Part shown: positions 1-64,000 of the stretch, in pieces
How the letters are laid out: each line of letters begins with the position of its first letter
How positions within the stretch are numbered: position 1 is the stretch's first letter
Position numbers and translations under genes: made by a program
The notes under the pieces: generated by a model
Seen by the model: only the letters and a program-made list of their open reading frames with translations
Databases searched by the model: none
Told to the model about the DNA's origin: nothing
Source: Breoghania sp. L-A4
GTDB lineage: Bacteria; Pseudomonadota; Alphaproteobacteria; Rhizobiales; Stappiaceae
Length of the DNA: 64,000 bases
Assembly (NCBI RefSeq): GCF_003432385.1
Contig: NZ_CP031841.1
Coordinates: 2,457,579-2,521,578 of the forward strand
Direction of reading: 5' to 3'

Positions 1-617
1 TCAATGATCCGTTGCGGCTGCGCGATCTCGGGCAGAATCGCTTCGCCGTGCGCGGTACGCCGACCGATTGCGTGATCATGGGCGTGCGCGAGATCATGCG
101 CGATGCGCCTGATCTGGTGCTGTCGGGCGTCAATCGCGGCGGCAATCTGGCCGAGGACGTGACCTATTCCGGCACCGTCGCCGGCGCCATCGAGGGCACC
201 ATTCTGGGCATCCGCTCGGTGGCCCTGTCGCAGGCCTACGGCTGGGAAACGCGCGACAATCCCAGCTATGAGGCGGCCGAACACCACGCGCCGGCGCTTG
301 TCGAGAAGCTGGTGTCGATGCAGACGCCCGCCGGAACGCTGTTCAACGTCAATTTCCCCGCCCGCGCGCCCGATGCGGTCGGCGGCGTCGAGATCACCGC
401 GCAGGGCAAGCGTAATCCCGATTCGCTCTATATTGATGCCCGCACGGACGGGCGCGGCAATCCCTATTACTGGCTGGCCTTCCAGCGCACCGAGATGGAT
501 CCGGCCAAGGGCACGGACCTGCACGCCATCATGAATGGCAACATCTCCGTGACGCCACTGCGGCTCGACATGACGGATCACGAATTCATGCGAAATCTCT
601 CCGATAAGCTTGCATAA
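1..617 (+). CDS. surE: 5'/3'-nucleotidase SurE, 3' part (left end outside window)
   Basis: SurE removes phosphate from nucleoside monophosphates in the cytoplasm, using a metal ion. The reading frame is open from the first bases of the window (Asn-Asp-Pro-Leu-Arg precedes the first possible start codon), so the N-terminal quarter, with the metal-binding DD pair, lies outside. What remains, about 204 codons, carries the family hallmarks GTPTDCV, SGVNRGGN and YSGTVAGA-EG, where the Asn of SGVN is a metal ligand, and later FNVNFP. It is followed 140 bases on by pcm and then a LytM lipoprotein gene, the usual surE-pcm-nlpD order of proteobacteria. The family assignment is secure; which nucleotide is preferred cannot be read from sequence. 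Confidence 0.96.
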   Translation, partial: NDPLRLRDLGQNRFAVRGTPTDCVIMGVREIMRDAPDLVLSGVNRGGNLAEDVTYSGTVAGAIEGTILGIRSVALSQAYGWETRDNPSYEAAEHHAPALVEKLVSMQTPAGTLFNVNFPARAPDAVGGVEITAQGKRNPDSLYIDARTDGRGNPYYWLAFQRTEMDPAKGTDLHAIMNGNISVTPLRLDMTDHEFMRNLSDKLA

Positions 618-757
618 TGACGTCGGGGCGCGTTGCCGTCCGGCGACATGCCGGCCGGCTCCTGGCGCGCCTTGAACGCCGGGCGCGGGCGTGCCGGCCT
701 TCGGGTAGGGCTCCGGCGCCCTCGGCGTGACGCCTCTCAAACCGCGTGGAGCCGCGC

Positions 758-1488
758 ATGGCGGGATCTGACCGCAAGGCCGACGGCACGGGCACCGGCC
801 GGGATACGGCCGCCCCGATGACGCGCAGTCCCGCGCGCGGCTGCAGAGCGAGCGCGAGGCCTGCCTGTCGCTGATCATGCAGCTGCGCGCCCGCGGCGTC
901 AGTGACGCGCGGCTGCTCAGCGCCATCGAGCGCGTGCCCCGGCGTCTGTTTCTCGCCGCCCGCCAGCATGTGCTTGCCTATGTGGACACCCAGCTTCCTA
1001 TCGAATGCGGCCAGAGCATTTCCGCGCCCTCGACCATCGCCACCATGCTGGAGCATCTGAAAGTCGGCGCGCGGGACTCCGTTCTGGAGATCGGCACGGG
1101 CTCGGGCTACCAGGCGGCGCTGCTGTCGCATCTGGCGGCCAGGGTGGTGACGCTGGAACGCTACCGCACTCTGGTGGAACTCGCCCGCCAGCGCTTGGCG
1201 ACGCTGCGCATGGACTCCGTTCAGGTGGAACTGGCCGACGGACTGCTGGGCTGGGCGAAGGAGGCGCCCTTTGGCCGAATCATCGTGACCGGCAGTGTCG
1301 AGGCGATCCCGGAGGCGCTGAAGGCACAGCTCGATCCCGATGGCGGCGTGCTGATCGCGCCGGTCGGCGTCCCGGGTCAGCCGCAAAAACTGACGCGCGT
1401 CGTGCGCAGCGGCGACGATTTCGCGCAAACCGAGGTCGCGCCCGTGCGTTTCGTGCCGATGGTGGCGGGGATCGCCGCGCGGCTCTGA
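758..1488 (+). CDS. pcm: protein-L-isoaspartate O-methyltransferase (apparent frameshift near 813-816)
   Basis: Pcm uses S-adenosylmethionine to methylate isoaspartyl residues and starts repair of aged proteins. The core from 877 holds the methyltransferase motif I LEIGTGSGYQAA, the preceding Ser-rich QSISAPSTIA segment that binds the substrate, and the C-terminal PLRF-like end (APVRFVPM). The first ATG in the core frame, at 877, has no ribosome-binding site and would cut into the conserved N-terminal helix. An ATG at 758 has a GGAG at 748-751, six bases upstream, and reads into the core frame if one C is restored in the CCCC run at 813-816. I therefore take 758 as the start and the break as a probable sequencing error. 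It sits between surE and the LytM gene, in the conserved cluster. Confidence 0.88.
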
Positions 1489-1607
1489 CGCCGCATCGCT
1501 CGTATCGGTGGTTACCACAACCGGTCCGGCTTTAAAGCTTTATCAACGTTACCGGTATTAACTATGGGCCTGTCTTCAAATGCGTAGATCGAATTTGAGT
1601 AGAGCCT

Positions 1608-3084
1608 ATGTCCCGCACCGAGTACACGTTTCGCTCCCGGTTGATGTCCCGCGTCGCAGTGATTGCGCTCGTCTCGGGCCTTGCTGCCGGTTGTAGCAGT
1701 GGCGTCGAGCGTTTTGGCGGTCCGATCTATACCGGCGGCACGCAGAATCAAAAAGACATCCTTGGCGGCCCGTCACCCAGCCAAGCTATGACGACATTCT
1801 CATGTCCTCCAATCCTGACGATGTCACCGGCTCGGTCAACACCGGCAATACCTCGCGCTACGCGAACACCGGCTACGCAAGCAACAGCGCCGTGCAGCGC
1901 GGCGTGCTGCCGTCGTCCTCCGGGACGAACCGGGGCGTGCCGATCGTCGCGGCGCAGGGGCCGCAGCCCGTGCCGCTGTACACCGGCTCCGTTTCGCCGC
2001 GCTCGAACGCCGTCGACACCAGGCGCCCCAGACCCGTACCACACAGTCCCAACCCGCCAAGCCGGGCTGGACGACTGCCGGCGGCACCTGGGTGACGCTG
2101 GAGCGTGGCGAAAGCGTTCAGACCGCCTCGCGCCGCTACGGCGTGCCGGTGAGCGCGATCCAGGCGGCCAACGGTCTCAACGGCGATCCGAATTTTCCGC
2201 GTGAAGGTCAGCGTCTGATCATCCCGTCCTACAATCACGGCTCATCGGTGCAGGCCAACGCGCTGCCCACGCCGCAGCGCCCGCAGGCGCCCGACGCCCG
2301 CGACACGGCCTCCAACGTGAAGCCGGTGCGCACCAGAACGGTCCGCGTCGCCTCCAATGCCGACGTGGTGCCCGATCCCAAGCCGATGCGTCCGCGCGTG
2401 GTGAACTCCGCGCCGGTGCGTGCCGTCGCGCCGTCGCAGGTTTCACGCGTCGAGGCTCCGTTGGAGGAGCCGCGCCGCAAGCCCGCCGCCTCTGCTGCCT
2501 ACACCCGCACGACGCGCGCCACCGAAACCGCTCCCGCGGCGCCGATCGCGGTGAGCCCGAAACTCCGCCCCAAGGTTTCCCGTCCGGTGCGGTCGGAGCC
2601 TGAGCGCGCCGCGTCGCGCGAGGAAGAGGCATCGGGGAACCAGATCGCCAACATTACCGCGCAGCCGGATCCCGAAACCACCGAATCGGTTGGTGACAGC
2701 AATGCGAACCGCTTCCGCTGGCCCGTGCGTGGTCGGGTGATCTCCAGCTTCGGCCGCAAGGCCGGCGGGGCGCGCAACGACGGCATCAATCTGGCCGTGC
2801 CGGAAGGCGCGCAGATCCGCGCTGTGGAAAGCGGCACGGTGATTTACTCGGGCAACGAATTGAAGGGCTACGGCAATCTGGTGCTCATCCGGCACGAGGA
2901 CGGCTGGGTCTCGGCCTACGCGCACAACAGCGAGCTGATGGTCCGGCGCGGCGACACGGTCCGCCGGGGCGATGTGGTTGCCGCCGCCGGCTCCACCGGC
3001 TCCGTCAGCCAGCCGCAGCTCCACTTCGAGCTGCGCCGCGGCAACAAGCCCGTCGATCCGCTGCAGTATCTCTCCAAGGTCTGA
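1608..3084 (+). CDS. nlpD: NlpD/DipM-like lipoprotein with LysM and degenerate LytM (M23) domain; two apparent frameshifts
   Basis: This is an envelope protein that by family role activates septal amidases during cell separation. Three frames join: start at 1608 with a lipoprotein signal and lipobox LAAGC, a low-complexity linker (frame change near 1776-1778), a second change near 2022-2023, then a LysM domain (about 2071-2215), a Pro/Arg-rich linker and an M23 domain (about 2710-3080). In true M23 peptidases the zinc is held by HxxxD and HxH. Here these read NDGIN and QLHFE, so three ligands are gone, as in NlpD and EnvC, which are activators and not enzymes. Each frame change equals one missing base beside a G or C run. 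Position after surE-pcm fits nlpD. The gene name is by domain order and context; DipM is the alphaproteobacterial alternative. Confidence 0.85.
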
Positions 3085-3103
3085 CGCCAGGGTCCGCGGT
3101 GCC

Positions 3104-3475
3104 GTGCTGGCCCGCCTGAAGGATTGGGCGCGCATCGTCAAACGCGACGTGCTTGCCGTCTATCTGGCGGGCCGTGATCCGCGGGTGCCGTGGTATGCGA
3201 AGGTCCTGGCCGCCGTGGTGGCTGGATACGCGCTCTCACCGATCGACCTGATTCCCGACTTCATCCCGCTGCTCGGCTATCTGGACGACGCAGTCATTGT
3301 TCCGCTCGGCATTCTGCTGGTCATCCGGCTGATCCCGCCCGAGCTCATGGCCGAACATCGCGCCGCCGCCGAGGCGATGCGATCAAGGCCGGTCAGCCTG
3401 TGCGCCGCGGCAGCCGTCGCCGCCGCGTGGATCGCGTCGATCGCGCTGTGCGGCTGGCTTTTCTGGCGCTCCTGA
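3104..3475 (+). CDS. YkvA-like DUF1232 membrane protein
   Basis: A protein of about 123 residues with the DUF1232 signature YALSPIDLIPDFIP followed by GYLDDA, and two hydrophobic segments (about residues 60-85 and the C-terminal 25). The function of the family is unknown. The frame is open further upstream into the LytM gene, but the GTG at 3104 gives the usual family N-terminus (Leu-Ala-Arg-Leu-Lys-Asp-Trp-Ala) and starts 20 bases after the stop of the LytM gene, so I use it. The gene converges on the DUF815 gene with 22 bases between their ends. Confidence 0.82.
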   Translation: MLARLKDWARIVKRDVLAVYLAGRDPRVPWYAKVLAAVVAGYALSPIDLIPDFIPLLGYLDDAVIVPLGILLVIRLIPPELMAEHRAAAEAMRSRPVSLCAAAAVAAAWIASIALCGWLFWRS

Positions 3476-3497
3476 CCGTCCCGCCAACCCCCACACG

Positions 3498-4381
3498 CTA
3501 CTCCGTCAGCGGCACGCCGAGGCGTCCCGCCAGATCCTGGATGTACTGCCAGGCGACGCGGCCGGAGCGGGCGCCGCGGGTCGCCGACCATTCCAGCGAA
3601 TCCCGGCGCATCTCCTCTTCGGAAATGTCGATCTTGAAGTGGCGGCAGTAGCCGCGCACCATCTCCAGATAGTCGTCCTGGCTGCACTTGTGGAAGCCGA
3701 TCCACAGGCCGAATCGGTCCGACAGCGACACCTTTTCCTCTGTCGCCTCGCTCGGATTGATCGCCGTGGAGCGTTCGTTCTCCATCATGTCGCGCGGCAA
3801 AAGATGGCGGCGGTTCGATGTGGCGTAGAACAGCACGTTGTCCGGGCGTCCTTCGACGCCGCCCTCGAGCACCGCCTTCAGGGACTTGTAGGACGCGTCG
3901 TTGCCGTCGAACGACAGATCGTCGCAGAACACGATGAAGCGCATGGCGCTGCCGCGCAGCAGCTTCATCAGCGCCGGCAGGCTTTCGATGTCCTCGCGGT
4001 GGATCTCGATGAGCTTGAGCGGTCCCTTGCCCTCCCTGGCCCGCTGTTCATTGACCAGCGCGTGGCTCGCCTTCACCAGCGACGATTTGCCCATGCCGCG
4101 CGCGCCCCACAACAGCACGTTGTTGGCTGGCAGCCCGCCCGCGAAGCGCTCGGTGTTGGAAATCAGCGTGTCGCGCATGCGGTCCACCGCCTGCAGCAGC
4201 ACCATGGCCACTCGGTTGACGCTTTGCACCGGGTCCAGCGTCTGCGTGGCGGGCGCCCAGACGAAGGCGTCGGCCGCGTCGAAGTCGGGGCGGGGGGCAC
4301 GGCGGGCACGGCGCGCTCGATCAGCGCGATAAGCGTGTCGAGACGTCGGGTCAGTTCGGTGAATTCGGAAGGTGCGGTCAT
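3498..4381 (-). CDS. DUF815 AAA-type ATPase (apparent frameshift near 4287-4297)
   Basis: A cytoplasmic P-loop ATPase of about 294 residues. The Walker A motif reads GARGMGKSSLV, the Walker B FCDDLSFD, and the protein has the family string YATSNRRHL followed by the DRFGLW segment. The N-terminal part (MTAPSEFTELTRRLD) and the rest lie in different frames; adding one G to the GGGG-C-GGGGGG stretch at 4287-4297 restores a continuous protein, so I span it. The start at 4381 gives a natural N-terminus. In Hyphomicrobiales this ATPase commonly stands next to yajC-secD-secF, as here, divergent from yajC. Its role is not established; do not read it as a Sec component from position alone. Confidence 0.85.
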
Positions 4382-4571
4382 GGCGGGGTGCTCGGCCGGT
4401 GGTTGATCTGCTCCGCGTCGGGCCGGGACGCCGCGGGCGGTGTCCGCGCGGCCGGCCCCATGCGCGGCGAATCCGTCGCGGCCCTCGGGCCGCCCGGAGT
4501 CAACAGCCTGTAGCACGGGCCGCGTGTGAATCAAAAGACGGGCTCGCGCCCCCGGTAAGGCATGCCGTCCC

Positions 4572-4599
4572 TTGCAAAGCGCGGGCACGCGGTTATAGT
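4572..4599 (+). promoter_or_regulatory. candidate sigma-70-type promoter of yajC-secD-secF
   Basis: TTGCAA (4572-4577) and TATAGT (4594-4599) are separated by 16 bases and lie about 85 bases before yajC. The 303-base stretch between the divergent DUF815 and yajC starts shows no gene. Assigned by eye only. Confidence 0.5.
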
Positions 4600-4684
4600 C
4601 CGCGCGGCTAAAATGAAGTGGAGAGCCCGCCCGCGCGTGGTGCGTCGGTGAGGCTGTCCCAACAACAATTTCTTGGAGAGGTCT

Positions 4685-5008
4685 ATGTTCGTGACCCCAG
4701 CCTTCGCGCAGGGCGGTCTACCGGTCGGCGGCGATTTTCTGATGTCGATCCTGCCGTTCATCTTGATCTTCGTGATCATGTATTTCCTGATCATCCGCCC
4801 GCAGCGCCAGCGCGTGAAGCAGCACCAGGAAATGGTCGCTGGTCTGCGTCGTGGCGACACGATCGTCACGGCCGGCGGCATGATCGGCAAGGTGTCCAAG
4901 GTTATCGACGACGCCGAGATCCAGGTGGAAGTGGCCGAAGGCATCAAGGTGCGCATCATGCGCGCCATGGTCCAGGAAGTCCGCGCCAAGGGTGAGCCTG
5001 CCGCCTGA
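4685..5008 (+). CDS. yajC: Sec translocon accessory protein YajC
   Basis: YajC is a single-span inner-membrane protein that associates with SecD and SecF. The product has 107 residues, one hydrophobic helix (about residues 22-43, ending in IIRPQRQR) and the conserved cytoplasmic domain with GLRRGDTIVTAGG and IGKVSKV. The ATG at 4685 is preceded by GGAGAGG at a good distance; an upstream in-frame TTG at 4673 is less likely. secD and secF follow on the same strand, though a 340-base gap separates yajC from secD, longer than in most relatives. Confidence 0.95.
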   Translation: MFVTPAFAQGGLPVGGDFLMSILPFILIFVIMYFLIIRPQRQRVKQHQEMVAGLRRGDTIVTAGGMIGKVSKVIDDAEIQVEVAEGIKVRIMRAMVQEVRAKGEPAA

Positions 5009-5348
5009 CAGCGGCCGGCGGCGACTGCGCCCGCAAGACGCCTCCGGCCCGTGATGGGGCCGCGGGGCGTTGCCGGGTGATCTGACGGGAGGCGGCCATG
5101 CCGCCTTTCGGGCTCCCAGGCTCCATGCAGGGCGCATCCGCTCGATGCGGCGTGCCTTCGGGCCGTCAGGCCGCGCCATGGCGGGCCAATCGGTCGTACT
5201 GGTTCCGGCGGGCGGAATATTCAGGCGGGAATGAGCGATTGGCGGGAAACCGCCCGCATTCCGGGCCAACTTACACGAATCGATCGCGTCGCGGCGCAAG
5301 GCTCTCTGGCCCGCCGCATCGTGATCCAGAAGGAATGGACGCCGCGAT
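5009..5348 (+). other. gene-free gap between yajC and secD
   Basis: Three hundred and forty bases with no convincing reading frame. The first part is GC-rich and could fold; no clear terminator with a T run was seen. A separate secD promoter or a leader could lie here but I cannot point to one. Confidence 0.4.
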
Positions 5349-6965
5349 ATGCTGTATTTCGCACGTTGGAAAATCGGCGTGATTGTTCTGATCGTCCTGG
5401 CCGGGGTGTTGACGAGCCTGCCGAACTTCTTCGCCGCGGAGAATGTCGCCCGCTGGCCGGACTGGATTCCGGGCAAGCAGGTGGTGCTCGGGCTGGATCT
5501 TCAGGGCGGCGTCTATCTGCTCTATGAGGTCGATCGCAAGGATTACACGACCAAGCGCCTGCGCACCCTCGTCGGCGAGGTCCGTGACGCCCTGCGCCGC
5601 GAGGAGCCGCGCATCGGCTACACCGGGCTTGCCGTGCAAGGCGACGACGCGGTGCAGCTGCGCCTGCGCGACACCGCCCGCATCGACGACGCGCGGGAGC
5701 GGCTGAGCGAGTTGCTCAACCCGCTTGCGTCGTCTGTCTTCAGCGGCACGGCGGTGAACGAATTCCAGCTCACGGTCTCCGACGACGGCCTCGCCCGCTT
5801 CACCTTCACCGAGGAAGGTCTGGCGCAGCGCGTGCGCTCGGTCGTCGACCAGTCGATCGAGGTTATCCGCCGCCGTATCGACGAGATGGGCACCACCGAT
5901 CCCTCGATCCAGCGGCAGGGCGAGGACCGCATTCTTGTCGAGGCTCCGGGCCTGTCCGACCCCGAGCGCCTGAAGGCGCTGATCGGCCAGACCGCCCAGA
6001 TGACCTTCCATATGGTCGACAGCACCATGGCGCCGGAGCAGGCGGCCCAGACGCGTCCGCCGGTCGGCACCTTGCTGCTGCCTTCGGTCGACGATCCGCC
6101 GCAGCTCTATCTGGTGGAGGAGAACGCGCTTCTCACCGGCGAGGATCTCGTCGATGCGCAGGCGACCTTTGACCAGCGCTCCAACGAGCCCGTCGTCTCT
6201 TTCCGCTTCAACACCTCGGGCGCGCGCAAGTTCGCCCTGGTGACGCAGCAGAATGTCAATCGGGCGTTCGCCATCGTGCTCGACAATGAGGTGGTCTCCG
6301 CGCCGGTGATCCGCGAGCCGATTCTCGGTGGCTCCGGCCAGATCTCGGGCAGCTTCACCGTCGAGGGCGCCAACGACCTGGCGATCCTGCTGCGCGCCGG
6401 CGCCTTGCCCGCGCGCCTGACGATCCTGGAGGAGCGCACCGTCGGCCCCGGCCTGGGTGCGGATTCCATCGAGGCGGGCAAGATTGCCTCCCTGCTCGGC
6501 ACGTTCGGCGTGGTGGTCTTCATGCTGGCGGCCTACGGGCTGTTCGGCGTCTTCGCCAACCTGGCGCTGATCGTCAACATGATCCTGATCTTCGGCGCGC
6601 TGAGCACGCTGGGCGCCACGCTGACGCTTCCCGGCATTGCCGGTATCGTGCTGACTGTCGGCATGGCGGTGGACGCCAACGTGCTGATATTCGAGCGTAT
6701 TCGTGAGGAAGCGAGGCTCGGCCGTTCGGCCATCGGGGCGATTGACGTGGGCTTCAACCGGGCGCTGGGAACCATCCTGGACGCCAACATTACCACGCTG
6801 ATCGCCGCCGTGATCCTGTTCTACCTCGGGTCCGGCCCCATTCGCGGCTTCGCCGTGACGCTGGCCATCGGCATCGTGACGACCGTCTTCTCGGCTTTCA
6901 CGTTCTCCCGTTTCCTCATCGCGATGTGGGTGCAGCTGCGCCGCCCCACGCGCGTGCCGATCTGA
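5349..6965 (+). CDS. secD: protein translocase subunit SecD
   Basis: SecD, with SecF, uses the proton motive force to help proteins leave SecYEG on the periplasmic side. The product of 538 residues has an N-terminal membrane anchor (residues 8-28), the LGLDLQGGVYLLYEV motif that opens the periplasmic P1 head, and a C-terminal block of five helices (from about residue 378) with the family motif VGMAVDANVLIFERIREE and the following DANITTLIAA. The length is normal for alphaproteobacteria, where SecD and SecF are separate. secF begins 18 bases after the stop, so the two are almost certainly cotranscribed. Confidence 0.97.
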   Translation: MLYFARWKIGVIVLIVLAGVLTSLPNFFAAENVARWPDWIPGKQVVLGLDLQGGVYLLYEVDRKDYTTKRLRTLVGEVRDALRREEPRIGYTGLAVQGDDAVQLRLRDTARIDDARERLSELLNPLASSVFSGTAVNEFQLTVSDDGLARFTFTEEGLAQRVRSVVDQSIEVIRRRIDEMGTTDPSIQRQGEDRILVEAPGLSDPERLKALIGQTAQMTFHMVDSTMAPEQAAQTRPPVGTLLLPSVDDPPQLYLVEENALLTGEDLVDAQATFDQRSNEPVVSFRFNTSGARKFALVTQQNVNRAFAIVLDNEVVSAPVIREPILGGSGQISGSFTVEGANDLAILLRAGALPARLTILEERTVGPGLGADSIEAGKIASLLGTFGVVVFMLAAYGLFGVFANLALIVNMILIFGALSTLGATLTLPGIAGIVLTVGMAVDANVLIFERIREEARLGRSAIGAIDVGFNRALGTILDANITTLIAAVILFYLGSGPIRGFAVTLAIGIVTTVFSAFTFSRFLIAMWVQLRRPTRVPI

Positions 6966-6983
6966 CCGTGGAAGGGTCTTGAT

Positions 6984-7925
6984 ATGCGTCTGATGAGACT
7001 CGTGCCCGAAGTGACCCACTTCGGCTTCATGATAAACCGGCGGTTTTCGTTTCCGCTCTCCGTGCTGGCCATCGTCAGTTCCATCGCGATGTTCTTCGTT
7101 ATCGGCCTGAATTACGGCATCGACTTCCGCGGCGGCATCATCATCGAGATCCAGACCACGGACGGTCCGGCTGACATCTCCGCCATCCGCACGCGGCTGA
7201 AGGATCTCAATCTGGGTGATGTGCAGGTGCAGACCTTCGGCGCGCCCGATGACGTGCTGATCCGCATCGAACGTCAGGAAGGCGCGGAGGAAGGGCAGCA
7301 GCGCGCGGTGGCCCTCGTGCGCGACGAGTTCGCCGACGAGGTGAACTTCCGCCGCATCGAGGCGGTCGGTCCGCGCGTCTCCGGTGAGCTTGCACAGGCC
7401 GGCACCATCGCCGTCCTCGCTTCGCTTTTCGCCGTGCTGATCTACATCTGGTTCCGCTTCGAGTGGCAATTCGCCGTCGGCGCCATTGTCGCGACCGTGC
7501 ACGACGTGATCCTGACCATCGGCATGTTCGCGGTGCTGCAGCTCGACTTCGGACTCTCCAGCATCGCCGCGATCCTGACGATCGTCGGCTACTCGCTCAA
7601 CGATACGGTGGTGGTTTACGACCGGATTCGAGAAAACCTGCGCAAATACAAGAAGATGCCGCTACCCGAACTGCTCGATCTGTCGATCAACGACACGCTG
7701 TCGCGCACGACGATGACGTCGCTGACGACGCTGATCGCCCTTCTGGCGCTGTATATCTTCGGCGGCGAGGTGATCCGTTCGTTCACCTTCGCGATGATCT
7801 GGGGCATCGTGGTCGGCACCTATTCGTCGATCTTCATCGCCGCGCCCGTGCTGATCTATCTGAAACTGCGGCCTCAGCCGGAATCCGCGGACAGCACCCC
7901 GGAACCCGAAACCGGAGCTGCGTGA
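6984..7925 (+). CDS. secF: protein translocase subunit SecF
   Basis: Partner of SecD in the inner membrane. The protein has 313 residues, a first helix (about 24-44), the periplasmic GIDFRGG signature that marks SecF, and a C-terminal helix bundle with YSLNDTVVVYDRIREN, the SecF equivalent of the SecD VDANVLIFERIR motif, and a closing helix with FIAAPVLIYL. Eighteen bases separate it from secD. The next gene starts only seven bases after its stop and has a GAGG ribosome-binding site that overlaps this stop. Confidence 0.97.
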   Translation: MRLMRLVPEVTHFGFMINRRFSFPLSVLAIVSSIAMFFVIGLNYGIDFRGGIIIEIQTTDGPADISAIRTRLKDLNLGDVQVQTFGAPDDVLIRIERQEGAEEGQQRAVALVRDEFADEVNFRRIEAVGPRVSGELAQAGTIAVLASLFAVLIYIWFRFEWQFAVGAIVATVHDVILTIGMFAVLQLDFGLSSIAAILTIVGYSLNDTVVVYDRIRENLRKYKKMPLPELLDLSINDTLSRTTMTSLTTLIALLALYIFGGEVIRSFTFAMIWGIVVGTYSSIFIAAPVLIYLKLRPQPESADSTPEPETGAA

Positions 7926-7932
7926 GGTCACG

Positions 7933-8333
7933 ATGGCCGGCCCACGCGGCAAGGGAATCATCGTTCGGGACGCGCATTTTCCAGGGCGCGCCCCGATCGA
8001 CGCCTATGGCGAGGGGGCTTCCGTTTCGCCGACATGTCGCATCGCGGCTCGCTTCTGGTGCTGCCCTCGGGCGTCTACGGATGGGATCCGGTTTCGCCCG
8101 ACGACATGACCGCGGATGCCTTCGCGCCGCTGTTTGCGGAAGCCGACGGCATCGAGATCCTGCTGATCGGCTCCGGACCGACGCTCGTGCCGATCAAGCC
8201 AGGCCTGCGCGAGCGGTTCCGCGCGCACGGCATTTCGGCCGATTCCATGGCCACCGGCGCGGCGGTGCGCACGCTCAACGTGCTGTTGGCCGAGAACCGC
8301 GCGGTCGCCGCGGCGCTCCTGGCGGTCGACTGA
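7933..8333 (+). CDS. Mth938-like (DUF498) protein, NDUFAF3 family (apparent frameshift at 8013-8017)
   Basis: A small cytoplasmic protein of the Mth938/DUF498 fold, related to the mitochondrial complex I assembly factor NDUFAF3. The N-terminal 27 codons from ATG 7933 (MAGPRGKGIIV) and the rest (LLVLPSGVYGWDP, IEILLIGSGP, GISADSMATGAAVRTLN) lie in two frames. One extra G in the GGGGG run at 8013-8017 gives a continuous GEGGFRFADMS junction, which is natural for the family, so I treat the break as a base-calling error. The gene follows secF by seven bases and precedes a phytoene/squalene synthase-like gene whose mitochondrial relative NDUFAF6 is also a complex I factor. That pairing is suggestive, not proof, of a shared role. 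Confidence 0.84.
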
Positions 8334-8400
8334 TCGCCGGGACGGGTGTCTGCTGCTGGTTTCCGGTGGACAGCACCCGATTTTGGACTACATCGCTTCC

Positions 8401-9249
8401 ATGCAATCCTCATTCGATCATTGTCAGGATCTGGTCCGGCGCCACGACAAGGACCGGTACCTTGCGACCCTCTTCGTGCCTGCCGGCGCGCGGCCGCACG
8501 TCTTCGCGCTTTACGCCTTCAACCTCGAGGTGGCGCGGGTGCGCGAATTGGTCAGCGATGCGCTGCCCGGCGAGATCCGCCTGCAATGGTGGCGCGACAC
8601 GCTGACGGGGAACGCCTCGGGACAGCCGGAGACGGCCGCCCATCCGGTCGCGGCGGCGCTGCTGGAGACCATCGCGCGCTACGATCTGCCAGAAAAACCG
8701 TTTCTCGATCTGCTCGAAGCGCGGATCTTCGATCTTTACGACGACCCGATGCCCAGCCTGAGCGATCTGGAGGGCTACGCCGGTGAGACGACCTCGGTGC
8801 TGTTCCAGCTCGTCTCGATGATTCTGGCGGAGAACGGCGAGGGGGCTCCGGCCGACGCGGCCGGGCATGGCGGCGTCGCCTATGCGCTCACGGGGCTCTT
8901 GCGCGCGCTGCCCTGGCACGCCCGCCGCGGCCAGACCTATCTGCCGGCCGATCTGCTGTCCGCCTGTGGCGTCGACATGGAGAGCTATCGCCAGCTTGAT
9001 GCCACGCCGCATCTGCGGGCGTGTCTCGGCGAGCTGCGGCTGATCATCGCCGGGCATCTGGAAAAGGCGCGCGCGGCGCTTGGCGCCTGCGATCCGGCCT
9101 GCGCGCCGGCCTTCCTGCCGCTCGCGCTCATCGAGCCTTATCTCGCGGCGATGGAAAGGCCGGGCGTCGATCCCTTCAACACGCCCATCGAGCTGGCCCA
9201 ATGGCGCCGCCAGTGGACCCTCTGGCGCGCCAGCCGCCGGGGCATCTGA
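8401..9249 (+). CDS. squalene/phytoene synthase-family protein (NDUFAF6-like)
   Basis: The protein, about 282 residues, has the all-helical trans-isoprenyl synthase fold. Recognisable blocks are FALYAFNLEVARVRELVSD, QWWRDTL and YAGETTSVLFQL. True squalene and phytoene synthases carry two DxxxD motifs that bind the Mg-diphosphate; here the first is not present as such, as in the NDUFAF6 branch, so enzymatic prenyl transfer is doubtful. An in-frame TTG at 8383 precedes the ATG at 8401; I prefer the ATG. The secF-Mth938-this gene-trmFO order is conserved in Hyphomicrobiales. Confidence 0.85.
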   Translation: MQSSFDHCQDLVRRHDKDRYLATLFVPAGARPHVFALYAFNLEVARVRELVSDALPGEIRLQWWRDTLTGNASGQPETAAHPVAAALLETIARYDLPEKPFLDLLEARIFDLYDDPMPSLSDLEGYAGETTSVLFQLVSMILAENGEGAPADAAGHGGVAYALTGLLRALPWHARRGQTYLPADLLSACGVDMESYRQLDATPHLRACLGELRLIIAGHLEKARAALGACDPACAPAFLPLALIEPYLAAMERPGVDPFNTPIELAQWRRQWTLWRASRRGI

Positions 9250-9289
9250 CACGGGGTGCTTGGAGCACCGCTTGCAGCTCACTCAGCCG

Positions 9290-9317
9290 TCATACCCTGG
9301 CGAAGTCCGGGGTATCC
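9290..9317. repeat. REP-like palindrome, family A
   Basis: The stretch reads as an imperfect palindrome with arms ATACCC and GGGTAT around a GGCGAAGTCC centre. The same unit recurs at 13648-13676, and an inverted version (ACCCGG-ACTTCG-CCGGGT) at 13761-13788. It lies in the 208-base gap between the synthase-like gene and trmFO. Confidence 0.6.
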
Positions 9318-9457
9318 ACTCTGATTGCGGTCAGCCAAAGTGCCAAGAAAGGCATCCAGAGCATCGTCTCAACAGACCCCTGGGCTTGCCGCGCGCGCGA
9401 TTGGAGTGCCCGGACCGACACCGGGCAATGACGGACGGACAGGGGCCAATCATCGGG

Positions 9458-10876
9458 CTATTCCGCCGCTTGCCGTTCCGAACCCGCCAGCCAGGCGTCG
9501 AAATCATTGAGCGCGCGGCTGGTCAGCGCCCGGCGCTTGGCCTTGTTCTTGTCCGGGCCCTTCAGCCGCTTGCCGTCCTCGCCGGTCTTGTTGAACTCGG
9601 CCGGCGGAAACAGCCCGAAATTCACGTTCATCGGCTGGAACGAGCGTTTTCCCGGCTCCTCGTCCGGCAGGTGGCCCACCGTGATGTGGCCGAGCAGCGC
9701 TCCCATGGCGGTGGTGCCTGGCGGCGGCGCGATCGGGTTGCCCAGCCGCTCGGCGGCCGCGAACCGACCCGCGAGACAGCCGATCGCCGAGGATTCCACA
9801 TAGCCCTCGCAGCCGGTGATCTGCCCGGCGAAACGCAGCCGCGGCAGCGCCTTCAGCCGCAGGCTTTCGTCCAGCAGTTTCGGTGAATTGAGGAACGTGT
9901 TGCGGTGCAGCCCGCCAAGGCGTGCGAACTGTGCGTTCTCCAGCCCCGGAATCATGCGGAAGATCTCGGCCTGCGCGCCGTATTTCAGCTTCGTCTGGAA
10001 GCCGACCATGTTGTAGAGCGTGCCCAGCGCATTGTCCTGGCGCAGTTGCACCACCGCATAGGCCTTCACCGCCGGGTTGTGCGCATTCGTCAGCCCCATC
10101 GGCTTCATCGGTCCGTGCCGCAGGGTTTCCGCGCCGCGCTCGGCCATCACCTCGATGGGCAGGCAGCCGTCGAAATAGGGCGTCGATTCCCATTCCTTGA
10201 AATCGGTTTTCTCGCCGTCGATCAGCGCCTGGATGAAGGCCTGATACTGCTCCTTGTCCATCGGGCAGTTGATGTAGTCCTTGCCCGTTCCGCCCGGACC
10301 GACCTTGTCATATCGTGACTGGAACCAGGCTGTGTCCATGTCGATGGAGCCGAAATGCACGATCGGCGCGATGGCGTCGAAGAACGCAAGCGCATCCTCG
10401 TCGGTGGCCTCCAGCACGGCCTGCGACAGCGCCGGCGAGGTCAGCGGCCCGGTCGCCACGATCACGCTGTCCCAATCTTCGGGTGGCAGTCCGGCGATTT
10501 CCTCGCGCACGATGGAGATCAGCGGATGCGCTTCCAGCGCCTCGGTCACCGCGCCGGAGAACCCGTGCCGGTCGACCGCCAGGGCGCTGCCGGCGGGCAC
10601 CTGATGCGCGTCGGCGGCCTTCATGATCAGCGAGCCCGCGCGCCGGAGCTCCGCGTGCAGCAGTCCCACGGCGTTCTGCTCGGCGTCGTCGGAGCGGAAG
10701 GAATTCGAGCACACCAGTTCGGCCAGGGCCTCGGTCTGATGCGCGTCGGTCTTGCGCACCGGGCGCATTTCGTGAATCACCACCGGCACGCCGGCGGAGG
10801 CGATCTGCCAGGCGGCTTCCGAGCCTGCGAGCCCGCCGCCGATGATATGAATGGGAGCGTGGGTGTGTTGGGTCAT
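9458..10876 (-). CDS. trmFO: methylenetetrahydrofolate-tRNA-(uracil-5-)-methyltransferase TrmFO
   Basis: TrmFO makes 5-methyluridine at position 54 of tRNA with methylenetetrahydrofolate and FADH2. The 472-residue product opens with the FAD-binding motif [16 protein letters not shown], then shows the family strings [25 protein letters not shown] and [11 protein letters not shown]-like [12 protein letters not shown], and [10 protein letters not shown]. Near the C-terminus, [12 protein letters not shown] carries the catalytic cysteine region. The length is normal. A palindromic terminator separates it from the DJ-1 gene upstream, so it probably has its own promoter in 10877-10937. Confidence 0.97.
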
Positions 10877-10937
10877 GGCGGTCTATATAGCCAATCGCGG
10901 CCGATTGGCAATCGGCTGGACCGGCGTCTTGAGGCAT

Positions 10938-10969
10938 GAAAGGCCCCGGGCGTTGCTCCGGGGCCTTTC
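10938..10969. terminator. stem-loop terminator between DJ-1/PfpI gene and trmFO
   Basis: A perfect 12-base inverted repeat, GAAAGGCCCCGG (10938-10949) and its complement (10958-10969), with an 8-base loop. No T run follows, so termination may be incomplete. It stands 28 bases past the stop of the DJ-1 gene. Confidence 0.65.
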
Positions 10970-10997
10970 GAGATGCCGTTGATGCCCGGCAGGCTGA

Positions 10998-11558
10998 TTA
11001 CGCCGCGCGCGCGGCGTGTTTGCCCTCGGCGATCTCTTCCGCGATCTTGGAGCAGAACGCGTCCAGATCGTCGGGCTTGCGGCTGGTCACCAGTCCCTTG
11101 TCGACCACCACGGCGCTGTCTTCCCACACGCCGCCGGCGTTGATCACGTCGGTCTTGATCGACCCGTAGGACGTGACCGCGCGACCCTTGATGATCCCGG
11201 CCTCGATCAGCAGCCAAGGCGCGTGGCAGATCGCCGCCACGATTTTCTTCTGCTCGAAGATCGTCTTGATGAAGGCGATGACCTTCGGCTCGACGCGCAG
11301 GATGTCCGGATTCATCTGGCCGCCGGGCAGCACAAGGGCGTCGTAGTCGTCCGGCGACACATCGTCGATCGTCCGGTCGACCGCAACCTTGCTGCCCCAG
11401 TCACCATTCTTCCAGCCGGTGATCGCGTCGCTCGTCAATGAGATGACGTGCACCTGGGCGCCCGCGTCCTTCAGCTTCTCCAGCGGCACCTCGAGCTCCG
11501 ACTGCTCGAAGCCGTTGGTGGCGATGATGGCGACTGTCTTGCCTGAAATATCATGCAT
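10998..11558 (-). CDS. DJ-1/PfpI-family protein (YhbO/PfpI type)
   Basis: A cytoplasmic protein of 186 residues of the DJ-1/PfpI superfamily, many members of which act on glyoxal-type damage or as stress proteins. It shows VAIIATNGFEQSEL at the N-terminus with the conserved Glu, LVLPGGQMNPD, and the nucleophile elbow AICHAPWLL with the reactive Cys followed by His. The length and the HAP triplet after the Cys match the YhbO/PfpI subgroup. The ATG at 11558 has GGAG-type sequence upstream. The real substrate is not deducible. Confidence 0.92.
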   Translation of the reverse strand: MHDISGKTVAIIATNGFEQSELEVPLEKLKDAGAQVHVISLTSDAITGWKNGDWGSKVAVDRTIDDVSPDDYDALVLPGGQMNPDILRVEPKVIAFIKTIFEQKKIVAAICHAPWLLIEAGIIKGRAVTSYGSIKTDVINAGGVWEDSAVVVDKGLVTSRKPDDLDAFCSKIAEEIAEGKHAARAA

Positions 11559-11811
11559 GGCGCATCTCCTCGTTGTGGATGGGTGTTGCCTGGTGGGGAA
11601 ACGGAATCGACGTTATTTTGTTCCATGATGTGTCCCCCCGGCGTGCCATGCGCGCTCTCGGCGCGAGGGTTCCGGCAGCCGCTCCGCCGGTCACGGAATC
11701 CCGGACATCCCAGCGGCGGCGATTTGTGGCAGACTTCGTATCAAGACGGATGATTCTGAATTCCGGCAGGCTTGGGCGCATGGAGATCCGGCGGGTGGTT
11801 GGGGAGCGGCG

Positions 11812-12432
11812 ATGAAGCGGTTGGTGATGGCGGCGGGCGCCCTGGGGCTGGTGCTTTCGGGGTGCGCCGGACAGGCCGTGGGCACGCCGAAATCCTGGTA
11901 CGCCTATCGCAACGCGGTCGCGCCGAGCAGCGCAAAGGTGGTCATCTGCCACGGCTTTGGCTGTGCCTGGCGCACGCCGGTGAGCTTTTCATCCGCCGAC
12001 ATGAAACAGTTGGCCTCGATCCTGAAAAACGGCGCGTCGTCGCCGCAGGCGGAACGCGCCGCCATATCCCGCGCCGTGCAATGGCAGGAAAAGCGGGTCG
12101 CGCCGGTCGTCGGTTCGGCCAACGACGCAGGCGGCTTTGACGCGCAGAACGCCGGCGTGCGCGGCCAGATGGACTGCATCGACGAGGCGACCAACACGAC
12201 CAGCCTGCTGGTCGTGGCCGAGAAGGCGGGGCTTCTCACCCATCACAGCGTGCGCAGCCCGGTGGCGCGCGGCTTCTTCCTCGATGGACGCTATCCGCAC
12301 GCCACCGCCGTGGTCACGGAGAAGGCGGCGGGCAAATCCTTCGCGGTGGATTCTTGGCCGCACGCCAACGGCGTCGCGCCGGACATCATGCCGCTGGACA
12401 CGTGGTTCGCGAAATATCCCGGCGACGCCTGA
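11812..12432 (+). CDS. uncharacterised lipoprotein with conserved Cys, His and Asp
   Basis: A 206-residue protein with a lipoprotein signal (MKRLVMAAGALGLVLSGC, lipobox LSGC). I do not recognise a named family, though the body looks like a conserved alphaproteobacterial hypothetical. Striking short blocks are VVICHGFGCAWR, GQMDCIDEATNTT, GRYPHATAVV and FAVDSWPHANG. The order Cys-(Glu/Asp)-His-(Val)Asp-Ser-Trp resembles the layout of papain or transglutaminase-like cysteine enzymes (Cys, His, Asp with Trp nearby), which is inference only. The gene stands alone, divergent from the DJ-1 gene. Confidence 0.8.
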   Translation: MKRLVMAAGALGLVLSGCAGQAVGTPKSWYAYRNAVAPSSAKVVICHGFGCAWRTPVSFSSADMKQLASILKNGASSPQAERAAISRAVQWQEKRVAPVVGSANDAGGFDAQNAGVRGQMDCIDEATNTTSLLVVAEKAGLLTHHSVRSPVARGFFLDGRYPHATAVVTEKAAGKSFAVDSWPHANGVAPDIMPLDTWFAKYPGDA

Positions 12433-12566
12433 CGCCCTAGCCCGAAACGCGGCGCCATCTCCCGTTCGATCACACTCGGCTCCCGATGGGGCTGTCAGAT
12501 TGTCCATCCCGCCTCTGCGTGGATGGCGCCGCACGGGCGCAGCCACGTCGAAACCATTAACACGAT

Positions 12567-12612
12567 GACCTCATCCTGAGGTGCCCGCGCAAGCGGGCCT
12601 CGAAGGATAGGC
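12567..12612. repeat. REP-like palindrome, family B (CCTCATCCTGAGG type)
   Basis: The unit starts CCTCATCCTGAGG and ends CTCGAAGGATAGG, with an inner CCCGCGCAAGCGGG hairpin. Further copies are at 19789-19920 and 41462-41602. Such units are common between genes in rhizobial genomes. Confidence 0.65.
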
Positions 12613-12654
12613 GGCTTCGTGCCGACCGGAAATCATATGTTGGAAAAAGCGCAT

Positions 12655-12808
12655 AAAAAAACGCCCACCGGTGGGAGGAGGTACCGGTGGGCGTCTTTTT
12701 TTCCTACGAGGCTGGGAGGAGGGTGCCTCGTCGGGCTCCTTGGGGGCTGGGAGGAGAAAGCCCCTTCGGATAGTGCGCTGTCAAAGTGGGGAGGAGGTCA
12801 CTTCAACG
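12655..12808 (-). ncRNA. CcsR-like anti-Shine-Dalgarno small-RNA module 2 (four hairpins)
   Basis: Read on the minus strand, four stem-loops follow each other: 12784-12803, 12743-12764, 12708-12729 and 12662-12693. Three loops contain CCUCCUCCC and one CUCCUCCC, the complement of a strong Shine-Dalgarno sequence and close to the ACCUCCU at the 3' end of 16S rRNA. The last hairpin has a perfect 10-base stem (CGCCCACCGG) and is followed on the minus strand by seven T (12655-12661), so it is also an intrinsic terminator. Rhodobacter CcsR RNAs (CCUCCUCCC stress RNAs, also called cuckoo RNAs) have this design and lie after a DUF1127 gene, as here. Transcript ends are inferred. Confidence 0.72.
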
Positions 12809-12860
12809 GCGCAAACTGTGCGGACCAAACGGTGGTCCCGGATTGTGCGTGCCCGACTTA

Positions 12861-13018
12861 GGGAAAACACGCCCACCGGCGGGAGGAGGTACCGGTGGGC
12901 GTCTTTTTTCCTAGGAGGCTGGGAGGAGGGTGCCTCGTCGGGGTCCTTGGGGGCTGGGAGGAGGTAGCCCCTTCGGGATGTGTCCTTGAAATAAGGGAGG
13001 AGATTATTTCAAGGGCAC
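12861..13018 (-). ncRNA. CcsR-like anti-Shine-Dalgarno small-RNA module 1 (four hairpins)
   Basis: The module begins ten bases after the DUF1127 stop codon. Minus-strand hairpins are at 12984-13014 (11 perfect pairs, loop UCUCCUCCC), 12950-12971, 12915-12936 and 12870-12901 (10 perfect pairs), the last three with CCUCCUCCC loops. The last one is followed by TGTTTTCCC and also has six T on the plus-strand side, so it may terminate both ways. The order and the last three hairpins are nearly identical to module 2, which shows tandem duplication of a unit of about 200 bases, while the first hairpins differ in stem sequence but keep the loop. That pattern means the loop, not the stem, is selected. 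Confidence 0.72.
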
Positions 13019-13023
13019 GAAAC

Positions 13024-13173
13024 TTAGCGGGCCGTCTTGCGGGCCACGAATTCGATGTCCGAGCGGCCGATGCCGAGATCGTGCAGCTCGCGGTTGGAAA
13101 GACGGGCGAGCTCGTCGTAGGTCTCGCGGTATTTCTTCCAGCTGTGGTACTTGCGCGTGATCGAGTTGATCAT
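13024..13173 (-). CDS. DUF1127 small protein (CcaF1/YjiS-like), host gene of the hairpin array
   Basis: This 49-residue protein is too short for usual ORF cut-offs. It starts MINSITRKYHSWKKYRET and ends with the DUF1127 core ELHDLGIGRSDIEFVARK. The ATG at 13173 has GGAGCA seven bases upstream. DUF1127 proteins are arginine-rich; one in Rhodobacter sphaeroides (CcaF1) is reported to bind RNA and is cotranscribed with the CcsR small RNAs. Here the stop codon is 10 bases before the first CUCCUCCC hairpin, so cotranscription is expected. The protein family call is firm; the RNA-binding role is by analogy. Confidence 0.88.
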   Translation of the reverse strand: MINSITRKYHSWKKYRETYDELARLSNRELHDLGIGRSDIEFVARKTAR

Positions 13174-13291
13174 TGTCTTGCTCCAGAACTTCTACTCTTG
13201 GGCGCCAGCAGCTTCGCGTTGTTTGCGGTGCGGCGCGTTGTCTCGATGATCGATAAGTAGGCGAGGGCATCCGGTTTGTGGAGAGCCAATG

Positions 13292-13339
13292 CTGCAAAGC
13301 AGCCATGCAATTTGTGCAGAGCAGCATGTGCAGTGCACA
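13292..13339. promoter_or_regulatory. cluster of TGC/GCA inverted repeats upstream of the DUF1127 gene
   Basis: CTGC-AAA-GCAG (13292-13302) and TGTGCA-G-TGCACA (13327-13339) lie within 50 bases, with further TGC and GCA words between them. CTGC-N3-GCAG is the form described for PhaR, the regulator of polyhydroxybutyrate granule genes in Paracoccus. They sit about 120-165 bases before the DUF1127 start. Binding by PhaR is only a guess, and no phasin gene is nearby. Confidence 0.35.
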
Positions 13340-13647
13340 ATAATGGCGGAAAACCGTGCGTAACATGTTGATTGAGCGCGGCTTTCAAGGGCCTCGCGAT
13401 GCCAAAAATAGGAGCCTTTCTGGCGCGTTTCTCCTGCTTTCCGGTTCTCTCAACAAGCTTGCGCGTGCTTGCTCCGGAATGTCGCGGAGAGACTCGCCCG
13501 CATGGCGCGTGTTTCTTCTCGCACTGCCCGCCGTCACATCCGGTCCACATGGCCAGGGCTGTAACGCGCGACCATTAGGCCCGCATCCGTTTCCGCATTC
13601 CCAGTGAGGCATTCGTCATATTTGACGCGGGCTCGAGCCCGTCGGCG

Positions 13648-13788
13648 TCATACCCCGGCGAAGTCCGGGGTATCCAATCCCGCGTGCGGCAGGCGTATGG
13701 CGCATCGCGGAGCGGCATTGGATTGTCCACAAAAGCTCAAACCGTGCCGCACACAGAGTGGATCACCCGGACTTCGCCGGGTGATGAC
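13648..13788. repeat. REP-like palindromes, family A, two copies in opposite orientation
   Basis: Units at 13648-13676 (CCCCGGCGAAGTCCGGGG core) and 13761-13788 (ACCCGGACTTCGCCGGGT core) match the unit at 9290-9317. The surrounding 13360-13850 contains no convincing gene, and 13429-13500 looks like a further degraded REP of family C. Confidence 0.55.
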
Positions 13789-13856
13789 GGCGGAGGAGGG
13801 ATGATGACGCGGGAAAGACGGGGACGGTGGGCCATGAGCTGGCGGCCGATGCGATG

Positions 13857-13978
13857 GCGACAGGCGCACCCGCCGCTGTGGATCTTCAACTCTCTACGTC
13901 ATCCCGGACCGTGTGCGGCAGGCCGCATCACGCGATCCGGGATCCAGGAGGAACGCGCCCGCACGGCGCAGTGTTCTT
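13857..13978 (+). repeat. direct repeat copy A, left of the GIY-YIG gene (REP family C)
   Basis: About 120 bases beginning GCGACAGGCGCA, passing through CGCTGTGGATCTTCAACTCT and a REP unit (CATCCCGGACCG ... GATCCGGGATCCAGG), and ending in a C/T-rich tail. The second copy is at 14482-14604 in the same orientation. A third, inverted and shorter unit is at about 14340-14415. Confidence 0.65.
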
Positions 13979-13997
13979 CTCAATCGTCCGCCCACGC

Positions 13998-14282
13998 TCA
14001 TTCCAGACCGAATTCGAAGAGATCCCGCCAGTCCGGGTTTGCCTCCTCGATCAGCGCGAGCTTCCAGGCGCGCTTCCATTTTTTCAGTTGTTTCTCCCGT
14101 GCGATGGCATCGGTGACGCTGTCAAACCTCTCAGCCCAGACGAGCTTGGAGACGCCGTGGCGCGCCGTAAATCCGTCCGTTTGCTTGGAGGAATGTTCAA
14201 AGCCGCGCCGCGACAGATCCGTCGTCACGCCCACATAGAACGTCCCGTTGCGCCCCGACGCCATGATGTAGACATAGGCCAT
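13998..14282 (-). CDS. small GIY-YIG nuclease-family protein
   Basis: A 94-residue single-domain protein. The N-terminal MAYVYIMAS followed by GTFYVGVTTDL is the GIY-YIG signature (Y-I-M and Y-V-G), with the conserved Arg in LSRRGFEH and the KQLKKWKR block typical of the YhbQ/UPF0213 branch. The catalytic Glu is expected near AIAREKQLK. The cellular role of these solitary domains is not known. The gene is bracketed by 120-base direct repeats of REP type and lies within a repeat-rich stretch, which suggests mobility or association with the repeats. Confidence 0.88.
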   Translation of the reverse strand: MAYVYIMASGRNGTFYVGVTTDLSRRGFEHSSKQTDGFTARHGVSKLVWAERFDSVTDAIAREKQLKKWKRAWKLALIEEANPDWRDLFEFGLE

Positions 14283-14481
14283 GGCTCATCGTGAAATATG
14301 CGGATATCGGAGGCAAGAGCGCGGTGCTGGAAAAGAAGAATAGCGCCCTCCGGGCTCTTTCCTCCTGGATTCCGGATCTCTCGACACGCTGCGCGTGCTC
14401 GGTCCGGAATGACGCGGAGGGTTGAAGCCTGATGAGGGCTTGTGGGGCAAGATTGTCTTGGACAAGCCTCAGAGACAAGAC

Positions 14482-14604
14482 GCGACAGGCGCAACGGCCG
14501 CTGTGGATCTTCAACTCTCTACGTCATCCCGGACCGTGTGCGGCGAGACCGCATCACGTGATCCGGGATCCAGGAGGGATTCGCCCGCAGGGCGCCTGTT
14601 TCTT
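14482..14604 (+). repeat. direct repeat copy B, right of the GIY-YIG gene (REP family C)
   Basis: Same orientation and extent as the copy at 13857-13978, with scattered differences. The run from CGCTGTGGATCTTCAACTCT through the first REP arm is identical in both. The interval 14283-14638 otherwise holds only an inverted REP unit and no gene. Confidence 0.65.
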
Positions 14605-14638
14605 GAGACCTGCAGCGCGGCCCCAACCGCCGCCCGGG

Positions 14639-17623
14639 CTACTCCGCCGCGGTCATCCGCCGTTGCGGCCGGCGCTCCAGCAGCTCCTTGAGGAACTGCC
14701 CCGTGTAGCTGCGCGCAACCTTGACGATGTCCTCGGGCGTGCCCTCGGCGACGATCTCGCCGCCGCCGTCGCCGCCCTCGGGGCCCAGGTCGACGATCCA
14801 GTCCGCCGTCTTGATGACCTCGAGATTGTGCTCGATGACGATCACGGTGTTGCCCTGGTCGACCAGCTCGTGCAGCACCTCGAGCAGTTTCGCCACGTCG
14901 TGGTAGTGCAGCCCCGTCGTCGGCTCGTCGAGAATATAGAGCGTGCGGCCGGTGGAGCGCTTCGACAGCTCCTTGGCGAGTTTCACCCGCTGCGCCTCGC
15001 CGCCCGACAGCGTCGTCGCCTGCTGGCCGATCTTGATGTAGTCCAGCCCCACCCGGTGCAGCGTCTTGAGCTTGTCGCGCACGGAGGGCACGGCGGAGAA
15101 GAATTCCGCGCCTTCCTCCACCGTCATGTCCAGCACGTCGGCGATCGACTTGCCCTTGAACTGCACTTCCAGCGTCTCGCGGTTGTAGCGCTTGCCCTTG
15201 CATACGTCGCAGGTGACATAGACGTCGGGCAGGAAATGCATCTCGATCTTGATGACGCCGTCGCCCTGGCAGGCTTCGCAGCGGCCGCCCTTGACGTTGA
15301 AGGAAAACCGCCCCGGCGCGTAACCGCGCAGCTTCGCCTCGGGAAGCCCCGCGAACCAGTCGCGGATCGGCGTGAAGGCGCCGGTGTAGGTGGCCGGATT
15401 GGAGCGCGGCGTGCGTCCGATGGGCGACTGGTCGATGTCGATGACCTTGTCGAGATACTCCAGCCCGTCGATGCGTTCGTGCGGCGCGGGATGGGCGCGC
15501 GCGCCGTTGAGCTTGCGCGCGACCCCGCGGTACAGCGTGTCGATCAGCAGGGTCGACTTGCCGCCGCCCGAAACCCCCGTGACGCAGGAAAACGTGCCCA
15601 GCGGGATGCCGGCGGAGACGTTTTGCAGGTTGTTGCCGGTGGCGCCGATCACCTTGAGCTGCCGCGTCTTGGAGATTTTTCTGCGCTTTTCCGGCACCGG
15701 GATCTGCCGCGTGCCCGAAAGATACTGCCCCGTCAGCGAGGCCTCGCTGGCCATGATGTCGGCCGGCGTGCCGTGGGCGATGATGTGGCCGCCGTGCACG
15801 CCCGCGCCGGGGCCCACGTCCACCACATAATCCGCCGCCAGCACCGCGTCCTCGTCGTGCTCCACCACGATCACGGTGTTGCCGAGATCGCGCAGGTGCT
15901 TGAGCGTCACCAGCAGCCGCGCGTTGTCGCGCTGGTGCAACCCGATCGAGGGCTCGTCGAGCACATAGAGCACGCCGGTCAGCCCCGAGCCGATTTGCGA
16001 GGCCAGCCGGATGCGCTGGCTCTCGCCGCCCGACAGCGTGCCGGAATTGCGCGACAGGGTGAGATATTCCAGCCCGACGTCGTTGAGGAACTGCAGCCGC
16101 TCGCGGATCTCCTTGAGAATCCGCGCGGCGATGGCATTCTGCTTCTCATTGAGCGTGTCGGGCACATGCTCGAACCAGTCGCGCGCGTGGCGGATCGACA
16201 TCTGCGAGGCTTGCGATATGTGCTTGCCGTCGATCTTCACCGCCAGCGCCTCGGGCTTCAGCCGGAAGCCGCTGCAGGCCGGGCAGGGGCTGTCGGACTG
16301 GTAGCGCGACAGCTCCTCGCGCACCCAGTTGCTGTCGGTCTCCCGCCAGCGCCGCTCGATGTTGCCGACCACGCCCTCGAACGGCTTCTGCGTCTGGTAG
16401 CTGCGCACGCCGTCGTCATAGGTGAAGGTGATCTCCTCGTCGCCCGAGCCATGCAGGATGCAATCGCGCAGGCCTTCGGGCAGATCGTCCCACGGCGTGT
16501 TCATCGACCCCTTGAAGTGGCGGCACAGCGCCTCCAGCGTCTGCGCGTAATAGGGCGAGGTGGAGCCGGTCTTGGCCCAGGGCAGCACCGCGCCGCCGCG
16601 CAAGGTGAGTGTGCCGTCGGGCACGACCAGATCGCCCTCGAACTTCAGCGTCGTGCCCAGTCCGTCGCAGGTCGGGCAGGCGCCGAAGGGATTGTTGAAG
16701 GAGAACAGCCGCGGTTCGATTTCGGAAATCGTGAAGCCGGAGACGGGGCAGGCGAATTTTTCCGAAAACAGCATCCGCTCGTGCGTCTCGTTGCGGTTCT
16801 GCAGCACCGCGCCCTCGGCCGCCGCCTCCAGCGGCTTGTCGGCGAATTCCGCCACCGCGATACCGTCGGCAAGCTGCAGCGCGGTCTCCAGAGAATCCGC
16901 AAGCCTCGAGGCGATGTCGGGCCGCACCACGATGCGGTCGACGACCACGTCGATGTCGTGCTTGAGCTTCTTGTCCAGCGCCGGCGCTTCGTTGATCTCG
17001 GTGAAGACGCCATCGAGCTTGATGCGCTGGAAGCCCTTCTTCATCAGCTCGGCGAGTTCCTTGCGGTATTCGCCCTTGCGCCCGCGGATCATCGGCGCCA
17101 GCAGATAGAGCCGCGTGCCTTCCTCCAGCGCCATGATCCGGTCGACCATCTGGCTCACCGTCTGGCTCTCGATCGGCAGGCCTGTCGCCGGCGAATAGGG
17201 CACGCCGGCGCGCGCGAACAGCAGCCGCATGTAGTCGTAGATCTCGGTCACCGTGCCCACCGTGGAGCGCGGGTTCTTCGAGGTGGTCTTCTGCTCGATG
17301 GAAATCGCCGGCGACAGCCCGTCGATCTGGTCGACGTCGGGCTTCTGCATCATTTCCAGGAACTGGCGCGCGTAGGCCGAGAGGCTTTCGACGTAGCGGC
17401 GCTGGCCCTCGGCGTAGATCGTGTCGAACGCCAGCGAGGATTTGCCGGAACCGGACAGCCCGGTCATCACCACCAGCTTGTCGCGCGGGATGTCGAGATC
17501 GACGTTCTTGAGGTTGTGCTCGCGCGCGCCGCGCACCGAGATGAACCGCGTGGCGTCGATCCTGGTGGCGACGGTGGTGGTAACGGCGTCGGATGTGGCT
17601 TCCGGCGGCTTGGTATCCGGCAT
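14639..17623 (-). CDS. uvrA: excinuclease ABC subunit A
   Basis: UvrA is the damage sensor of nucleotide excision repair and loads UvrB. The product has 994 residues with two ABC modules. Walker A motifs are [13 protein letters not shown] (near residue 45) and [13 protein letters not shown]; signature motifs are [11 protein letters not shown] and [11 protein letters not shown], each followed by a DEP Walker B. Zinc-finger cysteines occur in CPTCDGLG and in CEACQGDG ... CDVCKGKR. The ATG at 17623 has GAGGAAG upstream; the frame is open beyond it to about 18793, but that extension is not conserved-looking and is rejected. A near-consensus SOS box lies about 200 bases upstream. Confidence 0.98.
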
Positions 17624-18193
17624 GAAAACTTCCTCGCGGGCCCGGCGCGTCCGGGTCCTGAACAATGCGTGGTGGCGCTCGAGCGCGGCCCCCGATGGAT
17701 CCGGTGGGCCGGGATGGGCGGCGCGCGAACTGGCTGCGGTCTGATGCCCCTTGAGGCCCGTGGCATCAAGTGGGAGGTTATACGGGTCAATCAAGGCGCT
17801 GTCAGACTCAATATTATAGAAGTACAAAAAGAGAACAAGAGCAAATGCGCGGGATGGTCCGCCCAAATTCCGTGGGGAGAACCCCGCAGCGGGATCGGGC
17901 CGGATTCTTCTCGAAAACACTTCAAATCCATCGAAACACCCCCCCGAAACAGGGCCGATTCCGCAGCGATCTGAATGAAATTCGCGACGTTTCGGACCGG
18001 TTCTGCAAGGCATCGGCGCCGGCTGCTTGTCCTGATTGCGTGGCGGCGTCGTGCCGCCTGCCAAGCCTGTCCGGGCCGCCGGATCGCCTGATACACGGGC
18101 AAAGAGTCTGTGGGCGAGTGCGCCTTTTTGTTCTAATCCCTTTGGATCTTTGCAATAGTGCCGCCATGAAAGACCTGTCTCAAGGGACCGCTT
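17624..18193. other. 570-base divergent region between uvrA and the SapC gene
   Basis: No gene is seen. It carries the uvrA control region (SOS-type box at 17822-17836 and a minus-strand TATAAT at 17813-17818) and an AT-richer patch near 17800-17850. A GC-rich stretch with open frames on both strands (17880-18110) has no recognisable protein. Confidence 0.5.
17822..17836 (-). promoter_or_regulatory. candidate LexA (SOS) box of uvrA, one mismatch
   Basis: On the minus strand it reads GTTC-N7-GTAC, one base off the alphaproteobacterial LexA consensus GTTC-N7-GTTC. It is immediately upstream of a TATAAT (plus 17813-17818), the right place for a repressor site. Confidence 0.5.
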
Positions 18194-18976
18194 ATGACCG
18201 ATGATCCCGTCGAAACGCCGGCTGAGGGCAATGGCGCGGGCAGCGCCGCGGCTGCCGCGCAGGGCGGGGCGATGATGCCGCTGTTCTACTCCGCGCCCGA
18301 AGCGCTGAACCCGGACCGGCACGGCGCGCTGGGGCTGGATAGCAGCGATGACATGAGCTTCGCCGCCGCGACCCAGGCGATCCCCATCACGCTGGCGGAG
18401 TTCCCCGCCGCCTGCCGGACCTATCCCATTGTTTTCGTTGGGCGCGATGTGCCGCAGCCGGTGGCGATGGTGGGGCTGCGCCAGCAGCAGAATCTGTTCG
18501 TCGGCGCGGACGGGCGCTGGAAACCGTCCACCTATGTGCCGGGTTATGTGCGCCGCTACCCCTATATTCTGGTGCGCGAGAACAGCGGCGACAATTTCGC
18601 GCTCTGCATTGACAGTGCGTGCCCGCGGTTGCGCGACGGTGGTGAGGTCCCGCTGTTCGTCGACGGCAAGCCGAGCGAGCAGACGGAAAAGGCGCTGGAG
18701 TTCTGCGCCACCTTCCAGCGCCAGGCCGGGGCCACGGACACGTTCGTCGCCCGGCTCAAGGAGCTGGACCTGCTGGTTTCCAACCAGGCGCAATTCACCC
18801 TGAAGGACGGTGAAACCGTCCGCATCGCCGATTATTTCGTCATCGACGAGCGCCGCCTGCAGGAACTGCCCGATGAGGCCTATCTCGGCCTGCGCAACGA
18901 CGGTCTGATGGCCGGCATCTATTGCCAGCTTCTCTCGACGCAGGTCTGGCCGGATCTCGTCGCCATGGCGGAATAG
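18194..18976 (+). CDS. SapC-family protein
   Basis: A 260-residue protein of the SapC family (PF07277 type). After an Ala/Gly-rich N-terminus come the family blocks [44 protein letters not shown] and [17 protein letters not shown]. SapC was named next to the S-layer gene of Campylobacter; its biochemical role in alphaproteobacteria is unknown. No signal peptide is evident, so a cytoplasmic location is likely. It stands alone between uvrA and ssb with no S-layer or type I secretion genes in view. Confidence 0.85.
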
Positions 18977-19033
18977 GCCTCCGCGCCCGTGTTGCGGCGG
19001 AAGGGGCGGCTAAGGCGCTGCTTGCATTGATGG

Positions 19034-19048
19034 GAACAAAATGCGAAC
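19034..19048 (+). promoter_or_regulatory. LexA (SOS) box of ssb, perfect match
   Basis: GAAC-AAAATGC-GAAC fits the alphaproteobacterial LexA consensus GAAC-N7-GAAC exactly. It lies 138 bases before the ssb start, in the 209-base gap after the SapC gene. SOS control of ssb is inferred from the match. Confidence 0.75.
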
Positions 19049-19185
19049 ATGTCCGCGTTTTGATCCTGCGGCGCGGTGGCGGCTTGCGGTATTGTGGAGC
19101 CTATTGTGGAAAACCGGATGGTTTTGCGATGTTCGCGCCGCAAAAGCGTTAGGGTCGCCCAAAGATTTGAGACGGGAGTTCAGAC

Positions 19186-19740
19186 ATGGCTGGCAGCGTA
19201 AACAAGGTCATTCTGGTCGGCAATCTGGGCGCCGATCCGGAAATCCGCCGCACACAGGATGGCCGTCCGATCGCCAATCTGAGTGTCGCCACCTCGGACA
19301 GCTGGCGCGACAAGAACACCGGTGAGCGCCGCGAGCGCACCGAGTGGCATCGTGTGGTGATCTTCAACGAGGGCCTGTGCAAGGTCGCCGAGCAGTATCT
19401 GCGCAAGGGTTCGAAGGTCTATCTCGAGGGCCAGCTGCAGACCCGCAAATGGCAGGACCAGAGCGGCCAGGACAAATATTCCACGGAAGTTGTGCTGCAG
19501 GGCTTCAACTCGACGCTGACCATGCTTGACGGGCGCGCCCAGGGTGAGGGCGGCGGTGATTACAGCTCCGGCGGACGGGTCGGCCAGGGCAGTCAGGGCG
19601 GCGGCGACTTCGGCCAGTCCGCGCCGATGAACCAGGGCGGCCAGTATGGCGGCGGTCAGGGCGGCCAGGGTGGCCAGAGTGCTCCGGGCGGCCAGCGCAG
19701 CGGCCCGGTCGACGACATGGACGACGAAATCCCGTTCTGA
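19186..19740 (+). CDS. ssb: single-stranded DNA-binding protein
   Basis: Ssb coats single-stranded DNA and recruits partners in replication and repair. The 184-residue product has the OB fold with the family strings [23 protein letters not shown] and [15 protein letters not shown], a long flexible tail rich in Gly and Gln (residues 118-175), and the acidic tip DDMDDEIPF that binds partner proteins. The ATG at 19186 gives the canonical MAGSVNKV start. A perfect SOS box lies upstream, and uvrA, an SOS partner, lies about 1.5 kb away. Confidence 0.98.
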
Positions 19741-19788
19741 GCGAATGTTGGGTTGGATATTTTCGGCCGTTGGCATGATGCCGCCGAC

Positions 19789-19920
19789 CCTTCGAGACAG
19801 CCGCACGCGCGGCCTCCTCAGGGTGACGTTGAGTGCGTGGCGATCTCACGAAAAATATCAACACGGACAACGTCATGCTGAGGAGCCGTCTCAGACGGCG
19901 TCTCGAAGCATCGGCGGCTT
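19789..19920. repeat. REP-like palindromes, family B, two copies
   Basis: Units at 19789-19832 (CCTTCGAGACAGCCGC ... CTCCTCAGGGTGACG) and 19871-19920 (CATGCTGAGGAG ... CTCGAAGCATCGG) are in opposite orientation and match those at 12567 and 41462-41602. The 347-base gap 19741-20087 holds these and no gene. Confidence 0.6.
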
Positions 19921-20087
19921 GCTCTATCGGTCCCCACTCCCTGCAAGGGCGGGTGCGCGGTGGAGGCGGGCTTGTCCCACCGGTTGCAAAGAATGGTTCC
20001 TGTGACCGGCGTTGCGCGGTGTCTGAGAGGAAGCGCCTTGCGCGGTATGCTTGCGCGGCCCGGCTCCGTTCAGGCCGCCTTTTCGCA

Positions 20088-20504
20088 ATGGAGCACCATC
20101 GGCCGATGAGCCTCGCCCCTCTGTTTTCCGCGCCCTTGATCATCCAGCTTCATGCCTATGCCGCGTTTGCGGCCTTTGCGCTCGGATTGCTGCAGTTCGC
20201 CCGCGCCAAGGGTGACGGCACGCACCGGCGCTCCGGCTGGATCTGGGTGGCGCTGATGGCGGGGCTCGCCGGTTCGTCGTTCTTCATCCACGAGATCCGC
20301 CTGGTGGGACCCTGGAGCCCGATCCATCTGCTGGCGGTCTATGTGCTGGTGCAACTGCCGTTTGCGGTGTTCGCGGCGCGCGGCAACCGGATCCAGGCGC
20401 ATCGCCGCGCCATGACGGGGCTGTTCGTCGGCGCGCTGGTCGTGGCGGGGCTGTTCACCTTCCTGCCGGGCAGGATCCTGCATCAGGTGGTCTTCGGCGG
20501 CTGA
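20088..20504 (+). CDS. DUF2306-like small membrane protein
   Basis: About 138 residues with four hydrophobic helices. The family pattern is an early His in LIIQLHAYAAFAAF, THRRSGWIWV after the first helix, IHEIRLVGPWSPIHLLAVY, and a closing HRRAMTGLFVGAL. The conserved histidines suggest a heme or metal role, but no function is established. Starts at 20088 or 20106 are both possible; neither has a clear ribosome-binding site. It converges on the cation exporter gene with only 10 bases between the stops. Confidence 0.78.
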   Translation: MEHHRPMSLAPLFSAPLIIQLHAYAAFAAFALGLLQFARAKGDGTHRRSGWIWVALMAGLAGSSFFIHEIRLVGPWSPIHLLAVYVLVQLPFAVFAARGNRIQAHRRAMTGLFVGALVVAGLFTFLPGRILHQVVFGG

Positions 20505-20514
20505 GCCGTCGGCG

Positions 20515-21474
20515 TCAGTGCGCCTCTGTCGCGGCTGCATCCGTCTCCTGGCGCACCATTTCCTCATGGTGCTTGCGGTTCTGCACCTCGATAAACAGGC
20601 GGCGGACCATCGGAAAACGCGCCTTGATGGTCTGTTCCAGCTTGTAGATCGCGTCCTCGACCTGGCCGACGGAGATGTCGTTCTTGAAATCCAGCGACAC
20701 CGCCAGCAGCACGTCGTCCGGTCCCATGTGCATGGTGCGCAGCTCGTTCAGCGCGTCGACATTCGGTGTCTCGGCCACCAGCGCGCGGATGTTCGCCACC
20801 AGCTCCGGCGAGGCGGATTCGCCCAGCAGCAGCCCCTTGGTCTCATAGGCGAGGAAGATCGCCGTGCCGCCGAGGATGATGCCGATGACGACGGAGGCCG
20901 CGCCGTCGAGCCAGGGCAGGCCGAGAATCTGCGCCGCCGCCAGGCCGATGAAGGCAGCGACCAGGCCGAGCAGGGCCGCGGAATCCTCAAACAGCACTGT
21001 GAAAAGCGCGGGATCCTTGGATTGCTGCACAGCCTGCATGTAGCTGCGCTTGCCCTTGATGCTGGTGAACTCTCTCAGGGCGATGAACCACGCGACGGAC
21101 TCGAAGATCATCGCCAGCCCAAGCACCACATAGTTGACGATCGGATTGGTGACGGGGTGCGGCTCTACGATCTTCTGGATGCCTTCGTAAAGCGAAACGC
21201 CGGCGCCCACGGCGAAAATCAGGATCGCGACCACAAACGCCCAGAAATACAGCTCCACCCCGTAGCCGAAGGGATGTTTGTCGTCGGCCGGCCTGCTTGC
21301 CTTCTTCATGCCGTAGAGCAGCAGCCCCTGGTTGCCGGTATCGACCAGCGAGTGAATGCCTTCCGACATCATGGCGGATGAGCCGGTGTAGGTGGCTGCG
21401 GCAAACTTTGTGACGGATATCAGCGCGTTGCCCGCCAGCGCCGCGTAGATGACTTTTTTGGAACCGGTCGCCAT
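20515..21474 (-). CDS. cation diffusion facilitator (CDF) family transporter
   Basis: An inner-membrane metal/proton antiporter of 319 residues. The N-terminal membrane part has the CDF metal site motif EGIHSLVDTGNQ (HxxxD) in helix 2 and the paired site in FEDSAALLGLVAAF, with HPFGYGVELYF between. The C-terminal cytoplasmic domain follows ETKGLLLGESA. The long loop with KGKRSYMQAVQQSKDP is as in the ZNT9-like branch. Zinc or manganese export is most likely; the ion cannot be fixed from sequence. The start at 21474 overlaps no other gene. Confidence 0.93.
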   Translation of the reverse strand: MATGSKKVIYAALAGNALISVTKFAAATYTGSSAMMSEGIHSLVDTGNQGLLLYGMKKASRPADDKHPFGYGVELYFWAFVVAILIFAVGAGVSLYEGIQKIVEPHPVTNPIVNYVVLGLAMIFESVAWFIALREFTSIKGKRSYMQAVQQSKDPALFTVLFEDSAALLGLVAAFIGLAAAQILGLPWLDGAASVVIGIILGGTAIFLAYETKGLLLGESASPELVANIRALVAETPNVDALNELRTMHMGPDDVLLAVSLDFKNDISVGQVEDAIYKLEQTIKARFPMVRRLFIEVQNRKHHEEMVRQETDAAATEAH

Positions 21475-21592
21475 GAAATTCGCCTCGCGGGAACGTGAGT
21501 GGGAGCGTGTTGTCTACCGAGTAGGAAACATGGAGCCTGTTCGCAAGCGGCACACAGCCTGCCGGACCAATTTGATCGGGAGCAAGACCACG

Positions 21593-21985
21593 ATGTGCAA
21601 ATGCGGCGCGGCGATATTGGTTGCCATGGTACCTTGGTTTGTTTGCGCGGGGGCAAGTTTCGCCGGCGAGGCGGATGTGGTCGACGCCACCGCGCGGCCG
21701 ATGGCGGACGGCCGCTGGAGCTTCTCGGTCACCGTGCGCCACGCCGATGCCGGCTGGGACCACTACGCCGACCGCTGGGAGGTGCTGTCGCCGGAGGGCG
21801 ACGTGCTTGCCACCCGCGTCCTGCTGCATCCGCATGAGAACGAGCAGCCCTTCACCCGCGGCCTCTCCGGCATCGCGCTGCCGGCGGGAACAACCAAGGT
21901 GATTCTGCGCGCGCACGACAGTGTGCATGGCTTTGGCGGCGCGGATTTCCCCCTCGATCTGGATCCCGATCGCACCGGTGGCTGA
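21593..21985 (+). CDS. uncharacterised periplasmic protein
   Basis: The frame is open from 21449, but the ATG at 21593 with GGGAGC upstream gives a signal peptide (MCKCGAAILVAMVPWFVC, cleavage near ASFAGEA) and a mature part of about 106 residues. The body shows HADAGWDHYADRWEVL, TRVLLHPHENEQPFTR and VHGFGG. The His-Pro-His-Glu cluster could bind a metal. I do not recognise a named family. It is divergent from the cation exporter, 118 bases away, which makes a link to metal handling conceivable but unproven. Confidence 0.75.
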   Translation: MCKCGAAILVAMVPWFVCAGASFAGEADVVDATARPMADGRWSFSVTVRHADAGWDHYADRWEVLSPEGDVLATRVLLHPHENEQPFTRGLSGIALPAGTTKVILRAHDSVHGFGGADFPLDLDPDRTGG

Positions 21986-22149
21986 CATCGGCGTCCATCG
22001 CACCTCTCGGCTCGGGCCCTGAGTCAGATCAATGTTGCGCGCTTTTTTCAGGTTATGATTTTCGCACTGGTAATCGCCCCGGCGAGTGCCTATTAGTACA
22101 TTCATATGTTCTAATATAAAGCCGCGACAAGACAGACAAAGGTGCGACA

Positions 22150-23268
22150 ATGCTGCCAAACAGCGCTTTCAAGGCCTTCCCGGACCGCCCACGGCGGACC
22201 GTTGTCCGCCCTGCCACGGCGGTGGCGCGGGGACACGCCGACGCATATCGCCGAATGGTGGTCGCAGTTGGATGTCTCGCCCTTGTGGCCGCTGCGTTTC
22301 TCGCGCCGCCCGTTCGCGCCGAAGAATTCACGGTCGCGCGCGACACCGTTCAGGACACCAAGGTTGTCTACGGCACCGTTCAGGCGGCGGAACGGGTTCC
22401 CGCGCGCGCGCGTCTGTCGGGCACGCTCGTCGAGCTGATTGTCGATGAGGGCAGTTCGGTCACGCAAGGCGAGATGATCGCGCGGATTGTCGATGAGAAG
22501 CTGGCGCTCAGCCGCCGGGCGCTGGAGGCGCGCATCGACGCGGCGCGCTCCCAGGTGGCCAATCTCAAGGCCGACTACGACCGCGCCGCGACGCTGTTCG
22601 AGCGCGGCACCATCTCGCAGGCCCGTATCGATCAGCTCGACACGCAACTGACGGTCGCCCGCAACACGCTGTTGGCGACGGAGGCCGAGCGCGCGGTGCT
22701 CGACCAGCAGGTGACCGAAGGTGACGTTCTGGCGCCCGCCGCCGGCCGGGTTCTGTCGGTGCCGGTGACCCAAGGCTCCGTGGTTCTGCCCGGCGAGGTC
22801 ATCGCCACCATCGCGATTGACGGCTATATCTTGCGGCTTGAGGTGCCCGAGCGCCATGCCCGTTTCATGCAGGTCGGCGATCCGGTGCGTGTGGGCCGGC
22901 GCGAGCTTGCCACCCAGGCGCAGGTCGGTGCCCCGGTGGAGAAACGTGGCCGCATCGCGAAGCTTTATCCCGAAATCAAGCAGGGCCGCGTGATCGCCGA
23001 TGCGACCGTCGAGGGCCTGGGCGACTTCTTTGTCGGCGAACGCGCGCGGGTCTGGATCGATGCGGGCGAGCGCGCGGCGCTGGTGATCCCACCCGACTAT
23101 GTGTCCACCCGGCACGGGCTGGACTTCGTGCGTCTGGCGCGCGAAACCGGCGCGTCGCTGGACATCATCGTGGAGCTGGGAGAGCCGCAGCCTCTGGCCG
23201 CTGACGGCGGTCCCGGTATCGAGGTGCTCACGGGCCTGCGCGCCGGCGACACGCTGGTGAAGCCATGA
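22150..23268 (+). CDS. RND efflux system periplasmic adaptor (HlyD/MFP family)
   Basis: The adaptor bridges the inner-membrane RND pump to an outer-membrane channel. After an N-terminal signal (VVAVGCLALVAAAFLAPPVRAEE) come a lipoyl half-motif (GTLVELIVDEGSSVTQGEM), a coiled hairpin (LEARIDAARSQVANLK ... ARNTLLATEAERAVLD), the second lipoyl half (GDVLAPAAGRVLSVPV) and beta-barrel segments. ATG 22150 has AAAGGTG upstream; ATG 22255 would place the signal peptide at the very start but lacks such a site. The stop overlaps the start of the RND gene (ATGA), so the pair is one operon. No outer-membrane factor is present. Confidence 0.92.
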   Translation: MLPNSAFKAFPDRPRRTVVRPATAVARGHADAYRRMVVAVGCLALVAAAFLAPPVRAEEFTVARDTVQDTKVVYGTVQAAERVPARARLSGTLVELIVDEGSSVTQGEMIARIVDEKLALSRRALEARIDAARSQVANLKADYDRAATLFERGTISQARIDQLDTQLTVARNTLLATEAERAVLDQQVTEGDVLAPAAGRVLSVPVTQGSVVLPGEVIATIAIDGYILRLEVPERHARFMQVGDPVRVGRRELATQAQVGAPVEKRGRIAKLYPEIKQGRVIADATVEGLGDFFVGERARVWIDAGERAALVIPPDYVSTRHGLDFVRLARETGASLDIIVELGEPQPLAADGGPGIEVLTGLRAGDTLVKP

Positions 23269-26200
23269 ATCTGGGCCTTTCCGGAGCGCTCACCCGCGCC
23301 TTCATCACCTCACCGCTGACGCCGCTGCTGCTGTTCGCGGCCCTTGTGCTGGGCACGCTGGCGCTGGTCACCCTGCCGCGCGAGGAAGAGCCGCAGATCT
23401 CCGTGCCGATGGTGGATATTCTCGTGCGCGCCGACGGGCTGAAGGCGCCTGACGCGGTGAAACTCGTCACCGAGCCGCTGGAGACCATCGTCAAGGCGAT
23501 CAACGGCGTCGAGCACGTCTACAGCCAGACGGTCGACGATCAGGTGATGGTCACCGCGCGCTTCTACGTCGGCACCTCTTCCGACAATGCGATCCTGCGC
23601 GTGCACGAGAAAATCCGCGCCAACATGGACCGGATTCCCGTCGGAATTCCCGAGCCGCTTGTCGTCGGCCGCGGCATCGACGACGTGGCGATCGTCGTCG
23701 CCACGCTGACGCCGACGCCGGAGGCCGCGGACCGCTGGTCGGGCAACGAGTTGCGCTCGCTTGCCGACGAGGTGCGCATCGAGCTGTCGCGGCTGCAGGA
23801 CGTGGGGCTCAGCTATCTGGTCGGCGGCAGCCCCAGCCAGATCCGCGTCGAACCGGACCCCGAAAAGCTCTCGCTTTACGGCGTCACGCTCGACCAGCTG
23901 GTCGGCAAGGTCACCGCCGCCAACCGCTCGTTCATGGCCGGGATCATCCGTGACGGCGGCGACAGCGTGCCCGTGGTCGCCGGCCAGACGCTGACCGGCG
24001 TGCCGGACATCGGCCTGCTTCTGCTCTCAACGCGCGACGGCCGTCCGGTCTATGTGCGCGACGTGGCGCGCATCGTCGCCGACGCCGAACCGCTGGAAAG
24101 CCGCGTCTGGCACATCGAGCGCGGCGAGGACGGCGAAATGACCCGGGTGCCCGCGGTCTCCATCGCGCTTGCCAAGCGGGCAGGGGCCAATGCGGTGGTC
24201 ATCGGCGAGGAGATCCTGCATCACCTGGAGGATCTGAAAGGACGGCTGATCCCCGAGGGCGTCGCGGTGCACATCACCCGCGACTATGGCGAGACGGCCA
24301 ACGAGAAGGCCAACGAGCTGCTGTTTCACTTGGGCCTCGCGACTCTGTCGATCGTCGTCCTCGTCGCCTTCGCCATCGGCTGGCGCGAGGGGCTGGTGGT
24401 CTTCATCGTGATCCCGACCACCATCCTGTTGACGCTGTTTGCCTCGCAGATGATGGGCTACACGATCAACCGCGTCAGCCTGTTCGCGCTGATCTTCTCC
24501 ATCGGCATCCTGGTGGACGACGCCATCGTGGTGATCGAGAACATCGCGCGGCACTGGGCCATGAAGGATGAGCGCACGCGCGCGCAAGCCGCGATCGAGG
24601 CGGTGGCGGAGGTCGGAAACCCGACCATTGTCGCGACCCTGACCGTGGTCGCCGCCCTGCTGCCGATGATGTTCGTCTCCGGCCTGATGGGGCCGTACAT
24701 GAGTCCGATTCCGGCCAACGCGTCGGCGGCGATGCTGTTTTCGTTTTTCGTCGCGGTGGTGCTCACGCCCTGGCTGATGATGAAGTTCGCCTCAAAAGCG
24801 CCGGTTCACGCCCATGCGCCCGGCGACGGCCACGGGGATGGCGGCGTGCTGGGCCGGATCTATCGCGCGGTCGCCCGGCCGGTTCTGGCCAGCCGCCTCG
24901 GCGCATGGGTCTTTCTTCTGCTGGTGGGTGCCGCGACCTTGGCCTCCACGGCGCTGTTCTACACCACCGACGTGACCGTCAAGCTGCTGCCGTTCGACAA
25001 CAAGTCCGAGGTGCAGGTGGTCTTCGATCTGCCTGAAGGGTCCTCGCTGGAGACCACGGAGCGGGTTCTGAGCGATGCCGCCGGGCGGCTGCTGGTGGTG
25101 CCGGAAATCGCCTCCATCCAGAGCCACGCGGGCACGGCCGCGCCCTTCAACTTCAACGGCCTGGTGCGTCATTCCTTTCTGCGGTCTTCGGCCGAGCAGG
25201 GCGATCTTCAGGTCAACCTGCTGCCCAAGGGCGAGCGGGACCGCGAGAGCCATCCCATCGCGCTTGAGCTGCGCGCGCTGCTGGCCGGTCTCGACGTGCC
25301 CGAGGGCACCTCCATCAAGGTCACCGAGGTGCCGCCCGGTCCGCCGGTCCTCGCGACCCTGCTGGCCGAGGTCTACGGCCCCGATCCCGACACCCGCCGC
25401 GCGGTGGCGACAAAGCTGCGCGGCATTTTCGAGGCCGTGCCCTTCATTGTCGATGTGGACGACAGCCTCGGCCAGCCGGCGGAGCGCCTGCGCATCGCCA
25501 TCGACCAGGACAATCTGGAGTATCACGGCGTCAGCGAGGCCGACGTCTACAACACGGTTCAGAAGCTGCTGGGATCGACGACCGTCGGCTACTCCCATCG
25601 CGGCGAGGGCCGGCGCCCGGTGGAAATCGCCATCGCGCTTCCCAAGAGCGACCGGGTAATCGGCGAGCGGCTGCTGGCGACGCCTGTGCCGGCAAACGCG
25701 CTGCCGGGCAGCCGCGCCATCGTCGAGCTGGGCGATGTGGTCAGCCTGCAGCGCGAGCGCGCGTCGTATCTCGTCTTCCGCCACAACGCCCGTCCCGTGG
25801 TCATGGTGCAGGCGGAACTCGCGGGCGACTTCGAGGCGCCGGTCTACGGCATGCTGGAGGTGCAGCGGCGCATCGACGCGGCCGACTGGGGCGACCTGCC
25901 CAAGCCGGCGATCCTGCTGCATGGCCAGCCCGTTAGCGACGCGCAAGTTGCGGTGCTGTGGGACGGCGAATGGGAGGTGACCTGGGTGACCTTCCGCGAC
26001 ATGGGCGCAGCCTTCATGGTGGCGCTGCTGGGGATCTATTTCCTGGTGGTGGCGCAGTTCCGCTCGTTCAAGCTGCCGCTGGTGATCCTGACGCCGGTGC
26101 CGCTGACGCTGATCGGCATCATGATCGGCCACTGGCTGTTCGCGGCGCCCTTCTCCGCCACCTCGATGATCGGCTTCATCGCGCTGGCGGGCATCATCGT

Positions 26201-26486
26201 GCGCAACTCGATCCTGCTGGTGGATTTCATCCGCCACGCGCGCACGGCGGAGCGTCCCTTGCGCGATGTGCTGCTGGAGGCGGGCTCCATCCGCTTCAAG
26301 CCGATCCTGCTGACCGCGCTGGCCGCCATGATCGGTGCGGCGGTGATCCTCGCGGACCCGATCTTCCAGGGCCTGGCGATCTCGCTGCTGTTCGGCCTGG
26401 CGTCCTCGACCCTGCTCACCGTGCTGGTGATCCCGGCGATCTACGTGGCGCTCCGGGACGACGGCAAGCCGATGACGAAGGGGTAG
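23265..26486 (+). CDS. RND-family efflux transporter permease (AcrB/MexB-like)
   Basis: A proton-driven tripartite pump protein of 1073 residues. It has the two-fold repeated RND layout: helix 1 (about 18-38), a large periplasmic porter domain, helices 2-6 with VDDAIVVIENIARHW in helix 4 (proton relay aspartates), a second porter half, and helices 8-12 with FRDMGAAFMVALLGIYFLV and LAGIIVRNSILLVDFIRHA. The loop APGDGHGDGG before helix 7 is glycine- and histidine-rich. Its branch is the divergent RND type seen with short adaptors; the substrate is unknown. It overlaps the adaptor gene by four bases. Confidence 0.95.
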   Translation: MNLGLSGALTRAFITSPLTPLLLFAALVLGTLALVTLPREEEPQISVPMVDILVRADGLKAPDAVKLVTEPLETIVKAINGVEHVYSQTVDDQVMVTARFYVGTSSDNAILRVHEKIRANMDRIPVGIPEPLVVGRGIDDVAIVVATLTPTPEAADRWSGNELRSLADEVRIELSRLQDVGLSYLVGGSPSQIRVEPDPEKLSLYGVTLDQLVGKVTAANRSFMAGIIRDGGDSVPVVAGQTLTGVPDIGLLLLSTRDGRPVYVRDVARIVADAEPLESRVWHIERGEDGEMTRVPAVSIALAKRAGANAVVIGEEILHHLEDLKGRLIPEGVAVHITRDYGETANEKANELLFHLGLATLSIVVLVAFAIGWREGLVVFIVIPTTILLTLFASQMMGYTINRVSLFALIFSIGILVDDAIVVIENIARHWAMKDERTRAQAAIEAVAEVGNPTIVATLTVVAALLPMMFVSGLMGPYMSPIPANASAAMLFSFFVAVVLTPWLMMKFASKAPVHAHAPGDGHGDGGVLGRIYRAVARPVLASRLGAWVFLLLVGAATLASTALFYTTDVTVKLLPFDNKSEVQVVFDLPEGSSLETTERVLSDAAGRLLVVPEIASIQSHAGTAAPFNFNGLVRHSFLRSSAEQGDLQVNLLPKGERDRESHPIALELRALLAGLDVPEGTSIKVTEVPPGPPVLATLLAEVYGPDPDTRRAVATKLRGIFEAVPFIVDVDDSLGQPAERLRIAIDQDNLEYHGVSEADVYNTVQKLLGSTTVGYSHRGEGRRPVEIAIALPKSDRVIGERLLATPVPANALPGSRAIVELGDVVSLQRERASYLVFRHNARPVVMVQAELAGDFEAPVYGMLEVQRRIDAADWGDLPKPAILLHGQPVSDAQVAVLWDGEWEVTWVTFRDMGAAFMVALLGIYFLVVAQFRSFKLPLVILTPVPLTLIGIMIGHWLFAAPFSATSMIGFIALAGIIVRNSILLVDFIRHARTAERPLRDVLLEAGSIRFKPILLTALAAMIGAAVILADPIFQGLAISLLFGLASSTLLTVLVIPAIYVALRDDGKPMTKG

Positions 26487-26492
26487 CGGCCG

Positions 26493-27134
26493 TTACCCCG
26501 CGATGAACGCGCGGACGCCGTCGCCGACGAACTGCACGGCCAGCGCCGCCAGCAGCACGCCCAGCAGCCGGGTGAGCACCAGCTGCACCGTGGCGCCGAG
26601 CAGCTTCTCGATGCGGTCGGCGGCCGTGAAGATCACGAAGCACGAGCCGATGATCAGCAGCGTCACGGCGATCAGCCCGGCGTAGCCGACGCTGTCTGGC
26701 GCCTGCGAGGCCAGCAGGATCACCGCCGAGATGGAGGCGGGGCCGGCAATCAAGGGGATCGCCAGCGGGAACACCGACACGTCGTGCTCGTGCACGCCGC
26801 TGTCGGATTCGTCGTGGGCGAGGGCTTCCGCCGCCTTGCTCTTGCGCTGCTGGCGCCACCCGAAAATCATCTCCGCCGCGATGAACAGCAGCAGCAGCCC
26901 GCCGGAGATCTGGAACGCCGGCACGGAGATGCCCAGCAGCTCCAGCAGGTGGTTTCCGCCCACCAGGAAGACCATCAGGATGATCACCGCGATGATGCTG
27001 GCGCGGATTGCGATTTTCCGCCGCTCGCCCGTGGTCATCCCCGCTGTGACTCCCAGGAACATCGGCGCCAGGCCGATCGGATCGATGGTCACGAAGAGGG
27101 TGGCGAAGGCGTTGATCAGGTAGTCGACGGGCAT
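26493..27134 (-). CDS. MarC-family membrane protein
   Basis: A 213-residue inner-membrane protein with six predicted helices. MarC hallmarks are FATLFVTIDPIGLAPMFLG at the N-terminus and PLAIPLIAGPASISAVI in the middle. A His-bearing loop (HDESDSGVHEHD) lies before the fourth helix. MarC was first linked to multiple antibiotic resistance in E. coli, later disputed; the transported substrate is unknown. It is convergent with the RND gene, six bases apart at the stops. Confidence 0.93.
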   Translation of the reverse strand: MPVDYLINAFATLFVTIDPIGLAPMFLGVTAGMTTGERRKIAIRASIIAVIILMVFLVGGNHLLELLGISVPAFQISGGLLLLFIAAEMIFGWRQQRKSKAAEALAHDESDSGVHEHDVSVFPLAIPLIAGPASISAVILLASQAPDSVGYAGLIAVTLLIIGSCFVIFTAADRIEKLLGATVQLVLTRLLGVLLAALAVQFVGDGVRAFIAG

Positions 27135-27293
27135 GGTGGCACCAAGGGGTTGGAGCGGGGTGATTCTGCCAGTTTCACGGTTTGGCGCGCCCCTGGCCAG
27201 ATCCAGCGGTGCGATTGTTGTTCATTCTCAAAGACATTGATCTAAGTATTTGTTTTTATACCAATATTGCGCGCGTCAATTTGCCTTTGCGAT

Positions 27294-27322
27294 TTGGTTG
27301 GACGGACAAAATCGGCTATAAG
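27294..27322 (+). promoter_or_regulatory. candidate sigma-70-type promoter of gyrA
   Basis: TTGGTT (27294-27299) and TATAAG (27317-27322) have a 17-base spacer. The predicted transcript would start near 27330, giving a leader of roughly 25 bases before the TTG start. The upstream 27220-27290 is AT-rich. Confidence 0.55.
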
Positions 27323-27353
27323 AACTGGATCAATTCGAAGGACGAGACTTTCC

Positions 27354-30146
<2,793 letters not shown>

Positions 30147-30172
30147 GCCGGTCCCGATGCGAACACGAAAAG

Positions 30173-30200
30173 AACGGGGCGCCCTTGCGGGCGCCCCGTT
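30173..30200 (+). terminator. gyrA terminator hairpin
   Basis: A perfect 12-base stem, AACGGGGCGCCC (30173-30184) and its complement (30189-30200), around a TTGC loop. The stem ends in GTT and only a weak T tract follows. Confidence 0.75.
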
Positions 30201-30302
30201 AGTCGTTGCGGGGGAGGAAACGATTGAAGGGGACCGGTCAGGCTTCGGGGAAAGCCTGCCGGACGCGGCCTTGGAGGTCGGCCGCGTTGTCTGTTGAAAG
30301 CG

Positions 30303-30680
30303 TTAGCTGTCCGTCGGCTGGCGAACCAGCGTCGACGTGTTCCGGGCTTCGTCGCGGATCTCGACGGTCTCGATGGCGATGACCCGCAGTCCGTTGGAGC
30401 GCGCGCCTCTGGTCTGGCCGATGGCGTTCAGGCACTCTTCCGACCACGCGCCCCAGGCCTGACCCGAGCAGGTGACGTTGCCGCCGAGCGGCAGCCGGTC
30501 CATTTTCTGGGCGGCGGCGGGAATGGCCCCGATGCCGTTGTCGGCCGTAACGCCGGTGATCAGCTGGACGCCACCGAAAAACACGATCAGTGCTGCGGCG
30601 GTGGCAATCGCCAGCTCGCGCAGTGTCACCGAGGGGCGACGGGCGGCGGACGGACCGGTATGTATGTTCGCAATAGTCAT
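30303..30680 (-). CDS. small membrane-anchored protein with CSGQxWGxWSEEC motif
   Basis: A 125-residue protein with one N-terminal hydrophobic helix (about residues 25-48, ELAIATAAALIVFFGGVQLI) and a periplasmic part. The region TCSGQAWGAWSEECLNAI places two cysteines 12 residues apart around Trp residues, which suggests a disulfide-closed loop. The ATG at 30680 is preceded by GGGAGC. No function is known to me; short proteins with this CxGQ-W-xW-xxC pattern recur in Hyphomicrobiales. It is the first of three small secreted-type genes in this interval. Confidence 0.7.
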   Translation of the reverse strand: MTIANIHTGPSAARRPSVTLRELAIATAAALIVFFGGVQLITGVTADNGIGAIPAAAQKMDRLPLGGNVTCSGQAWGAWSEECLNAIGQTRGARSNGLRVIAIETVEIRDEARNTSTLVRQPTDS

Positions 30681-30822
30681 GACACGCTCCCGAATAGTGG
30701 CGGCCGCTGTGCGGTCCTTATAGGGAGAACTATGCAGCAGCCATTTGGTTCCATCAGTGACCGAAATCACAGATCGGGCGAATGGCGCGATATCGCGTGT
30801 CGGCGCCTTTGAAGGGGGCGTG

Positions 30823-31152
30823 TCAGCCCTTCGGCGCCGCCTCCATCCGGCGGGCGTCGTCATGGGTTCCGATCACCGCACTGGGGCCCGGCTGACGCTG
30901 CGCGCCGCCCGTGATCGCGTTGATGCCGGAGGGAGATCCGGCGCGCGCCGCGCGAAGGCATTCGTCGAGCGCCTCGCTTGAAATGATGCCCGCGCAGTCG
31001 CGTTCCGCCCCAAGCGCGCGCATCCGTTCCGTTTGCGCCACCACGAAGGGCGACGCCGTGACTTGCCGGTCAAACTGACCGATTGCCAATATAAGCAGGC
31101 AACCAAGGGCCAAAAGCCCCGCCAGCCACGCTTTCGCAGCCGTCGTAAACAT
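30823..31152 (-). CDS. small membrane-anchored protein of unknown function
   Basis: A 109-residue protein: N-terminal helix AWLAGLLALGCLLILAIG, then a periplasmic segment with CAGIISSEALDECLRAA, again two cysteines 13 residues apart, and a basic, proline-containing tail. The ATG at 31152 has AAGGA eight bases upstream. It resembles the gene at 30303 in layout (anchor plus Cys pair) and the two lie in line on the same strand, 142 bases apart. Confidence 0.65.
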   Translation of the reverse strand: MFTTAAKAWLAGLLALGCLLILAIGQFDRQVTASPFVVAQTERMRALGAERDCAGIISSEALDECLRAARAGSPSGINAITGGAQRQPGPSAVIGTHDDARRMEAAPKG

Positions 31153-31646
31153 TGTTCACGTCCTTTTCGAAAACCTGCCCTCGCGCGCCAATACGGCGGG
31201 GCCGACGGTCGGCGGCGCGGCGCAAACATCACAAACTGCGCTTGCCTAATCATCACGGCCGCGAAGATTTTCACGTTACCCGTCAGGATGATCCCGTCTC
31301 GGTCTCCGATATGGCGGTCAGCTGTGCAGATGCAATCCCGATCACGCGCAACGTGAACGGCGGGCCCGGTCGGCACGGTTGCGAACGGTGCCGGGACCGG
31401 CGGAAATCCGGGGATATTTTGGTATTCGGGGCGATTGGGCGCAGCCGTGAAACAGTGCGTTCCGTTTCACGAAACAGACACGGATGCGTGTCTGCCGCAA
31501 GACGCGTTGCGCGGTCCGTCGCAAGACGTGGGGAGGGGGCATGCGGGACGCGACAAGGAGCGGATTGGGGGCCGGAACGCGAAACGACGACGCACCGGGG
31601 AATGCGTCGTCGCTTCTGGTCAGGAATCCAGTCGACTCGAACTGGA
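31153..31646. other. 494-base gap with hairpins, no gene seen
   Basis: The stretch has no convincing protein. It contains a perfect inverted repeat CGTGAAAC (31446-31453) and GTTTCACG (31464-31471), followed closely by a second one around AGACAC and GTGTCT. These could be an operator or a small terminator-like structure; there is no T run. Confidence 0.4.
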
Positions 31647-31943
31647 CTATTTTTCAATCCGGGTTTTGACCAGAGTGGTCTCCGTGTCTCCGGACTGAAA
31701 AGCCTTGGTCACATAGGTGACGCCGGGTTTCGCGAAGGCCTTGCCTCCGGCAATCGTGTCGCATGAGCTTTCGGCATCCGACACAACGGCCTCGGTACAG
31801 GCCACTGTTATTTCTTGTCTCAGGCGGTCGCTCTTCTCCACAACGCCGTGGTCGGCGCGCACATAGCCGTCGATCCCGGCGAGCATAAGAGCCATTCCGC
31901 CAATCGCGACGACGAACGTCGCGCGGCGTGTAGCGCCCTTCAT
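31647..31943 (-). CDS. small secreted protein of unknown function
   Basis: A 98-residue protein with an N-terminal signal or anchor (ATFVVAIGGMALMLAGIDGYVRA) and a mature part of about 70 residues holding two cysteines (VACTEAVV and SSCDTIAGG). The ribosome-binding site GAGGAGG, six bases before the ATG at 31943, is the strongest in this interval, so I regard it as real. No family recognised. It is the third gene of the same style on this strand between gyrA and coaD. Confidence 0.68.
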   Translation of the reverse strand: MKGATRRATFVVAIGGMALMLAGIDGYVRADHGVVEKSDRLRQEITVACTEAVVSDAESSCDTIAGGKAFAKPGVTYVTKAFQSGDTETTLVKTRIEK

Positions 31944-32114
31944 GATCGCCTCCTCTGAAGTGGGGAGACCTTAGCATTTTTGTAGTCTGAAATAAATAAA
32001 AATTTGCGTGTTGTATAAAAATCACAATGACGCAGCCCCGGAGCGCCGGGAGCCCGCCCCTGGCCCGCGCGCTCGGCGGTTGTATCGGCGCCGCCATGCC
32101 GCTATTCAGGAATC

Positions 32115-32615
32115 ATGGAACGCATCGCTCTTTATCCAGGGTCCTTCGACCCGGTCACCAACGGTCATGTCGACATTCTGCGCCAGGCCTTGTCGCTGGC
32201 CGACCGCGTCGTCGTCGCCATCGGCATTCATCCGGGCAAGCAGCCGCTGTTCTCCTTCGAGGAGCGGGCCGCGATGATCCGCGCGCTCGCGCGGGGCGGG
32301 CTTGATGGGGATGTCGCGGACCGCATCGAGGTGGTCTCCTTCGACGGGCTGGTGGTCGATCTGGCGCGCGAGAAGGGCGCCGGGATCCTGCTGCGCGGCC
32401 TGCGCGACGGCACCGATCTCGACTACGAGATGCAGATGGCCGGCATGAACGGCGCCATGGCAGGCGACGTGCGCACGGTGTTTTTGCCCGCCTCGCCGGA
32501 GGTTCGCCACATCACCGCCACGCTTGTCCGGCAGATCGCCCGCATGGGAGGCGACGTGTCTTCCTTCGTGCCGGCCCTGGTCGCGCGCGAACTCAAGCAG
32601 AAACTTTCATCGTGA
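32115..32615 (+). CDS. coaD: phosphopantetheine adenylyltransferase
   Basis: CoaD performs the fourth step of coenzyme A synthesis, transferring AMP from ATP to 4'-phosphopantetheine. The 166-residue product shows the nucleotidyltransferase motif [16 protein letters not shown] (HxGH), the conserved Lys-Arg block [12 protein letters not shown], and the ATP-binding [13 protein letters not shown] (ISSTLVRE in other families). ATG 32115 has AGGA upstream. The next gene, a cyclophilin, starts 44 bases after the stop. Confidence 0.97.
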
Positions 32616-32659
32616 CAGAGGCCGGGCGCCAGCCCGGCTGACGATCCTGGAGGACTTAC

Positions 32660-33193
32660 GTGCTGCGCACATTCATAATGGCTGCCGCTTTCGCCGCCGC
32701 CTTTGCCGTCTCGGCTGCCGCCCGCGCCGCGGACCCGGAAAACACCCTGTATCTGGAACTCAAGTCCGGCCGCGTGGAAATCGAGCTGCGTCCCGATCTG
32801 GCGCCCAACCACGTCGCCCGGATCAAGAAGCTGGCCCGCGCCAAGTTTTACGACGGCATCGTCTTCCACCGCGTGATCGACGGCTTCATGGCGCAGACGG
32901 GCGATCCCACGGGCACCGGCACCGGCGGCTCCGACGAGCCGGACCTGAAGGCCGAGTTCTCCGCCGAGCCGTTTGACCGCGGCGTGCTGGGCATGGCGCG
33001 CGCGCAGAGCCCCGACAGCGCCAACTCGCAGTTCTTCATCATGTTCGCGCCCGGCCACTTCCTCAACGGTCAGTACACCGTCTGGGGCAAGGTCGTCTCG
33101 GGCATGGAGCATGTGGACGCGATCAAGCGCGGCGAGCCGCCCGCGAACCCCGACACCATCATCTCCATGCGCGTTGCAGCCGACGTGCACTAG
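32660..33193 (+). CDS. peptidylprolyl isomerase, cyclophilin type, exported
   Basis: A cyclophilin that speeds cis-trans turns at proline, here exported. The GTG at 32660 stands six bases after GGAGG and opens a signal peptide ([19 protein letters not shown]) that ends at residue 24 or so. The body has the active-site strings [20 protein letters not shown] (Arg of FHRV), ANSQFFIMF and [10 protein letters not shown]. The length of 177 residues is normal for bacterial periplasmic cyclophilins. A second, cytoplasmic-type copy follows 79 bases later, a common pair in alphaproteobacteria. Confidence 0.94.
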
Positions 33194-33272
33194 ACACTAT
33201 ACCGAACGCGAAGAACACGCGCCGGTGGCCCAGAGCCGCCGGCGCTTCAAACCGGAAGAGAGAGGAACCCCG

Positions 33273-33742
33273 GTGGCAGATATCAAGGATCCCGAGAACA
33301 CCCTGCTGATGGAAACCAGTCAGGGTTCCGTCGTCATCGAGATGCGGCCGGATCTCGCGCCCAATCACGTGGCGCGGATCAAGGAACTGGTGCGCGAAGG
33401 CTTTTACGACGGCATCGTCTTCCATCGCGTCATCGACGGCTTCATGGCCCAGACCGGCTGCCCGCAGGGCATCGGCATCGGCGGCTCGGGCACCAAGCTG
33501 AAGGCCGAGTTTTCCTCCGAGCCGCACGTGCGCGGCACGGTCTCCATGGCGCGCTCCGGCGATCCCAACTCCGGCGACAGCCAGTTCTACCTGTGCTTCG
33601 CCGACAGCCCTGGCTCAACAACCAGTACACGGTCTGGGGCAAGGTCATCGAAGGCATGGAGAATGTCGACAAGCTCAAGCGCGGCGAGCCGGTTGTCGAT
33701 CCCGATAACATCGTCTCGATCAAGGTCGCCGCGGACGCATAA
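33273..33742 (+). CDS. peptidylprolyl isomerase, cyclophilin type, cytoplasmic (apparent frameshift at 33608-33610)
   Basis: A second cyclophilin without a signal peptide, about 156 residues. GTG 33273 follows a GAGAGGA site and gives [15 protein letters not shown]. The active-site strings [13 protein letters not shown] and GDSQFYLCF are present. After FADSP the frame breaks; one added C in the CCC run at 33608-33610 restores [15 protein letters not shown] and an end at VAADA, exactly what the family requires, so I treat it as a base-calling error. An efficient terminator hairpin lies about 145 bases on. Confidence 0.9.
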
Positions 33743-33886
33743 GCGTCCTGCGACGCGCCTGAAGACGCGCGAAAAATTCTCGGTCGTCATCCTCGGCCAC
33801 CGTGCCGAGGATCCACCTTCCGGGAGGCCGATGGATGCTCGGGACAAGCCCGAGCAGGACGATCGGGGAAGCGCTGAGCATTCTGG

Positions 33887-33918
33887 CCGGCGCCCGTGGC
33901 ACACGGGCGCCGGTTTTT
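33887..33918 (+). terminator. terminator after the cyclophilin pair
   Basis: Perfect 12-base stem CCGGCGCCCGTG (33887-33898) and complement (33902-33913), three-base loop, then TTTTT. It closes a coaD-cyclophilin-cyclophilin unit. A separate imperfect palindrome, CATCCTCGGCCAC...GTGCCGAGGATCC, lies upstream at about 33787-33815. Confidence 0.8.
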
Positions 33919-34023
33919 CATTGGGGCCGGCCCGAGTTGACCGCCGGAAAACCGCTCGCTATGACGCGGGCAGCCGCGCGTTATCGCACGGCGCGAACCT
34001 CCCGAACCCGGTCAGACCCTTTC

Positions 34024-35098
34024 ATGAGCCTCCGTGTCGACGATTTCGATTTCGATCTGCCGCCGGAGCGGATCGCCCTGCGTCCTGCGCGCCCGCGCGA
34101 CAGCGCCCGGCTGCTCGTCGTGCGCCCGGGAGAACCGCTCACCGACAGCACGGTCGCCTCGCTGGCGGATTTCCTCGAGCCCGGCGACGCGCTGGTGTTC
34201 AACGACACCAAGGTGATCCCGGCGCAGCTCGAGGGCGTGCGCTCGCGCGCGGGCGGCATCGACGCAAAAGTCTCCTTCACCCTGCACATGCGGCTCGACG
34301 GCGCCCGCTGGAAGGCCTTTGCCCGGCCCGCCAAGAAACTTCTCGCGGGCGACCGCATCCGCTTCGGCGCCGCCGGCGATGCCGCCCCGCTCCGGGCGAC
34401 GCTCGTGGAGAAGGGCGAGGCCGGCGAGGTGGAGCTGGCGTTCGATTGCGCGGGTCCCGATCTGGATGTCGCGATCGCAACGGTCGGCCACATCCCGCTG
34501 CCGCCCTATATCGCGTCCAAACGCGGCGAGGACGCCCAGGACCGCGCCGACTACCAGACGGTCTATGCGCGCGAGGAGGGCGCGGTTGCCGCCCCACGGC
34601 GGGACTGCATTTCACCGATGAACTGCTGGCGTCCTTGCGCGCGCGCGGCATCGAGGAGCATTTCGTCACCCTGCATGTGGGCGCGGGCACCTTCCTGCCC
34701 GTCAAGGTGGACGACATCGCCGACCACACCATGCATTTCGAGCGCGGCGAGATCACGAAGGCGACGGCCGACGCGCTCAACGCCGTGCGGGCGCGTGGCG
34801 GCCGCATCGTCTCGGTCGGCACCACCTCGACGCGGCTCCTGGAAAGCGCCGCCGATGAGGAAGGCCGCATCCACCCGATGAACGCCGCCACCGACATTTT
34901 CATCACGCCCGGCTACCGCTTCAAGGCGGTGGACGTGCTGATGACAAACTTCCATCTGCCGCGATCGACGCTGTTCATGCTGGTCTCCGCCTTCGCGGGC
35001 ACCGCGACCATGCGGGCGGCCTACACCCATGCCATTCAATCGGGCTATCGCTTCTATTCCTATGGCGATGGCTCGCTGCTGTTTCCGGAAAAAACCTC

Positions 35099-35102
<4 letters not shown>
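34024..35102 (+). CDS. queA: S-adenosylmethionine:tRNA ribosyltransferase-isomerase (apparent frameshift at 34592-34595)
   Basis: QueA converts preQ1-34 in tRNA to epoxyqueuosine by moving ribose from S-adenosylmethionine. The N-terminal half shows [17 protein letters not shown] and [15 protein letters not shown]; the C-terminal half shows [36 protein letters not shown] and YRFYSYGD. The two halves are in different frames; one added C in the CCCC run at 34592-34595 gives [12 protein letters not shown], the conserved junction, so I span it. Corrected length is 359 residues, normal for the family. Its stop overlaps the start of tgt (ATGA). Confidence 0.93.
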
Positions 35103-36259
<1,157 letters not shown>

Positions 36260-36424
36260 GGTGATTGGTATGATATGGGCACGGGTGGCGGCCGTATAAC
36301 TCAGAGTGATCCGCTTTCGGCCCATTGTGGACATTGGCATCGATTGTGGCGAAGGTCCGGAACGAGCCCATGATGTTTGATGCTGCGGCAAAGACCAATA
36401 TCTGCTCTGCCGCTGCTTAAGATG

Positions 36425-36781
36425 TTAGATGTGCGGTTTTAGGGCTGGTTCGCGCTCTGAATCGCCAGAATTCGGCTCTCCTTTGGGTTCGATCAAGAGA
36501 ACTTTGACTTCTTTCTCTGCACGCGGGCGGTGCACGACGCCTTTGGGGACAATGAACAACTCGCCAGCTTTGACGGTTTGCGATGGGTTCCCTTCGATGT
36601 CCATCACCATTTCACCTTCCAAGACGTAAAAGAAGTCATCCGTCGTATTGTGTTTGTGGAACGGGTATTCGCCCATGAACTTTACGACCATCACTTCGTT
36701 TTCATTATATTCGGCTATTACATGCGGATCCCAATGGCTTGAGAACAGGCCTAGTTTTTCTCGGAGATTGACTGTTTTCAT
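36425..36781 (-). CDS. single-domain cupin protein
   Basis: A small beta-barrel protein of 118 residues. The cupin metal motif reads YPFHKHNTTDDFFYVLEGEM (HxHx4Dx4G, the usual Glu replaced by Asp) and motif 2 is PKGVVHRP. The start at 36781 (MKTVNLREKLG) has AGGAAA eight bases upstream; the frame is open to 36808. Its codon usage and base content are more AT-rich than the core genes around. It is divergent from the AraC regulator, with 51 bases between their likely starts, which points to control by that regulator. No substrate can be named. Confidence 0.88.
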   Translation of the reverse strand: MKTVNLREKLGLFSSHWDPHVIAEYNENEVMVVKFMGEYPFHKHNTTDDFFYVLEGEMVMDIEGNPSQTVKAGELFIVPKGVVHRPRAEKEVKVLLIEPKGEPNSGDSEREPALKPHI

Positions 36782-36832
36782 CTGCGGTTTCCTGTTTTTA
36801 TGGTGCATTCTTTGATCTTACCACAAAGGAGA

Positions 36833-37714
36833 ATGCGCATTTCACGCGGGCAAAGATCGGGACATGTCATCGCACAAGACCTGACGCCAGGTCTTGAACG
36901 ATCGTGCGCGCGCGATTGGGTTCACTCAGCCCCTTGGCAAGCGGGCATCCAGCGCTTGGAAGCCTATTTCTCCGGCGAAGCCTACGCGCCTCATCGGCAC
37001 GACACTTATTCCATCGGTTACACGATCAATGGCGTACAGAGCTTCGATTATCGCGGCGCCCGCGCCAACAGCACGCGCGGGAAGGTGATTGTCCTGCATC
37101 CCGATGAGATTCACAACGGAGAGGCAGGTTCAGATGAGGGCTTTCACTATCGGATGCTCTATATCGAGCCCTCCATGGTGCGCGGGGCTCTTGGGCAATC
37201 CGCCGCTGCGCTACCCTTCGTAAGAGAAGCTGTTTTCGACGATTCAAGATTGTTTCGGGCAATTCACGCGGCGTTTGGCGACATGCACATGGCGCTGGAA
37301 CCGGTCTGCCGGGATGAAATTATCACGCTTCTGGCAGATGGCCTTCTGGCAAATGATCCGTCTGCGCGTCGCGCATCGCGTTCCTTGATTGACCCCAAAT
37401 CCATCCGTTTGGCACGCGAATTTCTTGATGCGAATCTTGATCGAACGGTAGCCTCGGACGAGTTGGAGGCCATCACCGGACAGGACCGATATGCACTCGC
37501 CCGTCAATTCCGCAAAGCCTTTGGTACAAGCCCCTATCGCTATCTAATGATGCGCCGCCTTGACCAAGCGCGCGCTGAGATCGCAATGGGGCAGAGTTTG
37601 GCAGATGCAGCAACCAACGCTGGGTTCAGCGATCAGGCTCACATGACCCGCCGCTTCAAAGCAAATTACGGTGTCTCGCCGGGGCATTGGCAGCGTCTCG
37701 CGCGAAGGAAGTAG
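36833..37714 (+). CDS. AraC-family transcriptional regulator
   Basis: A 293-residue regulator with an N-terminal cupin sensor (YAPHRHDTYSIGYTING, DEIHNGEAG) and a C-terminal pair of helix-turn-helix motifs (about residues 190-290: YALARQFRKAFGTSPYRYLM and DAATNAGFSDQAHMTRRFK). The start is uncertain: ATG 36833 follows an AAAGGAG that is too close, and ATG 36800 has no clear site. AraC proteins of this build answer small molecules and often act on the gene next to them, here the divergent cupin. The base content is lower in GC than the surrounding core genome, in keeping with acquisition. Confidence 0.88.
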   Translation: MRISRGQRSGHVIAQDLTPGLERSCARDWVHSAPWQAGIQRLEAYFSGEAYAPHRHDTYSIGYTINGVQSFDYRGARANSTRGKVIVLHPDEIHNGEAGSDEGFHYRMLYIEPSMVRGALGQSAAALPFVREAVFDDSRLFRAIHAAFGDMHMALEPVCRDEIITLLADGLLANDPSARRASRSLIDPKSIRLAREFLDANLDRTVASDELEAITGQDRYALARQFRKAFGTSPYRYLMMRRLDQARAEIAMGQSLADAATNAGFSDQAHMTRRFKANYGVSPGHWQRLARRK

Positions 37715-38035
37715 GCAATCATACAATATGGACCACGGCGTTCCATACTCCCAGAAAGCCGACCGCTATTGCAACGAGTTCACCCTTCGTCCGCGGACCG
37801 TACCTCGGCGACGCTCGCAGCAAATGACCGTTCCCGCCCTCAGTTGCCGCTTTTCGTCTCATGGGTGTGGACGTCATCGGCTGTCCATCATGCGCAATGA
37901 ACATTCGGATAGAGCCACCATGCCAGCGTTCGGCGACATGACATAATTCTTGGAGGGACCCGTGGGCCTTGGAGGAACCCGTGAGCGAGCGGATGAATTT
38001 TCACACATTGCCGCGCATCAAGATCAGCGCGCCGC
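37715..38035. other. gene-free stretch before the tgt fragment
   Basis: No convincing gene. An ATG-led frame near 37969 runs into the tgt fragment, but its first 22 codons resemble nothing and there is only a weak GGAGG-like site (37951-37974). The left boundary of the tgt similarity is at about 38036. Confidence 0.4.
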
Positions 38036-38679
38036 GGCGTTGGGCGGCGCGCTCGCGCGAAAAATTCGAGGAAATGGGCGGACCGGCCAAGGGGCAGGGG
38101 CTGTTCGGCATCGTTCAGGGCGGCGACGTGGCCGATCTGCGGATTGAATCCGCGCAAAAGCTCTCGGAACTGCCGTTTGAGGGCTATTCCGTCGGAGGCC
38201 TCGCCGTGGGCGAGCCGCAGGACGTGATGCTCAAGATGCTGGAGATCACCACCCCGGTGCTGCCGGCGCACAAGCCACGCTACCTGATGGGCGTCGGCAC
38301 GCCGGACGATCTCATTGAATCGGTTGCCCGCGGCATCGACATGTTCGACTGCGTCATGCCGACGCGCGCCGGCCGCCACGGCGTCGCCTACACCCGCCGC
38401 GGACGCATCAATCTCAAGAACGCCCGCCACGCCGACGACCCGCGCCCGCTCGACGAGACCTCGACGTGCCAGGCCGCCAACACCTATTCCCGCGCCTACC
38501 TCCACCACCTCATCAAGGCCGGCGAGGGCCTCGGCGCCATGCTGCTCACCTGGAACAACCTGCACCACTACCAGAGCCTCATGCAGGGCATGCGGGATGC
38601 GATCGAGGCGAAGCGCTTCGCGGAACATCGGATCGAGGTGAAGGCGGAATGGGAGAAGGGTGATCTGGCGGCGGTGTGA
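38036..38679 (+). pseudogene. duplicated 3' fragment of tgt (about 210 codons, open frame)
   Basis: From 38036 the DNA is nearly identical to 35621-36240, the last 55 percent of tgt, with only scattered changes, for example CACTAC to CACCAC and AAC-CTG-CAC blocks kept, and an end of AAV in place of AEVG. The fragment lacks the DSGGFQ active-site region, so it cannot work as TGT. The frame is still open over its whole length, so the duplication is recent or was maintained by recombination. The similarity continues past the stop: TGATCCGCTTTCGGCCCATTG near 36308 and the matching TGATCCGGTTTCGGCCCATTG near 38721. Confidence 0.88.
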
Positions 38680-38786
38680 GCGTGGCCAGCGTTTCAAGGG
38701 GCGGCGGTTGTGACTTGCGGTGATCCGGTTTCGGCCCATTGCTGACCTCGCCACCATTTTCAGAGAGCGGCAGCTTCCCGCCTTTT

Positions 38787-39395
38787 CTATTCAATGTTTC
38801 GGCGCAGAATGGTCCATAAGCGTTCAGTTCCGTCCCAGTGGGCAGCATTCCACCCTGCCGACCGTGCCCCTATGATATTTGACATTGTGTCATCGATCAG
38901 AAGCATTTCTTCCGGCTGGCGACCTGTTGCCTGCGCAGCGTAAGTGAAAAACTCAGGTTCCGGTTTCTTACTTCCGACTTTCGCCGAATATACGATGCCA
39001 TCAACCTCATCGCCTAAGCCCATGGTCTGCATCAAATAGGCCGCTCTCATGTGCTCTTGGTTTGTTGTCAGGTAAACGGGAATTCCTTTCTGTCGCGCCA
39101 AACGAACATCGGAAAGAACCGCTTCAACGATACGAGAATCCATTTCAAACCAGTAGACAATGAGCTCTTCCGCATCGACGGAAGGCGCAATGCGCTTCAG
39201 CACCGTCGAAAGAGTTGGCAACAGGTCTTTCTTGCCAGTTACAACATCGCTCCACTCGGCCTTGAAGAATTGTTCGACGAGCGCATCAGACGAAACTGCC
39301 ATTTGTTCAGAAAGATCACGATCCCAGCGCTGCCCATCGCCGGGACGGCCGTCAACGAGCACTCCATCAACATCAAGCATCAGGCACTTGGTCAT
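38787..39395 (-). CDS. HAD-superfamily hydrolase
   Basis: A 202-residue phosphatase-like protein of the haloacid dehalogenase fold. Motif I is MLDVDGVLVDG (nucleophile Asp and acid Asp), motif II the Thr in YLTTNQEH, motif III the Lys in SKKPEPEFF, and motif IV LIDDTMSN. The ATG at 39395 fits the family; the frame is open to 39485. The substrate is unknown. Together with the cupin and AraC genes it is AT-richer than its surroundings and lies just beyond the tgt fragment, so it belongs to the same accessory segment. Confidence 0.88.
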   Translation of the reverse strand: MTKCLMLDVDGVLVDGRPGDGQRWDRDLSEQMAVSSDALVEQFFKAEWSDVVTGKKDLLPTLSTVLKRIAPSVDAEELIVYWFEMDSRIVEAVLSDVRLARQKGIPVYLTTNQEHMRAAYLMQTMGLGDEVDGIVYSAKVGSKKPEPEFFTYAAQATGRQPEEMLLIDDTMSNIIGARSAGWNAAHWDGTERLWTILRRNIE

Positions 39396-39658
39396 TTCAC
39401 AGATTTTTCCCAAAGCAACAAAGCGGTTGCCAGTATGGATCATATTCAGCGCCGGCTGAAACGTTCTTGTGTTAGGTGCAATCACGTTCGAACGGCAGCT
39501 CAGCTCACATGGATGCCGTTGGTTCGGATCGCCGCGAGTTCACACTTCCCGCCCGAAACTGTCGTCTGTTCACAGGCGCTTTCGGCCCGAGGTTGTCATT
39601 GGTGCAGGCGGCGGCGAAGGTCCGACTCCCGGCTCGTCGCGCGCCCAGACAACCAAGA

Positions 39659-40922
39659 TCAGGACTGCGCGTCGGCCTCACGGTCGGCTTCGGCCTGTTC
39701 GGCGGCCCACTCACCCGCGGCCTCCACCGCCACGGGCGAGGTGGTGGGCAGCACATTCAGGTAGCTTTCGGTCTTCTCGACCGGCACCACGGCGCGCTGC
39801 GTCATACGGTAGAGCGCGTAAAGCGCGATGATGCAGAAGGTCGCGCCAAGCACCAGCCAAAACGCGAACGGGTCAAGCCCCTGCATCGCCCAGCCGCTGA
39901 CCAGCGGACCCGCGATGGCGCCAAGCCCGAAAGTGAAGACGAGCCCCCCGATGCGGCCGGCATTTCCTCGACCGAAAGGGAATCGTTGGTATAGGCCAGG
40001 AGCAGGGCATAGAGCGGTGTTGTGACCCCGCCGGCAAGGAACGCGGCCGCCATCAAGGGCCATAGTCCGCCGCCGGCGATCCACCCCAGTGCGCAGGATG
40101 CGGCGCCCAGGGCGGCCGACCCACAGATCAGCTTGCGCCGGTCCATCCGGTCCGACAGCCAGCCGATTGGATATTGCAACAGCAGCGCCCCGGCGAACAG
40201 CATCGCAATGAACAGCGCGATTTGCGTTGTCGTCAGCCCAATCTTGGTACCAAAGACGGCGCCCATGCCTGATTGCGTCGCGTAGACGCTGCCCAGCAGG
40301 AAGATTCCCACGGCGCCCAGCGGCGAGCCCGAGAAAAGATCACGCAGGGACATCGGGCGCGCAACCTCGACCACGGGGATTGGGGCGACAGACAAGAGGA
40401 TTGGCGCAAAGGAGACCGACACAAGGATCGAGGCGCTGATGAATAGAACGGACGTTCCCGCATCGCCCAGCGTCAGCAGTCCCTGCGCGCCGATGATGCC
40501 CAGCGTCTGCGCGATCATGTAGGCCGACAGCACCTTGCCGCGCGTCTCGTTGGTGGACGCGTCGTTCAGCCAGCTCTCGGCCGTGACGTAGATGCCCGAC
40601 ATGCAGAAGCCCACGAGTATCCGCAGTATGGTCCAGGCCCAGGGTTCGCTCAGCAGCGGAAAAGCGATCAGCCCCGCCGACATGAAGCTGCCGAGCGCCG
40701 CAAAGACGCGCACGTGACCGACGCGCTGGATCAGCAGCGGACTGAACCGCGCGCCCGAAAGGAAGCCCATGAAATAGCTTGAGGTGACGACGGCCAGCTC
40801 CGCGGACGAAAAACCTTCGATCCCGCCGCGCAGGCCGATGAGCGTGAAATGCATGCCATTGCCCAGCATGATGAGCACGATACCAAGCAGCAGGGCCCAG
40901 ACCCGGACAACACTTTGAGCAT
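39659..40922 (-). CDS. MFS transporter (two apparent frameshifts)
   Basis: A twelve-helix major facilitator of about 421 residues. From ATG 40922 (MLKVLSG) the frame must gain one base in the CCC run at 40902-40904 to reach VWALLLGIVLIMLGNGMHFT. The central part shows the MFS loop GFLSGARFSPLLIQRVGHVR and GWLSDRMDRRKLICGS, a typical GxLsDRxDRR. After VEEMPAASGG a second break in the CCCCCC run at 39944-39949 leads to LVFTFGLGAIAGPLVSGWAM and a hydrophilic tail. Both breaks are one missing base. The type matches YcaD-like transporters; the substrate is unknown. Confidence 0.85.
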
Positions 40923-41254
40923 GGAAGGAATGTCCTTTCGCGCCGGTGGGGCTCGGTATGCTACGCGCGGATGCTCACGCCTGAAGGCGCTGCCCTGGCT
41001 GCGACGACGTAGGCACAGCCATCTGCAACAAAATACCAATTGCGACGCGATGTCTCCATCTGGCCAGTGGTATCGCCGAAAATTGCGCTTTCCGCACAGC
41101 GGACCCTGCGCATAGCGGACCTTGGCGCTCGTGTGACGAAAGCCCGCATTCCGCCCCATTGTTGCCTATGGCACGATCCTTCGCCATCGGCCCAATTCGT
41201 CACAGTGTACGCCATCGTGCCACACTGTCTGCACGATGAGCACTCAAGAACAAC
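40923..41254. other. gene-free stretch upstream of the MFS gene
   Basis: No reliable gene. It presumably holds the MFS promoter on the minus strand and the lost 5' half of the antitoxin remnant that follows. Confidence 0.4.
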
Positions 41255-41432
41255 CGCTGTGCGGGCCTTCGACGAGACGACACAAGCCCTGGACGAGCAG
41301 GCGAGCGTGCGGACGGAGCTGCAGCCGGTCGATCATGCGGCATTCTTCGATACGCTGGATGCACCACCGCAAGCAACGCCACGGTTGCGCGAGGCATTCG
41401 CCGGTCACGCGGCGCGCGTTCTCTCTACGTGA
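41255..41432 (+). pseudogene. C-terminal remnant of a DUF1778 (TacA-like) antitoxin
   Basis: About 58 codons remain. The string HAAFFDTLDAPPQATPRLRE matches the C-terminal half of DUF1778 antitoxins, where a Phe-x-x-x-Leu-x-x-Pro-Pro stretch wraps the GNAT toxin. The N-terminal DNA-binding ribbon-helix-helix is missing: upstream sequence in this frame has no start codon in a fitting place and no similarity. A remnant of the partner toxin lies at 41966-42258, separated by REP repeats. Confidence 0.65.
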
Positions 41433-41461
41433 GCGGCGAGGCGCCATCCGGAAAGCACTGC

Positions 41462-41602
41462 GTCCGCCGCCCATCCTTCGAGACGGGCCTTGTGGCCCTC
41501 CTCAGGATGAGGATCATCGTGTTGATATTCCAAAGGATCAGCAATCTCGACCTCATCCTGAGGAAGCCGCGCAGCGGCTGTCTCGAAGGATGGGCGGCTT
41601 GT
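41462..41602. repeat. REP-like palindromes, family B, facing pair
   Basis: Units at 41462-41515 (CCATCCTTCGAGACGG ... CTCCTCAGGATGAGG) and 41550-41602 (CCTCATCCTGAGG ... CTCGAAGGATGGG) form a facing pair. They occupy the place where the toxin N-terminus would be expected. Confidence 0.7.
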
Positions 41603-41795
41603 TCGGCGCGCGGCAGAGCCTGTTCGGTGAAGGCCGGACAGGAGGACGCCGCACCGATATCCCGCCGGGACCCCGAATGCGATGCGGAGCCTGGCGGATC
41701 GGGAACCGGCGCCCCGAATCTACGTGGGAGCATCGCACGCTGCAGCGCGTCCGGGCTGACGGTGGCGGCCGATTGCTGTGGGGTTGCGCCCACCC

Positions 41796-41945
41796 CGATC
41801 GTCACCCCGGGCTTGCCCCGGGGCCCACTGCACCGCTCGGCGCGTGACGACGTCTTTGTGCATGATCATGCCTCAGCTTGGACCCGCGAGCGCCTCAACG
41901 AGAGGAGAACGGAGTAGGCCCCGGGTCGAGCCCGGGGTGACGATT
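41796..41945. repeat. REP-like palindromes, family D (CCCGGG type)
   Basis: Two units, 41796-41826 (GTCACCCCGGGCTTGCCCCGGGG) and 41915-41945 (CCCCGGGTCGAGCCCGGGGTGAC), again in opposite orientation. The 41433-41965 gap holds these and the family B pair and no gene. Confidence 0.6.
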
Positions 41946-41965
41946 GGGGGAGGCAAGCCCGGGTG

Positions 41966-42258
41966 ACGATCAGCGCGGCCGCATTGCATCCGGCGGCCTT
42001 CCTGTCCATGATCGGTGTTGACCAGTGCCATGCCGGACACGGTTATGGCGGCGTGCTTTTGGCACGCGCATTGCGCAAGCGCCGGAACGTGTGGGGATCG
42101 CGGTTGTGATCCTTGATGTGCTGGACGACGGAAACCCTGATCTCGTCGCCCGGCGCCGGGCATTGTATGAGGGATACGGCTTTCAGCCATTTCTCTCAAA
42201 TCCGCCGCGGATGTTTTTGCCCATTGCGACGGTGCCGGCGGCTCTGGGAGAGCAGTAG
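41966..42258 (+). pseudogene. C-terminal remnant of a GNAT acetyltransferase toxin (TacT-like), with frameshift
   Basis: The preserved part shows the acetyl-CoA loop MIGVDQCHAGHGYGGVLLAR, then after one missing base near 42080 the strand and helix APERVGIAVVILDVLDD and the closing YEGYGFQPFLSNPPRMFLPI. These are the final 90 or so residues of the GNAT toxins that pair with DUF1778 antitoxins and acetylate aminoacyl-tRNA. The N-terminal half is absent; REP repeats lie in its place. The pair is dead as a toxin-antitoxin module. Confidence 0.7.
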
Positions 42259-42433
42259 CGCGCCCACGCGGATTTCATCCATTCAGATAACGCACTGTTC
42301 ACCATGGATCGGATCTCTCCCGGTTTTGCAGTTTTCGGATAGTACGGGGAAATCCGCATGGCTAGTGTCGTGCGAGTTTTATCCGCGCTTCGGCCGCCTG
42401 GGCTGGGTGTCAAATCCGGAAAGCGATCATCCC

Positions 42434-43651
42434 ATGCCTAAAAGACGTGCTCTCCGGATCGGCAGCCGATCCGGCAGTGCGGTGATGCTCATGCGGATCA
42501 TCGCGGGCGCCAGCCTGTTTCTGGTCGCGCCGGGCGCGATGGCGCAACCCGATGATATCACCGGCTACCTGGATGGTATCCGGGTGGAATACGGGCTTCC
42601 GGCGCTCGCCGCAGCCGTTGTCAGGGATGGTGCGGTGGTCGCCGTTGCGGCGGTAGGCACGCGGGTGCATGGCGAACAGATTCCCGTGCGCCTCGATGAC
42701 CGCTTCCATCTGGGATCGAACACCAAGGCGATGACCGCGACGCTGGCCGGCATGATGGTGGAGGAGAGGCGACTGCGCTGGACCTCCACCGTGGGTGAGG
42801 TTCTGGGCGATGACGTCCCCGGTCTGAGTCCGGGCATCGCCAGTGCCACGCTCGAGCAACTGCTCTCGCACGCCAGCGGCATCCCCGCCGACACCGAGGA
42901 GATGCTCGATCTCTATTTCAGCAACAGCACCTTTGATTACAACCTGCCGGCGCTGCGCCTGCGCACGCTGGAGGCGTGGCAGCACAACGCCGTTTCCGTG
43001 CCCGACGGGTCGCCGTTTCAGTATTCCAATTTCGGCTACATGATCGCCGGATCGATGATCGAGAAGGTCTCGGATACGCCGTGGGAACAGCTGATGTATG
43101 AGCGCATCTTCGCACCCATGGGACTGCGGACCGCGCGGCTCGGCCCCCAGGCGACCTACGGACTGGTGGATGCGCCCGTCGGTCACCGCATCGCGGCGGA
43201 TGGCAGTGTCACTCCGATGCTGTGGGGTCCAGCGGCCGATGTTCCGCCGGTCATATCGCCCTCCGGCAATGCCAACATGTCGGTTCTCGACTACGCCGCG
43301 TGGGCCGGCTGGAACGCCGGTCAGGGCCGGCGCGGCCCGGTGCTGGTTTCGCCCGGGACGCTGAACGTCATCCAGTCCGTACACGTCCAGACGCCGGTGC
43401 GCGAAAATCCGCCGCCCGGCACGCCGGAAACCGGTGGCTACGGACTGGGGTGGGGCGTGGTGGCGTTCGACTGGGCGGACGCGCCGCTGCTCACCCACAA
43501 CGGCTCCAACTCGATGAATCTCGCCCGGATCGTGATCGACACCGAGCGTGATCTCGCTGTCGTGGTGCTGAGCAATTTCCCCGGCCGCCGCGCCAGCTCC
43601 GCCGTGGGTGAGGTGATGCGGCATCTCTATCTCGATTACGCCAAGCGATAA
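42434..43651 (+). CDS. serine hydrolase, class C beta-lactamase fold (PF00144 type)
   Basis: An exported serine hydrolase of 405 residues. The signal peptide MRIIAGASLFLVAPGAMA ends near residue 36. The catalytic motif SxxK is HLGSNTKAMTATLAGM, the Tyr motif is YSNFGYMIAG, and the third motif appears as LLTHNGSN (HxG in place of KTG, as in esterase EstB and D-amino-acid peptidases). Such proteins include peptidases, esterases and lactamases, and HxG argues for the non-lactamase types. The start at 42434 gives the only signal peptide; the frame is open upstream to 42113. It precedes the carbonic anhydrase by 44 bases and may share its transcript. Confidence 0.9.
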   Translation: MPKRRALRIGSRSGSAVMLMRIIAGASLFLVAPGAMAQPDDITGYLDGIRVEYGLPALAAAVVRDGAVVAVAAVGTRVHGEQIPVRLDDRFHLGSNTKAMTATLAGMMVEERRLRWTSTVGEVLGDDVPGLSPGIASATLEQLLSHASGIPADTEEMLDLYFSNSTFDYNLPALRLRTLEAWQHNAVSVPDGSPFQYSNFGYMIAGSMIEKVSDTPWEQLMYERIFAPMGLRTARLGPQATYGLVDAPVGHRIAADGSVTPMLWGPAADVPPVISPSGNANMSVLDYAAWAGWNAGQGRRGPVLVSPGTLNVIQSVHVQTPVRENPPPGTPETGGYGLGWGVVAFDWADAPLLTHNGSNSMNLARIVIDTERDLAVVVLSNFPGRRASSAVGEVMRHLYLDYAKR

Positions 43652-43695
43652 CCCGGGCACGCCACGGCGCGCCAAACATTCAAAAGGAAACGGCC

Positions 43696-44402
43696 ATGTG
43701 CAACGACGCTTCAAACGAGACCATCAGCCGACGCAACCTGCTCGCCGGTGGTGTGGCGCTCGCCGCGGCGGGCGCGACCCTGTCGACCGCTGCGGCCCAG
43801 ACGGCCGAAACCGCGCCGGTCTCGCCGGAGGAGGCGCTGCAGCGTCTCGTCGAGGGCAACGCCCGCTATGTCGCCAATGCCGCGATAAACACCGATCATT
43901 CGGTCGGACGCGTCGAGCGCGCCGCGGGGCAACAGCCGTTTGCGGCCATCGTCAGTTGCTCGGACTCGCGCGTGGCGCCGGAACTCCTGTTCGATCAGGG
44001 CCCTGGCGCGCTCTTCGTCGTGCGGGTGGCCGGAAACTTCATCAATGAGGACGGTCTTGCAAGCCTCGAGTATGGTGCCGCGGTGCTCGGCATCAAGCTG
44101 ATCGTCGTACTTGGTCATAGTTCGTGCGGGGCGGTCGGCGCGACCATCAGTTCGATTCAGGACAACACCCTGCCCCCGGACATCTGCCGAGCCTGGTCAA
44201 CGCTATCCGTCCGGCGGTCTATGACGTCATGCAGGCCAAGCCCGCGGACCTGCTTGCGGCGGCAACGGCGCAAAACGCCAGGAGCAATGCCGAACGCGCG
44301 CAGACGGAAGGTCCCATCCTTGCGCAACTGCACGACGCCGGAAAGCTCAATGCCGTGGCAGCCATCTACGAGATCAGCACCGGGAAGGTGTCGTTCCTGT
44401 AG
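43696..44402 (+). CDS. beta-class carbonic anhydrase with Tat signal (apparent frameshift at 44173-44177)
   Basis: Converts carbon dioxide and bicarbonate. The N-terminus carries a twin-arginine signal (SRRNLLAGGVALAAAGATL), unusual but known for beta carbonic anhydrases, and points to folded export to the periplasm. Zinc ligands are in IVSCSDSRVAPE (Cys, with the Asp-Arg dyad) and LGHSSCGAVGA (His and Cys). The last third (SLVNAIRPAVYDVM ... VAAIYEISTGKVSFL) lies in another frame; adding one C to the CCCCC run at 44173-44177 joins LPPGHLPSLVNAI, so I span the break. ATG 43696 follows AAAGGAAA. Confidence 0.92.
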
Positions 44403-44417
44403 CCTCAATGGTACCGG

Positions 44418-45722
44418 TCACAGCCGCCACAGCGTGACCGCGTCCGGCTTCGTTTCGCGCGGCAAGAGCCCCGTCAGATCGGAGACGAAGCCGGTGGCGT
44501 CTTTCAGCAGGCTCTGCACGAAGACCCAGTCTGGCGCGTGGCCGGAGAAATCCCGGTGCGGCACGGCGAGGATCACCGCGTCGGCGGGGGCGGCGTCTTC
44601 CAGCGCGGTGAGCGCCACGCCGTGCTCGGACAGGGTCTGCGCCGGATCGGCCATCGGGTCGATGGTCTGCACCCGGGCGCCGTATTTCTCCAGCTCATGC
44701 ACCAGATCGGCGACCTTGGAGTTGCGCGCGTCCGGCACATTCGCCTTGTAGGTGACGCCGAGCACGGTGACGGTGAGCGGCATGGTGAACCCCAGCCGCG
44801 CGCAGTCCTGGATCAGGCTGGTGGCGACAAACCGCGGCATGGCCTCGTTGGTGCCGCGTCCGGCGAGCACAACCTGTGGCGTGTGGCCGATCTCATGCGC
44901 CTTGTGGGTGAGATAATAGGGATCGACGCCGATGCAGTGGCCGCCCACGAGCCCGGGCTGAAAGGGCAGGAAATTCCACTTGGTGCCGGCCGCCGCCAGC
45001 ACGTCGCGCGTGTCGATGCCCAAACTGTGAAACATCACCGACAGCTCGTTCATCAGCGCGATATTGAGATCCCGCTGGGTGTTCTCGATCACCTTGGCGG
45101 CCTCCGCGATGCGGATCGACGCCGCCTCGTGGATCCCTGCCGTGACCACCGCGCCATAAAGCGCTGCCAGCATCTTGAGCGTTTCCGGGGTGCTGCCGGA
45201 GACCACCTTGGTCAGCGTGGAGAAATCATGCGCGCTGTCGCCGGGGTTGATGCGTTCGGGCGAATAGCCGACGAAAAAGTCGCGGTTCAGCGTGAGTCCC
45301 GAAACACCTTCGAGCACCGGCACGACGACCTCCTCGGTGGCGCCGGGATAGACGGTGGATTCAAACACCACCGTTGCGCCGCGCTTCATCTGCCGTCCCA
45401 CCGTCTCTGCCGCGCGCAGCAGCGGGCTGAGGTCCGGCCGCTTGGCCGCGTCGATCGGTGTCGGCACGGCGACGATATGCACGTCAGCGCCCGCCAGCGC
45501 CTCCGGCTGGTCGGTGAGTGTCAGCGTCTCGCGCGCCAGCTGCTCCGCGCTCAGCGAGCCGGTGCGGTCGCGCCCGGCGCGCAGCTCGGCGATGCGGCCT
45601 GAATCCACATCGAAACCGGTGACGGGGAAGCCGGCCTGCGCGAAGGCGGCCGCCACGGGCAGCCCGACGTAGCCCAGCCCGATGACCGAAAGCCACGTGT
45701 CGCGGATTGTCTCAGACGTCAT
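44418..45722 (-). CDS. UDP-sugar (UDP-N-acetyl-galactosamine/glucose) dehydrogenase, TviB/WecC type
   Basis: A cytoplasmic NAD-dependent dehydrogenase that oxidises C6 of a UDP-HexNAc to the uronic acid. The 434-residue protein shows the Rossmann motif VIGLGYVGLPVAAAFAQAG, STVYPGATEE, VGYSPERINPGD, the catalytic Cys in GLVGGHCIGVDPYYL, and the C-terminal GVTYKANVPDARNSK. HCIGVDPYYLT is typical of the WecC/TviB/Vi-polysaccharide branch, not of UGD. ATG 45722 overlaps the end of the epimerase gene by 11 bases. It is the third gene of a permease-epimerase-dehydrogenase run read leftward. Confidence 0.93.
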   Translation of the reverse strand: MTSETIRDTWLSVIGLGYVGLPVAAAFAQAGFPVTGFDVDSGRIAELRAGRDRTGSLSAEQLARETLTLTDQPEALAGADVHIVAVPTPIDAAKRPDLSPLLRAAETVGRQMKRGATVVFESTVYPGATEEVVVPVLEGVSGLTLNRDFFVGYSPERINPGDSAHDFSTLTKVVSGSTPETLKMLAALYGAVVTAGIHEAASIRIAEAAKVIENTQRDLNIALMNELSVMFHSLGIDTRDVLAAAGTKWNFLPFQPGLVGGHCIGVDPYYLTHKAHEIGHTPQVVLAGRGTNEAMPRFVATSLIQDCARLGFTMPLTVTVLGVTYKANVPDARNSKVADLVHELEKYGARVQTIDPMADPAQTLSEHGVALTALEDAAPADAVILAVPHRDFSGHAPDWVFVQSLLKDATGFVSDLTGLLPRETKPDAVTLWRL

Positions 45723-46722
45723 AGTAGCTCCGGTACCAGTCGACGAAGGCGGCGACGCCCGCGCGCACCGGCGTTGCCGGCTTGAAGCCGGTCGCGGCCT
45801 GCAGCTCGGTCGTATCGGCAAAGGTCGCCGGCACATCGCCGGGTTGCATCGGCATCATGTTGAGAATGGCTTTCCTGCCCAGCGCCTCCTCGATGGCCTC
45901 GAGATAGTCCATCAGCTGGACGGGCTGCGAATTGCCGATGTTGAAGATGCGATAGGGCGCGGAACTGCTCGCCGGATCCGGATTTTCCGGGTCCCAGTCG
46001 GGGTTGGCTGCGGCGGGCCTTTCCGAGATGCGCAGGATGCCCTCGACGATGTCGTCGATATAGGTGAAGTCGCGCACCATCTGGCCGCGGTTGTAGAGAT
46101 CCACCGGGTCGCCCGCCAGAATCGCCTTGGTGAACTTGAACAGCGCCATGTCCGGCCGGCCCCACGGCCCGTAGACGGTGAAGAAGCGCAGGCCGGTGAG
46201 CGGGATGGCGAACAGATGCGCATAGGCATGCGCCATCGCCTCGTTGGCCTTCTTGGTGGCGGCGTAGAAGGAGACGGGATGATTGCCGCCGCGGTGTTCC
46301 GACAGCGGCATGGCGGCATCCAGGCCGAAAACGGAGGAGGTGGAGGCAAACACCATGTGCTCGACCGGATGCGCGCGCGCCGCCTCCAGCATGTTGAGGA
46401 ACCCGGTCACATTGGCGTCCACATAGTCCTGCGGCGCGTCGAGCGAGTGGCGCACGCCGGCTTGCGCCGCGAGATGGATCACCCGGCTCGGACTGTGCTC
46501 GGCAAACAGCGCCATCACCGCGTCGCGGTCCTCCAGCGCGATTCGCGCCTCGGTGAACCGGTTGCTCGGGCGCAGCCGGTCGAGACGCGCCTCCTTCAGC
46601 GTCGGATCGTAGTAGCTGTTGACGTTGTCAAGACCGACGACGTTGGCGCCCGTGTCCAGAAGCGCGCGGCAAACGTGATGGCCGATAAAACCGGCGGAAC
46701 CGGTAACCAGGACGGATGTCAT
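45712..46722 (-). CDS. UDP-sugar 4-epimerase (UDP-glucuronate/GalE type, SDR family)
   Basis: An NAD-dependent short-chain dehydrogenase-type epimerase of 336 residues. It has the glycine motif VTGSAGFIGHHV, the substrate-loop NVNSYYDPTLKEARL that marks the UDP-glucuronate 4-epimerase (LpsL/CapI) branch, STSSVFG, and the catalytic SFYAATKK (Tyr-x3-Lys). It ends with WYRSYYDV. By neighbours it supplies a precursor for a surface polysaccharide. It lies 58 bases after the ABC permease and overlaps the dehydrogenase. Confidence 0.93.
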   Translation of the reverse strand: MTSVLVTGSAGFIGHHVCRALLDTGANVVGLDNVNSYYDPTLKEARLDRLRPSNRFTEARIALEDRDAVMALFAEHSPSRVIHLAAQAGVRHSLDAPQDYVDANVTGFLNMLEAARAHPVEHMVFASTSSVFGLDAAMPLSEHRGGNHPVSFYAATKKANEAMAHAYAHLFAIPLTGLRFFTVYGPWGRPDMALFKFTKAILAGDPVDLYNRGQMVRDFTYIDDIVEGILRISERPAAANPDWDPENPDPASSSAPYRIFNIGNSQPVQLMDYLEAIEEALGRKAILNMMPMQPGDVPATFADTTELQAATGFKPATPVRAGVAAFVDWYRSYYDV

Positions 46723-46780
46723 TCAGGCGGGCCTTGTGCAGAATCGGGAGGCGAGGGAAGGGCTCGCGCAGGGTAGCAGG

Positions 46781-47562
46781 TCACTCGAGGATCTTCTTGC
46801 GATAGATGCGCTCCAGGCTGAGCGCGACGAAAAATCCAACCATCGTCACGAAAATCACAAAGATCGGATCGACGAAATCGCTGTCGAAGCCCCTGAAGTA
46901 GCCGCTTCGCACCCACTCCACGCAATGCAGGATGGGGTTCCAGTAAAAGATATTCTGGATGGCGGGGGAAAGCTCTCGACGACGTAGAAAATTCCCGACA
47001 GGAAGAACAGGGGCCGGCTGATGACGCCCCAGATGTTCCGCCATTCCTTGAAATGCGCGACGATCACACAGTTGATGACGCCGGTGTTGAAGCCGATCAC
47101 CGCCAGCAAGGCAATCGGGGCGATGACGTTGAGCCAGTCTTCCGGCAGTTCGCCACCGAACATGAAATTGTAGCAGCCGATGATCACCACCAGGACCGTG
47201 ATGTGGGTGACGATTTCGAGGATGGCGCGTGAGACGAAGGTATCGATCGACTTGATGATCGGGAAATACAGAAGCGACTTGTTCATCTGAATGGCGTTCA
47301 TCACGGCGCCCGACGTCTGGCTGTAGATATTGAAGGGAACCACGCCGGTGCAAAAGAACACCACAAAACTGTCTCCGACGGGCGGGTTGTGGGTGCCCAG
47401 CGACATGAACATCAGCGACAGCATGGTGATCCAGCCGAGCGGCTCGAGCAGCGCCCAGGCATAGCTGAGTTTCTGCTCCGAATAACGCGATCGCATCTCG
47501 CGCAGAACCAGCGACAGCGTGTTGCGCGCAAAGATCTGAAGCGGCGAGCCCAGATCATTCAT
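46781..47562 (-). CDS. ABC-2 type polysaccharide export permease (KpsM-like; apparent frameshift at 46964-46968)
   Basis: An inner-membrane permease of 260 residues for capsule or LPS-type export. It begins MNDLGSPLQIFARNTLSLVL, has the conserved MRSRYSEQKLSYAWALLEPL, six helices, and HFKEWRNIWGVISRPLFFLSG with FYVVESF. One base is missing in the GGGGG run at 46964-46968; the corrected end reads PPAIQNIFYWNPILHCVEWVRSG, the ABC2_membrane family C-terminus, and closes with a basic tail. The ATP-binding partner (KpsT) is not in this window. Confidence 0.9.
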
Positions 47563-47829
47563 GACACGCGTCTCCCGTCGGTTTAGGCGCACTGTGTATC
47601 AAGGCCGTCTTGCTCCGCGCGCTGGGCGTTTGAAATCTCGTCGGGCTGTGTGCGTGCAGACTACCCCGATTTGCCGCCGCCGCCATTCATTTCGCGGGAC
47701 AAATTGCCGCCCGCGTCCCACGGTGCGGATACCCCTTGGGCGTTGCGGTTTCCAGGCGGCCGGAGTATCTGTGCAGGCAACAGGTGGCCAACGACACCGG
47801 GCCGAGTACCACAGCTTAGAGGCGTTCCC

Positions 47830-48666
47830 GTGACATCGTGCAATACAATCGTGACAGCCGGATCCGTCCGGTTTGGCAATGCGTTGCCGTTTTCCCTGAT
47901 CGCCGGTCCGTGTCAGATGGAAAGCCGTGACCATGCGTTCGAGATGGCGCACGCCATCAAGGAGATCGCCGACAGCCTCGGCATCGGCTTTGTCTACAAG
48001 ACCTCCTACGACAAGGCCAACCGCACCAGCCTCACGAGCAAGCGCGGCATCGGCATGGAACGCGCGCTCGAGGTCTTCGCCGACATCAAGAGCCGCTTCG
48101 GCGTGCCGGTTCTCACCGATGTGCATGACGCGACCCACTGCGCGCCGGTCGGCGAGATCGTTGATATTCTGCAGATCCCGGCGTTCCTGTGCCGCCAGAC
48201 AGATCTTCTGGTGGCCGCCGCGCAGACCGGACGCATCGTCAACGTCAAGAAGGGCCAGTTTCTGGCGCCGTGGGACATGACCAACGTGGTCGCCAAGCTC
48301 ACCGGCTCGGGAAACCCCAATGTGCTTCTCACCGAGCGCGGCGCCAGCTTCGGATACAACACGCTGGTTTCCGACATGCGTGCGCTGCCGATCATGGCGC
48401 AGACGGGCGCGCCGGTGATTTTTGACGCCACCCATTCGGTGCAGCAGCCCGGCGGGCAGGGGACGACATCGGGCGGCCAGCGCGAATTCGTGCCTGTCCT
48501 GGCCCGCGCGGCCGTGGCCGTCGGCGTGGCGGGGGTGTTCATCGAGACCCATCAGGATCCCGACAGCGCGCCGTCGGACGGCCCCAACATGGTGCCGGTC
48601 GACCAGCTCGCGGATCTGCTCAGGACGCTGCAGAGCCTGGACACCGTCATAAAAGCGGTAAGCTAG
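47830..48666 (+). CDS. kdsA: 3-deoxy-8-phosphooctulonate synthase
   Basis: KdsA joins phosphoenolpyruvate and arabinose-5-phosphate to KDO-8-phosphate for lipopolysaccharide. The 278-residue product has [60 protein letters not shown], and [12 protein letters not shown], all hallmark blocks; Cys in AGPCQ is the metal ligand in the metal-dependent class. The best start is GTG 47830 since the frame has no ATG before the catalytic core. It is divergent from the permease gene; ugd follows by 64 bases on the same strand. Confidence 0.97.
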
Positions 48667-48730
48667 GCGGCTAACGCACATCCCGCGACGGCGCGTCGCG
48701 CCACAACCGATCAAGGCACTTGGAGTTCTC

Positions 48731-51440
<2,710 letters not shown>

Positions 51441-51631
51441 GGCCCATCCGTCTGCCTGTGCGGGCGCAAGTCCCCGCCGATATCCGGTAATCACCTTTCC
51501 CGGATTTGATCTCAGCGCGGGAGGCGGCCATTCGCGGTCATCCGCCAGCCGAAACAGGCCGCCGCCGTACCCCGACGGCGGTCCTATCGTATCGGGGCAC
51601 ACTCTCGTGCGGCGTTCCCGAAAGAGGTGTC

Positions 51632-52264
51632 ATGTCGCTTGAATCCTGGCTCGCATTCACCGCCGCCTGCGTCGTCCTCACCCTGATCCCCGGTCCGAGC
51701 GTGTTGCTCGTCGTCAGTCAGGCCGTGGTCCGGGGAAAGGCGGCCGCCTTGATGTGCATTCTGGGGGATGTGCTCGGCGGTGTTGTCCTGATGGCGCTGT
51801 CGTTTCTCGGGGTGGGCGCCGTGCTCGCCGCGTCGGCGTTGCTGTTCCAGGTGGTGAAATGGGCCGGCGTTCTCTACCTCGCTTATCTGGGCTGCCGCCA
51901 GATTCTCGATGCAAGGAACGGCGCCGGTGCCGTCGTGACTGGAAGCGCGCCGGAGCCGTTCACGCCGTCTTCCTGGATGAGCTTCTGGGCGGGGGCGGTC
52001 ACCGCGGTTCTCAATCCCAAGGCGATCATGTTCTATCTGGCCTTTCTGGCGCAGTTCGTCGATCTCGAACGCAGCATCGCCCTCCAGGTCGCAATCATGA
52101 CCGCCACATCCTCCGCCGTGGTGGTTGTCTTTCTCGGATTTTACGCGCTGATCGCCACGCGCGCCCGGCGGATGTTTCATAGCCCGGCGGCGCACAAGCG
52201 GATCGGATACACCGGCGGCGCCTGCATGCTCGGCGGCAGCGTCGTCATGGCGGCGACGCGGTAG
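51632..52264 (+). CDS. LysE/RhtB-family amino-acid exporter
   Basis: An inner-membrane exporter of 210 residues with six helices. The family motif near the first helix, LIPGPSVLLVVSQAVVRGKA, is intact, followed by the LGCRQILDAR loop and FWAGAVTAVLNPKAIMFYLA with the conserved NPK. ATG 51632 follows AAAGAGG. The amino acid carried (homoserine, threonine or another) cannot be told. It stands alone. Confidence 0.92.
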   Translation: MSLESWLAFTAACVVLTLIPGPSVLLVVSQAVVRGKAAALMCILGDVLGGVVLMALSFLGVGAVLAASALLFQVVKWAGVLYLAYLGCRQILDARNGAGAVVTGSAPEPFTPSSWMSFWAGAVTAVLNPKAIMFYLAFLAQFVDLERSIALQVAIMTATSSAVVVVFLGFYALIATRARRMFHSPAAHKRIGYTGGACMLGGSVVMAATR

Positions 52265-52400
52265 CGCGGATCCGTCACGCGTTGAGCAGGGACCGGGTTC
52301 GCGCTCTTCGTCCCGGCACGTATCCGACTGGCGCCGCGTCTCCACCGCCAATCGCGTGGCGCTGCATGCGTGACGCGGGCGGCAGAGGCCCCCGACACGC

Positions 52401-52431
52401 AAAAAAGCCGCCGTCCCGATGGAACGGCGGC
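52401..52431 (-). terminator. terminator of the coiled-coil gene
   Basis: On the minus strand a GCCGCCGT stem (plus 52407-52414 with 52424-52431) is followed by six T (plus 52401-52406). It lies 41 bases past the coiled-coil stop. Confidence 0.8.
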
Positions 52432-52471
52432 CTGATATCTCTCCAAACCGGAGATCCCGGGTGTTGCGCGA

Positions 52472-53905
52472 TCAGTGCAGCTTGGACGCGTCCGGCTTGT
52501 CCTCGGACGTCTCCGACACCGGGCTGGCCGCCGGTTCCGCGGCGGGCTCGGGAGCGGCGGCGCGCGGCGCGCGGGTGATCGACTGGCTGTTTTCCTCGAT
52601 GATCGTCTGGTAGCTGCGCAACTGGGCCTTGAGTTCCTCGACCTGGGCCTGGGACGCCTCGTGCATGATCTTGTATTTGCGCAGCTTCTTGTTTTCCGCG
52701 ATCGTCTCTTCGTTGGTCTCCATATAGCGCTTGTTCTGCAGCGTCTCGTGCTTCAGCTCCGACAATGTGGAGTTGTAGCGCATGTTGAGATCGCGCAGCT
52801 TGGAATTGGAGGCCTGAAGCTCCAGCCGGTCGCTCTCGTGGCTCTTCTGCAGCGCGTCCAGCAGATGCTGGATCTCATGCAGCCGCGCATCGAGATCGCG
52901 GTTGCGCTCGCGCAGCTTCTTGTCCTCGCGAAGCACCTCCTGCAGCGTCTGGTCGCTGACCCGCTTCTGCGAACTCAGGTTCTCGATTTCCGAGTTCAGC
53001 GAGTAGATCTGGTCGTCGTGCTTGCGCTGCTCGTCCTCGCCCTGGTTCTTCTGGAACTCCAGCTCCTCGGTGGCGATATCCAGCTGCGAGCGGTAGTCGA
53101 TGTTTTCGTTGCGCACCTCGGTCAGATCGCGTTTCACGGCCTCAAGTTCGTTGGCCATGTGCTTGTTTTTCTTGACTTCCTTGTCAAGCAAGCCGCTGGT
53201 CTCGCTGAGCTTGCGCTCGAGCTCGAATTCGCGCTTGGCAAACGCCTCGAAGTCGCCGTTGAGGCTTTCCACACGGCCTTCCAGAATGCGCGCCTTGGAC
53301 TTCAGGGCCTCGTGCTCTTCGTAGATGGCGGCGTATTTCGTGCGCTCGTGGTTGAGGGTCTCGCACTCGTGGTTGTACTGCTCGGTCACCTTGCGGTTGG
53401 TGTCGCGCAGGCTGATGATCTCGCTGCGCGCCGTCTCCAGCGCCGTGCGCGTCTCGCCGATGCGGTGACGCAGGGCGTGGGCTGTGGCTTCGGCGTCGCT
53501 CGCCTTGCTCGCCAGCTTTTCGTTCTCGTGCTTGAGACTGAACAGCTGGCTCGAGAGGTTGGCGTTTTCGCTCTCCAGATTGATCTGGGTCTCGACGTCG
53601 ACCTTCGACATCGAAATGAATTCCGACAGCGAGTTGACGTTGTTTTCCGACTGGGCCGAGAGCGCGCTGAGCTGCTCGAAGGTGTTGCCCAGCTCGCTGA
53701 CACGCGCCATCAGCGTGTCCAGCTTGCGCTGGCGCTCCTTGGAACGGCGCATGTAGGGGGTCAGCTGCTCGATCGGCTCTTCGTGATGCACGGCGCCGTC
53801 GTCGTGCGCGTCGTCGGCGTACTCGCCGTTCGACAAGGCGTATTCGGCCGCTGCCTTTTCCGAGTCGGCATCGCTCGAAGAAGCGGATTTGGAGAATAGA
53901 CGCAT
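52472..53905 (-). CDS. long coiled-coil protein, crescentin-like in build
   Basis: A 477-residue, soluble, charged protein. Residues about 55-440 form almost continuous heptads, with short breaks; the N-terminal 50 residues are acidic and disordered and begin MRLFSKSASSSDADSEKAAA, and the tail is Ala/Pro-rich (RAAAPEPAAEPAASPVSE). No enzymatic motif is seen. Long acidic coiled coils with non-helical head and tail are the layout of bacterial intermediate-filament-like proteins (crescentin, FilP) and of polarity scaffolds. That is inference from form alone. ATG 53905 has GAGG eight bases upstream. A CtrA box lies 260 bases upstream. Confidence 0.85.
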   Translation of the reverse strand: MRLFSKSASSSDADSEKAAAEYALSNGEYADDAHDDGAVHHEEPIEQLTPYMRRSKERQRKLDTLMARVSELGNTFEQLSALSAQSENNVNSLSEFISMSKVDVETQINLESENANLSSQLFSLKHENEKLASKASDAEATAHALRHRIGETRTALETARSEIISLRDTNRKVTEQYNHECETLNHERTKYAAIYEEHEALKSKARILEGRVESLNGDFEAFAKREFELERKLSETSGLLDKEVKKNKHMANELEAVKRDLTEVRNENIDYRSQLDIATEELEFQKNQGEDEQRKHDDQIYSLNSEIENLSSQKRVSDQTLQEVLREDKKLRERNRDLDARLHEIQHLLDALQKSHESDRLELQASNSKLRDLNMRYNSTLSELKHETLQNKRYMETNEETIAENKKLRKYKIMHEASQAQVEELKAQLRSYQTIIEENSQSITRAPRAAAPEPAAEPAASPVSETSEDKPDASKLH

Positions 53906-54440
53906 CACAATGGCCTCACTTCGTTACCTGATCCCGTTGCGGCTTCCGCGTTGTCGCGGAAAATTCGAACCGTGTTTCCGTTCCGGGTTCCGGAAACACT
54001 TCTCAGGCGCATCTCACCGCCAACCGTGTCGCGCGCCTGGGAGTGTATCGGAGCGCGGCGCGCGATCCGGCGGCAAACTGCCGGTATGGTTTTCATGTCG
54101 GTAACGATACGCACACTCGCTCTCCCGCCACGGAAAGCATGGACTGTATCTCGGGAATGAGATTAACAAAAAATTAACCTATGGCAAGGGAGCTGAACGT
54201 TGACGAGGGCGGAATACCGCGCACAATTCACTGAATTTGATTGTGAATTTTGCCTATCGCGCATGCGGCGCGGCGAAAAACGCTGTCGGATCAGTGACCC
54301 GCGCCGCGTTTGCCCGCGCCGCCGATGCATCCCGGCGCACAGGCGCGCGGCCTGAGCGAATCGTGCCCCGATCCGCCCGCCGGCGCGAAATAGGTGGGAC
54401 AGCGCGGCGGCGTGACCCGATTGGGCGGCCGCGGTCGCGC
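53906..54440. other. 535-base intergenic stretch upstream of the coiled-coil gene
   Basis: No gene is seen. The left part is presumably the promoter region of the coiled-coil gene. It contains an AT-rich patch at 54150-54260 with the CtrA box and a nearby inverted repeat ATTCACTGAATTTGATTGTGAAT. Confidence 0.5.
54163..54178. promoter_or_regulatory. perfect CtrA box TTAA-N7-TTAAC
   Basis: TTAA (54163-54166), seven bases, TTAAC (54174-54178) match the alphaproteobacterial CtrA consensus exactly. Its target is the coiled-coil gene on the minus strand (start 53905) or a promoter further along; the DsbA-like gene to the right ends here and is not a target. Confidence 0.6.
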
Positions 54441-55094
54441 TCAGGAGCCGGCGCGCTCGTTCGCGGCCTGGCGGATGGCGTCGGCCAGCGTGCTGGCGGC
54501 CTCCGCGCCCATCACCGCGTATTTGTTGTCGATGATGAAGCAGGGCACGCCCGTGACGCCGATCTGCTGCGCCTGCTGGATCTCCGACCGGGTCGCCACC
54601 ATGTCGGCCTCCTGGCGCAGCGACTCGCGCACCCGCTCTCCGTCCATGCCGGCTTCCTGCGCGATCCTGACCAGGACCTCGTCGTCCGACAGGTTCTCTC
54701 CGTCGATGAAATAGGCCTTGAACAGCCGCTCGACCACGGCCTCCTGCGTCTCGGGCGTCTTGGCCCAGCGGATCAGCCGGTGGCAGTCCAGCGTGTTGGG
54801 CGAGACCTCGATCTTGTCGAATTGAAAATCGAGGTCTTCCGTCTCTCCCGCCTGGCGGATGTTGGAATAGATGCCCGCCGCGCGCTCCGGCCCGCCGAAT
54901 TTCTCGTTCAGATAGGTCTCCCGGTCCTTGCCCTCGCGCGGCAGGGTCGGGTCGAGCTGGAATGGCCGCCAGTGCACGGTGACGTCGAGATCGTTGATCA
55001 GGCCGATGGCCTTCTCAAGCCGCCGTTTGCCGATATAGCACCACGGACACATGACATCGGACACAACATCCACGGTGATTGTCTGCCTGGTCAT
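54441..55094 (-). CDS. DsbA-family oxidoreductase (FrnE/2-hydroxychromene isomerase-like)
   Basis: A cytoplasmic thioredoxin-fold protein of 217 residues. The motif VVSDVMCPWCYIGKRRLEKA carries the CPWC redox pair, followed by HWRPFQLDP and the inserted helical domain; the cis-proline is in GVTGVPCFIIDNKYAVMGA. Lack of a signal peptide at ATG 55094 (GGAGA upstream) makes it FrnE-like and not a periplasmic DsbA. An extra Cys stands next to the cis-proline. The substrate is unknown. Confidence 0.93.
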   Translation of the reverse strand: MTRQTITVDVVSDVMCPWCYIGKRRLEKAIGLINDLDVTVHWRPFQLDPTLPREGKDRETYLNEKFGGPERAAGIYSNIRQAGETEDLDFQFDKIEVSPNTLDCHRLIRWAKTPETQEAVVERLFKAYFIDGENLSDDEVLVRIAQEAGMDGERVRESLRQEADMVATRSEIQQAQQIGVTGVPCFIIDNKYAVMGAEAASTLADAIRQAANERAGS

Positions 55095-55258
55095 TGCGAT
55101 GTCTCCGTTGCGTGGACGAGAGGCGGCGCGCGATCCGGCCCCTGGCCGCCATGGCACACATGTAGGGCAAAAGCGGGTTGGGACAAAATCCGCCGCGGAC
55201 ACGAAGCCGTGTTGACGCGGATGCGGCGGCGGATGGGGACGGGAGTCGCGGGCCGCCG

Positions 55259-56575
55259 TCAGGCGGCGGAATTGACGCTGGCGATCTTGGCGATCGCGTC
55301 CAGCTTGATCGGCTTCTTGCCGAGATCGAGCGTCACCGGCGTGTTGCGCATCACCGAACGGATGCGGCGGATCGCCAGGTGCGCGCCGGCCTCATCCGTG
55401 GTCGGGAACACGGCAATGACGCCGGCGTCGCCGACGAGACCGACGAGATCCTCCACCCGGCACAGCCGCCGCAGCAGCCGCAGGGCGGGACGCTCCAGCG
55501 CCTTGGCCGGCACGCCGTCGTTCTCCCCGTCGTGGGTCTGGATCAGCAGCCGCGTCACCGTCAGCGGCTTGCAGTTCAGATGCGCCGTCTTCTTGGCGTG
55601 GCTCAGGTAGCACTTGAAGTGGTCCGACGAAATGACGCCGTCGCCCGAGGGGTCGTCGATCGCGTCCTGGCAGGCCAGCAGCGTCTCCTGGATGGAGCGG
55701 TCGAGCCGCCGCGTCCGGATGCCGATCGTCAGCCTGAGGAACAGGTCGGCGCGCGTGGAGCGCAGCGTCATCACGTCGTTGGCGCGCGCCTTGTACGCCA
55801 TGCGCGTGGTGTCGGCGTCCAGCCCCTCGGTCAGCAGGATGATCGGCAGGTCGTGATAGATCGGGTTGGCGCGCAGCAGCAGAAGCGTGTCGATCGCCTC
55901 GGCGTTTTCCTGGTCCAGGATCACGGCGTCGAAATTGCGCCAGGTGAGATACAGGTTGGCCATGTCGGCGGTCATCGCGCCGACGAAGCTGATCTTCGCG
56001 CCAAGCACGGATTCGATCTGGGAAAAGTGCCCCCGCGTGCCCACCACCAGCAGCGCCGGACCGTTTGACGGCGAGCCGCCCGACACGGGCATGTTAGGTT
56101 TGGGAAGCGCGATCTCGAGCGACTGCAGCGTCGCGGTGCGCACGTCGGCTTCCATCCGTTTGGTGATCAGCCGGTTCATCGCGCGCGTGTGCGCGACGAC
56201 GGTCTGTGCGGGCACCGGATGGGTCAGGATGGCGTCGGGCCGGATGGCGACGGGCTTCTTGAACGCCGTGCTGGCCAGGCAGATCAGGGGAACATGGCGG
56301 CCGGCAAGGCATTGCTCGACCGCCTGGATCCACTTCACGAACAGGTCGAGGTCGGCGCCCTTGCCGTCGACGATGACGGCGGTGGGCGTCGCGACGCTTT
56401 TGAGGATCGAAGGCAGCTTTCCCGGCGAGTCCAGCGCGAGCAGGTTCGTGTGGAGCGCTTCCATCTGTTCCCAGAATTCGGAATCGCATCCACCGGGCAT
56501 TCGAATGGCTATGACGGGACCATCAAGCGACATCGAAAATAGGCCTGTACGTAATGTTGCCGATGGTTTTGACAC
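55259..56575 (-). CDS. PleD-like response-regulator protein with degenerate receiver and GGDEF domains
   Basis: A 438-residue protein. The N-terminal 170 residues have no clear motif. A receiver-like domain follows (residues about 175-290; FDAVILDQEN holds the phosphoacceptor position, PIILLTEG the switch Thr). The last third has the length and secondary pattern of a GGDEF domain, but the signature is replaced by LVGDAGVIAVFPTTDEAGA, so it should not make cyclic-di-GMP. Arrangement receiver-receiver-GGDEF is that of PleD. An alternative start at 56533 (MSLDGPVIAIRMPGG) is possible. The GGDEF reading is inference. Confidence 0.7.
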   Translation of the reverse strand: MSKPSATLRTGLFSMSLDGPVIAIRMPGGCDSEFWEQMEALHTNLLALDSPGKLPSILKSVATPTAVIVDGKGADLDLFVKWIQAVEQCLAGRHVPLICLASTAFKKPVAIRPDAILTHPVPAQTVVAHTRAMNRLITKRMEADVRTATLQSLEIALPKPNMPVSGGSPSNGPALLVVGTRGHFSQIESVLGAKISFVGAMTADMANLYLTWRNFDAVILDQENAEAIDTLLLLRANPIYHDLPIILLTEGLDADTTRMAYKARANDVMTLRSTRADLFLRLTIGIRTRRLDRSIQETLLACQDAIDDPSGDGVISSDHFKCYLSHAKKTAHLNCKPLTVTRLLIQTHDGENDGVPAKALERPALRLLRRLCRVEDLVGLVGDAGVIAVFPTTDEAGAHLAIRRIRSVMRNTPVTLDLGKKPIKLDAIAKIASVNSAA

Positions 56576-56782
56576 AATGGCATTAAGGCGGTGCTAACAA
56601 AAACGATAAAACTGTAGTGGTCGGCCGGTGGAACGGCGGTTTCGGTGGCCGTGAATACGGGACGCCGATGTCAAACAGGAGACGTTCGAAAACGTCCGCT
56701 TCCTCCGGCGCAGCAGGTCGCACGATGACCCTGCGGCACACATTGCGAAAAGCGATGCGATCAAAGTCGAGGGGTGTGCGCC

Positions 56783-57054
56783 TAGAGCGTTTCCTTGCTA
56801 AATGGAACCATTCTGCGGAGATGAATTTTGTCGAGGATCACGAGGATTGGCGAAGGGCATATCGCGGATATGGCCGAGACGGGCCTCGCCGATAATCGGG
56901 AAAATTCATCCCGCCCAAAGGGTTGGTCGAAACCGGCCGTCCGCCGCGTCAACGGCCTCCGCCGTAGCATCGGCTACGCCGTTCGCCCGTTTCCTCGCGG
57001 ATCGAACCGGTTTGGACCAACAGAATTGATTCCATTTAACAAGGAAACGCTCTA
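56783..57054. mobile_element. MITE-like element with 25-base terminal inverted repeats
   Basis: The ends, 56783-56807 (TAGAGCGTTTCCTTGCTAAA...) and 57030-57054, are inverted repeats of 25 bases with a single mismatch. The 272-base interior codes for no protein and contains shorter palindromes around 56870-56900. CTAG occurs at both outer borders (56782-56785 and 57052-57055). The right end supplies the TAG stop of the acyl-CoA-ligase-like gene. It looks like a non-autonomous element; a partial end also lies at about 50104-50115. The remaining 56576-56782 has no gene. Confidence 0.6.
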
Positions 57055-58782
57055 GCCGGTCGCCTTGTATTCCGACGCCAGCGTTTCCAGCGCCTTGCGA
57101 TTGACGATGCCCGCGTCATTGCGGGGGATCGAGGACGCGGGGAACAGTCCGTGCGGCCGCGATTGCATGCCGATCTTCATCGCGTCGAGATACGCCATGA
57201 ACGCGGCTTCGTCGACGGAGGCGCCGGGCTTGGCGACGATGGCGGCGCAGAGCCGGGTGCCCAGCGTCGGTTCGCTCACCAGGAAGGCGGCCGCATCGCT
57301 GGCGCCTTCGAATTTCGCATAAAGCTGGTCAAGCGCATTCAGCTCCACTCCGATGCCGCCGATCAGCGCCGCATTGTCGAGGAACGGATTGGCGTCGACA
57401 TTCTTGATCACGCCCTTGTCGCGGACGCCCACCAGCCGGGTCCGCAGATAGCCGTTTGCGGCGTCGGGCCAGTCGGCCGTCGCCGAGCCGGGCCAGGCGC
57501 GCTCGGGCACCATGGGCCCGCGCACATGCAGCGGCGCGGCGGAGGTGCCTTCCGATTCGACATGAATTTCCAGCAGAACCGGCACATCGGCGACGCCGGA
57601 GGGGGCGCCCACCGGGCCGGAGGGCAGGGCGCGGGAGGGGCCGGTTTCGCCGCGCAGCCGGGCCACCTGCGCCATCTCGTCGATCAGCGTCACGTCGACG
57701 ATGGCGTTGACATGGGGCGGCTGGACGCTGTTGTCCGCGCCCGCGTGCCACACGGCGACGATGGTCCGCGGCGGATCCTGCTTCTTGAGCAGCGTGTCGA
57801 CCAGTGGCGCCAATTGTCCCGGCACCACAATAACATCGGCTTCGCAGGAGCGCGCGTGGCGGGCGATCTGCTGCACGTCCTCGGGATGGTGCAGGTGCAG
57901 CGTGCCGCCGCACAGCAGCCACGGCGCGATGCCGCAGCCGATGCCGGCCAGTCCGCTCAGCGCATAGGGCAGCAGGATCGACGCGCCGTCGGCGATACGC
58001 CCCTCCAGCATCGGCATCAGGCCGGCGGAAATCCAGTGATTGTGCGAGCGCGGCACGGGCATCAGCGCGCCGCTGGGCCCCATCGTCCAGGTCAGCGTCG
58101 CCAGATGGTCGGCGGCGTTCACCGAGCGCGTCACCTCCGCCGGCGGCACCTCGTTGCCGACTTCTTTCATCACGGCGTTGAGGTCCAGCAGTCCATCTGG
58201 CAGATCGTTGCCGATGCCGAAGACATAGCGCAACCCGAAGACGTCCACCGCCGCCTCGCGCATCCACGCCGCGTAAGTGCCCGATTCCAGCCGGTCGATG
58301 GTGATGACGGCCTTGGCGCCGCTGGTGCTCAGGGCCTCGGCGATTTCACGCCCGCGCCACACCAGCGGCACCGGGGTTGCGATGAGGCCGGCGCGCAACG
58401 CCGCCAGCATGATCAGCACCGCGTCCGTGGTGTTGGGCAACTGCACGCCGATGACAGTGTCCGGCGTCAGTCCCAGCGCCTTGAACAGTCCCGCCAGCCG
58501 CGACACCTCGACGTCGGCTTCCGCATAGCTCAGCGTGCGCGGCGCCCCTGAGGTCCAGCGTTCGCGATTGGGCGCATCGGCAAGCGCGATGCGGTCGGGA
58601 TGGTTCTGCGCCGTCTTTCTGAACAATGCGTCCAGCGTCACCCGGCCCCACACGCCGGAGGCCTGATTCCGCTTGATGGTCTCGGCGGGCGAAAGGATCA
58701 TGCGGTCGTCATCCTTGAGCGGGGGCTTGTTGTAGCCGGATGTTTTTTGCGCGGACATGGGGGGCGATCCGTCATCTGTCAT
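57052..58782 (-). CDS. acyl-CoA synthetase-like (AMP-binding) protein with degenerate ATP loop
   Basis: The 576-residue protein has the ANL superfamily fold: GLFKALGLTPDTVIGVQLPN, LIMLAALRAGLIATPVPLVW, and the small C-terminal domain with IGGIGVELNALDQLYAKFEG, AFLVSEPTLGTRLCAAIV and the closing DAGIVNRKAL. The ATP loop, normally TSGTTGxPKG, is TMGPSGALMPVPRSHN. The Thr-Ser-Gly-Thr-Thr-Gly and Lys are gone, and the YxTGD hydrolysis motif is not visible. Real catalysis is doubtful. ATG 58782 overlaps the stop of the peptide-binding gene (ATGA). Confidence 0.88.
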   Translation of the reverse strand: MTDDGSPPMSAQKTSGYNKPPLKDDDRMILSPAETIKRNQASGVWGRVTLDALFRKTAQNHPDRIALADAPNRERWTSGAPRTLSYAEADVEVSRLAGLFKALGLTPDTVIGVQLPNTTDAVLIMLAALRAGLIATPVPLVWRGREIAEALSTSGAKAVITIDRLESGTYAAWMREAAVDVFGLRYVFGIGNDLPDGLLDLNAVMKEVGNEVPPAEVTRSVNAADHLATLTWTMGPSGALMPVPRSHNHWISAGLMPMLEGRIADGASILLPYALSGLAGIGCGIAPWLLCGGTLHLHHPEDVQQIARHARSCEADVIVVPGQLAPLVDTLLKKQDPPRTIVAVWHAGADNSVQPPHVNAIVDVTLIDEMAQVARLRGETGPSRALPSGPVGAPSGVADVPVLLEIHVESEGTSAAPLHVRGPMVPERAWPGSATADWPDAANGYLRTRLVGVRDKGVIKNVDANPFLDNAALIGGIGVELNALDQLYAKFEGASDAAAFLVSEPTLGTRLCAAIVAKPGASVDEAAFMAYLDAMKIGMQSRPHGLFPASSIPRNDAGIVNRKALETLASEYKATG

Positions 58783-60686
58783 TGCGTCGGTGTCGCTTCC
58801 GAGGCGGCGGACCACCACGTGTCGAGACGGTAGCCGGTCAGCGGCGCGGCGTCGGGGTGAACGATGTTCGCCCAGCGCGCGACCCATTCGGCCGGCAGAT
58901 GGAACAAGGGCACCACGTAGAAGCCGGAAATCAGCACCCGGTCGAAGGCGCGCACCGCGGCGGTGAACTGTTCCTCGGTGCGCGCGGCCAGCATGGCGTC
59001 GATCATCGCGTCGATCGCCGGCTCGTGGGCGCCGGCGAAATTGAATGTTCCGTCCTGCTCCGCGCTGGCCGAGCTCCAGCGGAAAGACTGTTCGTTGCCA
59101 GGTGACAGCGATACCGGCCAGTAGTTGAAGGTCATGTCGTAGTCGTAGGCGATGCGGCGGCGCTCGTACTGCGCGGAATCGACCGTACGGATGGTCACCG
59201 CGATGCCGATGCGCGCCAGCGTCCGCTCAAACGCCAGCGCCAGCCGCTCCTCGTCCTTGTTCTTCGTCAGGATCTCGAAGGTCAGCGGCGCTGTGCTCGA
59301 TGTCTGGGTCATCACGCCGCCGTCGATGGCGTATCCGGCCTGCTTGAGCAGCGTCACCGCGGCGCGCAGCGCGCCGCGGTCGCTGCCGCTGCCATCCGAC
59401 GTGGGCGCCCGCCAGGCGCCCTGCATGACGTCGGGCCGCACGGCGCCGGGGAAGGGCGCCAGCAGCGCCTGTTCCTCGGCGCTCGCCGGCCGGCCGATGG
59501 AGGAGAGGAACGAGCCGTCGAAATAGCCGTGGGTGCGCTCGTAGAGGCCGAAATACAGATTCTGGTTCAGCCACTCGAAATCCAGCAGATGCTGCAGCGC
59601 CTGACGCACCAGCGGATCGGAGAACACCGGCCGGCGGGTGTTGTACACCATGCCCAGCATGCCCTGCGGCATGGCGTTCTCCAGCGTGTCGCGCACCACG
59701 CGGCCGTCCGTGACCGCGGGGAAATCATACGCTTGCGCCCAGCGCGCGGGATCCTTTTCCACCATCAGATGCACAAGGCCCTTCTTGAAGGCCTCGAACA
59801 GCGAGTTGTGGTCGCGGTAATAGTCGATGCGGATCTCATCGAAATTGTCGTGCCCGGCCTTCACGGCCAGATCCTTGCCCCAATAGTTCTCGTCGCGCGT
59901 GAGCACGATGTGGCCGCCCGGGTCCAGCGCCGCGACCGTGTAGGGACCCGATCCCAGCGGCGTGTCCAGGTTCGAGCGCTCGAAGGTTTCCGGATCGGTC
60001 GCGTGTTTCGGCAGGATCGGCGCCAGGCCGATCAGCAGCGGAAGCTCGCGGTCGGTCCCGTCCTTGAACACGAAACGCACCGTATGCGCATCAGGGCTCT
60101 CGAGCCGCTCGACCTTCTTGTACCAGGAGCGGTAGTGCGGCCGCCCGTGCTCGCGCAGCAGCTCCACCGAAAAGATCACGTCGTCGGCGGTGATCGGCGT
60201 GCCGTCGGAAAACCGCGCTTCGGGCCGCAGGCGGAACTCGACCCACGAACGGTCGTCCGGCACCTCGACGCTTTCCGCGATCAGGCCGTAGAGCGAGAAG
60301 GCCTCGTCGCGATTGCGCGTCAGCAGGCTCTCGTAGACGTTGTTGCCATATTCGAAGTCCCACAGCCCGCGCGCGGCGACGCCCTTGACGATAAAGGGGT
60401 TGGTGCTGTCGAAACTGCCCTGGACGCCGTAGGTGATCCGGCCGCCTTTCGGCGCCTCGGGATTCGCGTAAGGCAGGTGGGTGAACCCGGCCTCCAGCGC
60501 CGGCTTGCCATGCATGGCGATGCCGTGCTGCGGCGCGGCCGCGGCCACCTGGGCCCCGAGCGCCAGCGCGCACACGACAGCCAGGGCGCGCAGACCCGTC
60601 AGGCTTGCGGCGCGCCGGGACGAGCCGGCGGACAGGGGACGATCGGGGGTCGGGGTGACGGTCATGCGGGCGCGCCAGCGGTCCAT
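58779..60686 (-). CDS. extracellular solute-binding protein family 5 (YejA-like oligopeptide binding)
   Basis: A periplasmic binding protein of 635 residues for an ABC importer. The signal peptide is long (LTGLRALAVVCALALGAQVAAA). Family 5 motifs are PKGGRITYGVQGSFDSTNPF, PDDRSWVEFRLRPEARFSDG, GSGPYTV and RRIAYDYDMTFNYWP. YejA-type proteins are longer than DppA/OppA and act with YejBEF for microcin C-like peptides. No permease or ATPase genes are visible. Starts at 60686 and 60665 are both possible. It is translationally coupled to the ligase-like gene by ATGA. Confidence 0.93.
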   Translation of the reverse strand: MDRWRARMTVTPTPDRPLSAGSSRRAASLTGLRALAVVCALALGAQVAAAAPQHGIAMHGKPALEAGFTHLPYANPEAPKGGRITYGVQGSFDSTNPFIVKGVAARGLWDFEYGNNVYESLLTRNRDEAFSLYGLIAESVEVPDDRSWVEFRLRPEARFSDGTPITADDVIFSVELLREHGRPHYRSWYKKVERLESPDAHTVRFVFKDGTDRELPLLIGLAPILPKHATDPETFERSNLDTPLGSGPYTVAALDPGGHIVLTRDENYWGKDLAVKAGHDNFDEIRIDYYRDHNSLFEAFKKGLVHLMVEKDPARWAQAYDFPAVTDGRVVRDTLENAMPQGMLGMVYNTRRPVFSDPLVRQALQHLLDFEWLNQNLYFGLYERTHGYFDGSFLSSIGRPASAEEQALLAPFPGAVRPDVMQGAWRAPTSDGSGSDRGALRAAVTLLKQAGYAIDGGVMTQTSSTAPLTFEILTKNKDEERLALAFERTLARIGIAVTIRTVDSAQYERRRIAYDYDMTFNYWPVSLSPGNEQSFRWSSASAEQDGTFNFAGAHEPAIDAMIDAMLAARTEEQFTAAVRAFDRVLISGFYVVPLFHLPAEWVARWANIVHPDAAPLTGYRLDTWWSAASEATPTQ

Positions 60687-60938
60687 GGGGCAGTCGGATT
60701 GGTTAAGAAACGAATGATTCCAATCCCGACACTAGCACAATCGGCGCCTCCTTTGGCGTGCGTACTTTTTCAGAACCGCTGGAAATATATGTGATGCCGG
60801 GCTATTCATGCGCGGGAGTCGTGTCACCGTCTCGCCGCAATTTCCCCCGATGCAGTGCATTGAGGATGCGTGTGGCGGGATGCAGGGATAGTGGACCCCG
60901 CTGAGCGCCGGTGGGGATTTGAGCAAGGACGTTGATGT

Positions 60939-61586
60939 ATGGCCAAGAGTATTAACCGGGTTGGAGCGATGGCGCGCAGCGCGCTTGTGGCGATGGCTAC
61001 CGCCGCGACCATGGGTATGGCGGCTGCGCAGACGCCGGAGACCCCCGCCGCCGGCTCCGAGGAATCCGCTTGGGTGAAGGTCTGCAACGAAGTCCCGCAG
61101 ACCAAGAAGGTCATGTGCCTCGTAACCCAGGAACTGCGTACGGACACGGGCCAGTTTCTCGCCTCCGTGGCGATTCGCGAGATCGAAGGCGAGGACCGCA
61201 AGACGCTGCTGGTCGCGGTGCCGCCGGGCATGCTGATCCAGCCGGGCTTGCGCGTGCAGGTCGACGCCGGCAAGCAGGAGCAGGCCAAATACGGCATCTG
61301 CTTCCCCAACGCCTGCTACGCCGAACTGGTGATCACCAAGGAATTCATCGATGGCATGAAGGCCGGCGGCAAGCTGGTGCTGACCACGCTGAACCAGCAG
61401 GCCAAGGCCGTCGCTTTCGATCTGACGCTGATCGGCTTCACCAAGATCTATGACGGCGAGGCGGTCGATCCCAAGGCGATGGCTCAGAAGCAGGAAGCCT
61501 TGCAGGCGGAGCTGCAGAAGCGCGCCGAGGAAGCCCGTCAGAAGCTGATCGAACAGCAGAAGAAGCAGTCCGAGCCCGCGAACTAA
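60939..61586 (+). CDS. invasion-associated locus B (IalB) family protein, first copy
   Basis: An exported protein of 215 residues. The signal peptide ends near MAAAQTPE. IalB features are WVKVCNEVPQTKKVMCLVTQE (Cys pair), LLVAVPPGMLIQPGLRVQVD, and YGICFPNACYAEL (second Cys pair), then a C-terminal coiled, Gln/Lys-rich tail (LQAELQKRAEEARQKLIEQQ) not found in the second copy. IalB of Bartonella helps erythrocyte entry; in free-living relatives the role is unknown. A terminator and a second IalB gene follow. Confidence 0.93.
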   Translation: MAKSINRVGAMARSALVAMATAATMGMAAAQTPETPAAGSEESAWVKVCNEVPQTKKVMCLVTQELRTDTGQFLASVAIREIEGEDRKTLLVAVPPGMLIQPGLRVQVDAGKQEQAKYGICFPNACYAELVITKEFIDGMKAGGKLVLTTLNQQAKAVAFDLTLIGFTKIYDGEAVDPKAMAQKQEALQAELQKRAEEARQKLIEQQKKQSEPAN

Positions 61587-61614
61587 TTAAGCGCCGGCAA
61601 TCGCGATCCGAAGG

Positions 61615-61645
61615 CGCCGCGGGGTCCCGGACCCTGCGGCGTTTT
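61615..61645 (+). terminator. terminator between the two IalB genes
   Basis: CGCCGCGGGGTC (61615-61626) pairs with GACCCTGCGGCG (61630-61641), with one G-T pair, then TTTT. Confidence 0.8.
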
Positions 61646-61713
61646 CGTTTCCGGCGCGGAATTCTGAACCGCGGAGCGCGCGTTCGCGTTTCGCCGTGTC
61701 CCAGGAGAGACAG

Positions 61714-62295
61714 ATGCAGAAGATGACCCTTTCGACCGCCATACCGGTGCGTGCGGGCGGCAAGGCCGCCCGGATGCTGGGCATGATGCTGGCCGGTGGT
61801 GTGCTTGGCGCTGTCGCGTCCGGCGCGGCGCTGGCCGCGGGCAGCGAAGCGCCGGTGGAGCCGGAAAAGTCACCCTGGACGAAACAGTGCAGCCCGCCGG
61901 ACGCCACCGGCAAGCAGACCTGCATGACGTCGCAGGTGCTCTATGACGATCAGGGCCGGCTGTCGGCCTCGGTGGCTGTGGAAACGGTGACCGGACGGCC
62001 GGAGCCCCGGCTTCTGGTGGCGGTGCCCAACCGGATGCTGCTGCAACCGGGTCTCGTCGTGCAGATTGACGATGCGGTCCCGCAGAAGCTCGCCTACCGG
62101 ATCTGCCTGGCGGACCGGTGCTTCGCCGATGAGTTGCTGGATGCTCCGGCGCTCGGACGCATGCGGCGCGGCGAGACGATGCGCGTGGGTCTGATGGACG
62201 CCGCGTCCAAGCCGGCCACGCTGACGTTTCCGCTCGCCGGATTCGCGGGCGTCATCGACGGGGCACCGGAAACTCCGGCCGACGCGCAGCAGTAG
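61714..62295 (+). CDS. invasion-associated locus B (IalB) family protein, second copy
   Basis: A 193-residue paralogue of the preceding gene. ATG 61714 follows AGGAGA by four bases; the frame is open from GTG 61696. The signal peptide (MLGMMLAGGVLGAVASGAALA) is clear. WTKQCSPPDATGKQTCMTSQ and RICLADRCFADELL keep the two Cys pairs, and LLVAVPNRMLLQPGLVVQID matches copy 1. It lacks the coiled tail. The two genes were probably made by tandem duplication and now have separate transcription ends. Confidence 0.92.
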   Translation: MQKMTLSTAIPVRAGGKAARMLGMMLAGGVLGAVASGAALAAGSEAPVEPEKSPWTKQCSPPDATGKQTCMTSQVLYDDQGRLSASVAVETVTGRPEPRLLVAVPNRMLLQPGLVVQIDDAVPQKLAYRICLADRCFADELLDAPALGRMRRGETMRVGLMDAASKPATLTFPLAGFAGVIDGAPETPADAQQ

Positions 62296-62348
62296 AGCGC
62301 GGCAACAGGCGTCGCGCGCTCAGGCGCGCGGCGCGCCCATTTTCGGGA

Positions 62349-62681
62349 TCAGTGCAGTTCGACGTTGCGGGCGTGGTAGTTGCCGTCCTCGGAGGTGTCG
62401 AACAACTCCTCGATCTGAGGATGGCGCACCGGCTCGCCGGTCTCGTCCTCGACCAGATTCTGCTCCGACACGTAGGCGATGTATTCGCTCTCGTCGTTTT
62501 CGGCGAGCAAATGGTAGAACGGCTGATCCTTGCGCGGACGGATATCCTCGGGGATCGACTGGTACCACTCGTCGGTGTTGTCGTAGGCCGGATCCACGTC
62601 GAAAACCACGCCACGGAACGGATAGACCCGGTGGCGGACGACTTGTCCGATCCTGTATTTGGCGGCCCGGATCTTTTGCAT
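62349..62681 (-). CDS. hspQ: heat shock protein HspQ
   Basis: HspQ (YccV) is a small cytoplasmic protein that in E. coli is a heat-inducible enhancer of Lon-type proteolysis and binds hemimethylated DNA. The 110-residue product begins MQKIRAAKYRIGQVVRHRV and shows FRGVVFDVDPAYDNTDEWY, RKDQPFYHLLAEN, YIAYVSEQNL, with the tail GNYHARNVELH. The length is normal. The start codon at 62681 is clear. Confidence 0.95.
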   Translation of the reverse strand: MQKIRAAKYRIGQVVRHRVYPFRGVVFDVDPAYDNTDEWYQSIPEDIRPRKDQPFYHLLAENDESEYIAYVSEQNLVEDETGEPVRHPQIEELFDTSEDGNYHARNVELH

Positions 62682-62982
62682 TGTGTTCTCGGTGCTCCAA
62701 ACGGTTCGGCGGCCGCCTTGTCCGGCGTCCTGTTCTTGTGCCCATCCTGCGGCCGCAGGATTGTCGGGTGCGGTGCTGCCTGTCTCGGGGCCGACGCGGG
62801 CCGTGCGCCGCGATGGCTTATGACGCCGTCGAAGGTCACGGCGTCACCGGGGCGTGGTCTTCGGTGCTGCGCCGGAGCGTCCGGCGCGCGACCGCGCAGG
62901 CGGCCCTACAAGCATGGGCATTCTACACTGTCAAGCCAGGCATTGCGACCTCGGACGCGCGCGCCGTGGCCGCTGACGCGCC
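62682..62982. other. gene-free stretch between hspQ and the lyase gene
   Basis: About 300 bases without a recognised gene. It should hold the hspQ promoter on the minus strand. An in-frame run on the plus strand (62681-62986) looks like a shadow. Confidence 0.4.
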
Positions 62983-64000
62983 CTAGAGCGCGTAGCGCTC
63001 GGCGAAATCGCTGTCCTTGGCGGCAACGATCTTCGCCAGGTCGACGATCACCTTGGCCTGCTTCCAGGTGGCGTCGTCCTGCATCTTGCCGTCGATCATC
63101 ACGGCCCCCGTTCCGTCGGGCATCGCCTTGATGATTTTCGCGGCAAACGCCACTTCATCCGGATCCGGGCTGAACACGCGCTTGGCGATGTCGATCTGGG
63201 TCGGATGCAGCGACCATGCTCCCACACATCCCATGAGGAAAGCGTTACGAAACTGGGATTCGCAGGCCGCGAGGTCCGAAAAGTCCCCGAACGGGCCGTA
63301 AAACGGCTTGATTCCGGCGCTCATGCAGGCGTCGACCATCTTGGCCACCGTGTAGTGCCACAGGTCCTGCTGATAGAAGGCGCGTGCCGCATGTGCATCC
63401 GCGCCGGGGTCCGCCAGCACGCCGTAGTCCGGGTGGCCGCCGCCGACCCGCGTCGTCTTCATGCCGCGCGAGGCCGCCAGATCCGCGGGGCCAAGGCTCA
63501 TGCCGTGCATGCGCGGCGAGGCGAGCGCGATGTCGGCGACGTTCTTCACGCCTTCCGCGGTCTCCAGGATCGCGTGGATGAGGATCGGTTTTTCGATTCC
63601 GTGCCGCGCTTCCAGTTGCGCGAGCAACTGGTCGAGATAGTGGATGTCCCAGGCGCCTTCCACCTTCGGCAGCATGATCACGTCGAGCTTGTGTCCCACC
63701 GCCGGCACGATCTCCAGGATGTCGTCGAGCAGCCATGGCGAGTTGAGGCAGTTGACGCGGGCCCACAGCCCGGTGTCGCCGAAATCATTGTCGCGCGCCA
63801 TCTGGATGAAACCCTGCCGCGCGGCGTCCTTCTCGTCGGCGGGAATGGCGTCCTCGAGATTGCCCAGCACCACGTCGACCTTGCCGATCAGTCCGGCCAC
63901 CTTGCCGCGCATCTTCTCGATCTGCGGCGGCACGAAGTGGATCATCCGTTCCAGTTGCACCGGCAACTCGCGCAGCGGCGCGGGCGCGCCGATGGCCAGG
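62983..64000 (-). CDS. HpcH/HpaI aldolase family, malyl-CoA lyase-like (5' end outside window)
   Basis: A CitE/HpcH-type lyase that splits or makes malyl-CoA-like thioesters with Mg2+. The frame is open to the window end, so at least the first residues are missing. Visible are [16 protein letters not shown] with the metal Glu-Asp pair, [29 protein letters not shown] with the metal Glu, [28 protein letters not shown] and [23 protein letters not shown] and the Asp-Tyr block [10 protein letters not shown] are as in L-malyl-CoA/beta-methylmalyl-CoA lyases. The stop at 62983-62985 is TAG. The exact substrate is not certain. Confidence 0.88.

Follow-up and report, generated by a model that had tools for sequence, protein, structure and literature searches.

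A 64-kb stretch of the Breoghania sp. L-A4 genome (referred to as the window) contains an array of hairpins that follows a short DUF1127 gene and belongs to the ar14/cuckoo RNA family, a known kind of RNA that is present here in an enlarged layout. We consider it probable that this is a DUF1127-linked ar14/cuckoo small RNA (sRNA) locus whose module has been tandemly duplicated, that it yields a read-through transcript, and that the RNA acts in trans as a multi-target repressor at GGGAGGAG leaders, with LsrB as its likely activator. The combination of a DUF1127 gene and CCUCCUCCC RNAs is the published CIN1/CcsR arrangement, to which the tandem layout adds a new and useful case. The locus also unites two facts that have been published separately, the control of DUF1127 genes by LsrB/VtlR and the activation of an ar14 RNA by LsrB.

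Architecture of the array and its relation to known RNA families

Read along the minus strand from position 13173 to 12655, the locus consists of the DUF1127 gene followed by eight hairpins whose loops all carry CUCCUCCC. The first-pass annotation had recognized a 49-codon DUF1127 gene upstream of the hairpins, and its product matches PF06568 with 55.3 bits (cut-off 23.3). The array begins ~9 bases past the stop codon; as in the CIN1 locus, where a short DUF1127 gene accompanies CcsR-like RNAs, the gene lies directly upstream on the same strand. The features are as follows (hairpins as predicted by folding):

13305..13318, minus strand: TGCA-N6-GCAT box TGCACAAATTGCAT, putative LsrB/VtlR-type LysR site, exact motif, which begins 145 bases before the start codon of DUF1127
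13024..13173, minus strand: DUF1127 small protein gene, 49 aa, PF06568 profile match
12984..13014, minus strand: module 1 hairpin 1, 11-bp A/T-rich stem, loop core 12995-13002
12950..12971, minus strand: module 1 hairpin 2, 6-bp stem, loop core 12956-12963, within the ar14 match
12915..12936, minus strand: module 1 hairpin 3, 5-bp local stem, loop core 12921-12928, within the ar14 match
12869..12902, minus strand: module 1 hairpin 4, 11 Watson-Crick pairs and 1 wobble, loop core 12881-12888, then an interrupted U-tract; ends the ar14 match 12865-12983
12822..12838, minus strand: spacer hairpin between the modules, 6-bp, lacking an anti-Shine-Dalgarno (anti-SD) loop
12780..12807, minus strand: module 2 hairpin 1, 9-bp stem with wobbles, loop core 12789-12796
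12743..12764, minus strand: module 2 hairpin 2, 6-bp stem, loop core 12749-12756, within the ar14 match
12706..12731, minus strand: module 2 hairpin 3, 7-bp local stem, loop core 12714-12721, within the ar14 match
12655..12694, minus strand: module 2 hairpin 4, 12-bp perfect stem, loop core 12673-12680, seven-U tract, distal intrinsic terminator; ends the ar14 match 12656-12775

All eight loops expose the motif on the minus strand, as had been claimed: eight CTCCTCCC sites lie between 12673 and 13002, there are no others in the window, and none of 100 dinucleotide shuffles reaches this number (mean 2.3, largest 7). Six loops are identical (CCTCCTCCC) and two read TCTCCTCCC, so that CCUCCUCCC occurs six times exactly and twice with a leading U. 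In the predicted fold of the full array every loop is open, with a mean probability of being unpaired of 0.997 as compared to 0.646 (maximum 0.801) in controls, and the minimum free energy of -167.7 lies about ten standard deviations below the control value of -107.3 (sd 6.0); the controls were 200 shuffles of the bases between the loops, with the loops kept. Folded separately, each module forms four local hairpins. When the full array is folded, however, the lowest-energy structure joins the third hairpins of both modules to one another at the expense of local pairing, and their loops stay open. The description as eight stem-loops is thus exact for the separate modules, and the full-length prediction comprises six plus a long-range pairing. 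The division into two modules of four also stands, as the modules are near copies in their last three hairpins (a 73-nt block of 95% and a 46-nt block of 96% identity, spaced by 207 and 208); direct comparison of the first hairpins confirms that their stems are unlike between modules while the loops are kept. The last hairpins, to which a perfect 10-base stem had been attributed, have 11 Watson-Crick pairs plus a wobble in module 1 and 12 perfect pairs in module 2.

The family assignment rests on the Rfam covariance model for ar14 (RF02344), a check that the first-pass annotation had proposed. Both modules match model positions 1-123 above the gathering cut-off of 58.8 (76.0 and 66.2 bits), and the idea of a categorically new RNA was rejected on this basis. 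A search of the genome with the same model returned only these two modules above the cut-off, the next match reaching just 20 bits, and the array is the sole place in the genome with paired loops. Hairpins 2-4 of each module, folded alone, reproduce the three hairpins with an unpaired anti-SD motif that characterize ar14. Among the published relatives are the alpha-r14 RNAs such as NfeR1 of Sinorhizobium meliloti, which likewise has three hairpins with CCUCCUCCC loops and an LsrB-type TGCA-N6-GCAT box upstream; NfeR1 is reported to be a 123-nt transcript with its own promoter, whereas here two tandem modules, each extended by one 5' hairpin, lie behind a DUF1127 gene. The Cuckoo family shares neighbouring hairpins, the same loop and variable stems (PMC3927594, PMC4504443). 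Its members are described with 2-4 adjacent hairpins, SmelA099 having four, as in each module here, and SmelA075 three (PMC3927594, PMC4504443); a single module falls within this range, but the 4 + 4 hairpins of the array, and the up to 12 of a relative, exceed it.

The comparison with the CcsR RNAs and their DUF1127 association, also made in the first-pass annotation, is borne out by the published description of Rhodobacter sphaeroides, where four CcsR RNAs (CcsR1-4) lie behind ccaF1 at the CIN1 locus (PMC10253847). There, as here, a short DUF1127 gene is followed by several such RNAs with a terminator at the end, and ccaF1 is reported to be co-transcribed with them (PMC10253847). The two loci differ in that R. 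sphaeroides has four RNAs in place of two four-hairpin modules and a protein of 71 aa rather than 49; one CcsR RNA, RSs0680a, is described with two stem-loops (PMC3927594). Processing of CcsR1-4 is described as involving RNase E, aided by the DUF1127 protein. As to the suggestion that the layout may be new, the kind is known (ar14), and no description of tandem four-hairpin modules or of 9-12-loop arrays was found in the passages of the literature consulted, although prior publication is possible. No literature on Breoghania and small RNAs was found.

Occurrence in relatives, duplication and terminators

The two-loop pattern is present in at least 83 of the 87 genomes of the family and the three-loop pattern in at least 102 of the 397 genomes of the order. 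When runs are defined as three or more loops with gaps of at most 140, the scanned loci contain 74 runs of three, eight of four, six of six, one of seven, two of eight (the present array and that of locus L159), eight of nine (one a duplicate) and one of 12. Breoghania corrubedonensis carries twelve perfect loops after its DUF1127 gene, arranged as four modules of three, and nine closely spaced hairpins stand right behind DUF1127 in three genomes of one genus in another family (L155, L156, L173). In a Breoghania metagenome-assembled genome the array looks decayed (L052, 3228-3490), with only four perfect loops, some loops changed and DUF1127 intact. Across relatives the hairpins keep their pairing while the stem sequence is not kept: a stem of at least five pairs is found in 205 of 277 distinct hairpins, as compared to 13.7% after arms were exchanged between loci, and there are 105 different inner arms. 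This agrees with the earlier claim that the loop is the selected part.

The position of the array relative to DUF1127 varies. The gene is just upstream in 15 of 20 arrays chosen by hand among the loop-pattern matches listed, with long arrays favoured. In 76 named loci, which were found via DUF1127 and therefore do not test its association with the loops, at least two loops (counted by eye) precede the gene in 40 loci and follow it directly in 16, so that co-transcription of DUF1127 and array is not general, and the Breoghania sp. L-A4 array shows one of two layouts. The locus itself sits within a uvrA-trmFO interval that is common to several families and in which array size differs; these gene names were assigned by reading the sequences, the trmFO ORF corresponding to Pfam GIDA. 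A uvrA-like and/or trmFO-like gene is present, as here, in 68 of 94 loci, and three or more loops (counted over the whole stretch) occur in 58 of these 68 as compared to 12 of the other 26. Several other elements were noted in the surroundings. A family of dispersed direct (up to 97% identity) and inverted repeats of 30-63 nt is found at 13460-14604, between DUF1127 and the uvrA-like gene. The two genes also flank a 94-aa GIY-YIG domain protein (PF01541; 13998-14282, minus strand), for which tblastn at 1e-8 found no match in the relatives' loci searched. A 206-aa ORF at 11812-12432 (plus strand) belongs to no Pfam family and has relatives around the array in 16 distinct loci (19 rows, three of them duplicates).

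In a tree of 36 modules, the two from the Breoghania sp. L-A4 array group together (96/94), so that they were duplicated or homogenised recently. Modules of Roseibium, Rhizobium and Mesorhizobium cluster mainly by position, with the third Rhizobium module weakly placed (81/58) and L117_m2 on its own; those of B. corrubedonensis do not separate clearly. The terminators of the two modules are unequal. The distal one, with its seven T, is full, and the claim that the last hairpins serve as terminators stands for it; for module 1, where the hairpin is followed by G-TTTT-CCC, the claim is doubtful, and a reading in which both terminators are equal was rejected, the full U-tract being present at the distal one only. 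The same asymmetry is seen among 19 multi-module arrays, in which internal modules average 3.7 T in nine bases (n=21) and final modules 6.5 (n=17), means that include the duplicate L163 from the same contig as L054. Within arrays, the last module has more T in these nine bases than every internal module in 12 of 12 cases, a set that includes several close relatives and leaves out L163 along with L156, L157, L158, L168, L052 and L056, which have no stem of at least seven pairs on one side. As internal U-tracts are weaker than the last one, the internal hairpins look like weakened terminators, and read-through of internal modules appears likely from these sequence features.

The upstream box and the likely activator

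The box upstream of DUF1127 has the TGCA-N6-GCAT form that has been described as the LsrB motif of the NfeR1 promoter (PMC10746234). The motif occurs four times in the window, as compared to 3.2 expected, and its single occurrence at DUF1127 would be weak evidence of LsrB control. Across the 76 loci, 38 carry the motif at -170..-100 of DUF1127, as compared to a mean of 0.11 and a maximum of 1 after shuffling, and the TGCA block aligns across the 12 loci aligned; the exact motif is missing near the gene in the other 38, some of which have related forms. Among control bins upstream, 13 loci have the motif at -458..-388, four have it in another bin and 0-3 in each of the other five. All 17 loci with a box at -529..-388 have it in front of another loop array, which links the box to the loop RNAs. 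The genome encodes an LsrB/VtlR orthologue (63% identity, next matches 24-30%), a LysR protein that NCBIfam did not name above its cut-off. Both sequence features expected for NfeR1-type regulation, the upstream box and a genomic LsrB orthologue, are present. The ORF beside the lsrB/vtlR orthologue presumably encodes a thioredoxin reductase. According to published accounts, VtlR controls DUF1127 genes in Brucella (PMC12595884) and a small-protein gene in Agrobacterium (PMC7486931), and LsrB activates NfeR1. The Brucella VtlR 15-mer, compared with the region upstream of DUF1127, finds a best match with 5 mismatches.

Another reading, which leaves the function as proposed, replaces LsrB control with an RpoH-type stress promoter as at R. 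sphaeroides ccaF1-CcsR1-4. The upstream region contains, 216 bases before the start of DUF1127, a CTTGAAA stretch that resembles the RpoH -35 element of alphaproteobacteria. An RpoHI/RpoHII promoter is stated for ccaF1-CcsR1-4 (PMC10253847), in contrast to the LsrB-type box found here. However, CTTGAAA occurs at -300..-100 in the Breoghania sp. L-A4 locus only (0 of 75 other loci, a weak test with one exact word), whereas the TGCA..GCAT block is shared, and we regard an RpoH-type promoter as rather unlikely.

Other arrangements of boxes and DUF1127 genes were seen among the relatives. Several arrays have a further DUF1127 gene downstream (L049, L052, L162, L164, L172), which in L049 and L052 is preceded by a similar TGCA-rich element, as seen by eye. 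In L057, L065, L071, L104, L109 and other named relatives (~2040-2775), loop arrays stand by themselves upstream of DUF1127, as many as three in succession, and there a TGCA-N6-GCAT box precedes the array nearest DUF1127.

Candidate targets and proposed mode of action

Computed duplex energies single out one type of leader. With GGGAGGAG the loop reaches -17.8 kcal/mol as compared to -12.5 for the 16S tail, whereas the tail is stronger with AAGGAGGU (-13.6 versus -12.0 kcal/mol for the loop) and CAAGGAGA (-8.3 versus -7.5 kcal/mol); the 16S tail sequence used is our assumption. Among the three SD words computed, the loop is thus predicted to outcompete the 16S tail at GGGAGGAG only, because it contains a CCC that the tail lacks. 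The pattern GGGAGGAG-N3-11-ATG, an SD word plus ATG sought in the sequence independently of gene annotation, occurs 22 times (21 sites) in the Breoghania sp. L-A4 genome and three times when reversed. An ORF of at least 80 aa follows at 16 of the 21 sites (none at five), 14 of them with a Pfam family, and the candidates include five solute-binding proteins and two transport membrane components. B. corrubedonensis has 36 sites (seven reversed) leading to 28 ORFs, 25 with Pfam families, including six solute-binding proteins and one transporter ATPase fragment. The control SD word CAAGGAGA gave 30 sites (two reversed) and 19 ORFs, 14 with Pfam families, including no solute-binding protein and one transporter ATPase fragment. 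Against this small, one-word control set, solute-binding proteins make up 11 of 39 Pfam-annotated candidates in the two Breoghania genomes versus 0 of 14 (Fisher p=0.022, uncorrected), and all transport parts 14 of 39 versus 1 of 14 (p=0.038, uncorrected).

These small counts suggest that GGGAGGAG leaders favour transport solute-binding proteins, although such proteins may often have strong GGAGG leaders in any case. Transport mRNAs have been predicted and tested for NfeR1, and by analogy the bias fits its transport targets; it does not amount to proof of targeting. In its working the proposed RNA would also resemble AbcR1/2 (ar15), sRNAs that act on ABC transporter transcripts (PMC5461406) and of which AbcR1 is described as under LsrB (PMC8844928). 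AbcR1/2 are a different family from the ar14-type array, and no ar15/AbcR match was found in the Breoghania sp. L-A4 genome. NCBIfam gave no name above its cut-off to an E1-type candidate target, whose tie to the pyruvate dehydrogenase effect announced by the title of the CcsR paper is therefore no more than suggestive.

We propose that one transcript begins upstream of DUF1127, passes the weakened module 1 terminator and stops at the distal one, its 3' part acting in trans either uncut or as two processed RNAs of some 120-160 nt. Each open CCUCCUCCC loop would pair with GGGAGGAG-type Shine-Dalgarno sequences and block ribosome binding, as suggested by NfeR1, which is reported to silence an mRNA by pairing through these motifs (PMC10746234). 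As several GGGAGGAG leaders belong to transport solute-binding proteins, the likely role would be a stress- or redox-triggered restriction of nutrient uptake, for which an LsrB-type regulator would be the likely activator. Loop number may set dose or valency; the three motifs of NfeR1 are described as acting redundantly. Taken further, the number of loops per transcript could be an evolutionarily tuned dial, in which modules would have multiplied in situ between uvrA and trmFO, the terminators inside the array would have been weakened, and a redox-controlled 8-12-loop RNA would silence many GGGAGGAG messages at once; we offer this extension tentatively and consider it doubtful. The arrays form a natural series of 3 to 12 near-identical loops, in which one could measure directly how loop number affects the silencing of targets.

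Two accounts would assign the hairpins a function other than mRNA silencing in trans. They could act only in cis, serving the DUF1127 mRNA as a double terminator and as a 3' UTR that protects it, with loops that are incidental, as their closeness to the stop codon and the good terminator at the end of the array would allow. This is improbable, as the loop sequence is kept while stems change and termination does not require a fixed loop, related ar14 RNAs are reported to act in trans, and many relatives have their arrays upstream of DUF1127. Alternatively, the C-rich loops could bind the DUF1127 protein or another RNA-binding protein, which the array would titrate. Repeated identical loops suit such a sponge, and CcaF1 is reported to bind RNA and to promote CcsR maturation (PMC10253847); however, Salmonella YjiS is described as lacking RNA binding (PMC12501420), and the loop is an anti-SD sequence of the type through which NfeR1 pairs (PMC10746234), making a protein sponge a quite unlikely explanation. 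Autoregulation, a feedback in which the loops pair with the DUF1127 leader, draws on the shared strand, the probably shared transcript and the general match of the loops to SD sequences, but was rejected as highly improbable on the weak pairing of the Breoghania sp. L-A4 leader (-5.6 kcal/mol) and the near-absence of suitable leaders, GGAGG being present in just 1 of 75 DUF1127 leaders and GGGAGG in none. The ribosome decoy put forward in the first-pass annotation was dismissed for its wrong pairing polarity: as mimics of the 16S anti-SD, the loops would bind SD sequences of mRNAs, not ribosomes.
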